A stretch of DNA of 64,000 nt from Tautonia plasticadhaerens (GTDB lineage: Bacteria; Planctomycetota; Planctomycetia; Isosphaerales; Isosphaeraceae): contig NZ_CP036426.1 in assembly GCF_007752535.1 (NCBI RefSeq), positions 2,976,001 to 3,040,000 on the forward strand, given 5' to 3'. Below, piece after piece: positions 1 to 64,000 of this stretch; position 1 is the stretch's first letter; every line of letters begins with the position of its first letter. The notes under the pieces were generated by a model. That model saw only the letters and a program-made list of their open reading frames with translations. It was not told the origin of the DNA and searched no databases. The position numbers and the translations under genes were made by a program.

Positions 1-704
1 TCTTGACGGTGGGTCCGGGTGTGGGTGCGGGTCGATTCGACTCGGTCGGCGCGGGGCGCCATTCCTCCCTGCATCGGATCCGGGGCGGCCCCGACTGAAG
101 CCAACCCGGCCCGGCTCCACCGGATGGAAGCGTACCATCCGTCGACTACGATGCAAACTGATACACTGGTCGTTTGTTGATTGCAACCTGATCAAAATAC
201 CACTATATCCTCCCCAGGCGTCAGATCGCGTCCGACCCGATCGTCCGTCAGGTCCGCCCCGTCCGACGCCCCGGCCGGCGATTCGGCCCCGATCGGGGAG
301 GGCCGGGCCGCACGGGAGGCCGATCTTCGATGGCGACCCGAGGTCGGGCCGGGTGGCCCGATTTCGATCGTCCCTGGGACGAAGGCGGTCGGGCCGGGGC
401 CGGATGGCGGAGGAGGGATGGCGAGAGGCGGGGTCTTCATCGTAGGGTGGGTCCTCGCCGAGGGACCCAGCCCCGGGCCGCCCCCCTGGTCCGTGGCGAG
501 TCTCGCGGCGCGGGCCCGCCTCACGGATCGGATTCCGCCCCCCGCCCCCGAAGGGTTCCGGAGTTGCTCCACCCCGATGGCACGGATCGGGGGCGTTCCC
601 GCATCGGAGGGGATGCCAGGCGGGATCGCGGCGGGAGGCCGGGCCGGGAGGGCCCGGGCTCGGAGGATGTCCGCCGTGGCGGACCACGACACGGAGGTCA
701 GGGA
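1..704. other. Left-edge intergenic region, no gene supported
   Basis: No convincing coding sequence is visible before the GH5 gene. The open frames here lack ribosome binding sites and recognisable domains. The only compositional feature is an AT-rich patch at about 140-210 inside otherwise very GC-rich DNA, which holds a promoter-like pair listed separately. The first 180 bases may be upstream sequence of a gene outside the window; this cannot be decided from what is shown. Confidence 0.5.
181..209 (+). promoter_or_regulatory. Possible sigma-70-type promoter
   Basis: TTGCAA at 181-186 and TATATC at 204-209 are separated by 17 bases, in the only AT-rich patch before the GH5 gene. Each hexamer matches the consensus at 4 of 6 positions. 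The pair would give a leader of nearly 500 bases before the GH5 start, which is long, so the link to that gene is tentative. Confidence 0.25.
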
Positions 705-2252
705 ATGGCATCCTCGGCATCGAGGGACGAGGTCGGGGACGGACGCCCGGCCCGGGGGCGGCGGGACTCCCGGGCCGGATGGGCCTGGACCTGGGTCCTG
801 GCCCTGGGGCTCGTGGGGACGGCGATCGGGCCGTCGGGCCGGGCCGCGGCCCAGCCCGGGGCGGACCCGGTCCGGCCCTCTCCCCAATCGGCCCCGGCGG
901 CCCTGCGGGTCTCGGGGCGGCACTTCGTCGACCCGGCGGGCCGGGTGGTCCTGCTCCGGGGGGTGAACCTGTCGGGGGACTCCAAGGTCCCGCCCTTCCA
1001 CCCGGCGATCAGCCCCGAGGACCTCGACCGGGTCGCGGCGATGGGCTTCAACGTCATCCGCCTGCTGTTCGTCTGGGAGGCGTACGAGCCGAGCCCCGGC
1101 GTCTACGACGAGTCGTACCTGGAGGCCGAGCTGGCCGTCGCGGCCGAGGCGGCCCGCCGGGGGATCTCCACGGTCGTCGACGTCCACCAGGACGGCTTCT
1201 CCCGGTTCGCCTCCCGGGGCAGCGGCGACGGCTTCCCCGCCTGGGCCGTCTCCCCCCGGGGGACGCCGTCGGTCCCCGACAACAGCCCGGACTGCGCCGC
1301 CTGGCCGTTGAAGATGTTCTCGGACCCGACCACGCACAAGTCGTTCGCCGACTTCTTCGACGACGCCCACGGCGTCCGCACCCGATACCTGCTCATGCTC
1401 TCCCGGGTGGCCGCCGCCTTCTCGGGGGAGCCGGGCGTGATCGGCTACGACCCGATCAACGAGCCCTGGGGGCACGAGCGCAGGGAGCTGGCCCCGCTCT
1501 ACCGGGACGCCGCCGCCGTCATCCGGGCCCGGCACCCCTCGGCCATCCTGTTCCTGGAGGGGCACATCACCACGAACACGGGGCTGCAGACGAGGCTGCC
1601 CCGCCCCGACGACGGCCCGATGGCCTACGCGCCGCACTACTACAACCCGACGACCATCGTGCTGAAGCGGTGGCACGGCCTGACCGCCACCATGGACAAC
1701 GCCTTCCGGCACATGACCGCGACCTCGGCCCGCTGGGACGCCCCGCTGTTCGTGGGGGAGTTCGGCATGGACGCCCGGGTCGTCGGCGTCGGGGCCTACG
1801 TGGACGAGGTGTACGACCGGCTCGACGCCGCGCTCGCCTCCGGGGCCCAGTGGAACCTGACGCCGGACTGGTCGCCGACGCTCAAGGACCGCTGGAACGG
1901 CGAGGACTTCAGCATCCTCCTGCCCGACGGCCGCCCTCGCCCCAACTTCCGCCCCCGGCCCTACCCCCGGGCCACCGCCGGAATGCCCGTCCGGTTCTCC
2001 TTCCGCCGGGGGGACGAGTCGGGGGATCCCCACGTCCTGGAGTTCGACTGGCACCACCTCCCGGGGCTGGGGGAGACGGAGATCTCCCTGCCGCCCTCGC
2101 TCTTCCCGCCGGGATCGACCGTCGAGGCGAGGGCCGCCGTCCCCGGCGCCGTTGTCTCCCCGCTCCGGGACCCCGCCCGGGGCCTGCTGCTGGTCCGGGC
2201 CGACCGCCCCGGTCCGGTCTCGATCCGGGTCCAGTCGCCGGTCGGCCCTTGA
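705..2252 (+). CDS. Secreted glycoside hydrolase family 5 (endoglycoceramidase-like)
   Basis: Predicted 515-aa secreted glycosidase. The start ATG at 705 is chosen because GGAGGT lies 6 bases upstream and it gives an N-terminal signal segment (Ala/Gly/Leu-rich, about residues 24-50). The TIM barrel of the GH5 clan carries the acid/base in NEPWG (Glu ~253) and the nucleophile in GEFGMD (Glu ~352), both at expected spacing. After about residue 410 a beta-rich C-terminal domain follows, like the GH5 C-terminal domain of endoglycosylceramidases. Family knowledge points to retaining hydrolysis of a beta-glycosidic bond on a glycolipid or polysaccharide outside the cytoplasm; the exact substrate is inference. 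It stands alone: its 3' side faces repeat sequence and the convergent gene of copy A. Confidence 0.88.
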   Translation: MASSASRDEVGDGRPARGRRDSRAGWAWTWVLALGLVGTAIGPSGRAAAQPGADPVRPSPQSAPAALRVSGRHFVDPAGRVVLLRGVNLSGDSKVPPFHPAISPEDLDRVAAMGFNVIRLLFVWEAYEPSPGVYDESYLEAELAVAAEAARRGISTVVDVHQDGFSRFASRGSGDGFPAWAVSPRGTPSVPDNSPDCAAWPLKMFSDPTTHKSFADFFDDAHGVRTRYLLMLSRVAAAFSGEPGVIGYDPINEPWGHERRELAPLYRDAAAVIRARHPSAILFLEGHITTNTGLQTRLPRPDDGPMAYAPHYYNPTTIVLKRWHGLTATMDNAFRHMTATSARWDAPLFVGEFGMDARVVGVGAYVDEVYDRLDAALASGAQWNLTPDWSPTLKDRWNGEDFSILLPDGRPRPNFRPRPYPRATAGMPVRFSFRRGDESGDPHVLEFDWHHLPGLGETEISLPPSLFPPGSTVEARAAVPGAVVSPLRDPARGLLLVRADRPGPVSIRVQSPVGP

Positions 2253-2397
2253 GGCCGCCCCTCCCCTCGCCGACGGGGTGCGCATGCCGGGCCATCCGGG
2301 CGTCTCGGGGACGCCCGTCCCGGCCGAACGGGGAGGGGACAAGGGGTGATCGGGCGACATTCTACCGGATTCCCCGACTGACGGACCGTTGGGATGG

Positions 2398-2434
2398 CGG
2401 GGGGCTCGCTCCGCTCGACCCCGACCACCCCGGA
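2398..2434 (+). repeat. Short dispersed GC-rich motif (copy 1)
   Basis: A motif of about 33 bases with core CTCGCTCCGCTCGACCCC. It recurs in reverse orientation at about 2666-2698 (inside the 3' end of the copy A gene), near 37269-37299 in the 3' end of the copy B gene, and in degenerate form at 37421-37453. The recurrence of the motif around both copies of the duplicated unit is seen directly; its function is unknown. Confidence 0.55.
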
Positions 2435-2470
2435 CCGCGGGCGGCACCCGGGGGAGAGGGGGAGGGATTC

Positions 2471-2527
2471 CGCCCCTCGCCCCCGTCCTCGGGGGAGCGG
2501 GTGGCCGGAGGCCGGGTGAGGGGGGCT
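2471..2527 (-). repeat. Dispersed hairpin repeat, locus 1 (minus orientation)
   Basis: The sequence contains CTCGCCCCCGTCCTCGGGGG, a stem with a TCCT loop, followed by a second G-rich arm. Read on the minus strand it matches the repeat modules near 4.7-4.9 kb, 22.8-22.9 kb and 39.6-39.8 kb. It fills most of the spacer between the GH5 gene and the 3' end of copy A, so it might also act as a bidirectional terminator. The role is inferred. Confidence 0.6.
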
Positions 2528-2635
2528 TCGTCGACGCGCAAGGCGTGGGGATCACGGTGAAGGCGCTTCCCCGTCGGGTGGGCCCGTCGGCTCGCCACCG
2601 CCTCCACCCCGAACCGCGGCCGATCTTCCAACTCG

Positions 2636-3940
2636 TCATGCCGAATGACCCGGAAGACTGCCTTTCGGGGTGACCGGGGTCGAGCGGAGCGAGCCCCCGG
2701 TCGGGAGGCGATCGCCACCGGGGGCCGCTGCGCGGGCCCCGGCCAACCCGGCCAGGGTCCGAGGGGATTCGGAGGGGGTTCGGGAAGGCTCGAAATCCGG
2801 CCCGGTGCGCTCCGGTGCGGCCGGGGTCGGCGTCGGGGGCTCGTTCCGCAGGGCGTGATCGTCGTTCGGCTTGCGGCGATCGAGCGTCGGCCCGACGGCC
2901 GTCCGGGTCGGCTCGTTTCGGTGAGCGGCGGCGGGGGGAGGCGCGGGGGACTCGGGGGCGGAACGAGGGGGCTCGGGGCCCCGGGCCGGGGCCGGCGGGG
3001 TCGGCTGGGGCTCGGACCGCCGGCGGGGGGAGTGGGCCCGACGCCACTGGCGGTCGTCGTCCTTGCTCCGCTCGACCCGGATCCGCATCACCTGGTCCAG
3101 CCCCCGGACCATCTCCGAGAACGCCTCCCGGCGGTAGCGCTGGCGGAGCTGCCCCTCCTTGCTCGTGTCCACCCGGCCGGTCCGGGCCGCGGCCTCCCCC
3201 TCCGGGCCGTCCTGCTCGTGCCAGAGCCGCTCCCGCAGCGCCTCCAGGCGGTCGAACTCCCGGGCGATCAGGCCCCGCAACGCCGACCGGGCGGCGACGG
3301 GGTCGGTGGGCAGGCGGTCGACCGTGCGGCCGAGGGTGGGCAGGCCGCAGGCGGCGAGCATCAGGTGGTAGAAGGCGAGGGCGGCCGGGTCGCCGTCGAG
3401 GCCGGGGGCGTCGGGGGAATAGCCGCGCAGGGTCATGGCCAGGTCCTGGTCGCGGGGGTGCCAGCCCAGGCCCTGGGCCAGCCGGGCGTCCAGGCGGGAC
3501 CAGTGGCGTTGGAGCCACTCACAGCCGAAGGAGCAGGACTGCAGGTCGGCCGCGACGTTGACCGGGTCGGCCCGCAGGTCCTGGGCCTTGCGGCGGGCGG
3601 CGTGCTGCTTGCGGCGGGCCCAGCGGCGGACGGCGTCGCGGGAGGCCTCCTCGAGGGCGGCGTCCTCGGCGACCCGGCAGCGTTCGAGGCGGGCGAAGGC
3701 GGCGGCGGAGGCGCGGATGAGGGCCCCCTCGGCCTCGACCTCGGGTCGGAGTTCGTCGGCCCAGCGGTCGGCGAAGCCCTGCATGGCGGCGGCCTCGGCC
3801 TCGGAGTCGGGCAGCGCGGCGGTCAGGCCGTGGAGCCGGGCGTTGTGCCGGCTCCGCAGGCGGCTGGAGGGGGAGCGGTCCCGGGCGTTGGTGTGCGAGG
3901 GGCCGGGGCCGGGCTGGTGGGCGACGTCGTCGGCGCTCAT
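2636..3940 (-). CDS. Uncharacterised multicopy protein, copy A
   Basis: 434 aa, function unknown. The N-terminal region contains the segment SRLRSRHNARLHGLTAALP. From memory, similar 'SRxNAxxHGLTA' openings occur in a large family of hypothetical proteins that is multicopy in planctomycetes; I cannot verify this here. The middle part is strongly charged and looks helical (many Glu/Arg/Ala). From about residue 300 it becomes a proline-rich, probably disordered tail. There is no signal peptide or membrane segment. The first ~300 residues differ from copy B (36032-37330) at only about three positions beyond the first 15, whereas the tail carries many substitutions. The stop overlaps an ATG (ATGA) that opens a further frame shared for about 13 codons with copy B. 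Confidence 0.75.
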   Translation of the reverse strand: MSADDVAHQPGPGPSHTNARDRSPSSRLRSRHNARLHGLTAALPDSEAEAAAMQGFADRWADELRPEVEAEGALIRASAAAFARLERCRVAEDAALEEASRDAVRRWARRKQHAARRKAQDLRADPVNVAADLQSCSFGCEWLQRHWSRLDARLAQGLGWHPRDQDLAMTLRGYSPDAPGLDGDPAALAFYHLMLAACGLPTLGRTVDRLPTDPVAARSALRGLIAREFDRLEALRERLWHEQDGPEGEAAARTGRVDTSKEGQLRQRYRREAFSEMVRGLDQVMRIRVERSKDDDRQWRRAHSPRRRSEPQPTPPAPARGPEPPRSAPESPAPPPAAAHRNEPTRTAVGPTLDRRKPNDDHALRNEPPTPTPAAPERTGPDFEPSRTPSESPRTLAGLAGARAAAPGGDRLPTGGSLRSTPVTPKGSLPGHSA

Positions 3941-4034
3941 GGGATGGCCTCAGGTGGTGCGGGTCGTCGGAGCGGCCCCGGTCGGCTCGGGGGCGGATCT
4001 GGTCTGGGGCTCGGCGGCGTCGCCGGGCGTCGGA

Positions 4035-4073
4035 CGGGGCCGGATACCGAAATCATCGAGGAAACGGGCCCCG
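4035..4073 (-). promoter_or_regulatory. Conserved hairpin upstream of copy A gene
   Basis: On the minus strand the arms CGGGGCC and GGCCCCG enclose CGATGATTTCG, itself a small stem (CGA/TCG) with loop TGATT. Copy B has the same apical sequence at the same distance from GTGACTG, but different basal arms that also pair. It lies about 95 bases before the start codon. It could be an RNA leader structure or a DNA recognition site. Confidence 0.5.
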
Positions 4074-4077
4074 GCAG

Positions 4078-4572
4078 TCACAAAATCCGGGACGAGGGCT
4101 CGAATTCCCAATCGAGGTCGGGCAGGCCGACGAGCAGGGTCCAGTAGCCGCCGAGCAGGGCGGGGACGAGCTGGGGCAGCAGGACGACCAGGGACGCGAA
4201 CGCGTCGAAGGCGAAGGGGAACGCCCAGCCGGCGAGCGGGGCCGGGGACAGGACGAGCAGCTCCGTGAAGGCCGACTGGATCAACGGCACGATCAGCGTG
4301 CCCCCCGCGACCGCCGCGAGGGCCACGTAGAGGGCCATCGCCGCCAGCCCCCCGGCCAGGAAGCCCCGGAGGAAGAGGCGAGAACCGGGGGAGCCCCGGC
4401 CGACGAGGTAGCCGACCCCCAGCACCTGCACCATCGGCAACACGCCCAGCAGCAGGGCGTAGCTCGTCGGGTCGATGGCCGCCCCCCGGGTCCGATACGC
4501 CCCGAAGTTCAGGGCGACCAGCAGCACCAGGATCATGATCCGGGCGATGGCCGATCGGCTGACCACCTTCAT
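4078..4572 (-). CDS. Small multi-pass membrane protein
   Basis: 164-aa protein of unknown function with about four hydrophobic segments: residues ~5-22, 35-55, 65-90 and 110-150. The start ATG at 4572 opens directly into a Lys/Arg-containing N-terminus followed by the first membrane helix; upstream in-frame sequence is repeat DNA and is not credible protein. The last codons and the TGA stop lie inside the TTTTGTGAC motif that begins copy A of the duplicated unit, so the C-terminus may have been altered by arrival of that unit. No family is recognised. Confidence 0.65.
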   Translation of the reverse strand: MKVVSRSAIARIMILVLLVALNFGAYRTRGAAIDPTSYALLLGVLPMVQVLGVGYLVGRGSPGSRLFLRGFLAGGLAAMALYVALAAVAGGTLIVPLIQSAFTELLVLSPAPLAGWAFPFAFDAFASLVVLLPQLVPALLGGYWTLLVGLPDLDWEFEPSSRIL

Positions 4573-4697
4573 CGGGGAGGCTCCGGGGGATGGATGGGGC
4601 GAGGTGCCGGAGCCGCCGGGCCGGGCGTCGCCCCCATCCCTAATTGTGTCGGAGTGGGGACGGCTGCGGCAAGGCCCGGCATTCGGGATCGGCCCGG

Positions 4698-4894
4698 CCC
4701 CCCGCACCCGGCCCCCGGCCACCCGCTCCCCGAGGACGGGGGCGAGGGTCGGAGTTTTGCCCCCTCTCCCCGCAAGCGGGGAGAGGGTTGGGGTGAGGGG
4801 TCGTCGAGGAATCTCACGGCCCGGCGCGTCGTCGGAGCCCCCCTCACCCGGGCTGCGCCCACCCTCTCCCCCGAGGACGGGGGCGAGGGTCGGA
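4698..4894 (+). repeat. Dispersed hairpin repeat, locus 2 (three modules)
   Basis: Three adjoining modules fill the gap between the membrane protein and the CstA gene. The first (4698-4754) has arms around GAGGAC-type loops. The second (4761-4802) contains CTCTCCCCGCAAGCGGGGAG, a near-perfect hairpin. The third (4838-4894) repeats the first. The GGTGAGGGG end of module two can pair with CCCCTCACCC of module three, giving a larger folded structure. The same architecture occurs at 22808-22941 and 39613-39808. The rest of 4573-4930 holds no gene. Confidence 0.8.
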
Positions 4895-4930
4895 GGCGGT
4901 CGCGTCACTTCCCGCCTGAGGCGGTCGGGC

Positions 4931-6967
4931 TCAGGGGCCGACGGCGGCGGGTTCGGGCTCGATCCGTCGGGAGAGGGAGGCGGGCTCGGGGGCAACGAGC
5001 TGTTCGAGGACGCCGCGGACCCGGGGCCAGAGCAGGGCGGCCTCGACCACGAGCCAGGCCTCCAGGACGATCGTCGCCAGGCCGATGCCCAGCAGGACCC
5101 ACTGGCGGTCGGCCAGCCAGCTGCCGCCGGCGCCGGGGGCGTCGATGAAGATCTGCCAGAGCATCGCCCAGGCGGGCAGGATGAGCATGAAGACCAGCGG
5201 GGCGATCAGGAACCAGTTGGGGATCCCCCGGCGGCGGAGGTAGAAGGCGATCACCAGGAACGAGAGCCCGCCGAGGAGCTGATTCGTGGCGCCGAAGAGG
5301 GGCCAGAGGATGAGCCCGCCCTGGCCGGCGTTGGCCCAGGTCCAGCCCTCCCCGGCCTTGGGGAAGGCGGCCAGGGCCCCGGCGATGACGACGGCGAAGA
5401 TGGTGGCGCCGTGCTTGTTCGCCAGCCAGGAGAGCGGGTTGGCCGAGAGGGGGACCGGTTGGCGTCGGAACAGGGGGGCGTCCGGGGATTCGGATTCGGA
5501 TTCGGATCCGGTCGCGGACGCCGTGCGACGCGCCCCCATCAACGCGGTGGCGAGTTCCTGGACGACGTAGCGCTGGAGGCGGCAGGCGGTGTCGAGGGTG
5601 GTGCCGGCGAAGGAGGCGACGAGGACGCCCATCAGCGCGACGGAGACGCCATCGGGGAGGCCCATGGCCCTGAGGAAGTTGGCCGAGCCGTCGACGAAGG
5701 CGCCGACAGTGGAGGCGAGGCCCCCGGAGGTGTTCCAGGAGCCGTAGCGTTCGGCGAAGGCGGCGGGCCCGAGCAGGCGGGAGCCGTCCTCGCCGGTGAT
5801 CCCCAGGCCGAGCCCGGCGACGCAGGCGAGGATGACGAGCGTGGCGAGGAACCCCTCGGTGAGCATGCCGCCGTAGCCGACGAACCGGGCGTCGGGCTCG
5901 CGGTCGAGTTGCTTGCTGGAGGTCCCGGAGCTGACCAGGCAGTGGAAGCCGCTGATGGCCCCGCAGGCGATCGTCACGAACAGGAAGGGGAAGATCAAAG
6001 GGGCGTCGGCGGGGCTGAGGTCGACGGCCGGGGCGGCGATCGTCAGCTCGGGGCGCCCGAGTTCGCCGTCGACCGGGGCCCCTCCCGCGACGGCGGCGAC
6101 GGCGAGGCCGACGACGATCAACCCGAGGGCGCTGATGAGCTGGAGCGAGTTGATGTAGTCCCGGGGCTGGAGCAGGATCCAGACGGGGATGACCGAGGCG
6201 ACATACGAGTAGAGGAGCAGGATCGCCACCCAGGCGATGATCGGCCAGGCGGCCATGGCCGCGTTCCAGTGGTGCAGGGTGGCCTCGACCACCTCGATGC
6301 CCGAGGCGACCCAGCCGGGCAGGATCGAGAGCTGGGCGACCGGGGTGTTCTCGTCGCCGAAGACGACGGTGAGGTACATCAAGGCCAGGGCGATGATCGA
6401 GGGGACCGCGATGGACGCCCCCTTGCGGTGCAGCCACAGGCCGATGGCGACGGCGATCGGGATCTGCACCAGGCAGGGGAAGATGGAGGCCGGGTACTGG
6501 CGGAAGACGGCGGCGATGACCAGGCCGAAGATCGCCAGCACGATCGTCAGGGCCATGAACAGGATCAGCAGGAACAAAATCCGGGCGCGTCGGTTGATGA
6601 GCCGGCCGGCGATGTCGCCGACAGTCTGGCCGTTGTTGCGGAGGGAGACCACCAGGGCGCCGAAGTCGTGGACGGCGCCGATGAAGATCGAGCCGAAGAC
6701 GACCCAGAGCAGGGCCGGCACCCAGCCCCACATCACGGCGATGGCCGGGCCGACGATCGGCCCGGTGCCGGCGATGGAGGTGAAGTGGTGGCCGAAGACG
6801 ATCGACCGGGGGGTGGGGACGTAGTCCTCGTCGTCCCGGAGGCGGTGGGAGGGGCAGACGTAGTCGGCGGAGAGGCGGAAGATGGTCTTCCCGAGCCACC
6901 GGCCGTAGGTGAAATAGGCCACGAGGAAGGCCACGCCGGCGCCCAGCGCGATCAGCAGCGTCTGCAT
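4931..6967 (-). CDS. cstA: Carbon starvation protein CstA-family transporter
   Basis: 678-aa polytopic inner-membrane protein, a normal length for CstA. The N-terminus (LGKTIFRL, DDEDYVPT, VFGHHFTSIAGTGPIVGP) is the family's most conserved part. About 16-18 hydrophobic segments follow. Characterised CstA proteins import pyruvate or peptides; the substrate here is not determined by sequence. The start ATG at 6967 gives the typical short N-terminus before helix 1. A short Ser-Glu repeat (GSESESESPDAP) near residue 485 sits in a cytoplasmic loop and is probably lineage-specific. The gene stands alone, divergent from the oxidoreductase gene at 7188. Confidence 0.93.
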   Translation of the reverse strand: MQTLLIALGAGVAFLVAYFTYGRWLGKTIFRLSADYVCPSHRLRDDEDYVPTPRSIVFGHHFTSIAGTGPIVGPAIAVMWGWVPALLWVVFGSIFIGAVHDFGALVVSLRNNGQTVGDIAGRLINRRARILFLLILFMALTIVLAIFGLVIAAVFRQYPASIFPCLVQIPIAVAIGLWLHRKGASIAVPSIIALALMYLTVVFGDENTPVAQLSILPGWVASGIEVVEATLHHWNAAMAAWPIIAWVAILLLYSYVASVIPVWILLQPRDYINSLQLISALGLIVVGLAVAAVAGGAPVDGELGRPELTIAAPAVDLSPADAPLIFPFLFVTIACGAISGFHCLVSSGTSSKQLDREPDARFVGYGGMLTEGFLATLVILACVAGLGLGITGEDGSRLLGPAAFAERYGSWNTSGGLASTVGAFVDGSANFLRAMGLPDGVSVALMGVLVASFAGTTLDTACRLQRYVVQELATALMGARRTASATGSESESESPDAPLFRRQPVPLSANPLSWLANKHGATIFAVVIAGALAAFPKAGEGWTWANAGQGGLILWPLFGATNQLLGGLSFLVIAFYLRRRGIPNWFLIAPLVFMLILPAWAMLWQIFIDAPGAGGSWLADRQWVLLGIGLATIVLEAWLVVEAALLWPRVRGVLEQLVAPEPASLSRRIEPEPAAVGP

Positions 6968-7187
6968 CGGACGGCCCCGAACGATTCCCGGATGGTTGCG
7001 CGATCGACCCCGATCGAGTGCGTGCGAGACCCAGTCTACGGCGGCGGCGGCGGGGCATCAAGCGGGGCAGCAGGGCCGGTCCGCTCCCGAAGCGGCGGGG
7101 GGCGAGCGGCTTGCGTCGGCGGGGGGCGCGGGCCATGCTGGGGCGTCGTCGACGCCCCCCCTCGGGACCCGCATCGGAGCAATCCGC

Positions 7188-8300
7188 ATGTTCCAGCCCC
7201 CTTATCGCGCCGCCGTGATCGGCCGGACCGGCCGGGGAGACTACGGGCACGACCTCGACCGGGCGATCGCCGAGGACCCGAGGCTCTCGCTCGTCGCCCT
7301 GGCCGACGAGGACGAGGCGGGGCGGCTCGCCGCGGCGGATCGGCTGGGGGTCGACGTCGGGTCGACGTATGCCGACTTCCGAGAAATGCTGGCGAAGGAG
7401 AAACCCGAGTTCGTGGCCGTGGCGCCGAGGTGGCTCGACTGCCATCGGGAGATGGTGGTCGCCTGCGCCGGGGCGTGCGTCCGGGGCATCTTCCTGGAGA
7501 AGCCGATGGCCCCCTCGCCGGCCGACTGCGACGCGATGCTCGACTCCTGCCACGCCGCCCACGCCAAGCTCGCCATCGCCTTCCAGACCCGGGTCAGCCC
7601 GATCTTCGACCGGGTGAAGACGCTCCTCTCCGAGGATGCGATCGGCCCGGTGCTGGAGCTGCGGGGCCGGGGCAAGGAGGACCGCCGGGGCGGGGGGGAG
7701 GACCTGATGGTGCTGGGCTCCCACATCATGGACCTCTCCCGGGCCGTGCTGGGGGACGCCTCCTGGTGCTTCGCCCGGGTCACGGAGGGCGGGGAGCCGA
7801 TCGGCCGGGGGAGCGTCCGGGACGGGGCCGAGGGGATCGGGCCCCTGGCCGGCGACCGGGTGGACGCCATGTACGGGTTCGAGGATTCCCCGGCGGTGGC
7901 CCACTTCGCCACGACTCGGCCCTCCGAGCCGGGGGGGCGGTTCGACCTGCGGATCTTCGGCGAGCGCGGCGTCATCGTGATGGGGACCGGCTGGATGCCC
8001 GAGGCCTACCTGCTGCACGATCCCCGGTGGCTCGACGCGCCGGGGGGCGAGGGCTGGGAGCGGATCACCAGCGCGGGGGTCGGCCAGTCGGAACCGTTGC
8101 CGGCGGGGGGCCTGCTGGACGGGAACCGGAGGATCCTGGCCGACCTGATCTCGGCCGTGGAGGAGGACCGGGCGCCGATCGTCTCCGGGGAGGACGGCCG
8201 GGCCTCGATCGAGATGATCCTGGCGACGTACGCCTCGCAGCGATCGGGGGGGCCGGTGGCCCTGCCGCTGGAGGACCGGGGGCACCCGCTGGCGGGGTGA
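7188..8300 (+). CDS. Gfo/Idh/MocA family NAD(P)-dependent oxidoreductase
   Basis: 370 aa. The N-terminal Rossmann domain begins AAVIGRTGRGDYGHD, and the signature EKP of this family occurs at about residues 104-106 (LEKPMAPS). The C-terminal alpha/beta domain follows with the LGSHIMDLSRAVLG segment typical of the substrate-binding half. Members oxidise or reduce sugars and cyclitols; the substrate cannot be read from sequence. No signal peptide is visible, so a cytoplasmic location is likely. The ATG at 7188 is preceded by CGGAG about 9 bases upstream; the earlier in-frame extension is low-complexity and not supported. The following lactonase gene lies 132 bases downstream on the same strand and could act in the same sugar pathway. 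Confidence 0.88.
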   Translation: MFQPPYRAAVIGRTGRGDYGHDLDRAIAEDPRLSLVALADEDEAGRLAAADRLGVDVGSTYADFREMLAKEKPEFVAVAPRWLDCHREMVVACAGACVRGIFLEKPMAPSPADCDAMLDSCHAAHAKLAIAFQTRVSPIFDRVKTLLSEDAIGPVLELRGRGKEDRRGGGEDLMVLGSHIMDLSRAVLGDASWCFARVTEGGEPIGRGSVRDGAEGIGPLAGDRVDAMYGFEDSPAVAHFATTRPSEPGGRFDLRIFGERGVIVMGTGWMPEAYLLHDPRWLDAPGGEGWERITSAGVGQSEPLPAGGLLDGNRRILADLISAVEEDRAPIVSGEDGRASIEMILATYASQRSGGPVALPLEDRGHPLAG

Positions 8301-8432
8301 CGCCGGGGCAGGGCCTCGGCGCTGGCGACGGCGCCGCCATCATGCGAGAATCCGGCCCCGAGGCCGCCCGGCGGGGGCGGTCGAGAGCCGAATCGAGCCG
8401 ATCGACCGCCGATCCGGGCGACGGAGGACGCG

Positions 8433-9401
8433 ATGGGGGGGGCCCGGATCGACTTCGCCGCGCTGGGGGCACCCTCGACGCTGCTGGCGCCCGAGTCGAG
8501 CTTGACGGTCGCCTCGGCCGTCTGCTTCCTGGAAGGCCCGGCGGTCGACGACGAGGGGGCGCTCTACGTCAGCGACATCGCCGGCAACCGGATCCTGAGG
8601 AGGTCGGCGGCCGGCGAGGTCGCCACCTTCCGGGAGCCGAGCGGCCGGGCCAACGGCAACACCTTCGACGCCCGGGGGAGGCTGGTCACCTGCGAGGGGA
8701 CCGAGCAGGGGCTCGACGGCGGCCGCCGGGTGGTCCGATCGGATCGAACGACCGGCGCGGTCGAGGTCGTGACCGATCGGTTCGAGGGCAGGCGGTACAA
8801 CAGCCCGAACGACGTGGTGGTCGACCCGATCGGCCGGATCTGGTTCACCGACCCCTATTACGGCGAGCACCGGGAGATCCTGGAGCAGGACGCCGAGGCC
8901 GTCTACCGGGTCGACCCCGACGGCACGGTGGCCCGAGTCCTCTCGCAGTTGGAGGTCGAGCGGCCCAACGGGCTGGCGATCACCCCGGACGGCCGGACGT
9001 TGTACATCATCGACTCCCACGGCAGGCCGGGGGGCAATCGTAAGCTCTGGGCGTTCGACCTGGACGACGACGGCACACCGTCGGGCCGCCGCCTGGTGGT
9101 CGATTTCGGCCGGGGACGGGGAGGGGACGGGATGCGGCTGGACGAGCGGGGCCGCCTCTGGGTCGCCGCCGGGATCGCCCGGCCGAGGCACGCTGGGGAA
9201 GACGCCTCGGTCCCGGCGGGCGTCTACGTGTTCGAGCCCGACGGATCCCCCGTCGGCCGGATCCCGATCCCCGAGGACGTGGTCACGAACCTCGCCTTCG
9301 GCGGGCCGGGGCGTCGGACGCTCTACGTCACGTCGGGGAAGACGGTCTACCGTTTGCCCGTCGCCGTCCCGGGATACGCGCTCTGGCCCCCGGTCGGATG
9401 A
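8433..9401 (+). CDS. SMP-30/gluconolactonase-like beta-propeller hydrolase
   Basis: 322 aa. The fold is a six-bladed propeller of the SMP-30/gluconolaconase/LRE type. Typical elements are FLEGPAVDDEGALYVSDI, NSPNDVVVDPIGRIWFTDP, RPNGLAITPDGRTLYIIDS and a final blade with LAFGGPGRRTLYVTSG; the Glu, Asn and Asp residues in these segments are the usual metal ligands. The likely activity is hydrolysis of a sugar lactone. There is no clear signal peptide, and GGAGG sits 5 bases before ATG 8433. It follows the Gfo/Idh/MocA gene, a pairing that fits oxidation of a sugar to a lactone and then ring opening (inference). Confidence 0.88.
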   Translation: MGGARIDFAALGAPSTLLAPESSLTVASAVCFLEGPAVDDEGALYVSDIAGNRILRRSAAGEVATFREPSGRANGNTFDARGRLVTCEGTEQGLDGGRRVVRSDRTTGAVEVVTDRFEGRRYNSPNDVVVDPIGRIWFTDPYYGEHREILEQDAEAVYRVDPDGTVARVLSQLEVERPNGLAITPDGRTLYIIDSHGRPGGNRKLWAFDLDDDGTPSGRRLVVDFGRGRGGDGMRLDERGRLWVAAGIARPRHAGEDASVPAGVYVFEPDGSPVGRIPIPEDVVTNLAFGGPGRRTLYVTSGKTVYRLPVAVPGYALWPPVG

Positions 9402-9666
9402 GGGGATCGGGGCGGTCGGGAATCCCCCGGGTCGCGGCGGAGGTCGATCGCCGGAAGGTCGAGATTCGAGGACGAGACGCGAATGCCGGACGGTCGAAGG
9501 ACGACGAGCCGGGCGTCCGCCCCGGATCGGCCCGCGATCCGACGGCATGTCCCGGTCCGAGCGTCGGGCACCGGCCGACGCCCTTCGGGAATCGGAAATC
9601 TCCAGGTACGCATAAATCCTCGGCCGCCGTGGTCGGGGTTCGAATCATCAGCAGGGGAGGGGCGCC

Positions 9667-10803
9667 GTGGTCGACCTCGAGACCGTCGTTCGGTTCGTGC
9701 TGGGGGTGGTCGCGTTGATCCTGGGGGCCAGGCTGCTGGTGCAGGGGGCGGCGAGGCTGGCGGCGACGGTGGGCGTGCCGCCGCTGGTGATCGGCCTGAC
9801 GGTGGTGGCCTTCGGCACCGGGGCCCCGGAGCTGGCGGTCACGCTCCGGGCGGCCCTCTCCGAGTCCCCGGGGGGCGCGGACCTCGGCGTCGGCAACGTG
9901 GTGGGGAGCAATATCGCCAACATCCTGCTGGTGCTCGGCGCCTCGGCGATGCTCACGCCGCTGGTGGTGCGCCGGAGGCTGGTGGGGTGGGACGTGCCGG
10001 TGATGATCGCCGCCTCGGCCCTGGTGCTGGGCCTGGGCTGGGACGGCTCCCTCAGCCGGACGGACGGGGCGATCCTCTTCTCGGGGATCGTCGTCTACAC
10101 CGTGGCGTCGATCGTCCAGGGGCGTCGGGCGATGGCCCGGGAGCGGGCCGAGCAGGCCGAGGTGCTCGCGGCCGAGGGGGTGCCCGCGACGCCGGCGGCG
10201 GGGCCGGGGCAGGTGCTGTTGCAGTTCGTCCTGATCGGGGTCGGGCTGGCGATCCTGGTCGTCGGGGCCGACCAGTTGGTGCAGGCGGCCCGGACGTTCG
10301 CGCTGGCGATGGGGGTCAGCGAGCTGGTGATCGGCCTGACGGTGGTGGCCGTGGGCACCTCGCTGCCCGAGGCGGCCACGTCGATCATCGCCGGGCTCCG
10401 GGGGGAGCGGGACATCGCCCTGGGCAACGCGGTGGGGAGCAACATCTTCAACATCCTGGCCGTGCTCGGCCTGGCCGGGCTGATCACGCCGGGGGGGGTG
10501 CCGGTGTCGAGCCAGGCGCTCCGGTTCGACATCCCGGTGATGATCGCCGTGGCCGTCGCCTGCCTGCCCGTCGTCTTCACCGGAGCGCGGATCGCCCGCT
10601 GGGAGGGGGTGCTGTTCCTGGCCTACTACGGCATCTACACGGGGTTCCTCTACCTGAGGTCGGAGCAGCACGAGCTGATCGAGGAATTCAGCCTGGTGAT
10701 GGTCGCCTTCGTCCTGCCGCTGACGATCCTCGGCCTCGGCCTCACGGTCGCCTGGGCCGTGCGATCGGACCGATCCCCGGGGGAGGGCCGGGGGCGGACG
10801 TGA
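9667..10803 (+). CDS. CaCA-family sodium/calcium exchanger (YrbG-like)
   Basis: 378-aa inner-membrane antiporter with the two inverted alpha repeats of the CaCA superfamily. Repeat 1 is LVIGLTVVAFGTGAPELAV with GNVVGSNIANILLVLG; repeat 2 is LVIGLTVVAVGTSLPEAATS with GNAVGSNIFNILAVLG. The acidic residues in GTxxPE and the GS-N segments form the ion site in known members. About ten membrane helices are split by a cytoplasmic loop rich in Arg/Glu (residues ~155-185). The start is GTG at 9667, preceded by GGGGAGGGG and followed at once by the first helix. The gene appears monocistronic. Confidence 0.93.
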   Translation: MVDLETVVRFVLGVVALILGARLLVQGAARLAATVGVPPLVIGLTVVAFGTGAPELAVTLRAALSESPGGADLGVGNVVGSNIANILLVLGASAMLTPLVVRRRLVGWDVPVMIAASALVLGLGWDGSLSRTDGAILFSGIVVYTVASIVQGRRAMARERAEQAEVLAAEGVPATPAAGPGQVLLQFVLIGVGLAILVVGADQLVQAARTFALAMGVSELVIGLTVVAVGTSLPEAATSIIAGLRGERDIALGNAVGSNIFNILAVLGLAGLITPGGVPVSSQALRFDIPVMIAVAVACLPVVFTGARIARWEGVLFLAYYGIYTGFLYLRSEQHELIEEFSLVMVAFVLPLTILGLGLTVAWAVRSDRSPGEGRGRT

Positions 10804-11051
10804 GCCGGGCCGGCCGCCGGGCGAGCCCGGATCCCGGATGACGAACCACGGGGCGGGAGGACGGGCCGGGGGCGTCGGGGCGGGCGTCGGGACCGGGGAG
10901 CAGCGAGGGCCGGGGCGGCGAGGCTCAAGTCGGGCGGGGGCGCGGGTCGATGTCGAGGGCGGAGGGGCACGCCGCCGGGGCCGGGTCGAGCCGACCCGAT
11001 CCGGCCCGGGCCCGCCAGGATCCAGCCAGTCCCGGGGACGGAGGCCCGTCG

Positions 11052-11333
11052 ATGACTCCCGATACGAACGCGGGTGGAATCGGGGAAAATGACGCCGAGT
11101 CGATCCGGGTGGAGCCCGGCTCCTGCTCGGGCCCGAAGCCGGGGCCGGCGGTCCTGCTGATCGTCGAGGGCTTCGGCTCGGCGCTCTCGGGGGACGTCTG
11201 GGTCGAGGTCGGCCCGGGGGATCGGGTCGTCGTCGACGCCGGAGAAACCTGCGCCGTCCGATCCCCGACCGGTGGCGGGGCCGTCTCCGCAAGGCTCGTC
11301 CACCCCACGGCCCATCCGGCCGTTGCGGCCTGA
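11052..11333 (+). CDS. Small hypothetical protein, beta-rich
   Basis: 93 aa, not recognised. The C-terminal two thirds alternate hydrophobic and small residues (LLIVEGFGSALSGDVWVEV, VVVDAGETCAVRSP), suggesting a small beta-barrel reminiscent of cupin or DUF2917-like proteins. There is no metal-binding His cluster. The ATG at 11052 has CGGAGG about 9 bases upstream; an earlier in-frame ATG at 10950 would add low-complexity sequence. It is separated by about 250 bases without other features from the exchanger gene. Moderate confidence that it is a real gene. Confidence 0.5.
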   Translation: MTPDTNAGGIGENDAESIRVEPGSCSGPKPGPAVLLIVEGFGSALSGDVWVEVGPGDRVVVDAGETCAVRSPTGGGAVSARLVHPTAHPAVAA

Positions 11334-11523
11334 TCACGCCCGGTCACCTCGGTCCGCCGGTGTCGGATCAAGGCCAGACTACCGGCAGCTCCGGTCGCAT
11401 CCAGGCGGTTCGTCCTCGGAGAGACCGTGAGCCAGGCCCGGAGGCCGGTCATGCTGGATGAAGGGTTATCCTGCACAAACTCGGGGCAGGTAGGAGGGGT
11501 CACCCAAGCCTCGGACGAACCTC

Positions 11524-12426
11524 TCAACCGCCCACGAGCCGGGCTCGCATCTGTTCGGCGTCCTCGGCGGGCGTCGTACCGAAGAGTCGCTTGAACTCCC
11601 GGCCGAACTGCGAGGCACTCTCGTAGCCGACCGCGTGTGCTGCCGTGCCCGCGTTGTAGCCGTCGAGGGTCATGAGCGTCCTGGCCCGGTCGAGCCGGAT
11701 GCGTTTGAGGTACTGGAGCGGCGAGCTGGCCGTGACGAGCTTGAAGTGGTGGTGGAATACCGACACGCTCATGCCCGCCATCTTCGCCATCTCCTCGGTG
11801 CCGAGCGGCTTGGCGTAGTCCGAATGGATGTGCCTCAAGACGCGGGCGATTCGCGTGAAATGGTCGTCGCGACTCGCCATCGCGTAGAGTGCCCCGCCCT
11901 GCTCGCCGCGGAGCACGCGATAGACGACCTCACGCACCATCTGGCGGCCGAGTAGCCGGCTGTCGACCGGGCACTTGAGGCATTCGAGGAGCCGGATGAC
12001 CGCCCCGGCCAGCCCCGGATTCATCGGCGTCGAGGAGATGCCTCGCGGCGTCTCGCCCGGGAGGGGCGACGTCCCGTCGATTTCGAGGAGCATCTCGCCG
12101 ACCATCGTCGCGTCGACGTCGATGTTGACCATCAGGATGGGCTTTCCGTCCTCCGTCTCGGCGTCGCATTCGGCGGGCAGCGGCACCGCGAGCACGAGGT
12201 AGTTGGCGGGGTCATAGGTGTAGACCTCGCCCCCGAGGTAGGCATGCTTCCGGCCTTGCCCTACGACGATGATGTGCGGGCGGTAGACCATCGGGGCACG
12301 CGGCACCGACTTCGAACCCTTGAAGATATGAACGCCTTCAATGTGTGTCGGCTGCAATCCTTCTTCCACCGCAATCTCGTCGAGAAGGCCGGCGAGACGC
12401 TCTCGGTAGTTCGCTGACTCGTCCAT
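11524..12426 (-). CDS. AraC-family transcriptional regulator
   Basis: 300 aa. The N-terminal part (residues ~20-175) matches the AraC-type regulator N-terminal domain found in YqhC-like proteins (VYRPHIIVVGQGRKHAYLGG, YLVLAVPLPAECDAE). The C-terminal ~100 residues hold two helix-turn-helix motifs (LGTEEMAKMAGMSVSVFHHH and AAHAVGYESASQFGREFKRL). It is transcribed divergently from the hydrolase-cyclophilin-SDR-cupin run across a 208-base AT-richer spacer, so it probably controls that operon in response to an aldehyde-like or other small molecule (inference). Base composition is visibly less GC-rich than in flanking genes, which supports joint acquisition. Confidence 0.92.
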   Translation of the reverse strand: MDESANYRERLAGLLDEIAVEEGLQPTHIEGVHIFKGSKSVPRAPMVYRPHIIVVGQGRKHAYLGGEVYTYDPANYLVLAVPLPAECDAETEDGKPILMVNIDVDATMVGEMLLEIDGTSPLPGETPRGISSTPMNPGLAGAVIRLLECLKCPVDSRLLGRQMVREVVYRVLRGEQGGALYAMASRDDHFTRIARVLRHIHSDYAKPLGTEEMAKMAGMSVSVFHHHFKLVTASSPLQYLKRIRLDRARTLMTLDGYNAGTAAHAVGYESASQFGREFKRLFGTTPAEDAEQMRARLVGG

Positions 12427-12634
12427 CGTTTGCTCCTCGGTTAACTCGATTTCAGTACTATCAGGTTACCTATAACGGTATTTCTTGGGTAGATTCTTCG
12501 CTGCTCAGGAGAATTAGGCTAAAACTTCGGAGGAACGTTCCTTTCCGTTCAGAGCTGGCTGGCCTTTAATGGGAGTGAAGCTGAAGCGGGGCCTTTCGAG
12601 GTTCCTCGCCTCACGGCAATCAAGGAGACGACCC
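12427..12634. promoter_or_regulatory. Divergent control region of the acquired cassette
   Basis: The most AT-rich spacer of the region, lying between the divergent AraC regulator and the hydrolase gene. A small dyad TACC-TATAAC-GGTA is centred near 12473. No strong -35/-10 pair could be assigned with confidence on either strand. The site is a natural candidate for the AraC operator, but this is inference from position. Confidence 0.4.
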
Positions 12635-13705
12635 ATGTACAAAGCCACCGCCTTCGCCGCCACAGCAAGGCTCCTTTCGGCCGTGACCGCCATTTTGGCT
12701 GGCTTTTCGATGTTTTCTTCAGATCTGAGGGGGCAGGACATGAACAACCAGGCGGACAATTTTTACAAGAGCGACAAGGTCGCCGTCGAGAAGGTCACCT
12801 TCAAGAACCAGTACCGGATGAGCATCGCCGGGAATCTGTTCGTCCCCAAGGGCTTGAACCGGGACGCGAAGCATCCCGCCATCGTCGTCGGGCATCCGAT
12901 GGGGGCGGTGAAGGAGCAGAGTGCCAACCTCTACGCCACCAAGATGGCCGAGCGGGGATTCGTCACGCTGTCGATTGATTTGCCGTTCTGGGGCGAGAGC
13001 GAGGGGGAGCCTCGCAACCTCGTGTCGCCCGACCTCTACGCGGAGAGCTTCAGTGCCGCCGTGGACTTCTTGGGCTCTCAACCGCTCGTCGACAAGGGGC
13101 GAATCGGTGCCATCGGGATTTGCGGCAGCGGGAGCTTCGTCATCAGTGCGGCGAAAATCGACCCGCGTCTGAAGGCCATCGCGACCGTCAGCATGTACGA
13201 CATGGGGGCCGCCAATCGGCACTCGCTCAGAAAATCGCAGACCGTCGAACAGCGGAAGCAGGTCATCGCCGAAGCCGCGTCGCAGCGTGACGTCGAGTAC
13301 GCGGGCGGTGCGACCAGGTACACGAGCGGGTCCGTGCACGAGCTTTCGGCAAGCTCCCACCCCATCGAGCGGGAGTTCTACGACTTCTATCGCACGCCTC
13401 GTGGCGAGTTCACGCCGAAAGGCTCATCACCCGTGCTGACCACGCATCCGACGCTCTCCAGCAACGTCAAGTTTATGAACTTCTATCCGTTCAACGACAT
13501 CGAGACGATTTCGCCCCGCCCACTGCTCTTCATCGCAGGCGAGAAGGCCCATTCCATCGAGTTCAGCGAGGACGCATACAGGCTCGCCGCCGAACCGAAG
13601 GAGCTGCTTATCGTCTCGGACGCGGGGCATGTCGACCTCTATGACCGCGTGAACGTCATCCCGTTCGATAAGCTGACGTCCTTCTTCACAGAGCACTTGA
13701 AGTGA
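12635..13705 (+). CDS. Secreted alpha/beta hydrolase (dienelactone hydrolase-like)
   Basis: 356 aa with an N-terminal signal segment (TAFAATARLLSAVTAILAGF). The start ATG at 12635 has AAGGAGACG at good spacing; an in-frame ATG at 12569 adds an Arg-rich stretch and is less likely. The alpha/beta-hydrolase core shows HPMGAVKEQSANLYA near the oxyanion region and the nucleophile-elbow segment AIGICGSGSFV, with Cys or Ser as candidate nucleophile. The acid lies in the FIAGEKAHS region and the His in SDAGHVDLYD. Relatives are annotated as alpha/beta hydrolases of unknown substrate. It opens the five-gene cassette with the divergent AraC regulator and is followed almost without gap by the lipoprotein gene. 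Confidence 0.85.
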   Translation: MYKATAFAATARLLSAVTAILAGFSMFSSDLRGQDMNNQADNFYKSDKVAVEKVTFKNQYRMSIAGNLFVPKGLNRDAKHPAIVVGHPMGAVKEQSANLYATKMAERGFVTLSIDLPFWGESEGEPRNLVSPDLYAESFSAAVDFLGSQPLVDKGRIGAIGICGSGSFVISAAKIDPRLKAIATVSMYDMGAANRHSLRKSQTVEQRKQVIAEAASQRDVEYAGGATRYTSGSVHELSASSHPIEREFYDFYRTPRGEFTPKGSSPVLTTHPTLSSNVKFMNFYPFNDIETISPRPLLFIAGEKAHSIEFSEDAYRLAAEPKELLIVSDAGHVDLYDRVNVIPFDKLTSFFTEHLK

Positions 13706-13728
13706 CAATGGAGACGCGAAGGCTCGCC

Positions 13729-14220
13729 ATGAACAGCTCACGACGAATCGCCCTCCTCGCAGCCGGCCTGCTGGTCGGGCTCATGGGCTGCGACGCGACG
13801 GGCCAGCAGCATACCGCCGTCGCTGGTTCGGAAGCCCGACGCGACGAGCCTCGCGGCAGTGAAACGAAGAGTAACCCCATGAACATCACCATCGGTACGA
13901 AGACCTTCAAGGCCACGCTCAACGACAACGCGGCGACGGCCAAGCTCCGGGATCTGCTCCCGCTGACGCTCGACATGGCCGAGTTGAACGGCAACGAGAA
14001 GCATGCCCGCCTATCGACGCCGCTCCCGACCGATGCCACGGACCCCGGAACGATTCGGAACGGCGACCTCATGCTCTGGGGGTCCGATACGCTGGTGGTC
14101 TTCTACAAAGGCTTCAAGACCAGCTACAGCTACACCCGCCTCGGTCGAATCGACGACCCGGAGGGTCTGGCGGCTGCGGTCGGGTCGGGGAGCGTGAAGG
14201 TGACCTTCGAGCTGGAGTGA
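13729..14220 (+). CDS. Cyclophilin-like-fold lipoprotein
   Basis: 163 aa. The N-terminus is a lipoprotein signal: RRIALLAAGLLVGLMGC, with the cysteine of a LMGC lipobox about 20 residues in. The mature domain (from MNITIGTKTFKATL) matches the bacterial cyclophilin-like fold family: DLLPLTLDMAELNGNEKH and GDLMLWGSDTLVVFYKGF are its usual conserved segments. The biochemical role of this family is not established; it commonly sits beside reductases and hydrolases. Two other in-frame starts are possible, GTG 13702 (overlapping the previous stop) and ATG 13708; 13729 is preferred because it gives the compact lipoprotein signal. It is likely co-transcribed with both neighbours. Confidence 0.8.
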   Translation: MNSSRRIALLAAGLLVGLMGCDATGQQHTAVAGSEARRDEPRGSETKSNPMNITIGTKTFKATLNDNAATAKLRDLLPLTLDMAELNGNEKHARLSTPLPTDATDPGTIRNGDLMLWGSDTLVVFYKGFKTSYSYTRLGRIDDPEGLAAAVGSGSVKVTFELE

Positions 14221-14265
14221 TGAGCGAAACGACCAAGGCGACGAGGACAGGAGAGGAGACAGGAG

Positions 14266-15033
14266 ATGGCAGACACACTCGATTTCAGCGGCAAGGTGGC
14301 ACTCGTCACCGGGGCTGCGGCCGGCATGGGGCTCGCGACGGCCAGGGCCTTCGCGGAGGCGGGTGCAGCCGTCGTCCTCGCGGATTATAAGGAAGACGCC
14401 GTGAAGGCGGCGGCGGCGGAGCTGGTCGCCGCAGGTCACAAGGCGATTGGCGTCCGCTGCGACGTCGCGGACGACGACCAGGTGGCGGCGATGGTCGACC
14501 GCACCGTCTTGGAGTTCGGGCGGCTCGACGCTGCGTTCAACAACGCGGGCGTCATGGCCCGCATTGCACCGACGGCAGAAAGTACCCGCGAGGAGTGGGA
14601 CCGCGTCATCGGGGTCAATCTCCGCGGCGTCTGGAGCTGCATGAAGCACGAGTTGCGGCAGATGGAACGCCAGAAGAGCGGGGCCATCGTCAACAACGCC
14701 TCGGTCGGGGCATTGACCGGTAATCCCGGCATCGGCTCCTACATCGCTTCGAAGCACGGCGTGGTGGGCCTCACGCGGACGGCGGCCCTCGAATACGTCA
14801 CGCACGGCATCCGGGTGAACGCGGTGAACCCCGGCCTCATCGACACGCAGGTTGCCCGCGACGTCGTCGCCGGGAGCGAGGAGGCGTACGGCGAAATCGC
14901 GAAGGGCGTCCCCATCGGCCGTGCGGGCAGGCCCGAGGAGATTGCCTCGGCCGTCCTGTGGCTTTGCAGTCCGGGAGCAAGCTACGTCGTCGGTCACGCC
15001 CTCACCGTTGACGGAGGGATGACGGTCGTCTGA
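14266..15033 (+). CDS. Short-chain dehydrogenase/reductase (SDR)
   Basis: 255-aa classical SDR. The cofactor motif TGAAAGMG lies at residues 15-22, NNAG at 92-95, and the catalytic Ser146-Tyr159-Lys163 set in NNASVGAL and SYIASK. The Asp in VVLADYK at the end of beta-2 favours NAD(H) over NADP(H). The C-terminal [13 protein letters not shown] is typical. The substrate is unknown. The ATG at 14266 is preceded by AGGAGACAGGAG. The stop codon overlaps the start of the cupin gene by one base (TGATG), indicating a shared transcript and coupled translation. Confidence 0.93.
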
Positions 15034-15572
15034 TGAGCCTTCACACGAAAACCGAGGAGGTGCCGGCCGTGACTCTCTCCCGTCGCGCGTTCGCGACCTT
15101 CGCGGGCTCCGTGCTCGCGTGCTTCGCCGCTCGACGGGCACACGCCGCCCCTTCCACTCCAACGCAGGAGAAGAAGATGGATATCACCCGAGTGGGCTCC
15201 CAGCCTTCAAGCGAAGGGCCGGCCGACTGGTTCACCGGCACCGTCCGCATCGACCCACTGTTCCAGCCTCAAGCCCCGGCCCGTGCGGCAGCGGCCAGCG
15301 TCACGTTCGAGCCCGGGGCCCGGACGGCCTGGCACACACACCCGCTGGGGCAGACGCTCATCATCACGGCCGGCTTCGGTCGGGTGCAGCAAGAGGGCGG
15401 CCCGGTCGAGGAGGTACGACCTGGTGATGTCGTCTGGTTTCCTCCGGGCGTCAGGCACTGGCACGGGGCGAGCCCGACCACGGCGATGACCCATACCGCC
15501 ATTCAAGAGGCCCTCGAAGGCAATATGGTCAATTGGCTGGAGAAAGTCAGCGACGAGCAGTATCGGAAGTGA
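15033..15572 (+). CDS. Cupin-domain protein, possibly Tat-exported
   Basis: 179 aa. The cupin core carries the metal motif: [20 protein letters not shown] (His-x-His, with Gln in place of a later ligand) and [17 protein letters not shown]. Close relatives that I recall begin near [11 protein letters not shown], which corresponds to an internal ATG at 15178 with AGGAGAAGAAG just before it. The longer form from 15033 adds a Tat-like leader ([19 protein letters not shown], then AHA). Both starts are possible; the longer is reported because it overlaps the SDR stop. The catalytic role is unknown. Last gene of the acquired cassette. Confidence 0.85.
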
Positions 15573-15635
15573 CACAAAGGCGATTCTTGACCACTCGGCC
15601 GGATCCCATCCGAGTGCCCCCAGGGCCCGGCCCCC

Positions 15636-15893
15636 TCAATCTCCCGTGCCGCCCCGCCGCTCCCGCATCAGGTGGATCGCGAAGCCCGACAGGATCCCCG
15701 CGACGACGAAGGCCCCGCCGAGGGTGAGCGTCGCCCGGGTGAGGTACGTGGCCATGGGAAGGCCGTCGGTCCCGTAGAGCGAGCCGTAGGACCACGCCAA
15801 GGCGAGGACGGCGGCCAGGCCGAGCAGGGCCCCGATGGTGGTGCGCCTGCAGAGGCGGACGTCGTCGGCGAGATGCCTGGTGAAGTAAGACAT
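15636..15893 (-). CDS. Small two-helix membrane protein
   Basis: 85 aa. Two hydrophobic segments (TIGALLGLAAVLALAWSYG and LTLGGAFVVAGILSGFAIHL) separated by a short loop, with a charged N-terminus (MSYFTRHLADDVRLCRR) and an Arg-rich C-terminus. The ATG at 15893 is chosen because CGGAGGTCAGC precedes it. No family is recognised. It is convergent with the cupin gene, 63 bases away, and marks return to the GC-rich background after the acquired cassette. Confidence 0.7.
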   Translation of the reverse strand: MSYFTRHLADDVRLCRRTTIGALLGLAAVLALAWSYGSLYGTDGLPMATYLTRATLTLGGAFVVAGILSGFAIHLMRERRGGTGD

Positions 15894-16348
15894 GCTGACC
15901 TCCGGGAGGATGGGACTCCACCCCATTGTAGGGCGTTGACACCCGGGCGGGGGGCCGCGAATCGACCGCGATGAATGTTTGCGGATGCCACCCGACCACG
16001 ATTCGAAGGATGACCACGCGATCGCCCCCTTGTCCCGCGGAGGGCTTCGGGTGTTAGAATCCGCCCGATGGCCCCATCCCCGCCTCGGATCCGGTCGCCT
16101 CGGGCCGATCACCTCGGCCTCCGGCGTCGTGCGTCCGGCCCGGGACGTCGTGCCGGGGGGCGGGGCGCCCGGGACCGGGGCCGGGTTGTCTCCGGCTCCC
16201 GCGGGGTGGGTGCCGATCGCAGATCCCGGGGAGCGACCCCGGCCCGACCCCTCCGACGCCCGTGGCCGGGCCCCCCCGCACCGTCTCGGGGCGGCCGCCG
16301 GGCCGGGGCGAGACGACACCAGGCCCGCCGAACTCGAGGGACTTCCCG
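15894..16348. promoter_or_regulatory. Divergent spacer with possible sulfatase promoter
   Basis: 455 bases without a supported gene between the small membrane protein and the sulfatase. TTGTCC at 16030-16035 and TAGAAT at 16055-16060 are 19 bases apart on the plus strand; the -10 match is good, the spacing long. If used, the leader to the sulfatase would be about 280 bases. The remainder is GC-rich and shows nothing else I can support. Confidence 0.3.
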
Positions 16349-17953
16349 ATGACGAGACTCGCCCCCGCCGCCTTCATGACGCTCGTCGGCATCCTGCCGC
16401 CGGCCGCGGCCCCCGCCGCGCAACAGGATAAGCCCAACATCATCGTCCTGATCTCCGACGACACGGGGTGGGGCGACCTCGGCTGCTACGGGGGAGGCGC
16501 CGGCCGCGGGATGCCCACGCCGAATCTCGACCGCCTGGCCGAGGAGGGGTTGCAGTTCTGGTCCTTCTACGGCCAGGCGAGCTGCACCCCCGGCCGGGCC
16601 GCCATGATCACCGGCCGCATCCCCAACCGCAGCGGGATGACGACCGTCGCCTTCCAGGGCCAGGGCGGCGGGCTCCCCGCCGCCGAGTGGACCTATGCCT
16701 CCGTGCTCAAGCAGGCGGGCTACAACACGTTCTTCGCCGGCAAGTGGCACCTGGGGGAGGCCGACGACGCCCTGCCGATCGCCCACGGCTTCGACGTGAT
16801 GAGGAACACCTTCCTCTACCACCTGAACGCCTACACCTACCCGCTCGAGTCGTTCAATCCGGACATGGATCCGGCGCTTCGTGCGACCTTCGCCGAGATC
16901 ACCACGGGACTGCTCGAGGGCGAGGCGGGGCGGCCGGCCCGCGAGGTGGGCAAGATCGACGACGACAACATCTCGGAAATCGACGTGATGACGACGGACG
17001 TGTCGCTGGAGTACCTCGAACGGTTCGCCGGGCAGGACGCGCCGTTCCTGATGAGCATCAATTTCGGCAAGAATCACCAGCCGAACATCCCGGCCCGGGC
17101 GTTCGAGGGGGCGTCGCCCGCGAAGAGCAAGTACGCGGACTCGGTGGTCGAGCTGGACCATCACATCGGCCAGATCATGGACAAGGTCCGCGAGCTCGGC
17201 ATCGAGGAGGACACGCTCGTCTTCTACACCGTGGACAACGGGGCCTGGCAGGACGTCCACCCGGACGCCGGCTACACCCCCTTCCGGGGGACCAAGGGGA
17301 CCTGCCGGGAGGCCGGCAACCGGGTGCCGGCGATCGCCTGGTGGCCGGGAACGATCGAGGCGGGGGGCGACCGCCACGAGATCGTCGGCGGGCTGGACCT
17401 GCTGGCGACGTTCGCCTCGCTGGCCGGCGTGGATCTGCCCGAGGAGGACCGGGCGGGCGAGCCGATCGTCTTCGACAGCCACGACATGACCCCGCTGCTC
17501 AAAGGCGAGGAGGGGTGGGATCGCGACGAGTGGTTCTATTTCACGGAGACGGAACTCTCGCCGGGCGCCATCCGCGTCGGGAAGTGGAAGGCGGTCTTCA
17601 ACCTGCGGGGCGACAACGGGGCGATGGCCGGGAGCGAGTCCCCGGCCCCCGAGCTCGGCTGGCGCGGCCAGGAGAAATACGTCGCGACGGTGCCGGCGAT
17701 CTACGACCTGTGGCAGGACCCGCAGGAGCGCTACGACCTGTTCATGAACAGCTTCACCGAGAAGACCTGGACGCTGCTGCTCTTCAACGAGACGATCGCC
17801 GGGCTCATGAAGAGCTACCAGGAGCATCCCCCGCGGAGGCTCCAGAGCGAGGTCTACACCGGCCCGATGACGATCGAACGCTTCCGCACGATCGACCAGA
17901 TCAAGGGCATCCTGGAGAAGAAGGGGATCACACTCCCCCAGGACGACGAGTGA
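16349..17953 (+). CDS. Secreted sulfatase (arylsulfatase-like), first copy
   Basis: 534 aa. The signal peptide covers about residues 1-24 (LAPAAFMTLVGILPPAAAPAAA-type). The sulfatase metal site starts with IIVLISDDTGWGDLGCYG (Asp pair). The formylglycine motif C-T-P-G-R is at residues 79-83, followed by AAMITGRIPNRSGM. Later conserved parts are GKWHLG, FGKNHQPN and YTVDNGAWQDVHPDAG. The Cys must be oxidised by a formylglycine-generating enzyme not encoded in this window. The likely role is desulfation of a polysaccharide or other sulfate ester outside the cytoplasm. Its sequence from TYPLESFNPDMDPALR on resembles planctomycete/marine arylsulfatases that keep a long insertion. Followed by a strong inverted repeat. 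Confidence 0.93.
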   Translation: MTRLAPAAFMTLVGILPPAAAPAAQQDKPNIIVLISDDTGWGDLGCYGGGAGRGMPTPNLDRLAEEGLQFWSFYGQASCTPGRAAMITGRIPNRSGMTTVAFQGQGGGLPAAEWTYASVLKQAGYNTFFAGKWHLGEADDALPIAHGFDVMRNTFLYHLNAYTYPLESFNPDMDPALRATFAEITTGLLEGEAGRPAREVGKIDDDNISEIDVMTTDVSLEYLERFAGQDAPFLMSINFGKNHQPNIPARAFEGASPAKSKYADSVVELDHHIGQIMDKVRELGIEEDTLVFYTVDNGAWQDVHPDAGYTPFRGTKGTCREAGNRVPAIAWWPGTIEAGGDRHEIVGGLDLLATFASLAGVDLPEEDRAGEPIVFDSHDMTPLLKGEEGWDRDEWFYFTETELSPGAIRVGKWKAVFNLRGDNGAMAGSESPAPELGWRGQEKYVATVPAIYDLWQDPQERYDLFMNSFTEKTWTLLLFNETIAGLMKSYQEHPPRRLQSEVYTGPMTIERFRTIDQIKGILEKKGITLPQDDE

Positions 17954-18006
17954 CGCCCCCGTTCGCCGTCCGTGAGGACGCCCGGGTGTCACCGACCCCG
18001 CCGGTG

Positions 18007-18112
18007 CCGGATCGGCGGGGTGGCTGGGGTCGTCCTCGACCCCAGCCCGGTTGCCCGGGCCGCTCCGATCGCACCGGGGTCGAGGACGACCCCAGCCACC
18101 CCGCCGATCCGG
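18007..18112. repeat. Perfect 37-bp inverted repeat, hairpin or MITE-like
   Basis: Arms at 18007-18043 and 18076-18112 are exact reverse complements over 37 bases, separated by a 32-base spacer. Each arm also contains a smaller hairpin (CTGGGGTCG / CGACCCCAG with a TCCT loop), so the whole could adopt a cruciform. It starts 54 bases after the sulfatase stop. It may work as a terminator, but the arm length and perfection are far beyond what a terminator needs, and there is no T-run. Confidence 0.8.
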
Positions 18113-18155
18113 CCCCAGGGCGCCAACTCTCACCCCCGTGAACGGTTGCAGGAAT

Positions 18156-18506
18156 CTAATAGTCTATCGTCCTCAGGTCGCTCCTCGACATGAATCCCCG
18201 AACACGCTCGGAATGTTTCAATAACTCACCTTTCAAGATAAGCGTTTCCACTTCCACCACGCGATCTTCGCCAGCAGCAGCATCGTCGTCATGGAGGACA
18301 TGCACCTCATCTCCCAAGGTGAGGATCGAAGAAGCTGGGTCCTGGGAAACGATGGGGGATCTGGGATCGCTTGATTCGAGCCGAATGAAGGCCTGGCCAT
18401 TGCTCGGCACAACTTGAACTCGCTGGCCGGATATGAAGCGGCTGTCGTTTCGTTCGTGGGAACATCCGACAACGGCCAGAGAGGACAACAAGAGCATCCG
18501 CCACAT
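18156..18506 (-). CDS. Small predicted lipoprotein, function unknown
   Basis: 116 aa. The N-terminus MWRMLLLSSLAVVGCSHERN has a basic residue, a short hydrophobic run and a VVGC lipobox, so the mature protein would start at Cys15. The rest is a small mixed domain (GQRVQVVPSNGQAFIRLES, GDEVHVLHDDDAA) that alternates in a beta-like manner. No family is recognised. The region is visibly AT-richer than its neighbours, suggesting a recently acquired or fast-evolving gene. An upstream in-frame ATG at 18554 would bury the signal and is not preferred. The ribosome binding site is weak. Confidence 0.6.
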   Translation of the reverse strand: MWRMLLLSSLAVVGCSHERNDSRFISGQRVQVVPSNGQAFIRLESSDPRSPIVSQDPASSILTLGDEVHVLHDDDAAAGEDRVVEVETLILKGELLKHSERVRGFMSRSDLRTIDY

Positions 18507-18697
18507 AATCGTTTCTTCGCGATTTCTTGTGACTAATCTAATATCCGTCCCCAAGTCCCGTAGGGTCCGCTCAGCGGAACTCCCCCCTTTACTCTCCTAC
18601 ATCCTCGATCGACCACTTCGCGAAGGACATACCTTCTTCCCATCTGCCCCATTCGGCGGGGCCGGTGGCCCCTCGATCCGCCGATCCGGGCGGCCCG

Positions 18698-19045
18698 CTA
18701 CCGGCGGGGGGAGGGGCCGGGGTCGTCTCGCCAGCGGTCGAGGCGTCTGGCGAGCAGGCGGGCGACGAAGGCGTCGTAGTCTTCGGCCGATCGGCGGCGG
18801 CGGGGGTCCCAGCGTCGGCCCTTCTCGTGGTTGCAGGAGGCGTGGACCAGGGCGAGGTTCCGGGGGTCCTCGGTGCCCCCTCGGGAGCGGGCCCGGATGT
18901 GCTCCAGCGTGGCCCCCTCGCCGGTCCGGGCGTCGAAGGCGATCGGGCCGTTGCAGATCAGGCACTTGCCGACCCAGAGGGCGCCCCGACGCTCGAAGGT
19001 GCGGTCGGTCCGGGCCACCCGGTCGAACGTCTCGGCGGTGCTCAT
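18698..19045 (-). CDS. HNH endonuclease domain protein
   Basis: 115 aa. A zinc-ribbon CxxC (CLIC, Cys28/Cys31) is followed by LEHIRARSRGGTEDP with the first His of the HNH motif (His49), then NLALVHASCNHEKG with the Asn and the last His, plus the paired C-N-H residues. This is a complete small HNH nuclease core with an Arg-rich C-terminal tail. Free-standing HNH proteins occur in phage, restriction or repair contexts; here no phage or restriction gene is adjacent. The start at 19045 (MSTAETF) is chosen over 19072; neither has a strong Shine-Dalgarno sequence. Confidence 0.82.
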   Translation of the reverse strand: MSTAETFDRVARTDRTFERRGALWVGKCLICNGPIAFDARTGEGATLEHIRARSRGGTEDPRNLALVHASCNHEKGRRWDPRRRRSAEDYDAFVARLLARRLDRWRDDPGPSPRR

Positions 19046-19265
19046 CTCGGGGTCCGTTGCGGGATGCCGCACGGCGGGGGGACGAGGTCGGGAGGCCCGG
19101 GGAGGCGGGCCGGGGCCGCGTGATCATGATATCGGATCGACCGGCATGGTTGCCAACTCGGGGTGAAGCGGGAACTCGGGCAGGGCCTGCCTGGTGATCG
19201 CGGGGAGGCGATCGGATAGGGTGGCGGGCCCGGCCCGGATCGATCCCCCCCGAGGAGGCCCGCCG

Positions 19266-20666
19266 ATGAGCGTCTCGCCGATGGTCCTGCTGCTCTCGTC
19301 CCTGGCCCCGACGGCGAGCCAGGCGCAGGACGCCCCCCGGCCGAACGTGGTGATCATCTTCTGCGACGACCTCGGCTACGGCGACCTCGGATGCTACGGC
19401 AACCCGACAATCGCCACGCCGAACCTGGACCGCATGGCCGCCGAGGGGCAGCGGTGGACCCAGTTCTACGTCGGGGCGAGCGTCTGCACCCCGAGCCGGG
19501 CCGCGCTCATGACCGGCAGGCTGCCGGTCCGATCGGGCCTGTGCAGCGGCGAGCGGCGCGTCCTGTTCCCGGATTCGGCGGGCGGCATCCCGGCGTCGGA
19601 GATCACCCTGGCCGAGGCGCTGAGGGACCTGGGGTACGACACCGGGATGGTCGGCAAGTGGCACCTCGGCCACCTGCCGCCGTACCTGCCGACGAGCAAC
19701 GGGTTCGACTCCTACTTCGGCATCCCCTACAGCAACGACATGGACCGCCTGCCGTCGGCCCCCGAAGGGAGGGCGGCGATCACCAAGCCGAGGGTCGAAT
19801 ACTTCAACGTGCCGCTGTTGCGGGGCACGGAGGTCGTCGAACGCCCCGCCGACCAGCGGACGATCACCCGGCGCTACACGGACGAGGCGGTCCGGTTCAT
19901 CGACGAACACAAGGGCGGGAATCCGTTCTTCCTCTACCTGGCCCACAGCATGCCGCACGTGCCCCTGTTCCGATCGGACGAATACGAGGGGGTCAGCCGG
20001 AGGGGGCTGTATGGCGACGTGATCGAGGAGATCGACGGGTCGGTCGGCCGGGTGCTCGACGCGATCCGGGAGGGGGGGATTTCGGAGGAGACGGTGGTCT
20101 TCTTCACCAGCGACAACGGCCCCTGGCTCGTCTTCGGCCGGCAGGGGGGCACCGCGGGGCTGCTCCGCAACGGCAAGGGGAGCACCTGGGAAGGGGGCAT
20201 GCGGGAGCCCTTCCTCGCCTGGTGGCCGGGGACGATCCCGGCCGGGGGGATGGTCCGCGACCTGGGGGCGACGATGGACCTGTACGTCACCTCGATCCTG
20301 CTGGCCGGCGGCACCCCGCCGGGCGATCGGGCGATCGACGGCGTCGACCTCCGTCCCGCCTTCTTCGGGGCCGGGCCGAGCCCGAGGGACTCGATGCTCT
20401 ACTACCGGGGCACCGAGCTGTACGCCGCCCGGCTCGGCCCGTACAAGGCCCACTTCATCACCGAGGAGGCCTACGGCCGCGACACGAACCGAGAGGCCCA
20501 CGACCCTCCCGTGCTCTACCACCTGGAGCACGACCCCTCCGAGCGATTCGACGTCTCCGCCGAGCACCCCGGGGTGATCGCCGACATCCGGGCGCTCGTC
20601 GACGCCCACCGGGAGACGGTCGAGCCGGTGCCGAACCAGTTGGAAACGCGGATCGGCGGGGAGTGA
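19266..20666 (+). CDS. Secreted sulfatase, second copy
   Basis: 466 aa. It has a signal peptide (MVLLLSSLAPTASQAQ) and starts at ATG 19266 with GAGGAGG upstream. The first metal site is VVIIFCDDLGYGDLGCYG. The formylglycine motif C-T-P-S-R is at residues 74-78, followed by AALMTGRLPVRSGL. Conserved GKWHLGHL, HSMPHVPLF and FFTSDNGPWLVFG complete the active-site set, as in arylsulfatase A-like family S1 members. It is a more canonical sulfatase than the 16.3-kb one, from which it differs substantially, so the two probably act on different sulfate esters. The tRNA-Leu gene lies just downstream. Confidence 0.95.
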   Translation: MSVSPMVLLLSSLAPTASQAQDAPRPNVVIIFCDDLGYGDLGCYGNPTIATPNLDRMAAEGQRWTQFYVGASVCTPSRAALMTGRLPVRSGLCSGERRVLFPDSAGGIPASEITLAEALRDLGYDTGMVGKWHLGHLPPYLPTSNGFDSYFGIPYSNDMDRLPSAPEGRAAITKPRVEYFNVPLLRGTEVVERPADQRTITRRYTDEAVRFIDEHKGGNPFFLYLAHSMPHVPLFRSDEYEGVSRRGLYGDVIEEIDGSVGRVLDAIREGGISEETVVFFTSDNGPWLVFGRQGGTAGLLRNGKGSTWEGGMREPFLAWWPGTIPAGGMVRDLGATMDLYVTSILLAGGTPPGDRAIDGVDLRPAFFGAGPSPRDSMLYYRGTELYAARLGPYKAHFITEEAYGRDTNREAHDPPVLYHLEHDPSERFDVSAEHPGVIADIRALVDAHRETVEPVPNQLETRIGGE

Positions 20667-20738
20667 GCCCTCCCCTCGAATCCCGGGCGCCTGAGGACGC
20701 CCGCGACGGGCCGGGCCGACGGGCCCGACTCGGACGGC

Positions 20739-20823
<85 letters not shown>

Positions 20824-20933
20824 AAGGATTTACGACGAATCACCGGGTCGTCGACCTGGATTTTCGGGCCGTGCTTCAGTGTAATCTCCCCGACGATCCG
20901 GGTCCATCGCCTTTGACGCCGAGAACCGATGCC

Positions 20934-22631
20934 ATGCGCCGACGCCGCTTCCTGACCGATAGCACTGCCGGGCTCGCCGCGATGATGGCGGCCACCTGGG
21001 GACGGCCGATCGCCTCGGCGGCCTCGTACCGGGGCCGGGAGCTCGGGGCCGACGTGGCGGTGATCGGCGGGGGGCTCGGGGGATGCGCGGCGGCGCTAGC
21101 GGCCCTGCGGGCGGGGAGGTCGGTGGTGATGACCGAGGTCACCGACTGGGTCGGCGGCCAGCTCACCAGCCAGGCCGTGCCGCCGGACGAGCACCCCTGG
21201 ATCGAGCAGTTCGGCCGGAACGAGTCGTATGCGGAGTTACGCCGTCGCACCCGGGATTACTACCGGAAGAACTACCCGCTGACGGCCGAGGCGAGGGATC
21301 GGGCCCACCTCGACCCGGGCAACGGCTCGGTCTCGGCCCTCTGCGCCGAGCCGAGGGCATTCCTGGCGGCCCTGACGGCGATGCTCGCGCCGTATGCCTC
21401 CGCCGGGAGGCTGACCCTGCTGCTGGAGCACCTCCCGGTGGCGGCCGAGGTCGAGGGGGACCGGGTCCGGTCGGTGACCGTCCGGGACCTGGCCACGGGG
21501 GACGATCGGGTGGTGGTCGCCCCGTACATCCTGGATGCGACCGAGCTGGGGGACCTCCTGGAGCTGGCCGGGGTCGAGCACGTGGTCGGCTTCGAGTCGA
21601 GGTCGAGCACCGGAGACCGGTCGGCGCCCGAGGAGGCCGAGCCGCTCAACCAGCAGGCGATCACCGTCTGCTTCCCGATGGAGCACCGCCCCGGCGAGGA
21701 CCACACGATCGACCGCCCCGAGGGGTACGAATTCTGGCGCGATTACGTCCCCGGGCTGTCGCCGCCCTGGTCCGGGCCGCTCTTGAGCCTGACCTACAGC
21801 AACCCGAGGACGCTGGAGCCCCGGACGCTCTCGTTCGACCCGACCGGCGACGCCTCGGGCTGGTGGACCTATCGCCGCGTCCTCGACCTGGAGAACTTCC
21901 GGCCGGGCGCCTTCGAGGGCTCCGGCGGGGTGACGATCGTCAACTGGCCGCAGAACGACTACCTTCCCGGCCCGCTCGTGGGGGTGTCGGCCGAGGAGGC
22001 GGCGGGACACGTCGACCGGGGGAAGCAACTGAGCCTGGCGCTGCTCTACTGGCTCCAGGCCGAGTGCCCGAGGCCCGACGGCGGGGTCGGCTGGCCGGGC
22101 CTGAGGCTGAGGCCGGACCTGGTGGGCACGAGCGACGGGCTGGCCAAGTCCCCCTACATCCGGGAGTCGCGACGGATCGAGGCCGAGTTCACGGTCCTGG
22201 AGCGGCACGTCGGCGTCGAGGCCAGGAGGGAGGCCGAGGGGGAGGTCCCGGACGAGGCGACCTTCCCGGACAGCGTGGGGGTGGGCAGCTACCGGATCGA
22301 CCTGCACCCGAGCACGGGGGGGGACAACTACATCGACGTGGGGTCCCTGCCGTTCGAGATCCCGCTCGGCGCGCTCATCCCGAGGCGGGTCGAGAACCTG
22401 CTGCCCGCCTGCAAGAACCCGGGGACGACGCACGTCACCAACGGTTGCTACCGGCTGCACCCGGTCGAGTGGGCCATCGGCGAGGCGGCCGGTGCGCTGG
22501 CCGCCTTCTGCCTCGACCGGGGCCTTTCTCCCCGACAGGTCCGCAACACCCCGGAGCGGCTCCGGGAATTCCAGGCCGCGCTGACCCGGCAGGGGGCCGA
22601 GATCCACTGGCCGAGGGCCCGGCCGCGCTGA
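20934..22631 (+). CDS. Tat-exported FAD-dependent oxidoreductase
   Basis: 565 aa. The N-terminus MRRRRFLTDSTAGLAAMMAA is a twin-arginine signal. The FAD-binding site is VAVIGGGLGGCAAALAALRAG (GxGxxG) followed by the acidic end of beta-2 in MTEVTDWVGGQLTSQ. The rest fits the large FAD_oxidored family common in planctomycetes, with ILDATELGDLL in the middle and the final FAD contact at ACKNPGTTHVTNGCYRLHP. The substrate is unknown, perhaps a sugar or other extracellular compound. Export as a folded flavoprotein by Tat fits the cofactor. The ATG at 20934 was selected for the twin Arg. Not clearly in an operon. Confidence 0.88.
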   Translation: MRRRRFLTDSTAGLAAMMAATWGRPIASAASYRGRELGADVAVIGGGLGGCAAALAALRAGRSVVMTEVTDWVGGQLTSQAVPPDEHPWIEQFGRNESYAELRRRTRDYYRKNYPLTAEARDRAHLDPGNGSVSALCAEPRAFLAALTAMLAPYASAGRLTLLLEHLPVAAEVEGDRVRSVTVRDLATGDDRVVVAPYILDATELGDLLELAGVEHVVGFESRSSTGDRSAPEEAEPLNQQAITVCFPMEHRPGEDHTIDRPEGYEFWRDYVPGLSPPWSGPLLSLTYSNPRTLEPRTLSFDPTGDASGWWTYRRVLDLENFRPGAFEGSGGVTIVNWPQNDYLPGPLVGVSAEEAAGHVDRGKQLSLALLYWLQAECPRPDGGVGWPGLRLRPDLVGTSDGLAKSPYIRESRRIEAEFTVLERHVGVEARREAEGEVPDEATFPDSVGVGSYRIDLHPSTGGDNYIDVGSLPFEIPLGALIPRRVENLLPACKNPGTTHVTNGCYRLHPVEWAIGEAAGALAAFCLDRGLSPRQVRNTPERLREFQAALTRQGAEIHWPRARPR

Positions 22632-22807
22632 TCGGCTCCCGAACTGCCTCGATCGAGCCGAGTGGCCCGGGAGGCTGAACCGTCGGGTTGGCCGGAGTTG
22701 AGCGGGATCCGAGTGATAAGGGCACGTCGATGACTCCCGCCCATTGCCGCGACGAGACGGCCGACCGCCCGTCGGAGCCCTGGCCGCCCCCTCGATGGGC
22801 CCTCCGT

Positions 22808-22941
22808 CCCCCTCTCCCCGCAAGCGGGGAGAGGGTTGGGGTGAGGGGTCTTCGAGTGGTCGCGGGGCCTTGCGATCCCTCCGAGCCCCCCTCACCCGGG
22901 CTTCGCCCACCCTCTCCCCCGGGGACGGGGGCGAGGGTCGG
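22808..22941 (+). repeat. Dispersed hairpin repeat, locus 3
   Basis: Two modules: 22808-22850 with CTCTCCCCGCAAGCGGGGAG then a GGTGAGGGG end, and 22884-22941 with CCCCTCACCC, CTCTCCCCCGGGGACGGGGG and GAGGGTCGGA. Module order equals the last two modules at 4.76-4.89 kb, with the sequence between modules unrelated. It lies in the 398-base gap between the convergent oxidoreductase and protease genes, which holds nothing else recognisable. Confidence 0.8.
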
Positions 22942-23029
22942 ATCGGACGATCGGCACCCGGCATCCGTCGGCGGCCCCAGTCAGTGATCAGGTCAGTCCG
23001 GTCGCCCGGCGGCCGGGAGTTGGCTCGGC

Positions 23030-24208
23030 TCAGGCCCGGGCGGCGGGGTCGGGCCGACCGGACTCGAAGGGGAGGGGCACCGGGGCGCGTGCCTCCGGGG
23101 CCTGGGAGCCCTGCAGCGCGGTCCGGACCATGATGAACTCGCCGATGTTCTCCAGGGTCAGCAGGCCGATCGGCCGCTGGAGGCCGTCGACGACCTGGAG
23201 GCAGGGGCCCTCGCCCTCCCGGAGCCGGGCCAGGGCAGGGACGATCGGGGCGTCGACCTCGATGGTGCCCAGCTTCGGCCGGGAGAAGTCGGAGACCCGG
23301 CCGTCCCGGCCGGCCTTCGAGAGGCCGTCCATCAGGCTCGACCGGGTCAGGACGCCGACCGGCTTCTGGCGGTCGGCGTCCTCGACCACGGGGAAGTCCT
23401 GCTGCGACCCGGCCAGCAGCAGGCTCGCGGCGTGGCCGAGCGAGTCGTCGGGGGCGAGCGTGTGGTACTCGGTGAGCATCGCGTCCCGGATCCGGGCCCC
23501 CTGGAGGTTCACCCGCTCCTCGACCTGCCGGGCCTCGGCCTCGGCGCCGATCCAGACGAACAGGGCGATCAGCAGCAGGAACGGGTTGGAGACCAGCCCG
23601 AGGAAGCCGAAGCCGATGGCCAGGGACTGGCCGATCGTCGCGGCCAGGCGGGTGGCCCGGGCGTAGGGCATGGCCATCGCCAGCAGGGCCCGGAGGACCC
23701 GGCCGCCGTCCATCGGGAAGGCCGGGATGAGGTTGAAGAGGACGAGGAAGACGTTGATGAACGCCAGGGTGGCGAACGGGTTGTCGTCGGGGTCGAAGAG
23801 ATTGACGCTGGGGATCATGTCGGCCAGGTCGTTGCGGGAGAGCAGCAGGCCGCCGACCAGGACCGCCGCGATCACCACGTTCACCGCCGGGCCGGCCAGG
23901 GCGACGAGCAGCTCCTGGCCGGGCTTCTCCGGGATCCGTTGGAGGCGGGCGACGCCGCCGATGGGGAGCAGGGTGATGTCGGCCGTCGGCACGCCGAAGC
24001 GCCGGGCCATCAGGGCGTGGCCCAGCTCGTGGAGCACGACGCAGCCGAAGACGGCGACGACCATCAGCACCGCCCGGAGGGCCGCGCCGAGGTCCTCCCC
24101 GCTGACGGCATAGGCCCGGACGCCGATGAACGCCAGCAGGATCAGGAAGGTCCAGTGGACGAACAGCGGGATGCCCGCCAGCCTGCCGAGCTTGATGGAC
24201 CAGGACAT
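23030..24208 (-). CDS. Site-2-protease-like M50 zinc metalloprotease with CBS domains
   Basis: 392 aa. The zinc motif HELGH is at residues 60-64 within a hydrophobic helix, and the second-site NLIPAFPMDGGRVLRAL carries the conserved Asp. Six or so membrane helices form the M50 core. After about residue 245 two CBS motifs follow (MLTEYHTLAPDDSLGHAASL and TIEVDAPIVPALARLREGEG), which usually sense nucleotides. This is the bacterial Rip/SpoIVFB-like subgroup with C-terminal CBS pair. It probably cleaves membrane-bound regulators; the target is unknown. The start at 24208 (MSWSIKLGRL) is the family start, with GAGGAG 10 bases upstream. Confidence 0.92.
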   Translation of the reverse strand: MSWSIKLGRLAGIPLFVHWTFLILLAFIGVRAYAVSGEDLGAALRAVLMVVAVFGCVVLHELGHALMARRFGVPTADITLLPIGGVARLQRIPEKPGQELLVALAGPAVNVVIAAVLVGGLLLSRNDLADMIPSVNLFDPDDNPFATLAFINVFLVLFNLIPAFPMDGGRVLRALLAMAMPYARATRLAATIGQSLAIGFGFLGLVSNPFLLLIALFVWIGAEAEARQVEERVNLQGARIRDAMLTEYHTLAPDDSLGHAASLLLAGSQQDFPVVEDADRQKPVGVLTRSSLMDGLSKAGRDGRVSDFSRPKLGTIEVDAPIVPALARLREGEGPCLQVVDGLQRPIGLLTLENIGEFIMVRTALQGSQAPEARAPVPLPFESGRPDPAARA

Positions 24209-24514
24209 TCGGTTGCGAGCTCCTCGATGCGATCGTCGGCCGGGGCGTCCGGGCCCCGTCCCCCGGCCGACACCCGGCCGCATCGGGAGGCTCCCCGCCC
24301 GTCCCTAGCGTACACGTTCGGGCAAGGCGGATCCGCCGGTGACCCGGCGGATCCGCCCGGGGCCGGGGCGCCTCGGGGCGGGGGGATGCCGACGGGGGGC
24401 GGGCGATGGTATGAATGGGGCGAACGTCAGGGGGCGACGGCCGTCGTCGCCCCGCCCCCGACCCGACCCGAAATCCAATCCCGCCCGACCCGACCCAACC
24501 TGCGAGGTGCCGCC

Positions 24515-25366
24515 GTGCCGAGTGCCGAATCGTCCCACCTGAGCTTGGGGGTGTGCAGCTGGAGCCTCCAGGTGACGAGCATCCCGGAATTGAACCGGCT
24601 GCTGGCCGAGCTGGGGGTGAAGGCGACCCAGATCGCCTGCGGGGATCCGCACCACGCGGCCTGGGACGAGGGGGACGCCATGCCCCGGGCGGCCCGGGAG
24701 GCCGACTTCGTCATGACCGGGGCCATGCTCGGCTTCCCCGGGGAGGATTACACGACCCCCCAGACGATCAAGGAGACCGGCGGCTTCGGCCCCGTCCCCC
24801 TCAGGCGGGAGCGGATGGACCGGCTCCGGTGGGCCCTGGGGCGGACCGAGGACCTCGGCCTCTCCGACCTGATGCTCCACGCCGGGTTCATCCCCGAGCC
24901 CGGCCAACCCGACCGCGACGCCTTCCTCGACACCCTCCGGGAGGCCGGCCGCCTCGCCGCCGAGCAGGGGATCACGCTCGCTTTCGAGACCGGCCAGGAG
25001 CCGGCCGAGCTGCTCCGGGCGACCCTCGACGAGCTGGCCTCCCCCAGCCTGAAGGTCAACTTCGACCCGGCCAACATGCTGCTCTACGACATGGGGGACC
25101 CGATCAAGGCCGTCGAGCTGCTCGGCCCCGACATCCGGAGCGTCCACCTCAAGGACGCGAGGCGCCCCACCACGCCCGGCCACTGGGGGGAGGAGGTGCC
25201 GCTCGGCCGGGGGGAGGTGGACTTCCCCCGGTTCCTCGCCGCCCTGAAGTCGATCGGCTTCGACGGCCCGATGCTGATCGAGCGCGAGGTGGGCGACCAG
25301 CCGGCCCGGATCCGGGACATCGACCACGGCCTGGCGTTCGTGAAGCACCTGCTGGCGAATTCCTGA
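24515..25366 (+). CDS. Sugar phosphate isomerase/epimerase-like TIM barrel protein
   Basis: 283 aa of the xylose-isomerase-like AP-endonuclease-2 superfamily. Recognisable barrel strands include LGVCSWSLQV at the N-terminus, LMLHAGFIPE, ITLAFETGQE (Glu metal ligand), KVNFDPANMLLYDMGDP (Asp) and SVHLKDARRP (His), ending in GPMLIEREVG (Glu). These residues make the usual divalent-metal site. The substrate is probably a ketose or cyclitol. The start is GTG 24515 with GAGGTG upstream. No signal peptide. It is a single gene divergent from the M50 protease. Confidence 0.87.
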   Translation: MPSAESSHLSLGVCSWSLQVTSIPELNRLLAELGVKATQIACGDPHHAAWDEGDAMPRAAREADFVMTGAMLGFPGEDYTTPQTIKETGGFGPVPLRRERMDRLRWALGRTEDLGLSDLMLHAGFIPEPGQPDRDAFLDTLREAGRLAAEQGITLAFETGQEPAELLRATLDELASPSLKVNFDPANMLLYDMGDPIKAVELLGPDIRSVHLKDARRPTTPGHWGEEVPLGRGEVDFPRFLAALKSIGFDGPMLIEREVGDQPARIRDIDHGLAFVKHLLANS

Positions 25367-25640
25367 CGGGGGGCCCCGGCGGCCTCGGGTCGTCCGGGCC
25401 CCTCGCCGGGAGCCCCGCCACCGTCCCGGGCCCCGACCACGGTGCCCGAGGCGACCGGACCCTCCCCCGGCCCGGGGGACGCGGGACGGCTGCCCTCGGT
25501 CATGCGTCCTGGGCCAGTCGCCGGCCCCGATCCGCCCGGTCGGGGCTCGGCGCGCGGCTTGCACCGCGGATCTCCCCGATGACGGGCGGCCCCGGCCCCG
25601 CGAACGATCGCGGCGCCGGGCCGTCGAGGAGGGACCGCCG

Positions 25641-26120
25641 ATGCGTACTCGAATCGATCGCCGAAGGCTCAAGGTGGCCGCCCCCCTGCTCGCAATCGGG
25701 CTGGCGGCGGCGGCCCTCGGGCCCGGGCCGCCCGCGATGGGACGGCCACAGGAGGGCGAAGGGGCGGGAGAGCGGGTCGGATCCCGCGTCGACGACCTCT
25801 TCAATTCGCTCCGGAAGAACTTCGAGGGCCTCTCGGAGGACGTCCGACGACGGTTCGCCGAGGCCCAGCAGCGGGTGGAGGGGCTGGGGGTCGAGGCCCG
25901 GGTCTACAGCCGGATCCGCTGGGACAAGGCGCTCACCGACTCCGAGATCGCCGTGGAGATCCGGGAGGGGGACCTCGCCGTGCTGCACGGCACGGTGGCC
26001 GACGCCGAGTTGAGGCGCAAGGCCGTCCGACTGGCGGTGGAGACCGTCGGCGTCGAGCGGGTCCAGGACCTCTTGACCGTCCCCGACGCGCCGGAGCCGG
26101 CCCCGACGGCCCAACCCTGA
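25641..26120 (+). CDS. Secreted BON-domain protein
   Basis: 159 aa. The signal segment is LKVAAPLLAIGLAAAALGP. An amphipathic charged helix follows (VDDLFNSLRKNFEGLSEDVRRRFAEAQQRVEG). The C-terminal BON domain covers residues ~80-150: ARVYSRIRWDKALTDSEIAVE, then VLHGTVADAELRRKAVRLA and VGVERVQDLLTV. BON domains in OsmY-like proteins bind membranes or phospholipids. The likely location is the periplasm. The ATG at 25641 has GAGGAGGG upstream. No operon partner is evident. Confidence 0.82.
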   Translation: MRTRIDRRRLKVAAPLLAIGLAAAALGPGPPAMGRPQEGEGAGERVGSRVDDLFNSLRKNFEGLSEDVRRRFAEAQQRVEGLGVEARVYSRIRWDKALTDSEIAVEIREGDLAVLHGTVADAELRRKAVRLAVETVGVERVQDLLTVPDAPEPAPTAQP

Positions 26121-26551
26121 CCAATCCGATCACGCCCGAACCTCAGGCCGATTCGCACGGGAGCCGGCCCCCCGGACGGCGAGGCCGGGGCGGCGAGACG
26201 CATGCCCCGGTGCCGGGACACGCCCGGCGGGTCACCGGCCGAGACGAGCCGCGACGGCCCCGGGCCGTCCCCCGGACGTCCGGGGGCCGGACGCCGAGCC
26301 GATCCGCCCGGCCCGGATCGGCTCGGAGATCACGAGAACGGCGCGCGAGGGTAGCCGGTCGCCCTGGCCGGGTTCTCGGCCTGGATGCGGCTTGCCCCGG
26401 CCCGGTCCGGGGGGACGTCCTGGACGCCTGTCGGGGGATCGGCCCCGCTCCGGGAGAGGGGGAAAGGGGCCCGTTCGGATTCGGGGTCGAGGGCGGGACT
26501 CCGGGACGACCGCGGTCCGGTCGGCCGGCCGGCCGGAGGGGTCGGGTCGGC
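26121..26551. other. Convergent intergenic gap, nothing recognised
   Basis: About 430 GC-rich bases between the BON-domain gene and the convergent ArsR-family gene. I see no open frame with a ribosome binding site, no strong inverted repeat and no member of the dispersed hairpin repeats. Confidence 0.5.
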
Positions 26552-26926
26552 TCAGACGATGGCGTCGATGATCCGGGAGAGCTCCCGGCCGCCGTCGGTG
26601 AGGTAGTAGTAGTTGTGCTTGCCCATGCGCCGGGGCTCGATGAGCCGGCCGTGGCGGAGCAGGGCGAGGTGGTGGCTGACGGCCGGCTGGCTGGTGGAGC
26701 CGAGGTCGGCGCACAGCTCGGAGACGTTGCGCTCCTTCTCGGTCAGGAGCATCAGCACCTGCAGCCGGGTCGGGTCGGAGACCTGCTTGAGCAGCTCCGC
26801 GGCCTGCCGGACGCTGGCCGAGGGGCCCTTGCCCCGCTTGGGGGCCGGTCGTCGGGTCGCGGCGGCGGTGGCCGCCGGCTTGGTCGCGGGGCGCGCCTTG
26901 GTCGCGGTGGTCGACTTTGCAGCCAT
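26552..26926 (-). CDS. ArsR-family regulator with histone-like N-terminal tail
   Basis: 124 aa. Residues ~38-120 form the ArsR winged helix: LKQVSDPTRLQVLMLLTEKE, then the recognition helix in STSQPAVSHHLALLRHGRL and the beta wing in RRMGKHNYYYLT. No CxC metal-sensing motif is present, so it is unlikely to sense arsenic or similar metals. Residues 1-37 are a Lys/Ala/Pro/Thr-rich tail (TTATKARPATKPAATAAATR) like histone H1 C-terminal repeats, probably a nonspecific DNA-binding arm. A promoter overlapping a small inverted repeat lies upstream, suggesting autoregulation (inference). Confidence 0.9.
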   Translation of the reverse strand: MAAKSTTATKARPATKPAATAAATRRPAPKRGKGPSASVRQAAELLKQVSDPTRLQVLMLLTEKERNVSELCADLGSTSQPAVSHHLALLRHGRLIEPRRMGKHNYYYLTDGGRELSRIIDAIV

Positions 26927-27020
26927 GGAGAAACCGGGATCCTCTGGGAAGGGGAGGGGCCGCCGACCGGGGTCGATCGGGGGCCGTGAAGGCGGAAGGC
27001 GCGTGGGGCATTCCTCCGTA

Positions 27021-27047
27021 ATTATACGTAGTATACCGATCGGTCAA
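27021..27047 (-). promoter_or_regulatory. Promoter and likely operator of the ArsR-family gene
   Basis: On the minus strand TTGACC (27047-27042) and a consensus TATAAT (27026-27021) are separated by 15 bases. The inverted repeat TATAC-GTA-GTATA at 27023-27035 overlaps the -10 element, an ideal position for repression by the winged-helix product about 95 bases downstream. The short spacing is unusual. The promoter is well supported; operator function is inferred. Confidence 0.55.
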
Positions 27048-27223
27048 GTTGATCTCGCCTGACGACCGCCGAAGTCGCCGGTCACAGGGGTGGGGACCGG
27101 TCGTAAGCCTTCCGGAGCACGCGTGATCGCTCGCTCGAAGACGAGCAAGGTCGATGCGGTCGCCGGACCGGTCCGCGCCGCTCGTCCGCGCCGGGCCCGG
27201 GGCGATCGGCCCGGGGACCGGCC

Positions 27224-27251
27224 TTGAATCGGATCAGGCGTACACTATAAT
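27224..27251 (+). promoter_or_regulatory. Sigma-70-type promoter of csrA
   Basis: TTGAAT at 27224-27229 and a consensus TATAAT at 27246-27251 are 16 bases apart, about 58 bases before the csrA start. This is the best promoter match in the window on the plus strand. Confidence 0.6.
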
Positions 27252-27309
27252 CCGTCCGGCCCGGATGGAAGGCCCGCACCGACCCCGAGGACGCAGGAGG
27301 TCCCGCACC

Positions 27310-27564
27310 ATGTTGGTCTTGAGCCGCAAGATCGGGGAACGGATTCGGATCGGCGACGACGTGGTCCTGACGGTGGTCCGGATCCACGGGGACAAGGTCC
27401 GGCTGGGGATCGAGGCGCCCGAGTCGGTGGCGATCCACCGGGAGGAGGTCTACCGCCGGCTGCTCCGGGAGCCGGGGGCCGGGGGCGAGGCCCCTCGGGG
27501 GGGCGGGGAGGGGGGGGGGCCCGAGGGCGATCCGTCCTTGTCGGCCGGCCGAGCCGCCCGGTAG
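27310..27564 (+). CDS. csrA: Carbon storage regulator CsrA
   Basis: 84 aa. The N-terminal ~55 residues are typical Csr[21 protein letters not shown] and [19 protein letters not shown], including the conserved Arg in the SRK and the REE-Y segment of the RNA-binding surface. CsrA dimers bind GGA motifs in mRNA leaders and repress or stabilise translation. After residue ~58 there is a Gly/Glu-rich tail ([16 protein letters not shown]), so the protein is longer than the usual 60-65 aa. A strong AGGAGGT lies 8-9 bases before ATG 27310. Threonine synthase follows 118 bases downstream on the same strand. Confidence 0.95.
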
Positions 27565-27682
27565 AGTGGGAGTCCCGGCGCCCTCCGAGACGGCCGGACG
27601 GGTCGACCGGGCCGATGGGCCCGGCCGACCGGGTCGGGGGCCGTCTCGTGGCCGGCCGGACCGCCACGCCGCGAGGACCGCG

Positions 27683-29128
27683 ATGCCCGCCCACGCCCCT
27701 TCCCCGGCCCGGATCACCGACACCGACCTGGCCTTCCAGCGCTGCATCAACCCCAGCTGCGCCGCCACCCTCCCCGTCGATCGGGCGGTCTTCTCCTGCC
27801 CGGACTGCGGCGACCTGCTGGACGTCGTCTACGACTGGGACCGCCTGCCCGTGCCGTCCCGGCTGGCCGACTTCGAGGCGAAGTGGTCCCGGAGGCTGGA
27901 CCCGCTGTGCTTCTCCGGCGTCTGGCGGTTCTACGACCTGTTGCCGTTCGCCCCGAAGGACCGGATCGTCACCATCGGCGAGGGCCAGACGCTGCTGCGC
28001 CCCTCGGACCTGGCGGCGCGATACGTGGGCGTCGACGACGGCAACCTGCTGCTGCAATACGAGGGGATGAACCCCTCGGGCAGCTTCAAGGACAACGGGA
28101 TGACCGCCGCCTTCTCGCACGCGAGGATGGTCGGCGCCCGCCGGGTGGCCTGCGCCAGCACGGGGAACACCTCGGCGTCGCTGGCGGTCTTCTGCTCGGC
28201 CACGGACTTCGGCTTCAAGGCGATCATCTTCATCGGCTCGGGGAAGATCGCCTACGGCAAGCTCTCCCAGGCGCTGGACCACGGGGCGCTGACGATCCAG
28301 ATCGTCGGCGACTTCGACGACGCCCTGATGCGGGTCCGGGAGGTGTCCGACCGGCTGGGCATCTACCTGATGAACTCGGTGAATCCCTTCCGCCTGGAGG
28401 GGCAGAAGTCGATCATGTTCCGGGTGCTGGAGGCGATGGCCTGGGAGGTGCCCGACTGGATCGTCGTGCCCGGGGGGAACCTGGGCAATTCGTCGGCCTT
28501 CGGCAAGGCGTTCCAGGAGCTGAAGTACCTGGGCCTGATCGACCGGATCCCCCGGCTGGCGGTGATCAACGCCGCCGGGGCGCAGACCCTGGACCAGCTG
28601 GTCGGCACGCACCGGATGGCCTGGAACAGCGGCCTGCCGGACGAGTCGATCTCCAAGGCGTACTACGACCGGCTGGACCTGGAGCACATCCGGGCCTCGA
28701 CGATCGCCTCGGCGATCGAGATCAACCGGCCGGTGAACCTGAAGAAGTGCCTGCGGGCGCTGGACGTCTGCGACGGCGTGGTCCGGCAGGTCTCCGACCA
28801 GGAGATCATGGACGCCAAGGCCCGGGTGGGCGCCGGGGGGCTCGGGTGCGAGCCCGCCTCGGCGGCGAGCGTGGCGGGGGCGAAGCGGCTGAGGGAGGAG
28901 GGGATCATCGCCCCGGGCGACCGGGTCGTCTGCATCCTCACCGGCCACCAGCTGAAGGACCCGAACGCGACGGTCGCCTACCACTCCTCCGACCGCGAGG
29001 AGTTCGACCGGGTGCTCGGCTCCCGGGGCGTGAAGCGGGCCGGGTTCGCCAACCGGCCGGTCGTCGTCCCCAACGAGCTGGACGCGATCATCCGGACCAT
29101 CGGGCTGTATTCCGACCCCTCGGCCTGA
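27683..29128 (+). CDS. thrC: Threonine synthase
   Basis: 481 aa. It has an N-terminal zinc-ribbon-like segment ([21 protein letters not shown], Cys21/26/39/42) as in many class of thrC with a rubredoxin-like head. The pyridoxal phosphate lysine is in [11 protein letters not shown] (Lys136), followed by [15 protein letters not shown] and the phosphate-binding [14 protein letters not shown]. The enzyme converts O-phosphohomoserine to threonine in the cytoplasm. The start ATG 27683 has GCGAGGACC upstream. Related to the lysine-branch gene dapB 3 kb away only by pathway. Confidence 0.95.
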
Positions 29129-29209
29129 CCCGACCGATCGGGAGGCCCCGGGGCCGGGGCCGAGGCCGGGGCGCCCGGGTCGGCGGCCACCGACCCGGGC
29201 GATCCGGGA

Positions 29210-31831
29210 TCACTCCGCCGCCGCCCCGGCGGGCTGCTCGACGGCGGGCCGGTGGTCGGGCCGGCCGCCGAGCAGGCGGCCGAGCCGGCCGAGCCGGCCG
29301 CCGTGGATCAGGATCAGGTACGACGGCACGAGCAGGGGCCGGATGAAGAAGGTGTCCAGCAGGACGCCGAAGACCAGCGCGAAGCCGAGCTGGTCCAGGC
29401 TCGACAGCGTCCCCCCCCAGATCAACGCGGCGAACGTGCCGGCCATGATCACGCCGCAGCCGGAGATGATGCCGCCGGTCTTCGACAGCCCGGCCAGCAC
29501 CCCCGGCACCGGCCCGAGCCTCTCCTGCTCCTCGTCGACCCGGGCGACGAGGAAGACGTTATAGTCGGCGCCGACCGCCATGAGCAGCGTGAACAGGAAG
29601 ACGGGCACGGTCCAGTCGATGCCGTCGTAGCCGGGCCCCTCGATCGCCCGGAAGACGAGGATCGTCACGCCGAGCGTCACGAGGTAGCCCAGCAGGACCG
29701 TGCCGACGAGGTAGAGCGACACGGCCAGCCGGCGCAGCAGCACGACCAGCACCAGCGTCACCCCGGCGGTCGCGTACAGGTAAATCCGACGGCGGTCGAC
29801 CCGGGAGACGTCCCGGAGGTCTCGGAGGCTGGCCGAGGGGCCGGCGACGGCCACCTCGGCGCCCGAGAGGCCCTCGGGGAGGGCCTCGACGACGGCCTCC
29901 CGGAGCCGGGAGACCCCGTCGAGGGCGGAGTCGCCGAAGGGGTCGTAGGAGGGCACGACGACCAGCCGGGTGGCGTCCCGGTGCCCGTCGGGGCCGCCGA
30001 CGTACTCGGAGACGGCCCGCTCGCGGAGGGCGGCCATCGCCTGCTCCGACGGGGCGCCGGGGACCAGGGCGTCGGTCGCGCCGACCATGAGGTTGCCGAT
30101 CGCCCGGCCGAGGCCGGGCTCCCGCTGCCGCTCCCGACGCTCGGCCTCCTGCTGCTCGGGGGTGAGGGACTCGCCGAAGCCGTCGGCCACGCTGCGGAGA
30201 CCGGCCAGCCCCAGCTCGTCCTTGCGGGCGAGGATCCCGTCGGAGAGGCGGTCGACCAGGGCGATCCCCTCGTCCGAGGAGAAGTCGACCCCCTCGGCCC
30301 GGAGGACCACCGTGAGGGGGCCGGCCAGCCCGGCGGGGAAGTGCTCCTCCAGCAGCCCCACGGCCGAGACGCTGGCGGCGTCGCCGGGGATCTCCGACAT
30401 CGGCGCGTAGCTCAGCTCGTCGCGATGCCGGGCGCCGAAGGCCGCGAAGGGGAGCATCGCCGCCAGCGACGCGGCCCAGATCAGGCCCGGCCGCCTCGTC
30501 AGGCCGCCGCCGAGCCGGCGCCAGATCCCGGCCAGGGGGTCGACCCGCCCGGCCCGGGAGGGCCAGGCCGCGATGTGCCCCAGGATCAGCAGCAGGGCCG
30601 GCGTCACCGTCAGCGAGGCGAGGAGCATGACGAACAGGCCGAAGGGGATCGTGAACCCGGCCCGGGAGAACATGCCGAAGTCGGCGAACAGGAGCGTGCC
30701 GATGGCGACAATCGCCGTCCCGGCGCTGATCGTGACGGCCAGGCCGACCCGGCCGATCGCCTCGACCATCGCCTCCCGGGGCGGGACGCCCTCCCCCAGC
30801 CGCTCCCGGTACCGGGAGATCAGGAACAGGCTGTAGTCGATGCCGGCCCCATAGACGAGGACCGTCGTGTACACGTCCAGGCTCTCGAACAGCTCGATCC
30901 ACCCGGCCCGGGCCATCAGGGCGAGCAGGGAGAGCGTCACCTGCATGGCGACGAAGACGGTGACCACCTGGACGAGGGCCAGCAGCGGGGCCCGGTGGAC
31001 GGCCAGCAGCAGCAGGAGCACCCACCAGATGGTCCATCGCTCGATCACCCGGGCGCTGACGTCCTCCCGGGCGTTGATGTCGTGGCCGACCACGGCGCTT
31101 CCCGTGACGGCCAGTTCCAGGCCCCGGGGCGCGTCCCCGCCCCGGCGCAGGCGGTCGACCAGGGCCCGGGCCGGCTCGACGACCAGCCGGTTGGAGCGGT
31201 CCATGAAGCTGGAGCCCAGCTCGATCTGGACGATCGTCGCCCGGCCGTCCTCGCTGACGAGCACCGGCCGCTCGACGTCGTTGGCCAGCGACCGGATGCG
31301 GATGACCTCCGGCCGCTCCCCCTCGCCCGGTCCCGGAGTCGCGTCGGGGAGGGCCCGGGGCCCTCGGGCCTCGCCCGGGGCGGCGTCTTCCCCGGCGTCG
31401 GGCTCGGCGTCGGCGTCGGTCTCGGGCTCCTCGGGCATGGCGTCGGCGTCGGCGTCGGGCTCACCGGCATGCCGGCCGTCGTCGACCAGCGGGTCGGGCC
31501 GGGGCCCGGGGCCGAGGTCGGCCGCGATTTGTTCCAGGCCGGGGACGAGCCGGTCCCGGAGGAACGCCTCGTCCTCGGGGCCGAGCGGCCGGTCGGGCCG
31601 GCGGGCGAGGATGACGATGGCGCTGTCGGACTGGCCGTCGGGGAAGGCGAGGCGCATCAGGTCCTCGGCCCTCCGGCTCGGCAACTCGTCAGGGAGGAAC
31701 TGGAAGACCCCGTCGTCGGCCACCTCGTCCCAGTCCGGGGCGAGCCGCCATCCCGCCGCGAAGACGGCCGCCCAGGCGAGCAGCCAGAGCGGCCAGGTCC
31801 TCGTCACGACGATCCCGATCATCCGGAACAT
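29210..31831 (-). CDS. MMPL/RND-type membrane exporter
   Basis: 873 aa with a membrane helix at the N-terminus, a large periplasmic loop, a helix bundle at about residues 270-470, a second loop and a second bundle near 720-860: the MMPL arrangement of 12 helices. Typical segments are LVYGAGIDYSLFLISRYRE and VGADYNVFLVARVDEEQ, the paired GxDYxxF proton-relay motifs. Such proteins export lipids or hydrophobic compounds using the proton gradient. The first periplasmic loop contains an Asp/Glu-rich insertion (PDADADAMPEEPETDADAEP), probably disordered. Start 31831 (MFRMIGIVV) is chosen because upstream sequence is low-complexity. Divergent from dapB. Confidence 0.92.
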   Translation of the reverse strand: MFRMIGIVVTRTWPLWLLAWAAVFAAGWRLAPDWDEVADDGVFQFLPDELPSRRAEDLMRLAFPDGQSDSAIVILARRPDRPLGPEDEAFLRDRLVPGLEQIAADLGPGPRPDPLVDDGRHAGEPDADADAMPEEPETDADAEPDAGEDAAPGEARGPRALPDATPGPGEGERPEVIRIRSLANDVERPVLVSEDGRATIVQIELGSSFMDRSNRLVVEPARALVDRLRRGGDAPRGLELAVTGSAVVGHDINAREDVSARVIERWTIWWVLLLLLAVHRAPLLALVQVVTVFVAMQVTLSLLALMARAGWIELFESLDVYTTVLVYGAGIDYSLFLISRYRERLGEGVPPREAMVEAIGRVGLAVTISAGTAIVAIGTLLFADFGMFSRAGFTIPFGLFVMLLASLTVTPALLLILGHIAAWPSRAGRVDPLAGIWRRLGGGLTRRPGLIWAASLAAMLPFAAFGARHRDELSYAPMSEIPGDAASVSAVGLLEEHFPAGLAGPLTVVLRAEGVDFSSDEGIALVDRLSDGILARKDELGLAGLRSVADGFGESLTPEQQEAERRERQREPGLGRAIGNLMVGATDALVPGAPSEQAMAALRERAVSEYVGGPDGHRDATRLVVVPSYDPFGDSALDGVSRLREAVVEALPEGLSGAEVAVAGPSASLRDLRDVSRVDRRRIYLYATAGVTLVLVVLLRRLAVSLYLVGTVLLGYLVTLGVTILVFRAIEGPGYDGIDWTVPVFLFTLLMAVGADYNVFLVARVDEEQERLGPVPGVLAGLSKTGGIISGCGVIMAGTFAALIWGGTLSSLDQLGFALVFGVLLDTFFIRPLLVPSYLILIHGGRLGRLGRLLGGRPDHRPAVEQPAGAAAE

Positions 31832-32090
31832 GCGGTGCCTCGATCCGTCAGGCCCCCGCCCGGCCGGACGGCCGGGGGGCGGGCCGATGCCCTGCGTTCG
31901 CGTCCTGCCGGCTCCGGCGCCGCCGCCGGGCCCGTCGCGGCCCGCCGCCTGCCGAGCGATTCCCGTGCCGCCGAGGTGGATGGGCCGACGGCCCTCGGCT
32001 ATCATGGGGCGGCGTCGGGCCGGGGGCCCCCGGCCGAGGCCGACAAATCAACAAAACTACATTTGAACCCCCCGAAGGAGGCGTCCCACC

Positions 32091-32894
32091 GTGAGTCGCG
32101 GACCCCTGGGCGTCGCCATGCACGGCGCCACCGGCCGGATGGGCCTCCGGATCATCCAGCTCATCGCCGAGGCCGAGGACCTGGCCCTCTCCGCCGCGAT
32201 CGAGCGGCCGGGGCACGCCCGAATGGGGGAGGACGTCGGGCCGATCGCCGGCCTGGGGCCGGTCGGCATGCCGCTGGTCGACCGGATCGACGGGCCGATC
32301 GACGTGCTCATCGACTTCTCGGCGCCGGGGGCGTCGCTGGCGATCGCGTCGAGCTGCGCCGAGCGGGGGATCCCCCTGGTCGTGGGCACGACGGGGTTCG
32401 AGCCGGGGCAGCGGGCCGAGCTGGACCGGCTGACCGACCGGATCCCGATCCTGGTGGCGTCGAACTTCAGCAAGGCCGTGAACCTGCTGATGCATCTGGT
32501 CGGCGAGGCGAGCCGGGTGCTGGGCGATTCGGCCGACATCGAGGTCGTCGAGCGTCACCACCGGTTCAAGAAGGACGCGCCGAGCGGGACGGCCCTGAGG
32601 CTGGCCGAGGTGGCGGCGGAGGCGATCGGCACCGATCGATTCGTGCACGGCCGGCACGGCCAGGTCGGCGAGCGTCCGGCCGGCGAGATCGGCCTGCATG
32701 CGCTCCGCACCGGCGACAACCCGGGCGAGCACACCGTCGTCTTCGGCCTGATGGGGGAGTGCCTGGAGCTGTCGCACCGGGCCTTGAACCGGGACGGCTT
32801 CGCCCGGGGGGCGCTGGACGCGGCGCGGTTCCTCGCCGGCAAGCCGCCGGGCCGGTACTCGATGGAGGACCTGCTGCGGCTCGGCCGGGGCTGA
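32091..32894 (+). CDS. dapB: 4-hydroxy-tetrahydrodipicolinate reductase
   Basis: 267 aa. The nucleotide-binding GATGRMG is at residues ~12-18. GTTGFEPGQR follows and SNFSKAVNLLMHLV contains the conserved Ser/Lys region. The signature HHRFKKDAPSGTAL (catalytic His pair, Lys) is intact, as is the C-terminal HRALNRDGFARGAL. The enzyme reduces HTPA to tetrahydrodipicolinate in lysine and diaminopimelate synthesis. The start is GTG 32091 with GAAGGAGG upstream. A perfect 18-base palindrome (GGCCGGGGGCCCCCGGCC) lies about 70 bases upstream between it and the divergent exporter. Confidence 0.96.
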   Translation: MSRGPLGVAMHGATGRMGLRIIQLIAEAEDLALSAAIERPGHARMGEDVGPIAGLGPVGMPLVDRIDGPIDVLIDFSAPGASLAIASSCAERGIPLVVGTTGFEPGQRAELDRLTDRIPILVASNFSKAVNLLMHLVGEASRVLGDSADIEVVERHHRFKKDAPSGTALRLAEVAAEAIGTDRFVHGRHGQVGERPAGEIGLHALRTGDNPGEHTVVFGLMGECLELSHRALNRDGFARGALDAARFLAGKPPGRYSMEDLLRLGRG

Positions 32895-32907
32895 ACGGGG
32901 GGACGGG

Positions 32908-33339
32908 ATGGCGACGACTCAGCCGAGGGAGGGGACGGGTCCGTTCCGCTGGGACCGGGGCGGCTGGTTCGGCGGCCTGCTCGGGTCGACGGCCTGGCTG
33001 GTGGTCGGGGCGGCGTTCATGGCGAGCCGGGCCCCGGCCGTCTCGGCGGCCTGGCTCGCCTGCTTCGCCGCGGCCAACGGGGTGGGGATCTGGCTCTGGG
33101 CGAGGCGAGACCGGGTGCGGCCGTTCCCGGCGATCCAGGCCATGATGCTCTCGGTCGGCCTGGCGGGCCTGGCCGCCTTCTCGGCCCTCGACGTGCTGGC
33201 CCCGGGCCAGGACTTCGGCCCGGTGGGGACGCCCCGGCAGGGGTACGCGGCGATGCTGATCGTGCCCCTGCTGATGGCGCAGTTCGCGCTGCTCGAATCC
33301 CTCGGCAGGCGTCAAGGCCGCCCGGGGGGCCGCGGCTGA
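32908..33339 (+). CDS. Small four-helix membrane protein
   Basis: 143 aa. Four hydrophobic stretches are visible: around residues 20-40, 45-65, 78-97 and 112-130. Both termini are charged and cytoplasmic by the positive-inside rule (N-terminus RWDRGG; C-terminus GRRQGRPGGRG). No family is recognised. The ATG at 32908 begins 13 bases after the dapB stop, with GGGGGGACGGG just before it, so it is likely co-transcribed with dapB. Confidence 0.7.
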   Translation: MATTQPREGTGPFRWDRGGWFGGLLGSTAWLVVGAAFMASRAPAVSAAWLACFAAANGVGIWLWARRDRVRPFPAIQAMMLSVGLAGLAAFSALDVLAPGQDFGPVGTPRQGYAAMLIVPLLMAQFALLESLGRRQGRPGGRG

Positions 33340-33447
33340 GGCGTCCCCCCCCGCCAAGTTCGGCTTGTCGCCCCGGCGTCCCGAGAACTATGGTGTTAGC
33401 GCCCGAGGTGTTCGGGCGACGAGGATGCATCCCGGGAGGGTACGGAC

Positions 33448-34380
33448 GTGAGGACGGTGATCACCGGCGGGGCGGGGTTCGTGGGCTCGCACCTCTGCGA
33501 GCGGTTCCTGGCCGAGGGGCACGAGGTCGTCTGCCTGGACAACCTGCTGACCGGCCTGGAGCGAAACATCGCCCACCTGCGGGACCACCCGCGCTTCTCG
33601 TTCGTCCTGCACAACATCTCCGAGCCGGTGACGATCGACGGGCCGGTCGACGCCGTGCTCCACTTCGCCAGCCCGGCCAGCCCGGCGGACTACCTGGCCC
33701 ACCCGATCCCGACCCTGAAGGTCGGCTCGCTCGGCACGCACAACGCCCTGGGGCTGGCCAAGGCCAAGGACGCGCGGTTCCTGCTGGCCAGCACCTCGGA
33801 GATCTACGGCGACCCGGAGGTCCACCCCCAGCGCGAGGACTACTGGGGCAACGTCAACACGATCGGCCCCCGGGGGTGCTACGACGAGGCGAAGCGGTTC
33901 GCCGAGGCCATCACGATGGCCTACCACCGGTTCCACGGCGTGCAGACCCGGATCGTCCGGATCTTCAACACCTACGGCCCCCGGATGCGGCTCAACGACG
34001 GCCGGGTGCTCCCCGCCTTCATGAGCCAGGTGCTCCGGGGCGAGCCGCTGACGGTCTTCGGCGAGGGGCAGCAGACGCGCAGCTTCTGCTACGTCACCGA
34101 CCTGGTGGACGGCATCTACCGCCTGCTGCTCTCCGAGGAGTCGATGCCGGTGAACATCGGCAACCCGTCGGAGATCACCGTGCTGGAGCTGGCCGAGGAG
34201 ATCATCGCGATGGTGCCCAACACCCGGAGCACTATCGACTACCGCCCGCTCCCCCAGGACGACCCCAAGCGCCGCAGGCCCGACATCACCCGGGCCCGGG
34301 AGATCCTCGGCTGGGAGCCCAAGGTCGACCGCGCCGAGGGCCTGGAGAAGACGCTGGAGTTCTTCCGGTCGGTCATCTGA
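33448..34380 (+). CDS. UDP-glucuronate decarboxylase-like extended SDR
   Basis: 310 aa. The NAD-binding motif GGAGFVGSH starts at residue 7. The extended SDR catalytic set is STSEIYGDP with Tyr145-x3-Lys149 ([11 protein letters not shown]). Segments FNTYGPRM and [11 protein letters not shown] are those of UDP-xylose synthase (UXS), which converts UDP-glucuronate to UDP-xylose. The predicted product is for surface polysaccharide. The start is GTG 33448 with GGGAGGG upstream. No glycosyltransferase is adjacent. UDP-glucose 4-epimerase-like specificity cannot be excluded, but the FASPASPxDY segment favours UXS. Confidence 0.9.
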
Positions 34381-34394
34381 CCGCCCGGCCGGAC

Positions 34395-35060
34395 TCAGAC
34401 CGAGGGCGTCCCCGCGCCGTCGGCGGCGGGCCCGGCCGCGGCATCCTCATCGAGACCCGGCCGGGGCGGCAAGCCCTCCGTGGCCGGGGTCGTCTCCTCC
34501 TGCCTGGCTTCGAGCCGGACGTCCAGCCCGCGCCGGACCTCCGCGGCCAGCGACCGGCTGACGTCCTTCAGGACGCCGAAGCTGATGATCACCGCCCCCA
34601 GCAGGATGCAGACGATCCCCGGGGCGGCCGTCGTCAGGCTGAACCTCGTCCGGCCCCGGTTCCCCGACAGGTCCAGCGCCCCCGAGACCCCGGCCGAGAA
34701 GAGCAGCACCCCGATCCCCGAGAAGAACAGCCCCGAGACCAGCGCGAACGAGATCTGCACCCCCGCCGTCCGGATGTCGGCACTGGCGTATTCGAGGATG
34801 ATCGCCAGGTCCACCGTCGTCTCGTCGACCTCCCCCGGGCCCCCGGCCTCGGCCTCGTCGAGCTGCCGGGAGTACTGCCGGGTCAGTTCCTGGAAGAACG
34901 GCGTCGGCCGCGTCATCGGCCGGACCACGACGACGAGCAGGTACCCCAGCATCAGCATCAGCAGGGCGCAGAAAGCGAGGGCCGCCGCCCCCATCGCCCG
35001 CCGACTGAGGTCCGCGATGGTCCTCCCCTGGCCCCCTCCCCTGGTGTTGGCACCGCTCAA
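34395..35060 (-). CDS. Membrane protein, partner of secreted protein
   Basis: 221 aa, not recognised. Membrane segments at about residues 22-45 (AMGAAALAFCALLMLMLGYL), 103-130 and 150-175. A charged periplasmic or cytoplasmic loop lies between helices 1 and 2 and the C-terminus is acidic and proline-rich. The start is proposed as TTG at 35060: its first base plus the next three (TTGA) overlap the stop of the upstream gene, and GAGGAGGG lies a few bases before it, favouring translational coupling. Any ATG start would lie far inside the upstream gene. Probably functions together with the secreted protein. Confidence 0.65.
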   Translation of the reverse strand: MSGANTRGGGQGRTIADLSRRAMGAAALAFCALLMLMLGYLLVVVVRPMTRPTPFFQELTRQYSRQLDEAEAGGPGEVDETTVDLAIILEYASADIRTAGVQISFALVSGLFFSGIGVLLFSAGVSGALDLSGNRGRTRFSLTTAAPGIVCILLGAVIISFGVLKDVSRSLAAEVRRGLDVRLEARQEETTPATEGLPPRPGLDEDAAAGPAADGAGTPSV

Positions 35061-35698
35061 TTCACCCTCCTCACCATGCGCTCGCCGTCCATCGGCCCCG
35101 CCTCGACTACGCCGAACTCCAGGGGAACGGGCCGCGGCGGGGGGTATCCGACCCCATCTCGGTAGGTGACGCGAACCTGGCCCCCCTCGATGATCGGCAC
35201 CTTGGTCCACGTCGGCAGGGAGATCCTGCTACCGTCGGGCCTGGTATCGCGGATGTCCGCATCCCCGGCCTGGTCGCGTGCGACCTCCCAGGCAAAGACC
35301 TTCCCCCCCTGCACGTCGAGGTCATTCACCTCGTACGGCCGGTACGGGCCGACCTCGACCTGGTAGGCCGCGTCCCATTGCCGAAACTTCGGGACCCGGA
35401 AGGAAAAGGCCCAAACGTCGTCGTCCGTCTCCACCTCGACGATCGTCGAGGTGGCCCACTCGTGGCCCCCCCCGGGCTGGCCCGGGCCGGCCTCGCAGCG
35501 GATCCGGGCGAACACCTGCCGGCCGGCCCAGTCGCCCACCTGGGCTAGGAAATAGATCCGGTAGTGGTCGTCGAACGGCTGCAACGCGACGTGGAGCCCG
35601 GTCTGGCTCGACTGCACGAACTGGATCTCCGGGTATTCCGGGGCCGCCGCCCCCGCCACCGCCGCCGCGAGGATCCCGGGCAACGCGACCGCCATCAT
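35057..35698 (-). CDS. Secreted protein of unknown function
   Basis: 213 aa. The signal peptide is MMAVALPGILAAAVAGAAAP, cleaved near residue 19. The mature part is beta-rich with many aromatic residues (HYRIYFLAQVGDWAGRQVF, DDDVWAFSFRVPKFRQWDAA, AYQVEVGPYRPYEVND), suggesting an immunoglobulin-like or jelly-roll domain. A GGGAGGTGAGAG site precedes the ATG pair at 35698/35695. No family is recognised. It overlaps the following membrane-protein gene by four bases, so the two form a coupled pair. Confidence 0.68.
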   Translation of the reverse strand: MMAVALPGILAAAVAGAAAPEYPEIQFVQSSQTGLHVALQPFDDHYRIYFLAQVGDWAGRQVFARIRCEAGPGQPGGGHEWATSTIVEVETDDDVWAFSFRVPKFRQWDAAYQVEVGPYRPYEVNDLDVQGGKVFAWEVARDQAGDADIRDTRPDGSRISLPTWTKVPIIEGGQVRVTYRDGVGYPPPRPVPLEFGVVEAGPMDGERMVRRVN

Positions 35699-36031
35699 CT
35701 CTCACCTCCCAACGCATATCGACCCAATCGACCCATCACGCCCGATGACGTCCATCAACGATCACATTCTCCAATCGATCTGCGATGACGCAAGCACTTT
35801 TCCCGGAAATGCGGCCCCAAGGAGGGCCTGCACGCCGTCCCCTCCGGGCCCCCCGGCCGGGGATTTTCCCCGGCCGTCGCCGGTTTTTGTGACTGAATCG
35901 GCCCCTCGACACGATGATTTCGTGAGGGGGCCCACGCCCGGGCCGTCGTCGCCACCTCGCGACGGGCGGGCCGACGCCCCCCGGCTGCCCCGGGGCGGCC
36001 CCCCGCACCCGCACCGAGTCGAGGTTTCACC
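35699..36031. promoter_or_regulatory. Upstream region with divergent secreted pair and copy B leader
   Basis: 333 bases without a gene. The left half (35700-35810) is AT-richer and probably holds the promoter of the divergent secreted protein. From 35875 the sequence belongs to copy B of the duplicated unit, including its hairpin. No promoter could be fixed with confidence. Confidence 0.4.
35900..35932 (+). promoter_or_regulatory. Conserved hairpin upstream of copy B gene
   Basis: Outer arms GGCCCCT and AGGGGGCC enclose an inner stem CACGA/TCGTG with loop TGATT. The inner part CGATGATTTCG is identical to copy A and lies at the same 17-base distance from GTGACTG, but the outer arms have a different sequence that still pairs. 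It lies about 100 bases before the gene. Confidence 0.5.
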
Positions 36032-37330
36032 ATGAGCGCCGACGACGCCGCCCACCAGCCCCAGCCCTCGCGTTCGAACGCCCGGGACCGCTCCCCCTCC
36101 AGCCGCCTGCGGAGCCGGCACAACGCCCGGCTCCACGGCCTGACCGCCGCGCTGCCCGACTCCGAGGCCGAGGCCGCCGCCATGCAGGGCTTCGCCGACC
36201 GCTGGGCCGACGAACTCCGACCCGAGGTCGAGGCCGAGGGCGCCCTCATCCGCGCCTCCGCCGCCGCCTTCGCCCGCCTCGAGCGCTGCCGGGTCGCCGA
36301 GGACGCCGCCCTCGAGGAGGCCTCCCGCGACGCCGTCCGCCGCTGGGCCCGCCGCAAGCAGCACGCCGCCCGCCGCAAGGCCCAGGACCTGCGGGCCGAC
36401 CCGGTCAACGTCGCGGCCGACCTGCAGTCCTGCTCCTTCGGCTGTGAGTGGCTCCAACGCCACTGGTCCCGCCTGGACGCCCGGCTGGCCCAGGGCCTGG
36501 GCTGGCACCCCCGGGACCAGGACCTGGCCATGACCCTGCGCGGCTATTCCCCCGACCCCCCCGGCCTCGACGGCGACCCGGCCGCCCGGGCCTTCTACCA
36601 CCTGATGCTCGCCGCCTGCGGCCTGCCCACCCTCGGCCGCACCGTCGACCGCCTGCCCACCGACCCCGTCGCCGCCCGGTCGGCGTTGCGGGGCCTGATC
36701 GCCCGGGAGTTCGACCGCCTGGAGGCGCTGCGGGAGCGGCTCTGGCAGGAGCAGGACGGCCCGGAGGGGGAGGCCGCGGCCCGGACCGGCCGGGTGGACA
36801 CGAGCAAGGAGGGGCAGCTCCGCCAGCGCTACCGCCGGGAGGCGTTCTCGGAGATGGTCCGGGGGCTGGACCAGGTGATGCGGATCCGGGTCGAGCGGAG
36901 CAAGGACGACGACCGCCAGTGGCGTCGGGCCCACTCCCCCCGCCGCCGGGCCGAGCCCCAGCCGACCCCGCCGCCCCCGGCCCGGGGCCCCGAGCCCCCC
37001 GCCTCCGCCCCCGAGCCCCCCGCGTCTCCGGCCGCCGCCGATCACCGAAACGAGCCGCCCCGGACGGCCCCCGACTCGCCATCCGATCGCCGCAAGCCGA
37101 ACGACAATCACGCCCTGCGGAACGATCCCCCGGCGCCGACCCCGGCCGCCCCGGAGCGCACCGGGCCGAATCCCGGGCCCTCCCGAGCCCCCTCCGAATC
37201 CCCCCGAACCGTGGCCGGGGTGGCCGGGGTCCGCGCAGCGGCCCCCGGTGGCGATCGCCTCCCGACCGGCGGCACGCTCCGCTCGACCCCGGCCACCCCA
37301 ATCGGCAGTCTTCCGGGAAATACGGCATGA
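36032..37330 (+). CDS. Uncharacterised multicopy protein, copy B
   Basis: 432 aa. Paralogue of the copy A gene (2636-3940) and nearly identical through about residue 300. Visible differences there are near residues 6-16, plus single changes such as Pro for Ala in YSPDPPGLDG, Arg for Leu in DPAARAFYH, and Gln for His in ERLWQEQDG. The helical charged body includes DSEAEAAAMQGFADRWADEL and ASRDAVRRWARRKQHAARRK. The Pro/Ala/Glu-rich tail after residue 300 is more diverged from copy A. GAGGTTTCACC precedes the ATG. No catalytic motif of any transposase, recombinase or nuclease is recognisable. Function unknown; the preserved frame in both copies argues for selection on the protein. Confidence 0.75.
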   Translation: MSADDAAHQPQPSRSNARDRSPSSRLRSRHNARLHGLTAALPDSEAEAAAMQGFADRWADELRPEVEAEGALIRASAAAFARLERCRVAEDAALEEASRDAVRRWARRKQHAARRKAQDLRADPVNVAADLQSCSFGCEWLQRHWSRLDARLAQGLGWHPRDQDLAMTLRGYSPDPPGLDGDPAARAFYHLMLAACGLPTLGRTVDRLPTDPVAARSALRGLIAREFDRLEALRERLWQEQDGPEGEAAARTGRVDTSKEGQLRQRYRREAFSEMVRGLDQVMRIRVERSKDDDRQWRRAHSPRRRAEPQPTPPPPARGPEPPASAPEPPASPAAADHRNEPPRTAPDSPSDRRKPNDNHALRNDPPAPTPAAPERTGPNPGPSRAPSESPRTVAGVAGVRAAAPGGDRLPTGGTLRSTPATPIGSLPGNTA

Positions 37331-37371
37331 CGAGTTGGAAGATCGGCCGCGGTTCGGGGTGGCGCCGGCCA

Positions 37372-37453
37372 GGGTGGCCGGGGCCGAGCGGACCGAGCCC
37401 CCAGCCCCCGGCCTCCGACCCTGGGGGCTCGCCCCGATCGAGCCCGGCCACCC
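37372..37453. repeat. Imperfect 33-bp inverted repeat downstream of copy B
   Basis: Arms 37372-37404 and 37421-37453 match as reverse complements at 28 of 33 positions, with a 16-base loop. The right arm belongs to the same short motif family as 2398-2434. It follows the copy B block by 10 bases and may terminate transcription of the gene or mark a remnant end. The remaining gap 37331-37719 shows no gene; the NSS transporter promoter is not resolved. Confidence 0.7.
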
Positions 37454-37719
37454 CGAATGTCTGTAACTCAAGCAATCTGTCCAGCCACTCCAAGAGTCAG
37501 CGATCCGGGCGATCCGGCATGAGCCGGCCCGGTGGGCGTCCCCGGGCCCCGTCTCCCGGTCTGGGTCATCGGCCCCCGGCCGGCCGCCGCCCCCGCCCGG
37601 GGAAGGCCGGGCCCCTCGCCCGGCGGGCGCCCCCTGGCGACCCGGGACCGGATTTGTTACAGAGTCCGAGCTTGCCGGGGATTGCAACCGAGGGCGACGG
37701 AGCCGGACGGGGGGTTCGG

Positions 37720-39393
37720 ATGGCGAAGAACGAGCGGTGGGCCTCTCGGGTCGGCCTGGTGCTGGCGATGGCCGGCAATGCCGTGGGACTGGGGAACTTC
37801 CTCAGGTTCCCGGCCCAGGCCGCGCAGAACGGGGGGGGGGCGTTCATGATCCCCTACCTCGTCTCGCTGGTGGTGATGGGGATCCCCCTGATGTGGATCG
37901 AGTGGACCATGGGCCGCTACGGCGGCGGCCTGGGGCACCACTCCACGCCCGGCATCTTCCAGTCGCTGGGCAAGAGCCGGGCCTGGAAGTACCTGGGCGT
38001 GCTGGGATTGCTGACCTGCCTGGGGATCGCGTCGTACTACCTCTACATCGAGTCGTGGTGCCTGTCGTACGCGATCTATTCGCTGCTGGGGGGCTTCTCG
38101 GCCGAGCCCCCGGCCGCCTTCTTCGACCGGATCACCGGCCAGGCGCCCAACGAGGTCTTCGCGGTCAGCGTGCCGGGCCTGGTGATGTTCGCCGTCTGCA
38201 TCGGCATCAACATCTTCATCCTCTCCCGGGGGGTGGCGGGGGGCATCGAGGTGGTGGCCAAGGTCGCCATGCCGCTGCTGATCCTCTTCGGCGTGGTGCT
38301 GGCGGTGAAGGGCCTGTCGAGCCACCCGGACGCCGACCCGAACATGGTGGAGAGCCCCTGGATCGGCCTGAACTACATCTGGGAGCCGGACTACTCCCAG
38401 CTCGGCAACCCGGCCGTCTGGCTCGCGGCGGCGGGGCAGATCTTCTTCACGCTGTCGATCGGCATGGGGTCGATCCACTGCTACGCCTCGTACCTCCGCA
38501 AGAAGGACGACGTGGCCCTGACCGGGGCCACCACGGCCTGGACGAACGAGCTGTGCGAGGTCGTCCTGGGCGGCGCCATCCTGCTGCCGATCGCCGTCAG
38601 CTACCTCGGCCTGGAGGCGGTCCGCCAGAGCGTGGCGGGCGGCTCGGGCTTCGGGCTGGCCTTCATGACCCTGCCGACCCTGTTCAACAACTGGGGGCCG
38701 GCGTTCGCCCCGCTGGCCGGATTCCTCTGGTTCGGCCTGCTGTTCCTGGCCGCCATCACCAGCTCGCTGGCGATGGGGCAGCCGGTGATGGCCTTCCTGG
38801 AAGACGAGTTCAACTTCAGCCGGGTCCGGGCGTCGTGGGCGTTGATGGGGATGCTGCTGCTGCTGGCCGTGCCGGTGGCGATGATCCACGAGCAGGGGGT
38901 CTTCAGCGACTTCGACTTCTGGGTCGGCACGTTCGCCCTGGTGGTCTTCGCCCTGCTGGAGGTGATCCTCTTCGCCTGGGTCTTCGGCATCGACAGGGGC
39001 TGGGAGGAGCTGATGCGGGGCTCCGAGCTGAACGTGCCGCGGTTCTTCTACTACGTGACGAAGTACGTGACGCCGGCGTTCATCATCGTCATCCTGCTGG
39101 CGGCGGTCTTCAAGCCGAGCGTCGGGTGGGACGGCTTCTTCGGCTCGATCGGCTCGGGGGAGGGGGTGCCCGCCTGGGAGTGGGCCGGCGACAGCGTGAT
39201 CGGCAAGATCCTCCACAAGGACCTCGTCACCCCCGAAGGGGCCTCGCCCGAGGTCGTCTCCTACTACGAGTCGCTGCGGTCGATCCGCACGTATGACCGG
39301 CTCGGGCTGATCGGCATCTTCCTCTTCTTCTCGGCGCTGGTGGCGTTGGCCTGGTCCCGCAAGGGGACGCAGGAGCGGGGGACCCCGGCATGA
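37720..39393 (+). CDS. Sodium-dependent NSS-family amino acid transporter
   Basis: 557 aa, about 12 membrane helices. The N-terminal signature RVGLVLAMAGNAVGLGNFLRF (first half of the Na+ and substrate sites) and GGGAFMIPYLVSLVVMGIPL are typical of neurotransmitter:sodium symporters. The middle TAFWTNE-like region reads GATTAWTNELCEVVLGG. The protein imports an amino acid with Na+; specificity is unknown. The start ATG 37720 matches the family N-terminus; the long upstream open frame is low-complexity and includes the copy B block. The following small gene overlaps its stop by ATGA, so both are translated from one mRNA. Confidence 0.94.
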   Translation: MAKNERWASRVGLVLAMAGNAVGLGNFLRFPAQAAQNGGGAFMIPYLVSLVVMGIPLMWIEWTMGRYGGGLGHHSTPGIFQSLGKSRAWKYLGVLGLLTCLGIASYYLYIESWCLSYAIYSLLGGFSAEPPAAFFDRITGQAPNEVFAVSVPGLVMFAVCIGINIFILSRGVAGGIEVVAKVAMPLLILFGVVLAVKGLSSHPDADPNMVESPWIGLNYIWEPDYSQLGNPAVWLAAAGQIFFTLSIGMGSIHCYASYLRKKDDVALTGATTAWTNELCEVVLGGAILLPIAVSYLGLEAVRQSVAGGSGFGLAFMTLPTLFNNWGPAFAPLAGFLWFGLLFLAAITSSLAMGQPVMAFLEDEFNFSRVRASWALMGMLLLLAVPVAMIHEQGVFSDFDFWVGTFALVVFALLEVILFAWVFGIDRGWEELMRGSELNVPRFFYYVTKYVTPAFIIVILLAAVFKPSVGWDGFFGSIGSGEGVPAWEWAGDSVIGKILHKDLVTPEGASPEVVSYYESLRSIRTYDRLGLIGIFLFFSALVALAWSRKGTQERGTPA

Positions 39394-39572
39394 ACACCGA
39401 CGGCATGACCACCTCGGCCTGGATCTTCATGGGGCTCGTCTGGGCGTTCGTCCTGGCGATGACCACCTACTGCTTCGCCAAGCTGCTGACCTCCAGGCAG
39501 TTCGTCGAGCCGGACCACGACCCCGACCACACCCCCACCTTCAAGGAGGAGGGGGAGGACGACCTGGCCTGA
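39390..39572 (+). CDS. Small single-helix subunit of the NSS transporter
   Basis: 60 aa. One membrane helix (about residues 9-30, TSAWIFMGLVWAFVLAMTTY) and an acidic, proline-containing cytoplasmic tail (EPDHDPDHTPTFKEEGEDD). Small accessory subunits of this size are known for NSS transporters such as the MetS-type methionine/alanine system, and the four-base ATGA overlap with the transporter gene supports a similar role here. The sequence itself is too short for family assignment, so function is inferred from position and topology. Confidence 0.8.
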   Translation: MNTDGMTTSAWIFMGLVWAFVLAMTTYCFAKLLTSRQFVEPDHDPDHTPTFKEEGEDDLA

Positions 39573-39612
39573 GCCGGGTCGGGCCGACGAACGGCCCGGG
39601 GACTCGTCCGAT

Positions 39613-39808
39613 CTCCCTCACCCGGACTGCGCCCGCCCTCGCCCCCGCCTGCGGGGGCGAGGGTCGCAATCCCTCCCCCTCTCCCCGATCGCGGGGAGAG
39701 GGCCAGGGTGAGGGGTCCCGCGTCCGGGCTCAAGTCGTTGAATCGTCCGATCCCCCTCACCCGGCCTCCGGCCACCCGCTCCCCCGCGGGCGGGGGCGAG
39801 GGGCGGGA
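39613..39808 (+). repeat. Dispersed hairpin repeat, locus 4 (three modules)
   Basis: Order of modules: 39613-39666 with GCCCTCGCCCCCGCCTGCGG, 39671-39717 with CTCTCCCCGATCGCGGGGAG and a GGTGAGGGG end, and 39752-39808 with CCCCTCACCC and CTCCCCCGCGGGCGGGGGCG. This is the same three-part architecture as 4698-4894 with changed loop and stem sequences that still pair. It occupies the convergent gap between the NSS small subunit and the AGCS symporter. Confidence 0.8.
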
Positions 39809-39870
39809 TCCGTCCCCCCTCCCCCCGAAGCCGAGGGAGAGCCTTGGGGCGGGTCGCCGACGGGTCGGGC

Positions 39871-41625
39871 TCACTCCACGTCCCGGCCCTCGACGACGTC
39901 GGTGAACGGCGGCGTCTTGCGGGGCGGCGCCATCGAGCCGGAGCGCATCCTGGCGAAGTAGTCGGAGAAGGCGTTCATCGCCTGGTAGCCCATCGCCAGG
40001 ATGATCGGCACGTTGGCCACGAGCATGACGCCCGTCCCCAGGTCGGCGAGGTTGCCGAGCTGGGTGTCGGTCCGGATGAAGTCCGGCAGGGTGACGACCA
40101 CCGTGGCCAGGCAGAAGACGAGCTTGTAGGCGGTCACGGCCCGGTCGCCGAACAGGTAGATGACCCCCTGCTCGCCGTAGTAGGCCCAGGAGATGAGCGT
40201 GGAGATGGCGAACAGCCAGCAGGCGGCCGTCACCAGCCACTTGCCCAGCCCCGGGATGGCCCGGTCGTAGGCCAGGCCGGTCAGGGCGGCGCCCACGAGG
40301 TCCCGGTAGACCCCCTTGCCGACCAGGGTGGCGCCGTCGGCGGCCTCGGCCGGCAAGGAGCCCCAGGCGATCCTCAGCCCGCCCTCGCCGTCGTCGACCA
40401 GGGCGCCGGGCACCCGGACGAGGTTGCTGCCCGTGTCGCCGGAGGTCTCCTCGACCTCGGCGACGAGGAAGAAGGCGTTGCCGGCGGTCCAGACGTCGGG
40501 GGCGGGCAGCTCGGGGAGGTGCTCCGGGGCGGTGTCGCCCCGGATCTCGAAGGCGCCGGACTCCCCCTCGACCAGGGCGATCTCCCCGCCGAAGTCGCCG
40601 GCGGCCTCCCGGTTCCAGGTGCCGGTGACGAGGATGACCAGGGCGGTCAGGGTGCAGACGAGGCAGGTGTCGATGAACGGCTCGAGGCCGGCGACCACGC
40701 CCTCCCGGACCGGCTCGTCGGTCTTGGCCGCGGAGTGGGCGATGGGGGAGGTCCCCTGGCCGGCCTCGTTGGAGAACAGGGCGCGGCGGAGGCCGGTCGT
40801 CAGGCCGAACCAGGCGGTCGCGCCGATGAAGGAGCCGGCGGCCTCGGTCGGGCTGAACGCCTCCCGGACGACCAGGGCCAGCAGGGCGGGCACGTCGGCC
40901 GCCTTGACGATCAGCACCACCACCCCGGCCAGCAGGTAGAGCCCGCACATGAAGGGGACGAGCCGGCCGGCCACGTCGCCGATCCGCTTGATGCCGCCGA
41001 TGATGACCACGCCGGTGATCATCGCCAGCACCACGCCGGTGAACACGGTGGGCACGCCGAAGTAGGTGTTGGTGATGCTCGCCACGTTCCAGGCCTGGAA
41101 CATGTTGCCGCCGGTCATGGTGGAGACCAGCAGGGTGACGCAGAAGACCGCACCGATGGACCAGGCCACGGGCCTCGCCCAGCCGCCGACGCGGTCGCCG
41201 AAGCCGCGCTTGATCACGTACATGGCGCCGCCGTGCGGGTTGTCCGGGTCGCTGGTGTCCCGGTAGATCATCGCCAACGTCACCTCGACGGCCTTGATCG
41301 CCATGCCGAGGAAGCCCGTGACCCACATCCAGAAAAGGGCCCCGGGGCCGCCGATGCCAATCGCCAGGGCCACGCCGCCGATGTTCCCCAGGCCCACGGT
41401 CCCCGACAGGGCCGCCGAGAGGGCCTGGAAGTGGTTGATCGCCCCGGGGTCGTCCTTGTCGTCGTAGGCGCCCCGGAGGACCTTCACGCCGTGGGTCAGG
41501 GCGCGATACTGGATGAACTTGCTCCAGACCGTGAACAGGACGCCCGTGCCCAGCAGGACGAAGAACGTGGGGGTGCTCCAGAGGGCCCCGATCACGAGGT
41601 CCATGACCCGGTTATACGTATCCAT
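39871..41625 (-). CDS. Alanine/glycine:cation symporter (AGCS family)
   Basis: 584 aa, a multi-pass inner-membrane carrier. The N-terminus MDLVIGALWSTPTFFVLLGTG, then ALSGTVGLGNIGGVALAI and GGPGALFWMWVTGFLGMA are the family signatures; LFSNEAGQGTSPIAHSAAKTD is the conserved mid-region. It takes up alanine or glycine with Na+ or H+. It is about 100 residues longer than typical DagA/AlsT, owing to an extracytoplasmic insertion near residues 330-430 (GETAAGDFGGEIALVEG-like, PDVWTAGNAFFLVAEVEE). Start 41625 is followed at once by the usual N-terminus. The adjacent NSS operon suggests a local amino-acid uptake theme. Confidence 0.93.
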   Translation of the reverse strand: MDTYNRVMDLVIGALWSTPTFFVLLGTGVLFTVWSKFIQYRALTHGVKVLRGAYDDKDDPGAINHFQALSAALSGTVGLGNIGGVALAIGIGGPGALFWMWVTGFLGMAIKAVEVTLAMIYRDTSDPDNPHGGAMYVIKRGFGDRVGGWARPVAWSIGAVFCVTLLVSTMTGGNMFQAWNVASITNTYFGVPTVFTGVVLAMITGVVIIGGIKRIGDVAGRLVPFMCGLYLLAGVVVLIVKAADVPALLALVVREAFSPTEAAGSFIGATAWFGLTTGLRRALFSNEAGQGTSPIAHSAAKTDEPVREGVVAGLEPFIDTCLVCTLTALVILVTGTWNREAAGDFGGEIALVEGESGAFEIRGDTAPEHLPELPAPDVWTAGNAFFLVAEVEETSGDTGSNLVRVPGALVDDGEGGLRIAWGSLPAEAADGATLVGKGVYRDLVGAALTGLAYDRAIPGLGKWLVTAACWLFAISTLISWAYYGEQGVIYLFGDRAVTAYKLVFCLATVVVTLPDFIRTDTQLGNLADLGTGVMLVANVPIILAMGYQAMNAFSDYFARMRSGSMAPPRKTPPFTDVVEGRDVE

Positions 41626-41784
41626 CGGTGGCTCCGAGGGGAGGCGGACGGGAGTCGGGATCGGGTTCGAAGCGGGGGAGGGGAGGGGGGCGGCGTCGGC
41701 CCCGGGGGATCGGCCCGAGCGGGAGGGAGAGGTGGACGGCCGACGCCCGTTGACGGGCGTCGGCCGGGGGTCCGAGCGGGGGCG

Positions 41785-41832
41785 TCGGCCGGTCGGCCGG
41801 TCGGCCGGTCGGCCGGTCGGCCGGTCGGCCGG
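41785..41832. repeat. Tandem octamer repeat (TCGGCCGG x6)
   Basis: Six exact copies of the octamer TCGGCCGG with a partial seventh, directly before the 3' end of the DUF1080 gene at 41842 and in the leader region of the AGCS symporter gene. The unit contains self-complementary CCGG and GGCC cores, so slippage and local folding are likely. Copy number may vary between strains. Confidence 0.9.
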
Positions 41833-41841
41833 TCGGGACGG

Positions 41842-42483
41842 TCAGTTGGAGGGCAGCTCCATGACCTCGACCTTGCGGATCTTGACCACGCTGCCCGGGT
41901 CGTGCCCCTGGAAGGCGAAGTGGCCCGACTCGTACTGGCGGTCGTAGTCGAGCAACTCGTAGAGGACCGTGTCATTGACCTTCACGGTGATCGAGGTGAC
42001 GACCTTGCCCCGGTAGTCCACGTCCTTGACCTCGACCTCCTGGGTGAACCAGGTGTCGGGCGGGACGAGCTCCTCGTACACATGGACCCGTGTGTAGATC
42101 GACCCGGTCTTGATCGGGTCGCGGTGGGTGCTGTTGATCTGGCACTCGTAGCCGCCGGTGAAGCTGGGGCCCTTCTCCGAGCGGAAGTACATGCCGGAGT
42201 TGCCACCGTCGTTGATGCTGATCTCGGCCCGGAAGCGGAAGTTCTTATAGTCCCCCTCGGGGCTGTAGAGCATCGACGCCTCGCCCCGGCCCACGAGGAC
42301 GCCGTCCTCGACGGCCCAGGTGCTGTCGTTCTGGGGATCGAGCTTGATCATCTCCCAGCCGCCGAGGGTCTCGCCGTCGAACAGCGAGGTCCACTCCTCG
42401 GACTGGGGCTTCGGCTCGGCGGCGCAGGCCATGACGGGCAGGAGCAGGGCCAGCATCGCCGGCGCGCAGATATTCCGGAACAT
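41842..42483 (-). CDS. Secreted DUF1080 / 3-keto-disaccharide hydrolase-like protein
   Basis: 213 aa with a signal peptide (MFRNICAPAMLALLLPVMAC, a Cys near residue 20 possibly lipidated). The rest is a single DUF1080 domain with a concanavalin-like jelly-roll: WTSLFDGETLGGWEM at its start, then the repeated FRAEISINDGGNSGMYFRSE and GYECQINSTHRDP that shape the substrate groove. Planctomycetes encode many DUF1080 proteins, some shown to hydrolyse 3-keto-glycosides; the activity here is assumed. Start 42483 is selected by the signal peptide. Single gene. Confidence 0.9.
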   Translation of the reverse strand: MFRNICAPAMLALLLPVMACAAEPKPQSEEWTSLFDGETLGGWEMIKLDPQNDSTWAVEDGVLVGRGEASMLYSPEGDYKNFRFRAEISINDGGNSGMYFRSEKGPSFTGGYECQINSTHRDPIKTGSIYTRVHVYEELVPPDTWFTQEVEVKDVDYRGKVVTSITVKVNDTVLYELLDYDRQYESGHFAFQGHDPGSVVKIRKVEVMELPSN

Positions 42484-42660
42484 GGTGTTTCGTCCCTCTC
42501 GGATCGCCTACAACGGTCCCGTGGAAGCCCGGCCGGCGCGGCGCCGACCCCGGCTGGATGCCGCATCTTACGCCAGCCCGCGCCCCGACGCCAGCACCCG
42601 GCCCGACCCCGGTCGGCGCGGCCGACCCGCCCGGCTCCCGGCCCCGGAGCACCCCCGACC

Positions 42661-43314
42661 ATGACCGCCGAAGAGGCCATCCGTCGCCGCCGATCCGCCC
42701 CCCGGTTCGACCCCGGCCGCCCCGTCCCCGACGGCCCGATCGTCCGGCTCCTCACCCTGGCCGGCCTGGCCCCCTCGAAGCACAACCTGCAGCCCTGGCG
42801 CTGGCTGGTCGTCCGGCAACCGGGCAACCTCGACCGGCTCCGCCGCGCCTCCTACGCGCACCCGGCCCTGGGCGAGGCGACGGTTGCCCTCGTCGTACTC
42901 GGCCATCACTTCCCGCACCGGAGCCACTGGGGCGCGATCCTGGGACAGATGCAGGCCGGGGCATCCCTCGGCCCCGAGGCCTCCGGGCGGCTGGACGCCG
43001 AGGTCCGGCGCGACCTGGCCTCCGAGCCGGACCTCCCCTGCCGGGCCTGCAAGGACGCCGCATTCGCCTCCGCCACCCTGATGATCGCCGCCGAGGGCCT
43101 CGGCCTCGCCACCGCCCCGATCGACCGCTTCGACCCCGACGCGATCCGGGACGACTTCGGGATCCCCGTCGACCACGCCCTCTGCGGCCTGATCGCCCTG
43201 GGCTACCCGGCCCCCGGCCACGCCGAGGTCCCCTCGCTCGGTCGCCTGCCGCTGTCCGAACTCTGCTTCGAGGAGCACTTCGGCCAGCCCTGGACGCTGG
43301 GCGAGGCCGATTGA
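42661..43314 (+). CDS. Nitroreductase-family flavoprotein
   Basis: 217 aa. The N-terminal IRRRRSAPRFDPGRPVPD and APSKHNLQPWRWLVV are the FMN-binding signatures of the nitroreductase family (Arg pair and Ser-Asn-Gln). The C-terminal half carries AAEGLGLATAPIDRFDPDA and the LGYPAP stretch for flavin contacts. The enzyme would reduce quinones, nitro compounds or related substrates with NAD(P)H in the cytoplasm. No targeting signal. Start ATG 42661 matches the family start; upstream in-frame sequence is low-complexity. Confidence 0.93.
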   Translation: MTAEEAIRRRRSAPRFDPGRPVPDGPIVRLLTLAGLAPSKHNLQPWRWLVVRQPGNLDRLRRASYAHPALGEATVALVVLGHHFPHRSHWGAILGQMQAGASLGPEASGRLDAEVRRDLASEPDLPCRACKDAAFASATLMIAAEGLGLATAPIDRFDPDAIRDDFGIPVDHALCGLIALGYPAPGHAEVPSLGRLPLSELCFEEHFGQPWTLGEAD

Positions 43315-43633
43315 GCCGAGGGGCGGGTCGAGGATCGCGGGTCGCGGGCGATGAGGCCGGGCGACGGGAGGTCCCGTCCCGACTGCGGGCGCCGATCGCC
43401 GGGCCGCGGGGCGGCCGGGGTTGGGCACCGTTCGACACAATCCCGGAGGAGGGATGGTCGATGACGGTGGGCGATTGCCGGGAGGGCCGGGAGCGGAGAC
43501 GATCGTCCGGGGGTCGTGCTCCCCCTGGTTCGCCGCCCGAGACGGGCCCGAGGATGTCGGGCCGGTCGAGCACGCCGGTCCAACGGGGCCGCCGGCCATC
43601 CCGACATCGGCCATTTGACATCCGACTTCCCCC
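43315..43633. other. Intergenic gap, no supported gene
   Basis: 319 bases between the nitroreductase and the SGNH hydrolase. A 58-codon frame starts at ATG 43461 after GGAGGAGGG but has Arg/Ser/Gly-rich low-complexity sequence and no family features, so it is not called. No strong hairpin repeat is present. Confidence 0.5.
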
Positions 43634-45445
43634 GTGAACCGCCACCTCCCCTCCCGACGACTGCTGCTGCTCGCCGCGACGGCCGGGCTCACGGCCGCGG
43701 CGGCCGGGGCGATGGCGACGGCGCACTTCGCCGCGATGGGGGCCCGGCCTCCTCATCGAGGGGGGCCGACGACACCGACCCCGAGGCCAGAGCTGCCCGG
43801 CTGGCTGGCGCAGCACGACGCGATGGTCGCCCGGGCGGCGGCCGGGCCGGTCGACCTGCTCTTCCTGGGGGACTCGATCACCCGGGGGTGGCTCGGGTCG
43901 GGCCGGGACCGGTACGACGGCGACGGGCTCGACCTCTGGCTCTCCCGGTTCGAGCCGAGACGGGCGGCCAACTTCGGCATCGGCAGCGACCGGGTGGAGC
44001 ACCTACTCTGGCGGGTCCGGCACGGCGAGCTGGCCGGGATCGACCCGGCGGTGGTCGTCCTGATGATCGGCTCGAACAACGTCCCGGTCGACGAGCCCCG
44101 GGAGATCGCCGAGGGCATCGCCGCCGTGGTCGCCGAGGTCCGTCGCCGGCTCCCCCGGGCGGTCGTCCTGTTGATGGGCCTGCCCCCCCGGGGCGTCTCT
44201 CCTCCGAATGACCCGCCGCCGGGGCGGGACCGCCCCGACCCGGAGGTGGAGCAGGTCAACCGCCTCATTGCCCCGCTCGGCCGGCTGCCCCGGGTCCGGT
44301 TCCTCGACCTCGGCCCCCGGCTGCTCGACGACGAGGGGATGGTCCCCCGCTCCCATTTCCCGGATTATCTCCACCTCTCCCGGCCCTCGTACGAGGCCTG
44401 GGCCGAGGCGATCGAGCCGACCCTCCGGCTCCTGCTCGGCGCCCCGGCCGCCGGCGGCCGACCGCCCGGAGGTGCCGGGCGACCCCCCGGATCCGGGACG
44501 CCCCCCTCGACGGGCCGACGGCCCGGCGCCCGGCCGTCAGGAGTCGGGCCCCTCTCCCCACGCGGCCCGCTCGTCGGCGAAGGGGTGGGCGGTGCCGCTC
44601 CCGGATCGGGGGCGGGGGAGGACCCGGGAGATGGCCTCGGCCATCCGGAGGTCGTCCTTCGTGGTGATCTTGATGTTATAGGGCGAGCCGGCGACGATCC
44701 GGCAGGGATGGCCGATCGCCTCGACGAGCTGGGCGTCGTCCGTGACCGGGGCCGTCAAGTTCGGCCGGTTCTCGTGGGCGCGTCGGAGCAGGTCCAGGCG
44801 GAAGGCCTGGGGGGTCTGCACGGCGTAGAGCCCCTCCCTCGGCACGGTCTCGACGACCAGGCCGTCCGGGCCGGCCCGCTTCAGGGTGTCGGAGACGGCC
44901 AGGCCCGGCAGGGCCGCGCCGTGCTCCCGTGCGGCCTCGAAGACCAGGTCGATCAGGCCGGCGGCCGGGAAGGGCCGGGCGGCGTCGTGGACGGCGACGT
45001 GGTCGCAGCCCGGATCCACCCGATCCAGGCAGGCGGCCACCGTGTCGAACCGCTCGGCGCCGCCCTCGACCACGGTGACGCCCAGGAAGGCCGCGTTCGC
45101 CTTGTAGCGGCGGTCGAACAGCTCGAAGTCCTCGGGGGCGATCGCCAGGATCAGCTGCCCGACGTCCTCCCGGTTGACGAACGGCTCGACGGCCCGGAGC
45201 CAGACGGCCCGGCCGTCGACCTCGTGGAAGATCTTCTTCCGGCTGGCGTCTCCGAACCGCCGCGATCGGCCGGCGGCCGGGAAGATGACGGCGAAGGAGC
45301 CCATGTCCGGCCCTCTCCCTGGGGGGATGTTGAATCGCGAGGTCGGCGCCCTCATTGTGGGAACGCCGCCGGGGCCCGTCAACGCGAGGGGGGCAACCCC
45401 GACCGTGCGCGGCCGCCCCCCCCGGGCCCGGCCTCCGCAGAATGA
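43634..45445 (+). CDS. Secreted SGNH/GDSL hydrolase; 3' end overlaps ispD
   Basis: The N-terminal ~275 residues are a good SGNH hydrolase. A signal or anchor (RRLLLLAATAGLTAAAAGA) comes first. Block I is LLFLGDSITRGW with nucleophile Ser. Block II region is NFGIGSDRVEHLLWR, block III is VLMIGSNNVPVDEP, and block V holds HFPDYLHLSRPSY with Asp and His. It resembles planctomycete platelet-activating-factor acetylhydrolase-like esterases. The start is GTG 43634. No stop occurs until 45445, so the frame runs on for another ~325 low-complexity codons entirely antisense to ispD. The real protein probably ends soon after residue 275 or its stop was lost; the long tail is not supported as functional. 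Confidence 0.75.
   Translation: MNRHLPSRRLLLLAATAGLTAAAAGAMATAHFAAMGARPPHRGGPTTPTPRPELPGWLAQHDAMVARAAAGPVDLLFLGDSITRGWLGSGRDRYDGDGLDLWLSRFEPRRAANFGIGSDRVEHLLWRVRHGELAGIDPAVVVLMIGSNNVPVDEPREIAEGIAAVVAEVRRRLPRAVVLLMGLPPRGVSPPNDPPPGRDRPDPEVEQVNRLIAPLGRLPRVRFLDLGPRLLDDEGMVPRSHFPDYLHLSRPSYEAWAEAIEPTLRLLLGAPAAGGRPPGGAGRPPGSGTPPSTGRRPGARPSGVGPLSPRGPLVGEGVGGAAPGSGAGEDPGDGLGHPEVVLRGDLDVIGRAGDDPAGMADRLDELGVVRDRGRQVRPVLVGASEQVQAEGLGGLHGVEPLPRHGLDDQAVRAGPLQGVGDGQARQGRAVLPCGLEDQVDQAGGREGPGGVVDGDVVAARIHPIQAGGHRVEPLGAALDHGDAQEGRVRLVAAVEQLEVLGGDRQDQLPDVLPVDERLDGPEPDGPAVDLVEDLLPAGVSEPPRSAGGREDDGEGAHVRPSPWGDVESRGRRPHCGNAAGARQREGGNPDRARPPPPGPASAE
44537..45304 (-). CDS. ispD: 2-C-methyl-D-erythritol 4-phosphate cytidylyltransferase
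   Basis: 255 aa. The CTP-binding loop FPAAGRSRRFG is near the N-terminus, followed by SRKKIFHEVDGRAV with the conserved Lys. Later EGGAERFDTVAACLD and VAVHDAARPF carry the remaining substrate and Mg2+ residues (Asp-Ala-Ala-Arg-Pro). The GLYAVQTPQAF and TDDAQLVEA motifs are typical. The enzyme makes CDP-methylerythritol in the MEP isoprenoid pathway. Start 45304 (MGSFAVIFPAAG) is standard and preceded by GGGAGAGGG. The C-terminal ~20 residues are less conserved. Confidence 0.95.
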   Translation of the reverse strand: MGSFAVIFPAAGRSRRFGDASRKKIFHEVDGRAVWLRAVEPFVNREDVGQLILAIAPEDFELFDRRYKANAAFLGVTVVEGGAERFDTVAACLDRVDPGCDHVAVHDAARPFPAAGLIDLVFEAAREHGAALPGLAVSDTLKRAGPDGLVVETVPREGLYAVQTPQAFRLDLLRRAHENRPNLTAPVTDDAQLVEAIGHPCRIVAGSPYNIKITTKDDLRMAEAISRVLPRPRSGSGTAHPFADERAAWGEGPDS

Positions 45446-45548
45446 ACCGCCCCGGCGATCGAATGCACCCCGGGCGGTCGGGGTCGAGGCCGTCATCCGG
45501 CGGGATGCGGATCGACCCGAGACCACGGCAACGGAGCCGACGCAGGCG

Positions 45549-48020
45549 ATGGACGCACTCTTCCGATGGCTCCCGATGGCCCTCATCCTCGTGGTGGCCG
45601 GCGTCTTGCTAATGCGGCTGGGGCGTCGGCTCCTGGCCTCGGACTCGGGCCGGGGAGATGTCGACTCGGGCCCCGGGGTGCTCGGCCTCGTGCTGCTGGG
45701 GGGGGCGACGGTCGGCTGCCTGGTCGTCTCGGTGGCGCTCGGGTCGGCGGGGTTCGACCGGCTCCGCCGCCAGCGGGACCTGGAACGCGTGCCCCGCACC
45801 GAGGTCCTCGCCGCCATGACCGGCGAGATCAACCTCTCCGGCCGGGCCGAGCCGGACGAAGACTCCGGGGTCGTCCACGCCCCGCGATCCCACGTCCCGT
45901 CGCTCTACTACCACTACACCGAGGAGGAGAAGACGACCGACTCCGACGGCGACACCAAGTGGGAGGTGGTCGATCGCCGGGAGGCCTGGGCGCCGACCTT
46001 CCGGCTGATCGACGACTCGGGCTCGATCGCCGTCCGACCCGCCGACGGGGACGTCTTCCGGACCTCCGGCAAGGACCTGGGGGAGACGGTGGGGAACCGT
46101 CGCTACAGCGAGTGGCGGATCGAGCCGGGGGAATCAGTCTTCGTCTTCGGCTTCGCCCGGGTCGACGCCGAGGGCCTCGGCGAGGTGGTCTTCGACGCCC
46201 CCGGCCGGTACTCGCCGATCGTCGCCGAGGGGGACGAGGTGGGCCAGCGCCGGGGCATGGCCACCGTCGCCATCTTCCTGATCTGGGGGGGCCTGGCGGC
46301 CCTCTCGTTCGCCGTCTACTTCGGCGGCTGGCTCGCCCGGATGCACAAGTCGCCGACCTACCTGGCGGTGCTGGCGACGGCGATGGTCGTCGGGCTGGGC
46401 TTCTGCGGCCTCCGGATGGTCCACGCCGACCTGGTCGGCGCCCGGGATCGCCTGGACCGGGCGAGGGGATCGGCCCGGGAGGCGGTCGGCGATCTGCTCC
46501 GGAGGCGGGGGATCTCCTGGGAAGGCGACTGGGGGGCCCTCGGCCGCTTCGACGACCCGGCCGAGTTCGCCCCGCTCGACGAGCGGGAGCGTCGCCGCCT
46601 CCGGAGGCTCCGGATCGACCTGGCCCGGGCCGTGTTGCGGGCCAACGCCATTCGGGATCGCTTCCCCGAGCGGCAGCTCGCCCCGCTCTGGGGCGTCTCG
46701 GCCGCCGAGCCGGTCCCGCTGCCGGGACCGGACGCCGAGGAGCTGTCGAGGCTCGACCGGCAGTTCGAGGCCGCCCGGCTGGGGGGAGGCCGGGCGGGGG
46801 GCGTCGGGGCGGGGGCATTGGTGCTGGCGGTCGTCGGCTCCTGGATCGGCCTGAGGAAGGTGAAGGAGAAGCGGTACATCGAGAACGTGCCAACGAGCCC
46901 GACCGTCGGCGTGGCCGTCGGCTTCGCCGAGGTGGTCGGCACGATCGAGCCGGCCTTCGGCGGGCGGTCGCTCACCGGCCCGCTCTCGGACCGCCCCTGC
47001 GTCCAGTTCCACTACACGGTGCAGGAACGGAGGGGGACGGGCAAGAACGCCAAGTGGGTGACGATCGAGGACCGCGCCGAGCAGGTCGGCTTCGACTGCC
47101 GGGACGACCACGGCCGGCTGTTCGTGCTCCCCGAGGGGGCCGAGATCCTGACCCGGCACCACGACAGCCGACAGGAGGGGAAGCTCCGCTACGGCGAAAC
47201 CCGGTTGGAGGTGGGCGACCCGCTCTACGCGCTGGGCTCGGCGACGATCGAGCCGGAGGAGATGGCCTCCCTCCGGCTGGAACGAGGAAACGATCGCTCG
47301 CTCCCCTACATCCTCAGCAACTATTCCGAGCCGGCGTTGATGCACCGCAAGGCCCGGGTCGGCCAGTTCTGGGTGACGCTGGCGCTGGACGCCCTGATCC
47401 TGCCCACCCTGCTCGGCTTCGGCGTGCTCGGCTCGTTCCAGGCGACCGACTTCCTGGCGGCCACTGGCGTGGCGATCGGCTACTTCGCGCTTGCGGTGGC
47501 GATCCTGATGTTCAACGACCTGGTCTTCCTCCGCAACCGGGTCCGACGCGCCTGGCACAACATCGACGTCTCGCTGAAGAAGCGGGCCGACCTGGTGCCG
47601 AGCCTCCAGGAGATCGTCGATTCGTACCTCTCCCACGAGCGGGGCGTGCAGGAGGAGCTTTCGCTCATGCGACGGGGCTACGGCGGGGGGGTCGTGCTGG
47701 ATCCGACCCGGGCCTCCGAGGTCCTGACCGCCGAGCGATCGCTGCTGGGCCGGATCACCGGCCTCCGGGAGGCCCACCCCGAGCTGAAGGGGGACACCCT
47801 CACCGGAGACCTGATGCGACGGCTCACCCTGCTGGAGAACGAGGTCGCCCTGATGCGCCAGGGCTACAACGACGCCGTGGAACGCTACAACACCCGGATC
47901 GCCCACGTGCCCGAGGTCCTGCTCGCCGCATGCTTCGGCTTCCCGGAGGCGTCCTACTTCCGGGCCGAGGTCGAGGTGCGACAGGCGCCCCGGGTCGAGC
48001 TGGCGGGCGGCGGGGCGTGA
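45549..48020 (+). CDS. Fusion of two GIDE-like domains and a LemA domain
   Basis: 823 aa. The order is: two membrane helices (residues ~8-25 and 40-60); GIDE-like domain 1 (about 87-222, HVPSLYYHYTEEEK, WEVVDRREAWAPTF); two helices near 240-300; a charged helical spacer 300-415; another helix near 425-445; GIDE-like domain 2 (about 447-597, RPCVQFHYTVQERR, WVTIEDRAEQVGF); two helices; then a LemA domain from about 655 (RRAWHNIDVSLKKRADLVPS). GIDE domains are known from MULAN-type eukaryotic E3 ligases and bacterial membrane proteins without RING; LemA is a membrane protein of unclear role. No RING finger is visible. Start ATG 45549 opens into the first helix. Confidence 0.88.
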   Translation: MDALFRWLPMALILVVAGVLLMRLGRRLLASDSGRGDVDSGPGVLGLVLLGGATVGCLVVSVALGSAGFDRLRRQRDLERVPRTEVLAAMTGEINLSGRAEPDEDSGVVHAPRSHVPSLYYHYTEEEKTTDSDGDTKWEVVDRREAWAPTFRLIDDSGSIAVRPADGDVFRTSGKDLGETVGNRRYSEWRIEPGESVFVFGFARVDAEGLGEVVFDAPGRYSPIVAEGDEVGQRRGMATVAIFLIWGGLAALSFAVYFGGWLARMHKSPTYLAVLATAMVVGLGFCGLRMVHADLVGARDRLDRARGSAREAVGDLLRRRGISWEGDWGALGRFDDPAEFAPLDERERRRLRRLRIDLARAVLRANAIRDRFPERQLAPLWGVSAAEPVPLPGPDAEELSRLDRQFEAARLGGGRAGGVGAGALVLAVVGSWIGLRKVKEKRYIENVPTSPTVGVAVGFAEVVGTIEPAFGGRSLTGPLSDRPCVQFHYTVQERRGTGKNAKWVTIEDRAEQVGFDCRDDHGRLFVLPEGAEILTRHHDSRQEGKLRYGETRLEVGDPLYALGSATIEPEEMASLRLERGNDRSLPYILSNYSEPALMHRKARVGQFWVTLALDALILPTLLGFGVLGSFQATDFLAATGVAIGYFALAVAILMFNDLVFLRNRVRRAWHNIDVSLKKRADLVPSLQEIVDSYLSHERGVQEELSLMRRGYGGGVVLDPTRASEVLTAERSLLGRITGLREAHPELKGDTLTGDLMRRLTLLENEVALMRQGYNDAVERYNTRIAHVPEVLLAACFGFPEASYFRAEVEVRQAPRVELAGGGA

Positions 48021-48125
48021 GCCCCCGGCGCATGCGGGTGCGGGTGCGGGGCGGGTCGCGGGGCGATCCGGACCCGGCCCCGCCGGGTCGCATCCGCCAA
48101 ATGGCACGCGGCGCGACCGGGGTTC

Positions 48126-48401
48126 CTACCCGCCAACGCTCTCCCGATGGTCGATCTCGGGCCCGCCGGACTCCAGCGCCGATCGGCCCGAGTCGCTGAT
48201 GCGGGCGAGGATGGCCTGCTCCGAGGGCTCGAACTGCTCGACGTAGCCTCGCCGGTGCAGCTCGTCGGCGACCCGGGTGATCTGGGGCCACGCGTCGACC
48301 CCGTTGCCCCGGGCGACGGCCACGAGATCCTCCATGTGGGTGGGGCTCCTGGAGTCCCGGAGCGCTTCGAGCATGATCCGGCCGAGTTCTTGATCGTTCA
48401 C
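48126..48401 (-). CDS. Small hypothetical, winged-helix-like
   Basis: 91 aa. The sequence NDQELGRIMLEALRDSRSP, then WPQITRVADELHRRGYVEQF and a final short helix looks like a small winged helix with helix-turn-helix spacing, but no family match is claimed. The start is GTG 48401, preceded by GCGGAGGAATCACCC (good Shine-Dalgarno). It is convergent with the LemA/GIDE fusion and divergent from sppA. Confidence 0.6.
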   Translation of the reverse strand: MNDQELGRIMLEALRDSRSPTHMEDLVAVARGNGVDAWPQITRVADELHRRGYVEQFEPSEQAILARISDSGRSALESGGPEIDHRESVGG

Positions 48402-48625
48402 GGGTGATTCCTCCGCTCCGCATCCGGCGAGGGCTCGGTACCACGGGCCACGAGACGCGGCCGGTGGCCCCTCGCGGGGACAATCGGTGAATCTCCCGGC
48501 AATCGGCGCGCCCGACGCGCCGGCCGACGCCGCCTCCCTTCCGGGACGGTCCCCGAGGGCGGTAAGATGGCCACGAACCGTCAATCGCCCGGAGTCGATC
48601 CCGAACCAACCAGGCAAGTGAATCG

Positions 48626-49612
48626 ATGAGTGCCCAGAATCCCCCGGCCCCCCCGGGCCAGACGATCGTCCTCGAGCGGAGGGAACGCCCCGGCTGCCTC
48701 CGTCGGCTGATCTGGCCGGTATTGCTGCTGTCGATCGCGCTGAACGTCGCGTACCTGTCCCGGGAGTCGGGCGGCCTGACGCCCGACCGGCTGGATGAGC
48801 AGTACGTGACCGGGTCGGTCAATCCGACGGCCGACACGGTGGCGGTGGTGCGGGTGGAGGGCCTGATCGCGCTGAACAGCGTCGACTTCGCGGTGAAGCA
48901 GATCCGCCAGGCCCGGGCAGACGAGAAGGTCAAGGCCGTCGTCCTCCGGGTCGACTCCCCCGGGGGGACGGTGACCGGCTCGGACCAGATCTGGCGCGAG
49001 GTGGAATTGCTGAAGCGGGCCGGCAAGCCGGTGGTGGTGTCGATGGGAGGGCTGGCGGCCTCCGGGGGCTACTACGTCTCGGCCCCGGCCGACGAGATCA
49101 TCGCCGAGCCGACGACGACCACCGGCTCCATCGGAGTGATCATCGAGCTGCCCAACGCCTCGGAGCTGATCGAGAAGATCGGCGTCGACTTCCGGGCCGT
49201 CACCGCCGGCGAGTGGAAGAACATGGGCTCACCCTTCGAGCCGTTCAGCGACCGCGAGCTGGCCCGGTTCCAGGAGCTGGTGGACGACACCTATGAGCGG
49301 TTCCTCAAGATCGTCGCCCAGGGCCGGGACCTGCCGATGGCCCGCGCCCGGGAGGTCGCCGAGGGGCAGATCTATTCGGCCGACGAGGCGCTGGCGCTGG
49401 GGCTGGTCGACCGGCTCGGCTACCAGGAGGACGCCATCGCCGAGGCCATCCGCCGCGCCGACCTCGACGGCCCCCGGGTCGTCCGCTACCAGAAGCCGAT
49501 CAGCCTGGGCTCCCTGTTCGGCCTCTCGGCGTCGTCGAGCCGGACGGCGATCATCGACGAGCAGACGATCATGGAATTGCGCACCCCTCGGATGATGATG
49601 ATCCTCCGCTGA
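48626..49612 (+). CDS. sppA: Signal peptide peptidase SppA (S49)
   Basis: 328 aa, the short single-domain form. One membrane anchor (LIWPVLLLSIALNVAYLSR) is followed by the S49 domain: AVVLRVDSPGGTVTGSDQI, the nucleophile Ser146 in MGGLAASGGYYVS, and the general base Lys198 in AGEWKNMGSPF. It digests signal peptides and other membrane fragments on the outer face of the inner membrane. The ATG at 48626 gives the anchor near the N-terminus. A TAAGAT hexamer about 60 bases upstream may be a -10 element, but no -35 was fixed. Confidence 0.95.
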   Translation: MSAQNPPAPPGQTIVLERRERPGCLRRLIWPVLLLSIALNVAYLSRESGGLTPDRLDEQYVTGSVNPTADTVAVVRVEGLIALNSVDFAVKQIRQARADEKVKAVVLRVDSPGGTVTGSDQIWREVELLKRAGKPVVVSMGGLAASGGYYVSAPADEIIAEPTTTTGSIGVIIELPNASELIEKIGVDFRAVTAGEWKNMGSPFEPFSDRELARFQELVDDTYERFLKIVAQGRDLPMARAREVAEGQIYSADEALALGLVDRLGYQEDAIAEAIRRADLDGPRVVRYQKPISLGSLFGLSASSSRTAIIDEQTIMELRTPRMMMILR

Positions 49613-49760
49613 GACTCCCCGTCCCTCGGCGTCGGCCATTCGGCCGGGGGTCGCGACCGCCCGGCGGGTTCCCTCCCGGGGAGGACGCCGTTAGGCTGGC
49701 AATCGAATCGGATCGGGCCGCCTCGACGGGCCAGGATCGCGACGCGAGAGGGAATCAGCC

Positions 49761-51059
49761 GTGCAGACCGACATCCGCCTCGGGACCTTCGACCTCGACG
49801 CCTCCCCCCCGATGGGCCACCCGCTCTGCGGGGGCTGGATCACGCCGGTGGTCGGGCAGGACGACCCGCTCCGGCTGCGGGGGATCGTGTTGCTGGGGGC
49901 CGACGACCCGATCGTGATCGCCTCGCTCGACTGGACCGGCGTGCTGAACGAGTCGCACCGCCTCTGGACCGAGCGGCTGGCCGAGGCGGCCGGGACCTCC
50001 CCCGACCGCGTCGCCCTGCACTGCGTCCACCAGCACAACGCCCCGTTCGTCGACCTCGTCGGCAATCGCCTGCTCCGGGAATCGGGGGCGGACCCGCTGC
50101 TCTTCGACGAGCGGTTCGTCGAGGGGCTGATGGCTCGGTCGGCGACGGCCGTGGCGGAGGCGGTGAGGTCGGCCGACCGGGTAGACCTGCTGGGGGTGGG
50201 CTCGGCCGAGGTGGACCGGGTCGCCTGCAACCGCCGGGTGATCGGGCCCGACGGCAAGATCAAGTTCACCCGGACCAGCGCCACCCGGGATCCCGAGGCC
50301 CGGGCCGAGCCGGTCGGGACGATCGACCCGACCCTGCGGTCGATCTCCTTCTTCCGGGCCGGCCTCCCCGTCGCCCGGCTGTACTACTACACGACCCACC
50401 CGATGAGCTACTACGGCGACGGCCGGGTCTCCGCCGACTTCGTCGGCCTCGCCCGGGCCCGCCGCGACGCCGACGAGGCCGGGACGCTGCACCTGTACTT
50501 CACAGGCTGCGCGGGGAACGTGACCGCCGGGAAGTTCAACGACGGGTCCCCCGAGAACCGGGTCGTGCTGACCGACCGCGTCTACGAGGCGATGGCCGCC
50601 GCCGACGCCTCGGCCGAGGACCACCCGCTCGACCTCCTCTCCTGGACCACCCTGCCGATCCGGTTCGACCCGAGGGAGGACCTGGACCTGGACCGCCTGC
50701 TCGCCGTCGTGAAGGACCCGGACGCCCCGACCGTCGATCGCAACCGGAGCGCGATGACCTGCTCCTGGCTGATGCGACTGCAGGCCGGGCGGCCGATCCT
50801 GCTGGGCAAGCTCGACACGAACGCGTCGAGCGTGATCCACCTGCCGGCCGAGACGTTCGTCGAGTATCAGCTCTTCGCCAAATCGCTCTCCGGGGAGTTC
50901 CCGCTCGCGGTCGCCGCCTACGGCGACGGCGGCCCGTGGTACATCCCGCTGGAACGATCCTACGGCGAGGGGGGCTATGAGCCCTCCGTCTCCTGGGTCA
51001 GCACGATGAGCGAGCCGATGTACAAATCGAAGCTCGAAGAATTGATCCTCCGATCTTGA
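49761..51059 (+). CDS. Ceramidase-like hydrolase family protein
   Basis: 432 aa. The N-terminal half resembles the neutral/alkaline ceramidase N-terminal domain seen in many planctomycete proteins: DLDASPPMGHPLCGG, IASLDWTGVLNESHRLW, and VALHCVHQHNAPFVDL with candidate zinc His residues. Further conserved pieces are YYYTTHPMSYYGDGRVSADF (His) and LHLYFTGCAGNVTAGKFND. There is no signal peptide, unlike true ceramidases. The substrate is not known. The ATG at 49761 is preceded by a weak ribosome binding site. Convergent with the Rieske gene, 23 bases away. Confidence 0.8.
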   Translation: MQTDIRLGTFDLDASPPMGHPLCGGWITPVVGQDDPLRLRGIVLLGADDPIVIASLDWTGVLNESHRLWTERLAEAAGTSPDRVALHCVHQHNAPFVDLVGNRLLRESGADPLLFDERFVEGLMARSATAVAEAVRSADRVDLLGVGSAEVDRVACNRRVIGPDGKIKFTRTSATRDPEARAEPVGTIDPTLRSISFFRAGLPVARLYYYTTHPMSYYGDGRVSADFVGLARARRDADEAGTLHLYFTGCAGNVTAGKFNDGSPENRVVLTDRVYEAMAAADASAEDHPLDLLSWTTLPIRFDPREDLDLDRLLAVVKDPDAPTVDRNRSAMTCSWLMRLQAGRPILLGKLDTNASSVIHLPAETFVEYQLFAKSLSGEFPLAVAAYGDGGPWYIPLERSYGEGGYEPSVSWVSTMSEPMYKSKLEELILRS

Positions 51060-51082
51060 CCCGATTTGTCACGCCCGGGCGG

Positions 51083-52198
51083 TCATCCTGGCGGTCGGGC
51101 CTGGCCGAGTTCCCGGAGGATCAGCGCGTCGAAGTCGTGCAGCATCGACTCCCGGGCCGAGTACGGCCCCGGCCGGTAGGCCCGTGAGGCGATGCCGAGC
51201 TGCGAAAGCTCGCTGACGTGCCAGTCCTGCCGGTTCGTCAGGTCCCAGAAGGAGACGGCGTCGGAGGGGTCGAACCCCGGCTGGCCGAGGGCGTCGGGGT
51301 GGAAATGCCACCGGCAGACGACCTCGGTCCGGTCGACGGCCCGGGGCCAGACCAGGTGGGTCATCATGTAGTCGGGGTGCAGGCTCAGGAGCAGGTTCGG
51401 CAGCACGGCATAGTACTGGACCGTCCTCCGCTGCTCGGGTCCGAGGCCGGGGAGCGGGGGGCGTCGGGAGGTGCCGTCGGCGGTCATCGAGGCGATGCCG
51501 TCGCGGAGCCGCATCGCCCCGCCGAGGTGCCCGGGGGCGGCCGGCTCGTTCTCGCCGCTGAGGAAGTGCGAGAGTCGGTTCAGGGCCGGGTGGATGACCG
51601 GGCAGTGGAGGCATTCGGAATAGTTCTGGATGATCAGCTTCCAGTTCGCCGCCACGTCGTAGGCGATCCGTTCGGAGGATCGCAGATCGGCCATCCCCCA
51701 GGAGCGGAAGCGATCGGGGAGGTCGCCGAGCTGGGCCGAGAGGGGCGCCGGATCGCCCGACAGGTTGATGAAGACGTGTCCGTCCCACTCCGAGACGACC
51801 ACCCGGGCCAGCGGCCAGTCTTCCTGGCGGAAGCCGGGGACGGCGTCCATGTGCGGGGCGCCTACGAGACGTCCGGACAGGTCATAGGTCCAGGCGTGAT
51901 AGGGGCAGCGGATCGAGCCTCCGGTGTTGCCGGACGGATCGGCGCAGAGCCGGGTGCCGCGGTGTCGGCAGACGTTGAAGAACGCCCGGATCGATTCGTC
52001 CTCGGCCCGGACGACGATTAGATTCTCGACGCCCACGTCCCGGGTCACGAAGTCTCCCCGGGCCGGGAGGTCGTCGACCCGGCCGACGCAGACCCACTTC
52101 CGCATGAAGAAATGCTCGACCTCGACCCGGAACTGGTCGGGGTCGACGTAGAATCCGGCCGGGAGGGTCAGGGCGGGGGTCGGGTCGACTGCGGCCAT
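51083..52198 (-). CDS. Rieske non-haem iron oxygenase, alpha subunit
   Basis: 371 aa. The Rieske cluster ligands are C77-x-H79 (CRHRG) and C98-x2-H101 (CPYHAW). The catalytic domain has NWKLIIQNYSECLHCPVIHP with the bridging acidic residue and the two His of the mononuclear iron site, ending in HDFDALILRE. The protein resembles choline/carnitine or aromatic ring-hydroxylating oxygenase alpha subunits; the substrate is unknown. The start is 6 bases after the stop of the metalloprotease gene, with GGGGGGAG before the ATG, so it is the last gene of that operon. Confidence 0.93.
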   Translation of the reverse strand: MAAVDPTPALTLPAGFYVDPDQFRVEVEHFFMRKWVCVGRVDDLPARGDFVTRDVGVENLIVVRAEDESIRAFFNVCRHRGTRLCADPSGNTGGSIRCPYHAWTYDLSGRLVGAPHMDAVPGFRQEDWPLARVVVSEWDGHVFINLSGDPAPLSAQLGDLPDRFRSWGMADLRSSERIAYDVAANWKLIIQNYSECLHCPVIHPALNRLSHFLSGENEPAAPGHLGGAMRLRDGIASMTADGTSRRPPLPGLGPEQRRTVQYYAVLPNLLLSLHPDYMMTHLVWPRAVDRTEVVCRWHFHPDALGQPGFDPSDAVSFWDLTNRQDWHVSELSQLGIASRAYRPGPYSARESMLHDFDALILRELGQARPPG

Positions 52199-52204
52199 GG
52201 CCGA

Positions 52205-54697
52205 TCAGCTCCCCCCGCCGCCGATGGGGTCTCCGGCCGGGGTCGGGGGGGGATCGGGCCGGGAGCGCTCGGGCATGGGCCGGTCGAGGAAGCGCTCGAT
52301 GTCGTCCCGGATCGCCCGGCGGTGGGGCGCGTCGGGGAAGGGGATGTTGATCCGGGCCAGGAGCGAGCGGAGGGCCTCCGTGGCCGTCGCCCGGACCTCC
52401 GGGGCGGCCTGATCGTCCCCGGCCAGTCCGATGAGCCGGGTCACGACCAGCGACTGGACCGCCCGCTGGACGGCCGCCTGACGCCCGTCCCCGGGCTTCG
52501 GACGATGCCAGGTCCGGTCCACCAACGCATCGACGACTTCGGTGAAGCCGGGGTTGGCGTCATCCCGGGCGTGGTAGTCGGCGAGCCGGGCGGCCCGGTC
52601 GCGCTGGAGCAGCCCGGAGACGGCGAGGTCGGCGGCGACCGTGGCCGCGGCGATCGGGTCGAAGGTGGGGCCGGTGTGGCCGGTGAAGGACTCGGCGGTG
52701 CCGCCACCGAAGCCGAAGGGACGGGGCGGGATCAGGTCGAGGATCCGATCGGGCAGGGCCAGGGCGGCCGGCTCGACCGCCGACAGGACGGCGTCGAGCG
52801 CCTCGCGCTGGCGATCGGCCGGGACGACCTCGATGACCGGCTCGGGAGAAACGCCGTCGCCCGACTTCACCGCGTAGGTATACGAGGCGCCGCCGACGCT
52901 CTTGACGGCGGCCTGGAGCTGGTAGCGGTGGTGCAGGTAGAGGGGCAGGAGCTTCGCCTCCAGCATCCCGAGCGGGGTGTCGGCGTCGAGATTGGCGAGG
53001 CCGAAGCGATCGAGGGCGATTCGGCGGACCTCAAGCTCCTGGCGGAGCATGGCGACGGGGTCGTCGCCGTTGTCCCAGAGGTTCGCCAGCGGGTGGGCGG
53101 CGCCGGCGGGCCGGGCGTCGGCGTCGGCGAGGAACAGCAAGCCGGCGTCGAGGCCGTCCCGGATGATCCGAGCCAGCTCGGCATCCTCGTCGGCCTCGGG
53201 GGGGAACTGGGAATAGGCGTAGCGGATGGCGAATTTGTCGTAGTCGCCGATGCCGGCGTCGTAGGCGTCGGACAGGTCGATCTCGCCGCCTTCGGTCACC
53301 TTGACCAGGGGCGCGGGGTAGTCCATCACGGAGGCCCGGCCGTAGGAGCTGGCGGCGAAGTTGTGGGAGAGGCCGAGGGTGTGGCCGACCTCGTGGGCCG
53401 AGAGCTGTCGGATCCGGGCCAGCGACATGGCCTCGGCGTCGACGGACGGGTCGAGGCCATCCAGGTACTCGACCGGCGGGGACATCGCGCATTCGCAGCC
53501 CGTCGCCGCGTCCTCTTTGGCGGCGACGGGCACCAGGCCGGTGCCGATGAGGTAGTCCTGGCGGACCCGGAGCGATCCGAGGGTGACGTGCCCCTTGAGG
53601 ATCTCCCCGGTGCGGGGGTCGATGACGGAGGAGCCGTAGGACCAGCCCCGGGTGGAGCGGTGGACCCAGTTGATGACGTTGTAGCGAACGTCCATCGGGT
53701 CGGCGTCTTCGGGGAGGATCTCGACGCGGAAGGCGTCGTCGAAGCCGGCGGCCTCGAACGCCTCAGCCCACCAGGAGGCGCCCTCGACGAGGGCCGATCG
53801 GATGGGCTCCGGTGCGCCGGGGTCGACGTAATAGACGATCGGCTCGACGGGTGCGGAGCGATCGGCCTCGGGGTCCTGCTTCTCCAGGCGGTGCCGGGAG
53901 ATCCAGCGGGTCTCGATCGGCTCGGTGATCGGCTTCGCATAATCATGGAATTCGACGCCGAAGACGCCGACGCGGGGGTCGAGCCGCCGGGGGGCGTAGG
54001 AGCCCTCGCCTCCGAGGGGGGGCAGCTCGATGAAGGAGAGCCGCTGGCGGACGGTGACGGCCTCGGGCGAGGGGGTGGTCTGGCGGACGAGGCGTCCGGG
54101 CTCGCCGTCGGTGGCGAAGGTGAGGATGGCCTCGATCTCGGTGTTGGCGGGGAATCCCTTCGTGCGGGGGAGGTGGAGGGCGCTGCGGTCGTCGTCAAGC
54201 CGGTAGCTGCCCTGGTCCGACCGGCGGAGGGCGGCGGAGATGCCGTGCGCATCCCGGAGGGCGAAGGGGGTGAGGTCGACGAGGACGCGGCCCTCCTCGA
54301 CCGCCTCGGCCGTGAAGCCCCAGTGGACGGAGGTGGCGAATGAGTCCTCGACGGCCCGGCGCTCGGCCTCCCTGCCGGTGATGGCGCGGTATCGGGTGTT
54401 CCGTTCGACGAGGAGGACCTTGGGGCCGACCCGGTGGAAGACGACGACCCGGGAGTCGCCAAGCTGTCCTCGGTCCAGGCCAATCGGATTCGAGCCGACG
54501 CCGGAGGAGAGGGCAACCTGGTAGAGGATCTCCTCGTCGAAGCGCGCGATCTCGGCGAGGAGCTTGCCCTCGGCGTCGTCCCAGTAGAGCGGGAGGAAGC
54601 CGTCAATCTTCTCCAGGCCGTCGGTCGCCTCGGCGATCGTCGGCGGGGCGTCTTCCGCGAGGGGGAGGGCGAGGAGGACGAGCAGTGGGGCGATCAT
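52205..54697 (-). CDS. Zinc metalloprotease (DUF5117/DUF4953 type)
   Basis: 830 aa with a signal peptide ([19 protein letters not shown]). The N-terminal DUF5117-like part includes [20 protein letters not shown] and [14 protein letters not shown]-like text; the protease domain has [13 protein letters not shown] with zinc His435, Glu436, His439 and His445, of metzincin type. The C-terminal third resembles the family's DUF4953 region ([14 protein letters not shown]-like). These proteins are secreted in planctomycetes and Bacteroidetes, with unknown targets. It starts at ATG 54697, overlapping the sialidase stop by ATGA. Confidence 0.9.
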
Positions 54698-56562
54698 GGA
54701 CGTAGGCCCGTTGGTGTTGATGGGATCGCGCCTCGATCGTCGAGGAGGCCCGCCCGGTGGTTGCCGACGGCCTCGGAGGTCCGCAGGGGGCGGTCGTAGA
54801 TGCGGACGGAGCGGAGATCGCCGTAGAGGCGGGAGGCAAGCCGGGCCCGGTCCCGGCCGTTGACGTCTCCCAGCTCGGTGAGGAAGCGGGTCCAGCCGTG
54901 CTGGCGGAGGGCGCCGCCGTCGTTGAGGACGCCGTCGACGACGACGCTGAGGATCCGGGGGCCGGCGTCGACGATGACGGTGATGTGCTGCCAGTCGCCC
55001 ACCCTGAGGGTGCCGGGACCGGTGCCGGGGTCGCTGTCCCAGGTGGCCTCGGTGGTACCGTCACCGAGGGAGATGCCGAGGGTCGATCGGGTGGTCGTGA
55101 CCAGGCGGATGCCGCGTCCGGACTCGTCCCGGGTGTCGAGCAGGGTCTGGCCTCCGGTCAGCTCCCGGAAGCGGGCCTGGAGCTCGATGGCGAAGCCGCC
55201 GCGATCTTGCAGGTCGGGGAGCGAGGGCATCTCGACCTCGCTGCCTGGCTCGATCGGGTCTCCGACGTGCTCGAGGGCAAGGCCGTCGTGCTCGACCTCC
55301 CGGCGGTCGAGCTGGCCCCAGAGGTCGTCGAGGAGGCCGGGGTCGATCTCGTGGACGCGGGCGGTCTCCTTCTGGGTCTCGGTGACGTAGTAGCGGCCGC
55401 CGTCCTCGACGAAGTCGGGGTAGCTGATCCGGACGTCGGGGTCCTCGTCGTAGAGGAGGATCTCGGGCTCGGACCAGTGGATGAGGCCGTCTCGCTCGAC
55501 GCCGCCGAGGACCCAGGCGGGGTTGCGGCCCTCGTAATAGTTCCAGCCCTCGCGGTGGACGGGCTCACCGCCGTGGAAGTGGAACCAGTAGAGATACTTG
55601 CCGTTGTCGAACTTCCTGACGAAATTGGCGGCCCGGGGGTGCTTCACCCGACGGCCGTCGGGCCCGTAGGTCATGTAGGCCGTTGGGGTCCAGGTCCTGC
55701 CGCCGTCCCGACTGTAGGCCTGGCAGGGGTAGCCGTCGATGGTCCGGTAGGTGGCGAAGAGGGAGCCGTCGGAGAGGGAGACGAGGTTGGCCTCGTCGGA
55801 GACGGGCCCCTTGGGGGCGCGGAGGCCCTCGTCCCCCTCGGGGAGCAGCTCCCAGCGGATCGCCGAGGGGTCGGGCTCGGCGAGGATGTTGTCGCTGTGC
55901 ATGAACACGCCCTGGGACTCGACCATGGCGCCGGGGGTGCCCCACTTGCCGACCTTGGCGAAGCCGAGATAGGCGTCGTCGCCGACGCTGATGGGCTTGC
56001 CGACGCCCCAGAAGAACAGGACCTCGCCGCCGGTGGTGTTGCCGCGGTCGATCCCCATCCGGCGCATCGGGATCTCGAACCGGTCGTCCGACCAGGTCCG
56101 GCCGCCGTCGTCGGAATACTTGAAGGCATAGGCACCCAGCGTGTCGACCCGTCGGCCGACGGGGTCGGAGTTCGAGGGGACTTCGCGAATATTTTTGGAA
56201 TTATAAGTATAGAACGCGTAGATGCGACCGCCGGGCACCTTCAGGGGCATCACCCAGGACGCCTCGGGGCCGTCGGAGGGCTCGATGGGGATGTGGTCGG
56301 ACCAGGTGCGGCCCCGGTCGGCGCTGATCGTGGCGACGATGTGCTGGCCGGCCTGGCCCTCGTGGCCGGTGCCGGTGGTCATGGTGCAGAGCCAGTGGCC
56401 CTGGTCGGTGACGACGACGTAGGGCTGGTCGCAGTAGCCCTCGTCGGGGATCGTCCAACCGTTGCGGATGTCCCTCGGGTCGTCGGCTGCCGAGGCGAGG
56501 GAGGGGGCGATCAGCAGTGCCAGCAGCGCCGGGATGAGGGGGAGACGAGGGCGACGGGGCAT
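54694..56562 (-). CDS. Secreted exo-sialidase-like protein with LamG-type C-terminus
   Basis: 622 aa. Signal peptide: [20 protein letters not shown]. The N-terminal ~430 residues show a six-bladed propeller with three Asp boxes ([24 protein letters not shown]) as in bacterial neuraminidases. The Arg triad could not be fixed with certainty. Residues ~450-600 resemble a LamG/concanavalin-like domain ([27 protein letters not shown]), possibly carbohydrate-binding. Possibly acts on sialic-acid-like or other glycans outside the cell. Start 56562 gives the signal; the upstream open frame is low-complexity. First gene of a three-gene operon. Confidence 0.85.
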
Positions 56563-56652
56563 GGGACTTCCTCGGCAATCGATCGGGTCTCGGCGATCGT
56601 TCCGAGGGTATCGGGCCGCCCGCGACGCCGCAAGCCGCGGGGCGAGAAACGG

Positions 56653-56697
56653 GACCGGCCGCCCGCCCCGAGCGATTCGCGGGGCGGGCGGCCGGTC
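56653..56697. terminator. Perfect 17-bp hairpin after the amidohydrolase operon
   Basis: Arms 56653-56669 (GACCGGCCGCCCGCCCC) and 56681-56697 are exact reverse complements around an 11-base loop. It lies 32 bases beyond the last amidohydrolase stop and 91 bases before the sialidase start, so it could terminate the operon on the minus strand. A T-run is absent; Rho-independent function is therefore uncertain. Confidence 0.6.
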
Positions 56698-56728
56698 GTG
56701 GGTCGGCGGGGATGGGATCGGGCCGCGA

Positions 56729-58402
56729 TCAGCGGGCGTCTCGGTCGAAGACCGGGAAGACGCGGTCCTCGGCGCGTCGGTAGCGGACCTTGCCGCCGAC
56801 GATGGCTGTCTCGACGTAGGTCCGGTAGTCGAGCGGGGCGCCGTCGAGGATGAGCAGGTCGGCATCCTTGCCCTGCTCGATGCTGCCGATCCGGTCGTCG
56901 AGGCCGAGGATCCGGGCCGGGACGATGGTCAGGGCGGCCAGCGCGGTGGCCTCGTCGGCCCCCCCCCGGATGGCGAAGGCGGCCTCCAGCGGCAGGCTCG
57001 TCAGGTCGCGGCCGGCCAGGCCGTTGAGGCTGACGGAGCTACCCAGGGGGGTGATCGCGAAGGGGATGGCGGCCTTCTGGAGGATGCCGGGCGTCTCGAT
57101 GGAGGTGCCGGTGGTGTCCTCCCGGCCGGGGTCGGGGCCGCGGCGGTCCCGGGGGGTGATGATGACGGGCACGCCGGCCTTGCCGAGGTCCTCGGCGACG
57201 ACCCAGGACTCGGCGGCCCCGTCGAGGACGAGGTCGTAGTCCAGTTCGCGGGCCAGGGCGAGCATGTCGCGGATCTCCTCGGCCGAGTCGGCCCGGACCC
57301 GGAGCGGGATCTCCTTCTTGACGAGCTTGATGAGCCCGTCGTCGACCGGGTTTCGGGGCTCCTTGAGGTCCTTCTTGCCGGCTTTCTTGTCGGCCTCGTA
57401 CTCCTCCAACTCCTCCAGGTACGCGCGGGCCTTCTTGATGTTCTCCCGCCAGGAGAAGACGTTGAACGGGCCGGTGAGGGCGGAGGGGGAGAGGCTGTAG
57501 AAGGGGTCTTCGGCGGCGAGCATGCCGTCGAGGTCGCCGTAGGTCAGGCGGAGCACGGCGTAGCTGTCAGGCCGGGGCCTGGCGGGGGAAGGGGGGGCGA
57601 GCGGCTCGGGGAGGGTCTCCATGACGGTGGCCGAGCAGTGCGCGCAGGTGCCGGCGCGGTCCTGGTCGCTGAAGAAGCGGCCGTCGAACGGGGAGACCAT
57701 GCCGGGGCCCTCGCCTCCGGCGAAGAGGCCGAGGGCGGGGTCGGCGTGGCCGTGGCCGTCGCCATGCCCCCGGGCGTGGGAGATCAGGTGGTGGAAGGTC
57801 GCGTCGTCGAGCTCGCCTTCGGCGTGCAGGCCGATCAGGTCGTCGATGGTCAGCTCGACGGGGGCCCGGTCGGGCGAGCCGGGGCCGGGCTCGAAGAAGA
57901 AGCGGGAGCGGGACGAGCCGCCCACCTGCACGGCCCCGGCCGTGATGCCGGAACCGAGGCAGAACTTCATATTCCGATCGAAGGGGTCGAGCGCGTCGGC
58001 CACCTTGTTGCTGTCGCCGCCCCCCCGGCCGCTGGCGGCCGGGCCGACGCCGACGCCGTCCATGTCGACGGCGACGAATCCGGGGGTGATCACCCTGCCG
58101 CCGGCGTCGATCACCTCGGCCCCCTCGGGCACGTCGACCGACTGGCCGACGGCGAGGATCTTGCCGTCCTGGACGAGGATCGTCCCCCGGCGGATCGTCC
58201 CCCGGGTGACCGTCTCGATGTCGCCGCCGACGATCGCCAGGATGGGGCCGGGCTTCTCCTTCTCCTGCTCGGCATCCTTCGCGTCCTCGGCCGGCTTCGA
58301 CGAGGACGGCTCGGGCGTCTCGTCCTGGGCGAATGCCAGTCCGGGGGCGGTCGAGACGAGGCAGAGGAAGGCCAGGGCTCGGATGAAGTCAGTCGGTCTC
58401 AT
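56729..58402 (-). CDS. Amidohydrolase-like protein without HxH, operon gene 4
   Basis: 557 aa with a signal peptide (FIRALAFLCLVSTAPGLAFA). The amidohydrolase composite shape is visible: beta-sandwich start ILAIVGGDIETVTRGTIRRG, VITPGFVAVDMDGVGVG where the HxH ligands should be, and the C-terminal GSIEQGKDADLLILDGAPLD. The HxH pair is replaced (V-D-M-D), and later ligands are not evident, so metal catalysis is doubtful. A charged insert (ENIKKARAYLEELEEYEADK) resembles that in the 937-aa protein. Overlaps the upstream amidohydrolase gene by 14 bases (58389-58402). Confidence 0.82.
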   Translation of the reverse strand: MRPTDFIRALAFLCLVSTAPGLAFAQDETPEPSSSKPAEDAKDAEQEKEKPGPILAIVGGDIETVTRGTIRRGTILVQDGKILAVGQSVDVPEGAEVIDAGGRVITPGFVAVDMDGVGVGPAASGRGGGDSNKVADALDPFDRNMKFCLGSGITAGAVQVGGSSRSRFFFEPGPGSPDRAPVELTIDDLIGLHAEGELDDATFHHLISHARGHGDGHGHADPALGLFAGGEGPGMVSPFDGRFFSDQDRAGTCAHCSATVMETLPEPLAPPSPARPRPDSYAVLRLTYGDLDGMLAAEDPFYSLSPSALTGPFNVFSWRENIKKARAYLEELEEYEADKKAGKKDLKEPRNPVDDGLIKLVKKEIPLRVRADSAEEIRDMLALARELDYDLVLDGAAESWVVAEDLGKAGVPVIITPRDRRGPDPGREDTTGTSIETPGILQKAAIPFAITPLGSSVSLNGLAGRDLTSLPLEAAFAIRGGADEATALAALTIVPARILGLDDRIGSIEQGKDADLLILDGAPLDYRTYVETAIVGGKVRYRRAEDRVFPVFDRDAR

Positions 58403-59690
58403 AAACGGTCCTCCCTGCGATGATGACGGTGCGGAGGCGGCTATAGGGGTCGAACGGGTCGCCGTCGAAGACGAGGAGCGAGGCGGCCTTGCCCTCCTCC
58501 AGCCGGCCGAGCGCGTCGCCCTGGCCGATCAGGTCGGCGGGCCGGGCGGTCAGCGCCTCCAGGGCGACCTCCCGGGGCAGGCCGGTGGCGATGAGGTAGC
58601 CGACGTCGAACAGGGGAGTGTCCTGCGCCGAGAGCAGTCCGAAGCGGTTGCCGCCCTGGCTGAACGCAAGATCCAGGCCGGCCTCGTGGGCGATGCGGGG
58701 CAGATTGATCCGGTCCCGGTTGTCGGGCATCGTGTCGATCGTCGGCCGGAGCAGGAGGGTGACCCCTCCCCGACCCGAGAGGCGATCGAGCGTCCGGTAG
58801 ACGTCGGAGCCGGAGGCGATCAGGGCGACTTCTACGTCCTCGAAGTCCTCGATCGCGTCGAGCAGGTAGAGGATGGCGGCGGCGTTGCCGGCGTCGGCGA
58901 GCAGCGGGGCCTTGCCCTCGGCCACGGCCTTCCAGAGGTCCCGTGAGGAGTCGGCCGAGGACGACCCGGGAGAGGGCGGGCCCCCGGGGCGGCCCGACGC
59001 GCCGTCGCCGCCCGACCTCCCCCGGCCCGTCGGGCCGTCGGGACGCCCTCGCCCGCCGCCGGGGGCGTCCGGCTTGGTGGCTTCGAGGCCCTTGCGGACG
59101 ACGTCGAGGCTGGCGGTGCTGTTGGAGACGGAGACATACAAGCGCCCGTCCCGCTCGACGAGCATGCCGTCGGGGTCGTCCGGGGTGATCCGGACGACGG
59201 CCGTCTGGCCGTAGTCGGGGGGGACGAGGTCGAGGTGCGTGAGGCCGGAGCGGAGCAGGGCGTCGAAGTCGGCGCGGAAGGGATCGAAGGAGTCGGCCAC
59301 CCGGGTGAAGATGGGGGATCTCGTGGGGCTGGAGCCGCCGAGGGTGATGACCCGGCCGCCGATGATGATGGTGCGGGTCCCCGAGGACGAGGACTCGCCC
59401 GGCACCTGGAACGGGTAGGCCGGCTCGACCACGCCGGGCATGATCGTCATGCCGGAGGCGTCCTCGACCCGGGCATCCTCGGGGATCTCGACCTCGTCGA
59501 TCGGGCCGACTCGCTCGATCTTGCCGTCCCGGAGCACGATCACGCCCGTCTCGATCCGGCCGGCCTCGCCGACGGTCTCGATCGTCGCCCCCTTCAGCGC
59601 GAGCGGCCGGTCCTGGCCCCGGGCCCCGGGGGCCGGGGCGGCCAGGGCGAGCGTCGCGGCCAGGAGCGGGAGGAGGCGGGTGGGTGTCAC
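58389..59690 (-). CDS. Amidohydrolase-like protein without HxH, operon gene 3
   Basis: 433 aa with a signal peptide (LLPLLAATLALAAPAPGARG). It shows the amidohydrolase composite N-terminus (LALKGATIETVGEAGRIETG), but MTIMPGVVEPAYPFQVPGES replaces the HxH strand. DPFRADFDALLRSGLTHLD parallels a segment in the other defective members. The C-terminal segment LGRLEEGKAASLLVFDGDPF keeps the usual shape. A Gly/Arg-rich insert lies near residue 215. It probably lost hydrolase activity but may bind the same partners or substrates. It overlaps the next gene by 14 bases. Confidence 0.82.
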   Translation of the reverse strand: MTPTRLLPLLAATLALAAPAPGARGQDRPLALKGATIETVGEAGRIETGVIVLRDGKIERVGPIDEVEIPEDARVEDASGMTIMPGVVEPAYPFQVPGESSSSGTRTIIIGGRVITLGGSSPTRSPIFTRVADSFDPFRADFDALLRSGLTHLDLVPPDYGQTAVVRITPDDPDGMLVERDGRLYVSVSNSTASLDVVRKGLEATKPDAPGGGRGRPDGPTGRGRSGGDGASGRPGGPPSPGSSSADSSRDLWKAVAEGKAPLLADAGNAAAILYLLDAIEDFEDVEVALIASGSDVYRTLDRLSGRGGVTLLLRPTIDTMPDNRDRINLPRIAHEAGLDLAFSQGGNRFGLLSAQDTPLFDVGYLIATGLPREVALEALTARPADLIGQGDALGRLEEGKAASLLVFDGDPFDPYSRLRTVIIAGRTVYETD

Positions 59691-59742
59691 GGGTCGGGGC
59701 TCCGGGGGGGATGGCGGACGGCCGGTGACCGTGGACCGGGGT

Positions 59743-61008
59743 TCAGAAGCGGCGGCGATCCTTCTCGATGTCGTAGGCGACCTTGCCGTCGATGATCACC
59801 TGGGTGACGTAGTTGCGCGGGTCGATGATCGAGCCGGTGCAGATGACGAGGTCGGCGTCCTTGCCGGGCTCGATCGAGCCGACGCGGTTCTCGATCATCA
59901 GGGCCCTGGCCGGCTCGATGGTGATCCCCCGGATGGCCTCCTCCTCGTCCCAGCCGTAGCGGACGGCCATGGCGGCCTGGAAGAACAGCTCCTCCTGGGG
60001 GATGACGGGGGAGTCGGTGTTCACCCCCAGCCACTCGATGCCCCGGTCGTCGTACTCGGCGACGATACCGTGGATCTGGCCGTCGTCCGGGTCGTATCGG
60101 AACCCCCGGGGGCCGGCGATCACGGGGATGCCACGCTTGTTGATCTCCTCGGAGATCAGGTAGCCCTCGAACGTGCCGTGGCCGATCACGAACCGCAGGT
60201 TCATCGCGTCGTTGAGCATCTCCAGGGTGGCCTGGATGCCCTGATAGCCCTGGGTGTGCACGAGGACCGGGATCTCCCGGCGGAAGAGCGGCTTGAAGTA
60301 TTCCAGGCGGAGGTCGGTCTCGGGCCGCTCGGAAGTCTCGCCGGACTCGTACTTGTCCCAGGCCTCGACGTACGTGCGGCCTTCTTCGAGTTGGTCCCGG
60401 ATGATCCAGTTCATCCCCATCCGGCCGGAGCCGAGGGTGCCGTCGCGGCGCTCGGGGTTGCCCCACTGGGCGATCTTCAGGACGCCGGGGAAGCGCACGA
60501 GCACGTCGTCGAGCGTGCCGGGGCCGGTCTTGAGGATGGCGCCGAAGCCCCCCATGTTCGTGCCGCTGCCGGGGATGTAGCAGACGGTCGTCACCCCGCC
60601 GGCCACGGCCACCTGGAGGGCCTCGTTGTGGGGGATCACCTGGTCGAGCACCCGGAGGTCGGGGTTGGTCTGGTAGACCATCTCGTTCAGGTCTCCCGAG
60701 CCGCCGATGTGGCAATGCACCTCGACGAGGCCGGGCATGAGGAACTTATCGCCGCAGTCGATGACCTGGTACCCCTCGGGTATCTCGATCTCGGCCCGGG
60801 GGCCGACGGCCTCGATCTTGCCGTCCTTGACGAGCACGATGCCGTCGACGATCGGGTCGCCGGCGCAGGTGATCACCTTCCCGGCGAGGACGGCGAGGCG
60901 GCCGGTCTCCGAACCCTCGGCGGGCCGGGCGTCGTCTTGCGCCGGGGAGGACGGGGCGGAGAGCAGCACCAGGAGGGCGGCGGTCGGGGCGATCCAGGTC
61001 GGCGTCAT
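59743..61008 (-). CDS. Amidohydrolase with intact metal site, operon gene 2
   Basis: 421 aa with a signal peptide (PTAALLVLLSAPSSPAQ). The HxH motif is present at VEVHCHIGG (His98, His100). Further candidate ligands are His251 (VLVHTQGYQG), His277 (VIGHGTFEG) and the Asp in GVNTDSPV (Asp332). This is the complete set for an imidazolonepropionase-like amidohydrolase, and the only complete one in the operon. The enzyme hydrolyses a C-N or similar bond; the substrate is unknown. The start at 61008 overlaps the stop of the 937-aa gene (ATGA). Confidence 0.88.
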   Translation of the reverse strand: MTPTWIAPTAALLVLLSAPSSPAQDDARPAEGSETGRLAVLAGKVITCAGDPIVDGIVLVKDGKIEAVGPRAEIEIPEGYQVIDCGDKFLMPGLVEVHCHIGGSGDLNEMVYQTNPDLRVLDQVIPHNEALQVAVAGGVTTVCYIPGSGTNMGGFGAILKTGPGTLDDVLVRFPGVLKIAQWGNPERRDGTLGSGRMGMNWIIRDQLEEGRTYVEAWDKYESGETSERPETDLRLEYFKPLFRREIPVLVHTQGYQGIQATLEMLNDAMNLRFVIGHGTFEGYLISEEINKRGIPVIAGPRGFRYDPDDGQIHGIVAEYDDRGIEWLGVNTDSPVIPQEELFFQAAMAVRYGWDEEEAIRGITIEPARALMIENRVGSIEPGKDADLVICTGSIIDPRNYVTQVIIDGKVAYDIEKDRRRF

Positions 61009-63818
61009 CGGCGGTCGTCCTCCTGATCGAGATAGGCCCAGGTTCCGTCGATCATCACGGCGAGCACCCGGCTGGAGGGCCGGAAGGGGGGGCCGCTCCA
61101 GACGACGAGGTCGGCGTCCTTGCCGGGGGCGAGGATGCCGATCCGGTCGTCCAGGCCCAGGAATCCCGCCGGGCTCGAGGAGAGGGCGGCCAGGGCATCT
61201 CCGGTGCCCAGGCCGAGCCGGACGGCGTATCGGACGGCCCGGGGCAGGGTGCCCGACCCGGTGCCGGCCTGCGACTGGAAGCCGAAGGAGATCCCCCGGG
61301 TGGCGAGCACCTGGGCGAGGTTGACCGTCTCCCGGTCGACCTCGCGGACGAGGTCGGGGCCGACGACGACGGCCAGATCCTTCTCGGCGAGCAGGTCGAG
61401 ATCCCGGAAGGCGTCGGCGGCGCCGAGGAGGACGGTGTCCAGCTCGTGTTCGTCCCGGAACAGTTCGACGGCCGCCCGGATCTCGTCGAGGCGGGAGACC
61501 TCGACGAGGGCGGGGATGTCGCCGCCGAAGAGGGCCCGGTAGGGCTCCAGCGAATCGACCTTGTTCGGCTCCTTGGGAGGCTTGGGCTCCTCGGGGAGCG
61601 TCTCCTCGTCGGATTCGGATTCGGCCTCGGTCTTCTCGTCGTCGTCCCCGGGATCGTCGCCCTCCTGCGTCTCTTCCTCGTCGGACTCCTCCTCATCCTG
61701 ACCCTGCTCACCCCCACCTTCGGGCCGGGGGGGCTGGTCTCCGGTGGGTTCGTCCTTCGATTCGTCGGAGTCGCCTCCGGACTCCTTCTTGGCCGCCTCG
61801 GCCTTCTTCTCGGCCTCCTCGGCCGTTCGCTTGGCCGCCTCGGCCTTCTTCTCGGCTTCGAGGCGGGCCTTGGCCTCCTCATATTCTTTCTTTTTCGCCT
61901 CGTACGCTTCAAGGTCTGTCTTGTATTTTTCCCAGGATTTCGCGTAATCGCCGGCGCGTCGGAGGGTGGAGCGGAGGCCGGAGACGGCGGTCGTGAGGTT
62001 GCCGCCGAGCTGGAAGCGGATGGCGGCGGGATCTCGCAGGACGGTCGGCTCGTCGCCGAGCTTGAAGGCGACCACCGGGGAGGGGGAGGAGGACTCGCGG
62101 GGGCCGGTGAGTACCGTGGTGATGCCGCCCCTTCGGGCGACGGCCACGGCGGGGTCGCCGGAGACGAGCCGCTCGCCGAGCTTGGTCTCCAGCGAGACGT
62201 TCGTCCGGGACGGGCCGCCGAAGTCCCGGTCCTCCTCGTCGTCCTCGATGATGATCGGGAAGGGGCCGAGCACGATCGTCGAGGAGGTCGCGGAGGGCGG
62301 GCGGCTTGAGAGCGGGCCGCCGAGGCCGAGGTCGGCGGCCAGGTCGAGCAGGCCGGGGGTGACGACGGCATCCTCGAAGACGAAGACCTCGGCGTCGATC
62401 GGCGCGGAGGCATCGGGGCCGACCCCCCGGATCATGCCGCCCTGGACGACGATCGTGGGGGCCTCGACCGTCGAGCCGTCGCCGAGCTGGGCGGAGCCGG
62501 CCCGGATGACGGTAGCCTTCGACTCCGGGTCGGCCGACCAGGAGCGTCGGCCGGAGACGTAGACCTCCCGGACCCGGGAGTGGAGGTCGAAGGGGTCTCC
62601 CGAGAGGACGACGAAGTCGGCGTCCTTGCCGGGGGAGAGGGTGCCGACGCGGTCTCCCACGCCGAGCAACTCGGCGGGGGAGGCGGTGACCATCCGGAGG
62701 ACCTGGGACTCGGAGAGGTCCCCGGCGGTGAACTGGCCGGCGAGGAAGAGCAGGTCGCCGAGGTCGGCGTCGGTCGCAGGGACGATGGCCACGGGGATCC
62801 CCGCGTCGACCAGGGAGGCGGCGTCCTCCCAGGGCTCGGTCGGCTCGGGGTCGCCGGGGGAGGGGACCGGCAGTTCGGTCACCTCGCCGGGCCGGAACCG
62901 GGCGTCGAGCACGACGCCGTCGACGAGGCCGGCCCAGGAGTCGAGCCGGCCGAGGAACGGGGACAGGTCGAGCGGGTTGACGAGAAGGAGCCTCAGGTCG
63001 AATTCCCGGGCCAGCGCGAGGGCGGCCCGGATCTCGGAGGCGCCCGGGGCGGTGACCCGGAGTCGGCCGGTGTCGTCCAGGGCGGCGGCGAGGGGGCCGA
63101 GCAGCGGGTCGGTCCCCCCGGCCGGGTCGTCGGCCCGGGCGGCCCCGATGAGCGACCGGAGCCCGGCGACGGCCCCGGCGAGGCTGGAGGCGAGCTGCGG
63201 CTGGGTCGGGTCGATGGGCCGGTCCCGAGAGGCGAGCCGGGGGGGAGGCTCGTAGATCCGGGGAGGGTTGAGCGCCTCGGGGGAGAGCAGGATCCGGAGG
63301 TCCCCCTCGGGGTCAAGCGTCCGGTCGGCCGGGTCCGGCCCGTCGAGCTTGACGACGGCCCCCCGGCCGGGCATCAGCCGGCTGCGGCCGGGGCTGAGCT
63401 GCACGCTGGTCACGCCCCCGGAGAGCGGTCCGTCGAACTCGGCGAAGGGGTCGAAGCCGTCGATGGCGCGGACTTCGGGGGTCAGCGCCCGCTCGTCGTC
63501 CTCCCGGACGGCCCCCAGGCCGGTCTCGGCCGCGACGAGGCCGGGGATCAGGACCGCCGAGCTGCCGAGGTCGACCTCCCGGGCCGTCTCCGGCACCTCC
63601 ACCTCGGCCTGATCGCCGACGGCGACGACCCGGCCGTCGGCGACGACGAGCACCGCGTCCTCGATCGGCGGGCCGTCTCCGGTCCAGAGCCGGCTCGCCC
63701 GGTAGGCGACCGCCTCCTCGGGGGGGGCGGCCGTCGCCGGGGGGACCAGGGCCGCGACGACGATGAGCAGGAGGAGGGGGAACGGGGCGGGGCGGGACAT
63801 GGGCAATCTCATGCTCAT
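61005..63818 (-). CDS. Double amidohydrolase-like protein, operon gene 1
   Basis: 937 aa with a signal peptide (APFPLLLLIVVAALVPPATA). Two amidohydrolase-like halves are joined: half 1 has SAVLIPGLVAAETGLGAVRE and ends VGTLSPGKDADFVVLSGDPF; half 2 starts IRAGSAQLGDGSTVEAPTI, has VVTPGLLDLAADLGLGGPLS, and ends IGILAPGKDADLVVWSGPPF. Both halves lack HxH at the expected strand. Between them in half 2 is a ~130-residue Lys/Glu-rich coiled coil and acidic region (YEEAKARLEAEKKAEAAKR, then many Glu/Asp). Start 63818 is set by the signal peptide. Probably secreted and non-catalytic. Confidence 0.85.
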   Translation of the reverse strand: MSMRLPMSRPAPFPLLLLIVVAALVPPATAAPPEEAVAYRASRLWTGDGPPIEDAVLVVADGRVVAVGDQAEVEVPETAREVDLGSSAVLIPGLVAAETGLGAVREDDERALTPEVRAIDGFDPFAEFDGPLSGGVTSVQLSPGRSRLMPGRGAVVKLDGPDPADRTLDPEGDLRILLSPEALNPPRIYEPPPRLASRDRPIDPTQPQLASSLAGAVAGLRSLIGAARADDPAGGTDPLLGPLAAALDDTGRLRVTAPGASEIRAALALAREFDLRLLLVNPLDLSPFLGRLDSWAGLVDGVVLDARFRPGEVTELPVPSPGDPEPTEPWEDAASLVDAGIPVAIVPATDADLGDLLFLAGQFTAGDLSESQVLRMVTASPAELLGVGDRVGTLSPGKDADFVVLSGDPFDLHSRVREVYVSGRRSWSADPESKATVIRAGSAQLGDGSTVEAPTIVVQGGMIRGVGPDASAPIDAEVFVFEDAVVTPGLLDLAADLGLGGPLSSRPPSATSSTIVLGPFPIIIEDDEEDRDFGGPSRTNVSLETKLGERLVSGDPAVAVARRGGITTVLTGPRESSSPSPVVAFKLGDEPTVLRDPAAIRFQLGGNLTTAVSGLRSTLRRAGDYAKSWEKYKTDLEAYEAKKKEYEEAKARLEAEKKAEAAKRTAEEAEKKAEAAKKESGGDSDESKDEPTGDQPPRPEGGGEQGQDEEESDEEETQEGDDPGDDDEKTEAESESDEETLPEEPKPPKEPNKVDSLEPYRALFGGDIPALVEVSRLDEIRAAVELFRDEHELDTVLLGAADAFRDLDLLAEKDLAVVVGPDLVREVDRETVNLAQVLATRGISFGFQSQAGTGSGTLPRAVRYAVRLGLGTGDALAALSSSPAGFLGLDDRIGILAPGKDADLVVWSGPPFRPSSRVLAVMIDGTWAYLDQEDDRR

Positions 63819-64000
63819 GGTGCGGTGGCCCGGGGCGGTGGGTGATCGATCGCGGAGGGCGGGAGGCGGCTGCCGGACGCGGCCGGGCCGGGGCCTCGAC
63901 GCCCGAGGGTCGTCCGATCCGGGTTCGACGCGCCCTCGGCCCGGCCAACCGTCGTCATCGGCCAATCAATCCTCGCCGGCGTCGTCCCCGATCGGCCGGA

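Follow-up and report, generated by a model that had tools for sequence, protein, structure and literature searches.

The window, the whole stretch of 64,000 nucleotides analysed here from a genome of 9.4 Mb, contains near its end a row of amidohydrolase-like domains, of which only one appears to have an active site, and this raises the question why so many related domains are kept side by side. An earlier note had described four minus-strand genes with five such domains, and the open reading frames together with their translations bear this out.

Gene order and the single complete metal site

The following features were assigned in the window:

56729-58402, minus strand: 557-aa protein, position 9 of the cluster, non-catalytic (open reading frame list, ligand alignment)
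57617-57853, minus strand: His/Cys-rich insert with CAHC in the 557-aa protein (mostly pLDDT below 50)
58389-59690, minus strand: 433-aa protein, position 8, non-catalytic (open reading frame list, ligand alignment)
59743-61008, minus strand: 421-aa protein, position 7, the sole domain with a complete metal site (open reading frame, 3ooq_A match, ligands)
60013-60015, minus strand: D332 codon, strand-8 ligand (alignment; 89 of 92 position-7 domains)
60178-60180, minus strand: H277 codon, strand-6 ligand (alignment)
60256-60258, minus strand: H251 codon, strand-5 ligand (alignment)
60475-60477, minus strand: K178 codon, strand-4 ligand (aligns with the Lys of GLKMAFGEN in 3OOQ; 92 of 92)
60709-60717, minus strand: H98-x-H100 codons, strand-1 metal ligands (alignment)
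61005-63818, minus strand: 986-aa frame, positions 5 and 6 as a fused non-catalytic pair (start at 63818 assumed, before a signal-like stretch)
61782-61997, minus strand: charged helical insert in the second domain of the 986-aa protein (one long predicted helix, 579-650, in a low-confidence model)

The genes are tightly packed, with overlaps of 14 nt between the 557-aa and 433-aa genes and of 4 nt between the 421-aa and 986-aa genes, and a gap of 52 nt between the 433-aa and 421-aa genes. The 986-aa frame consists of two domains, which makes five domains across the four genes; it is open from 61005 to 63965 on the minus strand, and the start at 63818 chosen in the earlier note is plausible. 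The operon is not confined to four genes, and an end at the window edge had to be rejected, as three further frames of 461, 485 and about 900 aa continue on the same strand past the window end and bear four non-catalytic domains. In total it has seven genes with nine domains, and the window carries positions 5 to 9 in the direction of transcription. A promoter scan found none, and a terminator scan (7 sites versus 3.0 expected) was uninformative here. All four window proteins pass at least one cut-off of the Pfam families PF01979 and PF07969, the best stretches being C-terminal. Among the best 25 NCBIfam equivalogs listed per protein none reached the curated cut-off for any window protein; the Xaa-Pro dipeptidase family NF051886 remained below it for the 421-aa protein (72.8 bits, cut-off 500).

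The closest PDB sequence relative of the 421-aa protein is 3OOQ, an amidohydrolase of Thermotoga maritima (3ooq_A, E 2e-56), which it resembles in the HxH, the Lys, the two further His and the matching Asp. Judged by the 38% identity between the two, the 421-aa protein has the beta-sandwich and TIM-barrel fold. H98, H100, K178, H251, H277 and D332 are invariant when it is aligned with six relatives (7 sequences), and on the basis of this alignment it carries the complete binuclear-type metal site of the amidohydrolase superfamily. The HxH at 98-100, His251, His277 and Asp332 had been named before and are all in place; only K178 on strand 4 was missing from that list.

The site is kept in relatives as well. 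In the 53 complete clusters described below, 89 of the 92 position-7 domains have the full set of six residues, and in the remaining three the Asp alone is missing; an alignment-free check found HxH within residues 31-130 in all 92. Furthermore, the pocket, defined as 37 positions at strand ends picked by hand, is more conserved than the rest of the domain at position 7 (z +5.96, 25 clusters). The number of catalytic copies varies: 19 of the first 25 clusters have one and the maximum is five, and in 40 further loci there are one to four copies in 39 (including L228) and none in one (L215).

Spread, surroundings and joint inheritance of the nine positions

We read 65 planctomycete loci, two of them from one genome. 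Five belong to the home family, 20 were picked among best matches, multi-copy cases and good assemblies, and 40 were a non-random choice from matches of the fused position 5-6 gene, made by place in the contig. The full order of six non-catalytic, one to five catalytic and two non-catalytic domains is present in 53 of the 65 (21 of 25 and 32 of 40). Seven of the 12 incomplete loci end with the contig (L159, L162, L171, L194, L203, L205 and L218), L165 is clipped by the stretch read, and L204 and L216 are split hits. In L215 the rest of the cluster is present without the catalytic gene, and L228 is a marker match but no such cluster.

Within the home family the cluster occurs in 5 of 45 genomes as judged by the 421-aa protein, four from one genus and one from another, and all nine positions were read in them. 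Across the phylum, matches to the 421-aa protein at E <=1e-45 are found in 117 of 392 genomes, and the profile of the fused gene (A2) reaches E <=1.6e-99 in 104 of 392, which is a count of the marker and not of clusters, the weakest of the 104 being the genome of L228. Among 16 genomes of named records A2 attained this level in two, both of them planctomycetes. It attained it in none of 199 genomes in the phylum of a Pyrinomonadaceae genome (best 3.7e-80) and none of 198 in the phylum of a Balneolaceae genome (best 2.8e-91), where the sub-threshold matches listed range from a single domain to about 580 of the 883 profile positions. One genome (G115) carries two complete nine-position clusters, L156 and L170, whose catalytic proteins share 67% and 46% identity with that of the window. 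The 421-aa protein is 65-67% identical to proteins of another class, which is similar to the 66% to the second genus of its own family and suggests that the unit has been lost or laterally transferred.

Downstream, a BNR/LamG protein and an 830-aa Met-zincin-type protein (DUF4953, DUF5117) adjoin the cluster at 52205-56865 of the window on the minus strand. Both were rejected as operon members, as the BNR gene is kept in the genus and neither was found in the stretch of the second genus (G022). The genes on either side of the cluster are shared within the genus and were not found beside it in G022; the flanks thus differ while the cluster stays, which marks the seven genes as the conserved unit. 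We extended the neighbour survey to 64 loci (L228 left out), of which 30 have at least 2000 bases on both sides, so that flanks are short. A Glycos_transf_3 gene of the phosphoribosyl- or nucleoside-phosphorylase type (e.g. L163:16833-17918) adjoins the cluster in 14 of the 64 loci, in two families only, and this lineage-limited link may hint at a role. Other neighbours are an unassigned frame (10 of 64, one family), a helicase-like gene (5) and four others with 4 each, including a transketolase; among length-selected frames of 25 loci the helicase of the genus was seen, and a transketolase in three loci. Within the short flanks read, no outside gene accompanies the cluster generally and neighbours recur only within lineages; a partner gene may lie farther away.

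In a FastTree phylogeny of 488 rows, positions 2 to 9 are each found on one side of one branch (supports 21, 95, 99, 99, 99, 100, 92 and 99, in this order), and three changes are required for position 1. For the complete set of labels the count is 14 changes, which is the least possible, compared with 352.5 in shuffles. The exception in a 238-row tree is position 2 with two changes, and in an IQ-TREE phylogeny of 99 rows it is again position 1 with three changes, and positions 2 (3) and 6 (66) are weakly supported there. According to these trees most positions were already distinct before the lineages parted; for positions 1 and 2 we are unsure of this. The inter-cluster distances obtained for different positions correlate with each other (r 0.77-0.96, 21 clusters). 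Fusions of neighbours point in the direction of a physical association: positions 5 and 6 are fused in all 53 complete clusters, positions 1 and 2 in 10 and positions 2 and 3 in 2, which suggests contact between the fused positions. Export was judged by a hydropathy rule applied to N termini, and the proportion of first domains passing it is lowest at position 4 (16 of 23) and highest at position 9 (23 of 24).

Possible roles of the non-catalytic positions

The statement that the other four window domains have non-ligand residues at the HxH strand agrees with our alignment of 54 domains, which includes those of five clusters except for two of the five position-8 domains; these were dropped by the rule for cutting out domains and are covered by a profile alignment instead. 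The 421-aa protein has H H K H H D there, as do its four orthologues, and the other domains of the five clusters reach a maximum of two of the six residues, namely H98 and K178 at position 4. At the columns of H98, H100, K178, H251, H277 and D332 the 557-aa protein has D D L R G G (H rather than L at the K178 column in the profile alignment, where it adjoins an insert), the 433-aa protein A P Y D S F, and the first and second domain of the 986-aa protein E G R T N - and A D R E G -, respectively. An HGH at 217-219 of the 557-aa protein lies within an insert, off strand 1. The DPF...GxT segment, which had been singled out in the same note, is indeed common to the domains but no special mark of the set: it has a counterpart (LDGFNP...GGVTS) in 3OOQ and in the catalytic domain. 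We therefore consider it a general family segment and rejected it as the mark of a new shared function.

Among the 424 non-catalytic domains of the 53 complete clusters, a score of five ligands (HxH, K/E, H, H) gave 263, 98, 48, 13 and 2 domains with none, one, two, three and four kept. Conservation of the operon and of the missing ligands in relatives had been set as a check beforehand and is what we observe, with 53 of 65 loci having the full order and 361 of 424 domains keeping at most one of the five ligands; this conservation in other genomes excludes chance. Pocket positions are not preferentially conserved at the non-catalytic positions, with z values from -2.53 to +0.75 (25 clusters). 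Most of these positions keep invariant residues of their own elsewhere (at position 3 these include Arg196, Arg204 and Glu268, in 53 of 53), and position 8 has few. Both observations together are easier to reconcile with structural or regulatory functions than with a binding pocket that is conserved. The explanation that we favor, and which we regard as rather probable from the sequence comparisons, is that the cluster encodes an exported hydrolase, a hetero-oligomer in which one position is active and the eight other domains are pseudoenzymes with structural or regulatory roles. The earlier suggestion of one catalytic and several non-catalytic paralogues can be extended to one position of nine; the secreted complex proposed with it would be supported indirectly by the fusions, the joint inheritance and the absent pocket conservation.

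A different reading is that the eight non-catalytic domains are separate exported proteins that bind or sense ligands and pass them on without a joint complex with the 421-aa enzyme. The signal-like N termini, the own invariant residues at most positions and the barrel fold kept in the 557-aa model would all suit such proteins, as would position 4, which keeps His and Lys and adds a pocket Cys. This model of the 557-aa protein (pLDDT 72) retains the amidohydrolase fold, i.e. a beta-sandwich and a TIM barrel as modelled, with 3ooq as the top match (Z 37.8, rmsd 3.1, 361 aligned; next best 24.4). On the other hand, the pockets at positions 1, 2, 3, 5, 6, 8 and 9 lack preferential conservation (z -2.53 to -0.08), and separate binders would not be expected to keep a constant nine-part order with fusions. 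We consider this reading unlikely, and the alternative already raised in the earlier note, binding proteins derived from enzymes, is weakened in the same way by the unconserved pockets, with the exception of position 4.

Some non-catalytic positions could also be active with another set of ligands. One candidate is position 4 (461-aa protein, L009:11967-13352), where H98 is kept in 43 of 53 and K178 in 49 of 53 clusters and a Cys replaces Thr at 252 in 42 of 53. With His98, Lys178 and the pocket Cys252 it may bind something, and this position may be an exception with a different ligand or chemistry. Lineages with HxH and Lys at position 2 are another candidate: HxH within residues 31-130 occurs in 16 of the 424 non-catalytic domains, a genuine PGxxDAHxH in four, three of them at position 2, and seven of the 15 domains with three or four of the five ligands belong to this position. 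The ligand score speaks against such activity as a general feature, as the great majority of the 424 domains keep at most one ligand and none keeps all five, and no substitute set was found at the six ligand columns of the four non-catalytic window domains, to which this comparison refers. Overall, alternative activity seems improbable to us. That the extra domains are decaying duplicates without function is extremely unlikely: they do diverge faster (mean identity 0.28-0.41 versus 0.49 for the catalytic position, 21 clusters), but neutral decay would break frames and order, and the open frames in constant order in 53 complete clusters, the invariant residues at most positions and the joint inheritance led us to reject chance or decay.

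Returning to the hetero-oligomer, the neighbour fusions, the joint inheritance and the lack of pocket conservation are the reasons why we assume that the nine domains would assemble with each other. An ancestor composed of several equal subunits would have been duplicated, with most copies retained only as scaffold, gating or regulatory subunits. In the 421-aa subunit, a metal-activated water would hydrolyse an amide bond, a peptide bond or the like in an extracytoplasmic compound, and our guess by analogy with better characterised PDB relatives is a dipeptide or an N-acyl amino acid. As the catalytic gene alone has been multiplied (one to five copies) and the other eight are single, specificity would probably be changed by swapping the active subunit on a fixed frame. 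It is possible, although we would give this fuller history slightly less than even credence, that the cluster encodes an ancient hetero-oligomer of planctomycetes, located outside the cytoplasm and built from nine paralogous domains of which eight are dead and the active one is exchanged or multiplied to change specificity, i.e. a modular hydrolase platform that arose from a homo-oligomer as active sites were lost step by step. Several points count against the hetero-oligomer: the residues at position 4, the 15 of 424 domains with three or four ligands, the tree results for positions 1 and 2, and the loci L215 and L228. The few invariant residues at position 8, the model of the two-domain 986-aa protein (seven rows, pLDDT 54.6), which is too poor for fold or domain arrangement, and the hand-picked pocket positions add to these.

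The inserts are restricted to some positions. Charged coiled-coil inserts, which the earlier note considered as a possible means of holding the complex together, may or may not have this role. A strongly charged stretch of 60 residues is present at position 1 in 12 of 22 domains, at position 6 in 14 of 24, at position 8 in 10 of 25 and at position 4 in 5 of 23, and at none of the others. The His/Cys-rich insert of position 9 contains a CxxC (CAHC, CAVC, CQCC or CGCC) in 7 of 24 domains, namely L009:4733-6529 and the orthologues in L040-L043, L155 and L156; the three included in the 99-row tree form one branch. It is possible that this insert provides an extra metal site.

Related architectures and known systems

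A wider survey covered the best 80 of 248 confirmed loci from bacteria and archaea. Among these 80, a full-length domain without HxH lies beside a catalytic one in 18, and 15 of the 18 have the dead domain following the catalytic one. They include loci of Balneolaceae, Pontibacter, Acidobacteria and planctomycetes (the catalytic frame of L102 is truncated). These pairs, encoded in frames of about 400-540 aa or fused in frames of about 870-940 aa, resemble the cluster in combining a complete HHKHHD domain with a dead paralogue and in their mostly signal-like N termini, since 22 of 24 frames in the 15 loci have a hydrophobic N terminus. They differ in having two domains instead of nine, and those members present in the 99-row tree fall outside the position-7 branch. 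The remaining loci among the best 80 of 248, a group that includes L069, L108 and L112, each also with a degenerate neighbour, have a signal-like N terminus in 1 of 72 frames, 25 of which were measurable. 3OOQ, which as mentioned above is also the top fold match of the dead 557-aa member, is a single-domain protein in contrast to the nine-domain set, and its single-domain relatives account for this one signal-like N terminus in 25 measurable frames. In the 99-row tree the degenerate Clostridium domain of L112 clusters with the catalytic one next to it (support 99), which indicates that dead partners arose more than once. The genome of the window itself encodes a 1658-aa frame (C1:6267223-6270477) with the order dead, catalytic, dead. 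It is thus similar to the cluster, but all three domains are part of one polypeptide and form separate branches.

Complexes that retain dead paralogues of an enzyme are known. The PDB matches of position 4 include the dihydropyrimidinase-related proteins (CRMPs), which are cytoplasmic and not known to act as enzymes. As non-enzymatic, oligomer-forming superfamily members, CRMPs resemble the proposed dead domains; unlike the planctomycete cluster they are eukaryotic, reside in the cytoplasm and have no operon with an active paralogue. Aspartate transcarbamoylase, the partner of a pseudo-dihydroorotase in Pseudomonas aeruginosa, is not known to be a homologue of this chain, whereas the dead and active parts of the planctomycete cluster are paralogous. 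According to the report on the P. aeruginosa enzyme, the two form a dodecamer in which the partner depends on the inactive dihydroorotase-like chain for its activity (PMC7053772), and to this extent there is a precedent for a dead chain of the superfamily that serves a partner. In our literature search, which had little coverage of subscription journals and preprints, no description of the planctomycete nine-domain cluster was found.

If the hetero-oligomer is correct, a nine-domain set with one active position, a fixed order and phylum-wide spread would be an extreme case of such complexes and a good model for the transition from homo- to hetero-oligomers; the intermediate steps are testable, because one-, two-, three- and nine-domain lineages coexist. 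Family profiles call all these proteins amidohydrolases, and this enzymatic label is probably wrong for eight of the nine domains. Furthermore, the apparent export together with the multiplied active subunit would point to an unrecognised role of planctomycetes in the breakdown of outside compounds.

Two other arrangements were noticed in passing. Holdemanella porci (L082:2191-6720) has four tandem single-domain amidohydrolases with complete ligands, a duplication without loss of the site. In G000, two amidohydrolase matches with identical scores and frame lengths lie about 10 kb apart in opposite orientation on the second contig (C2:102098-103108, minus strand, and C2:112302-113312, plus strand) and are perhaps an inverted duplication.
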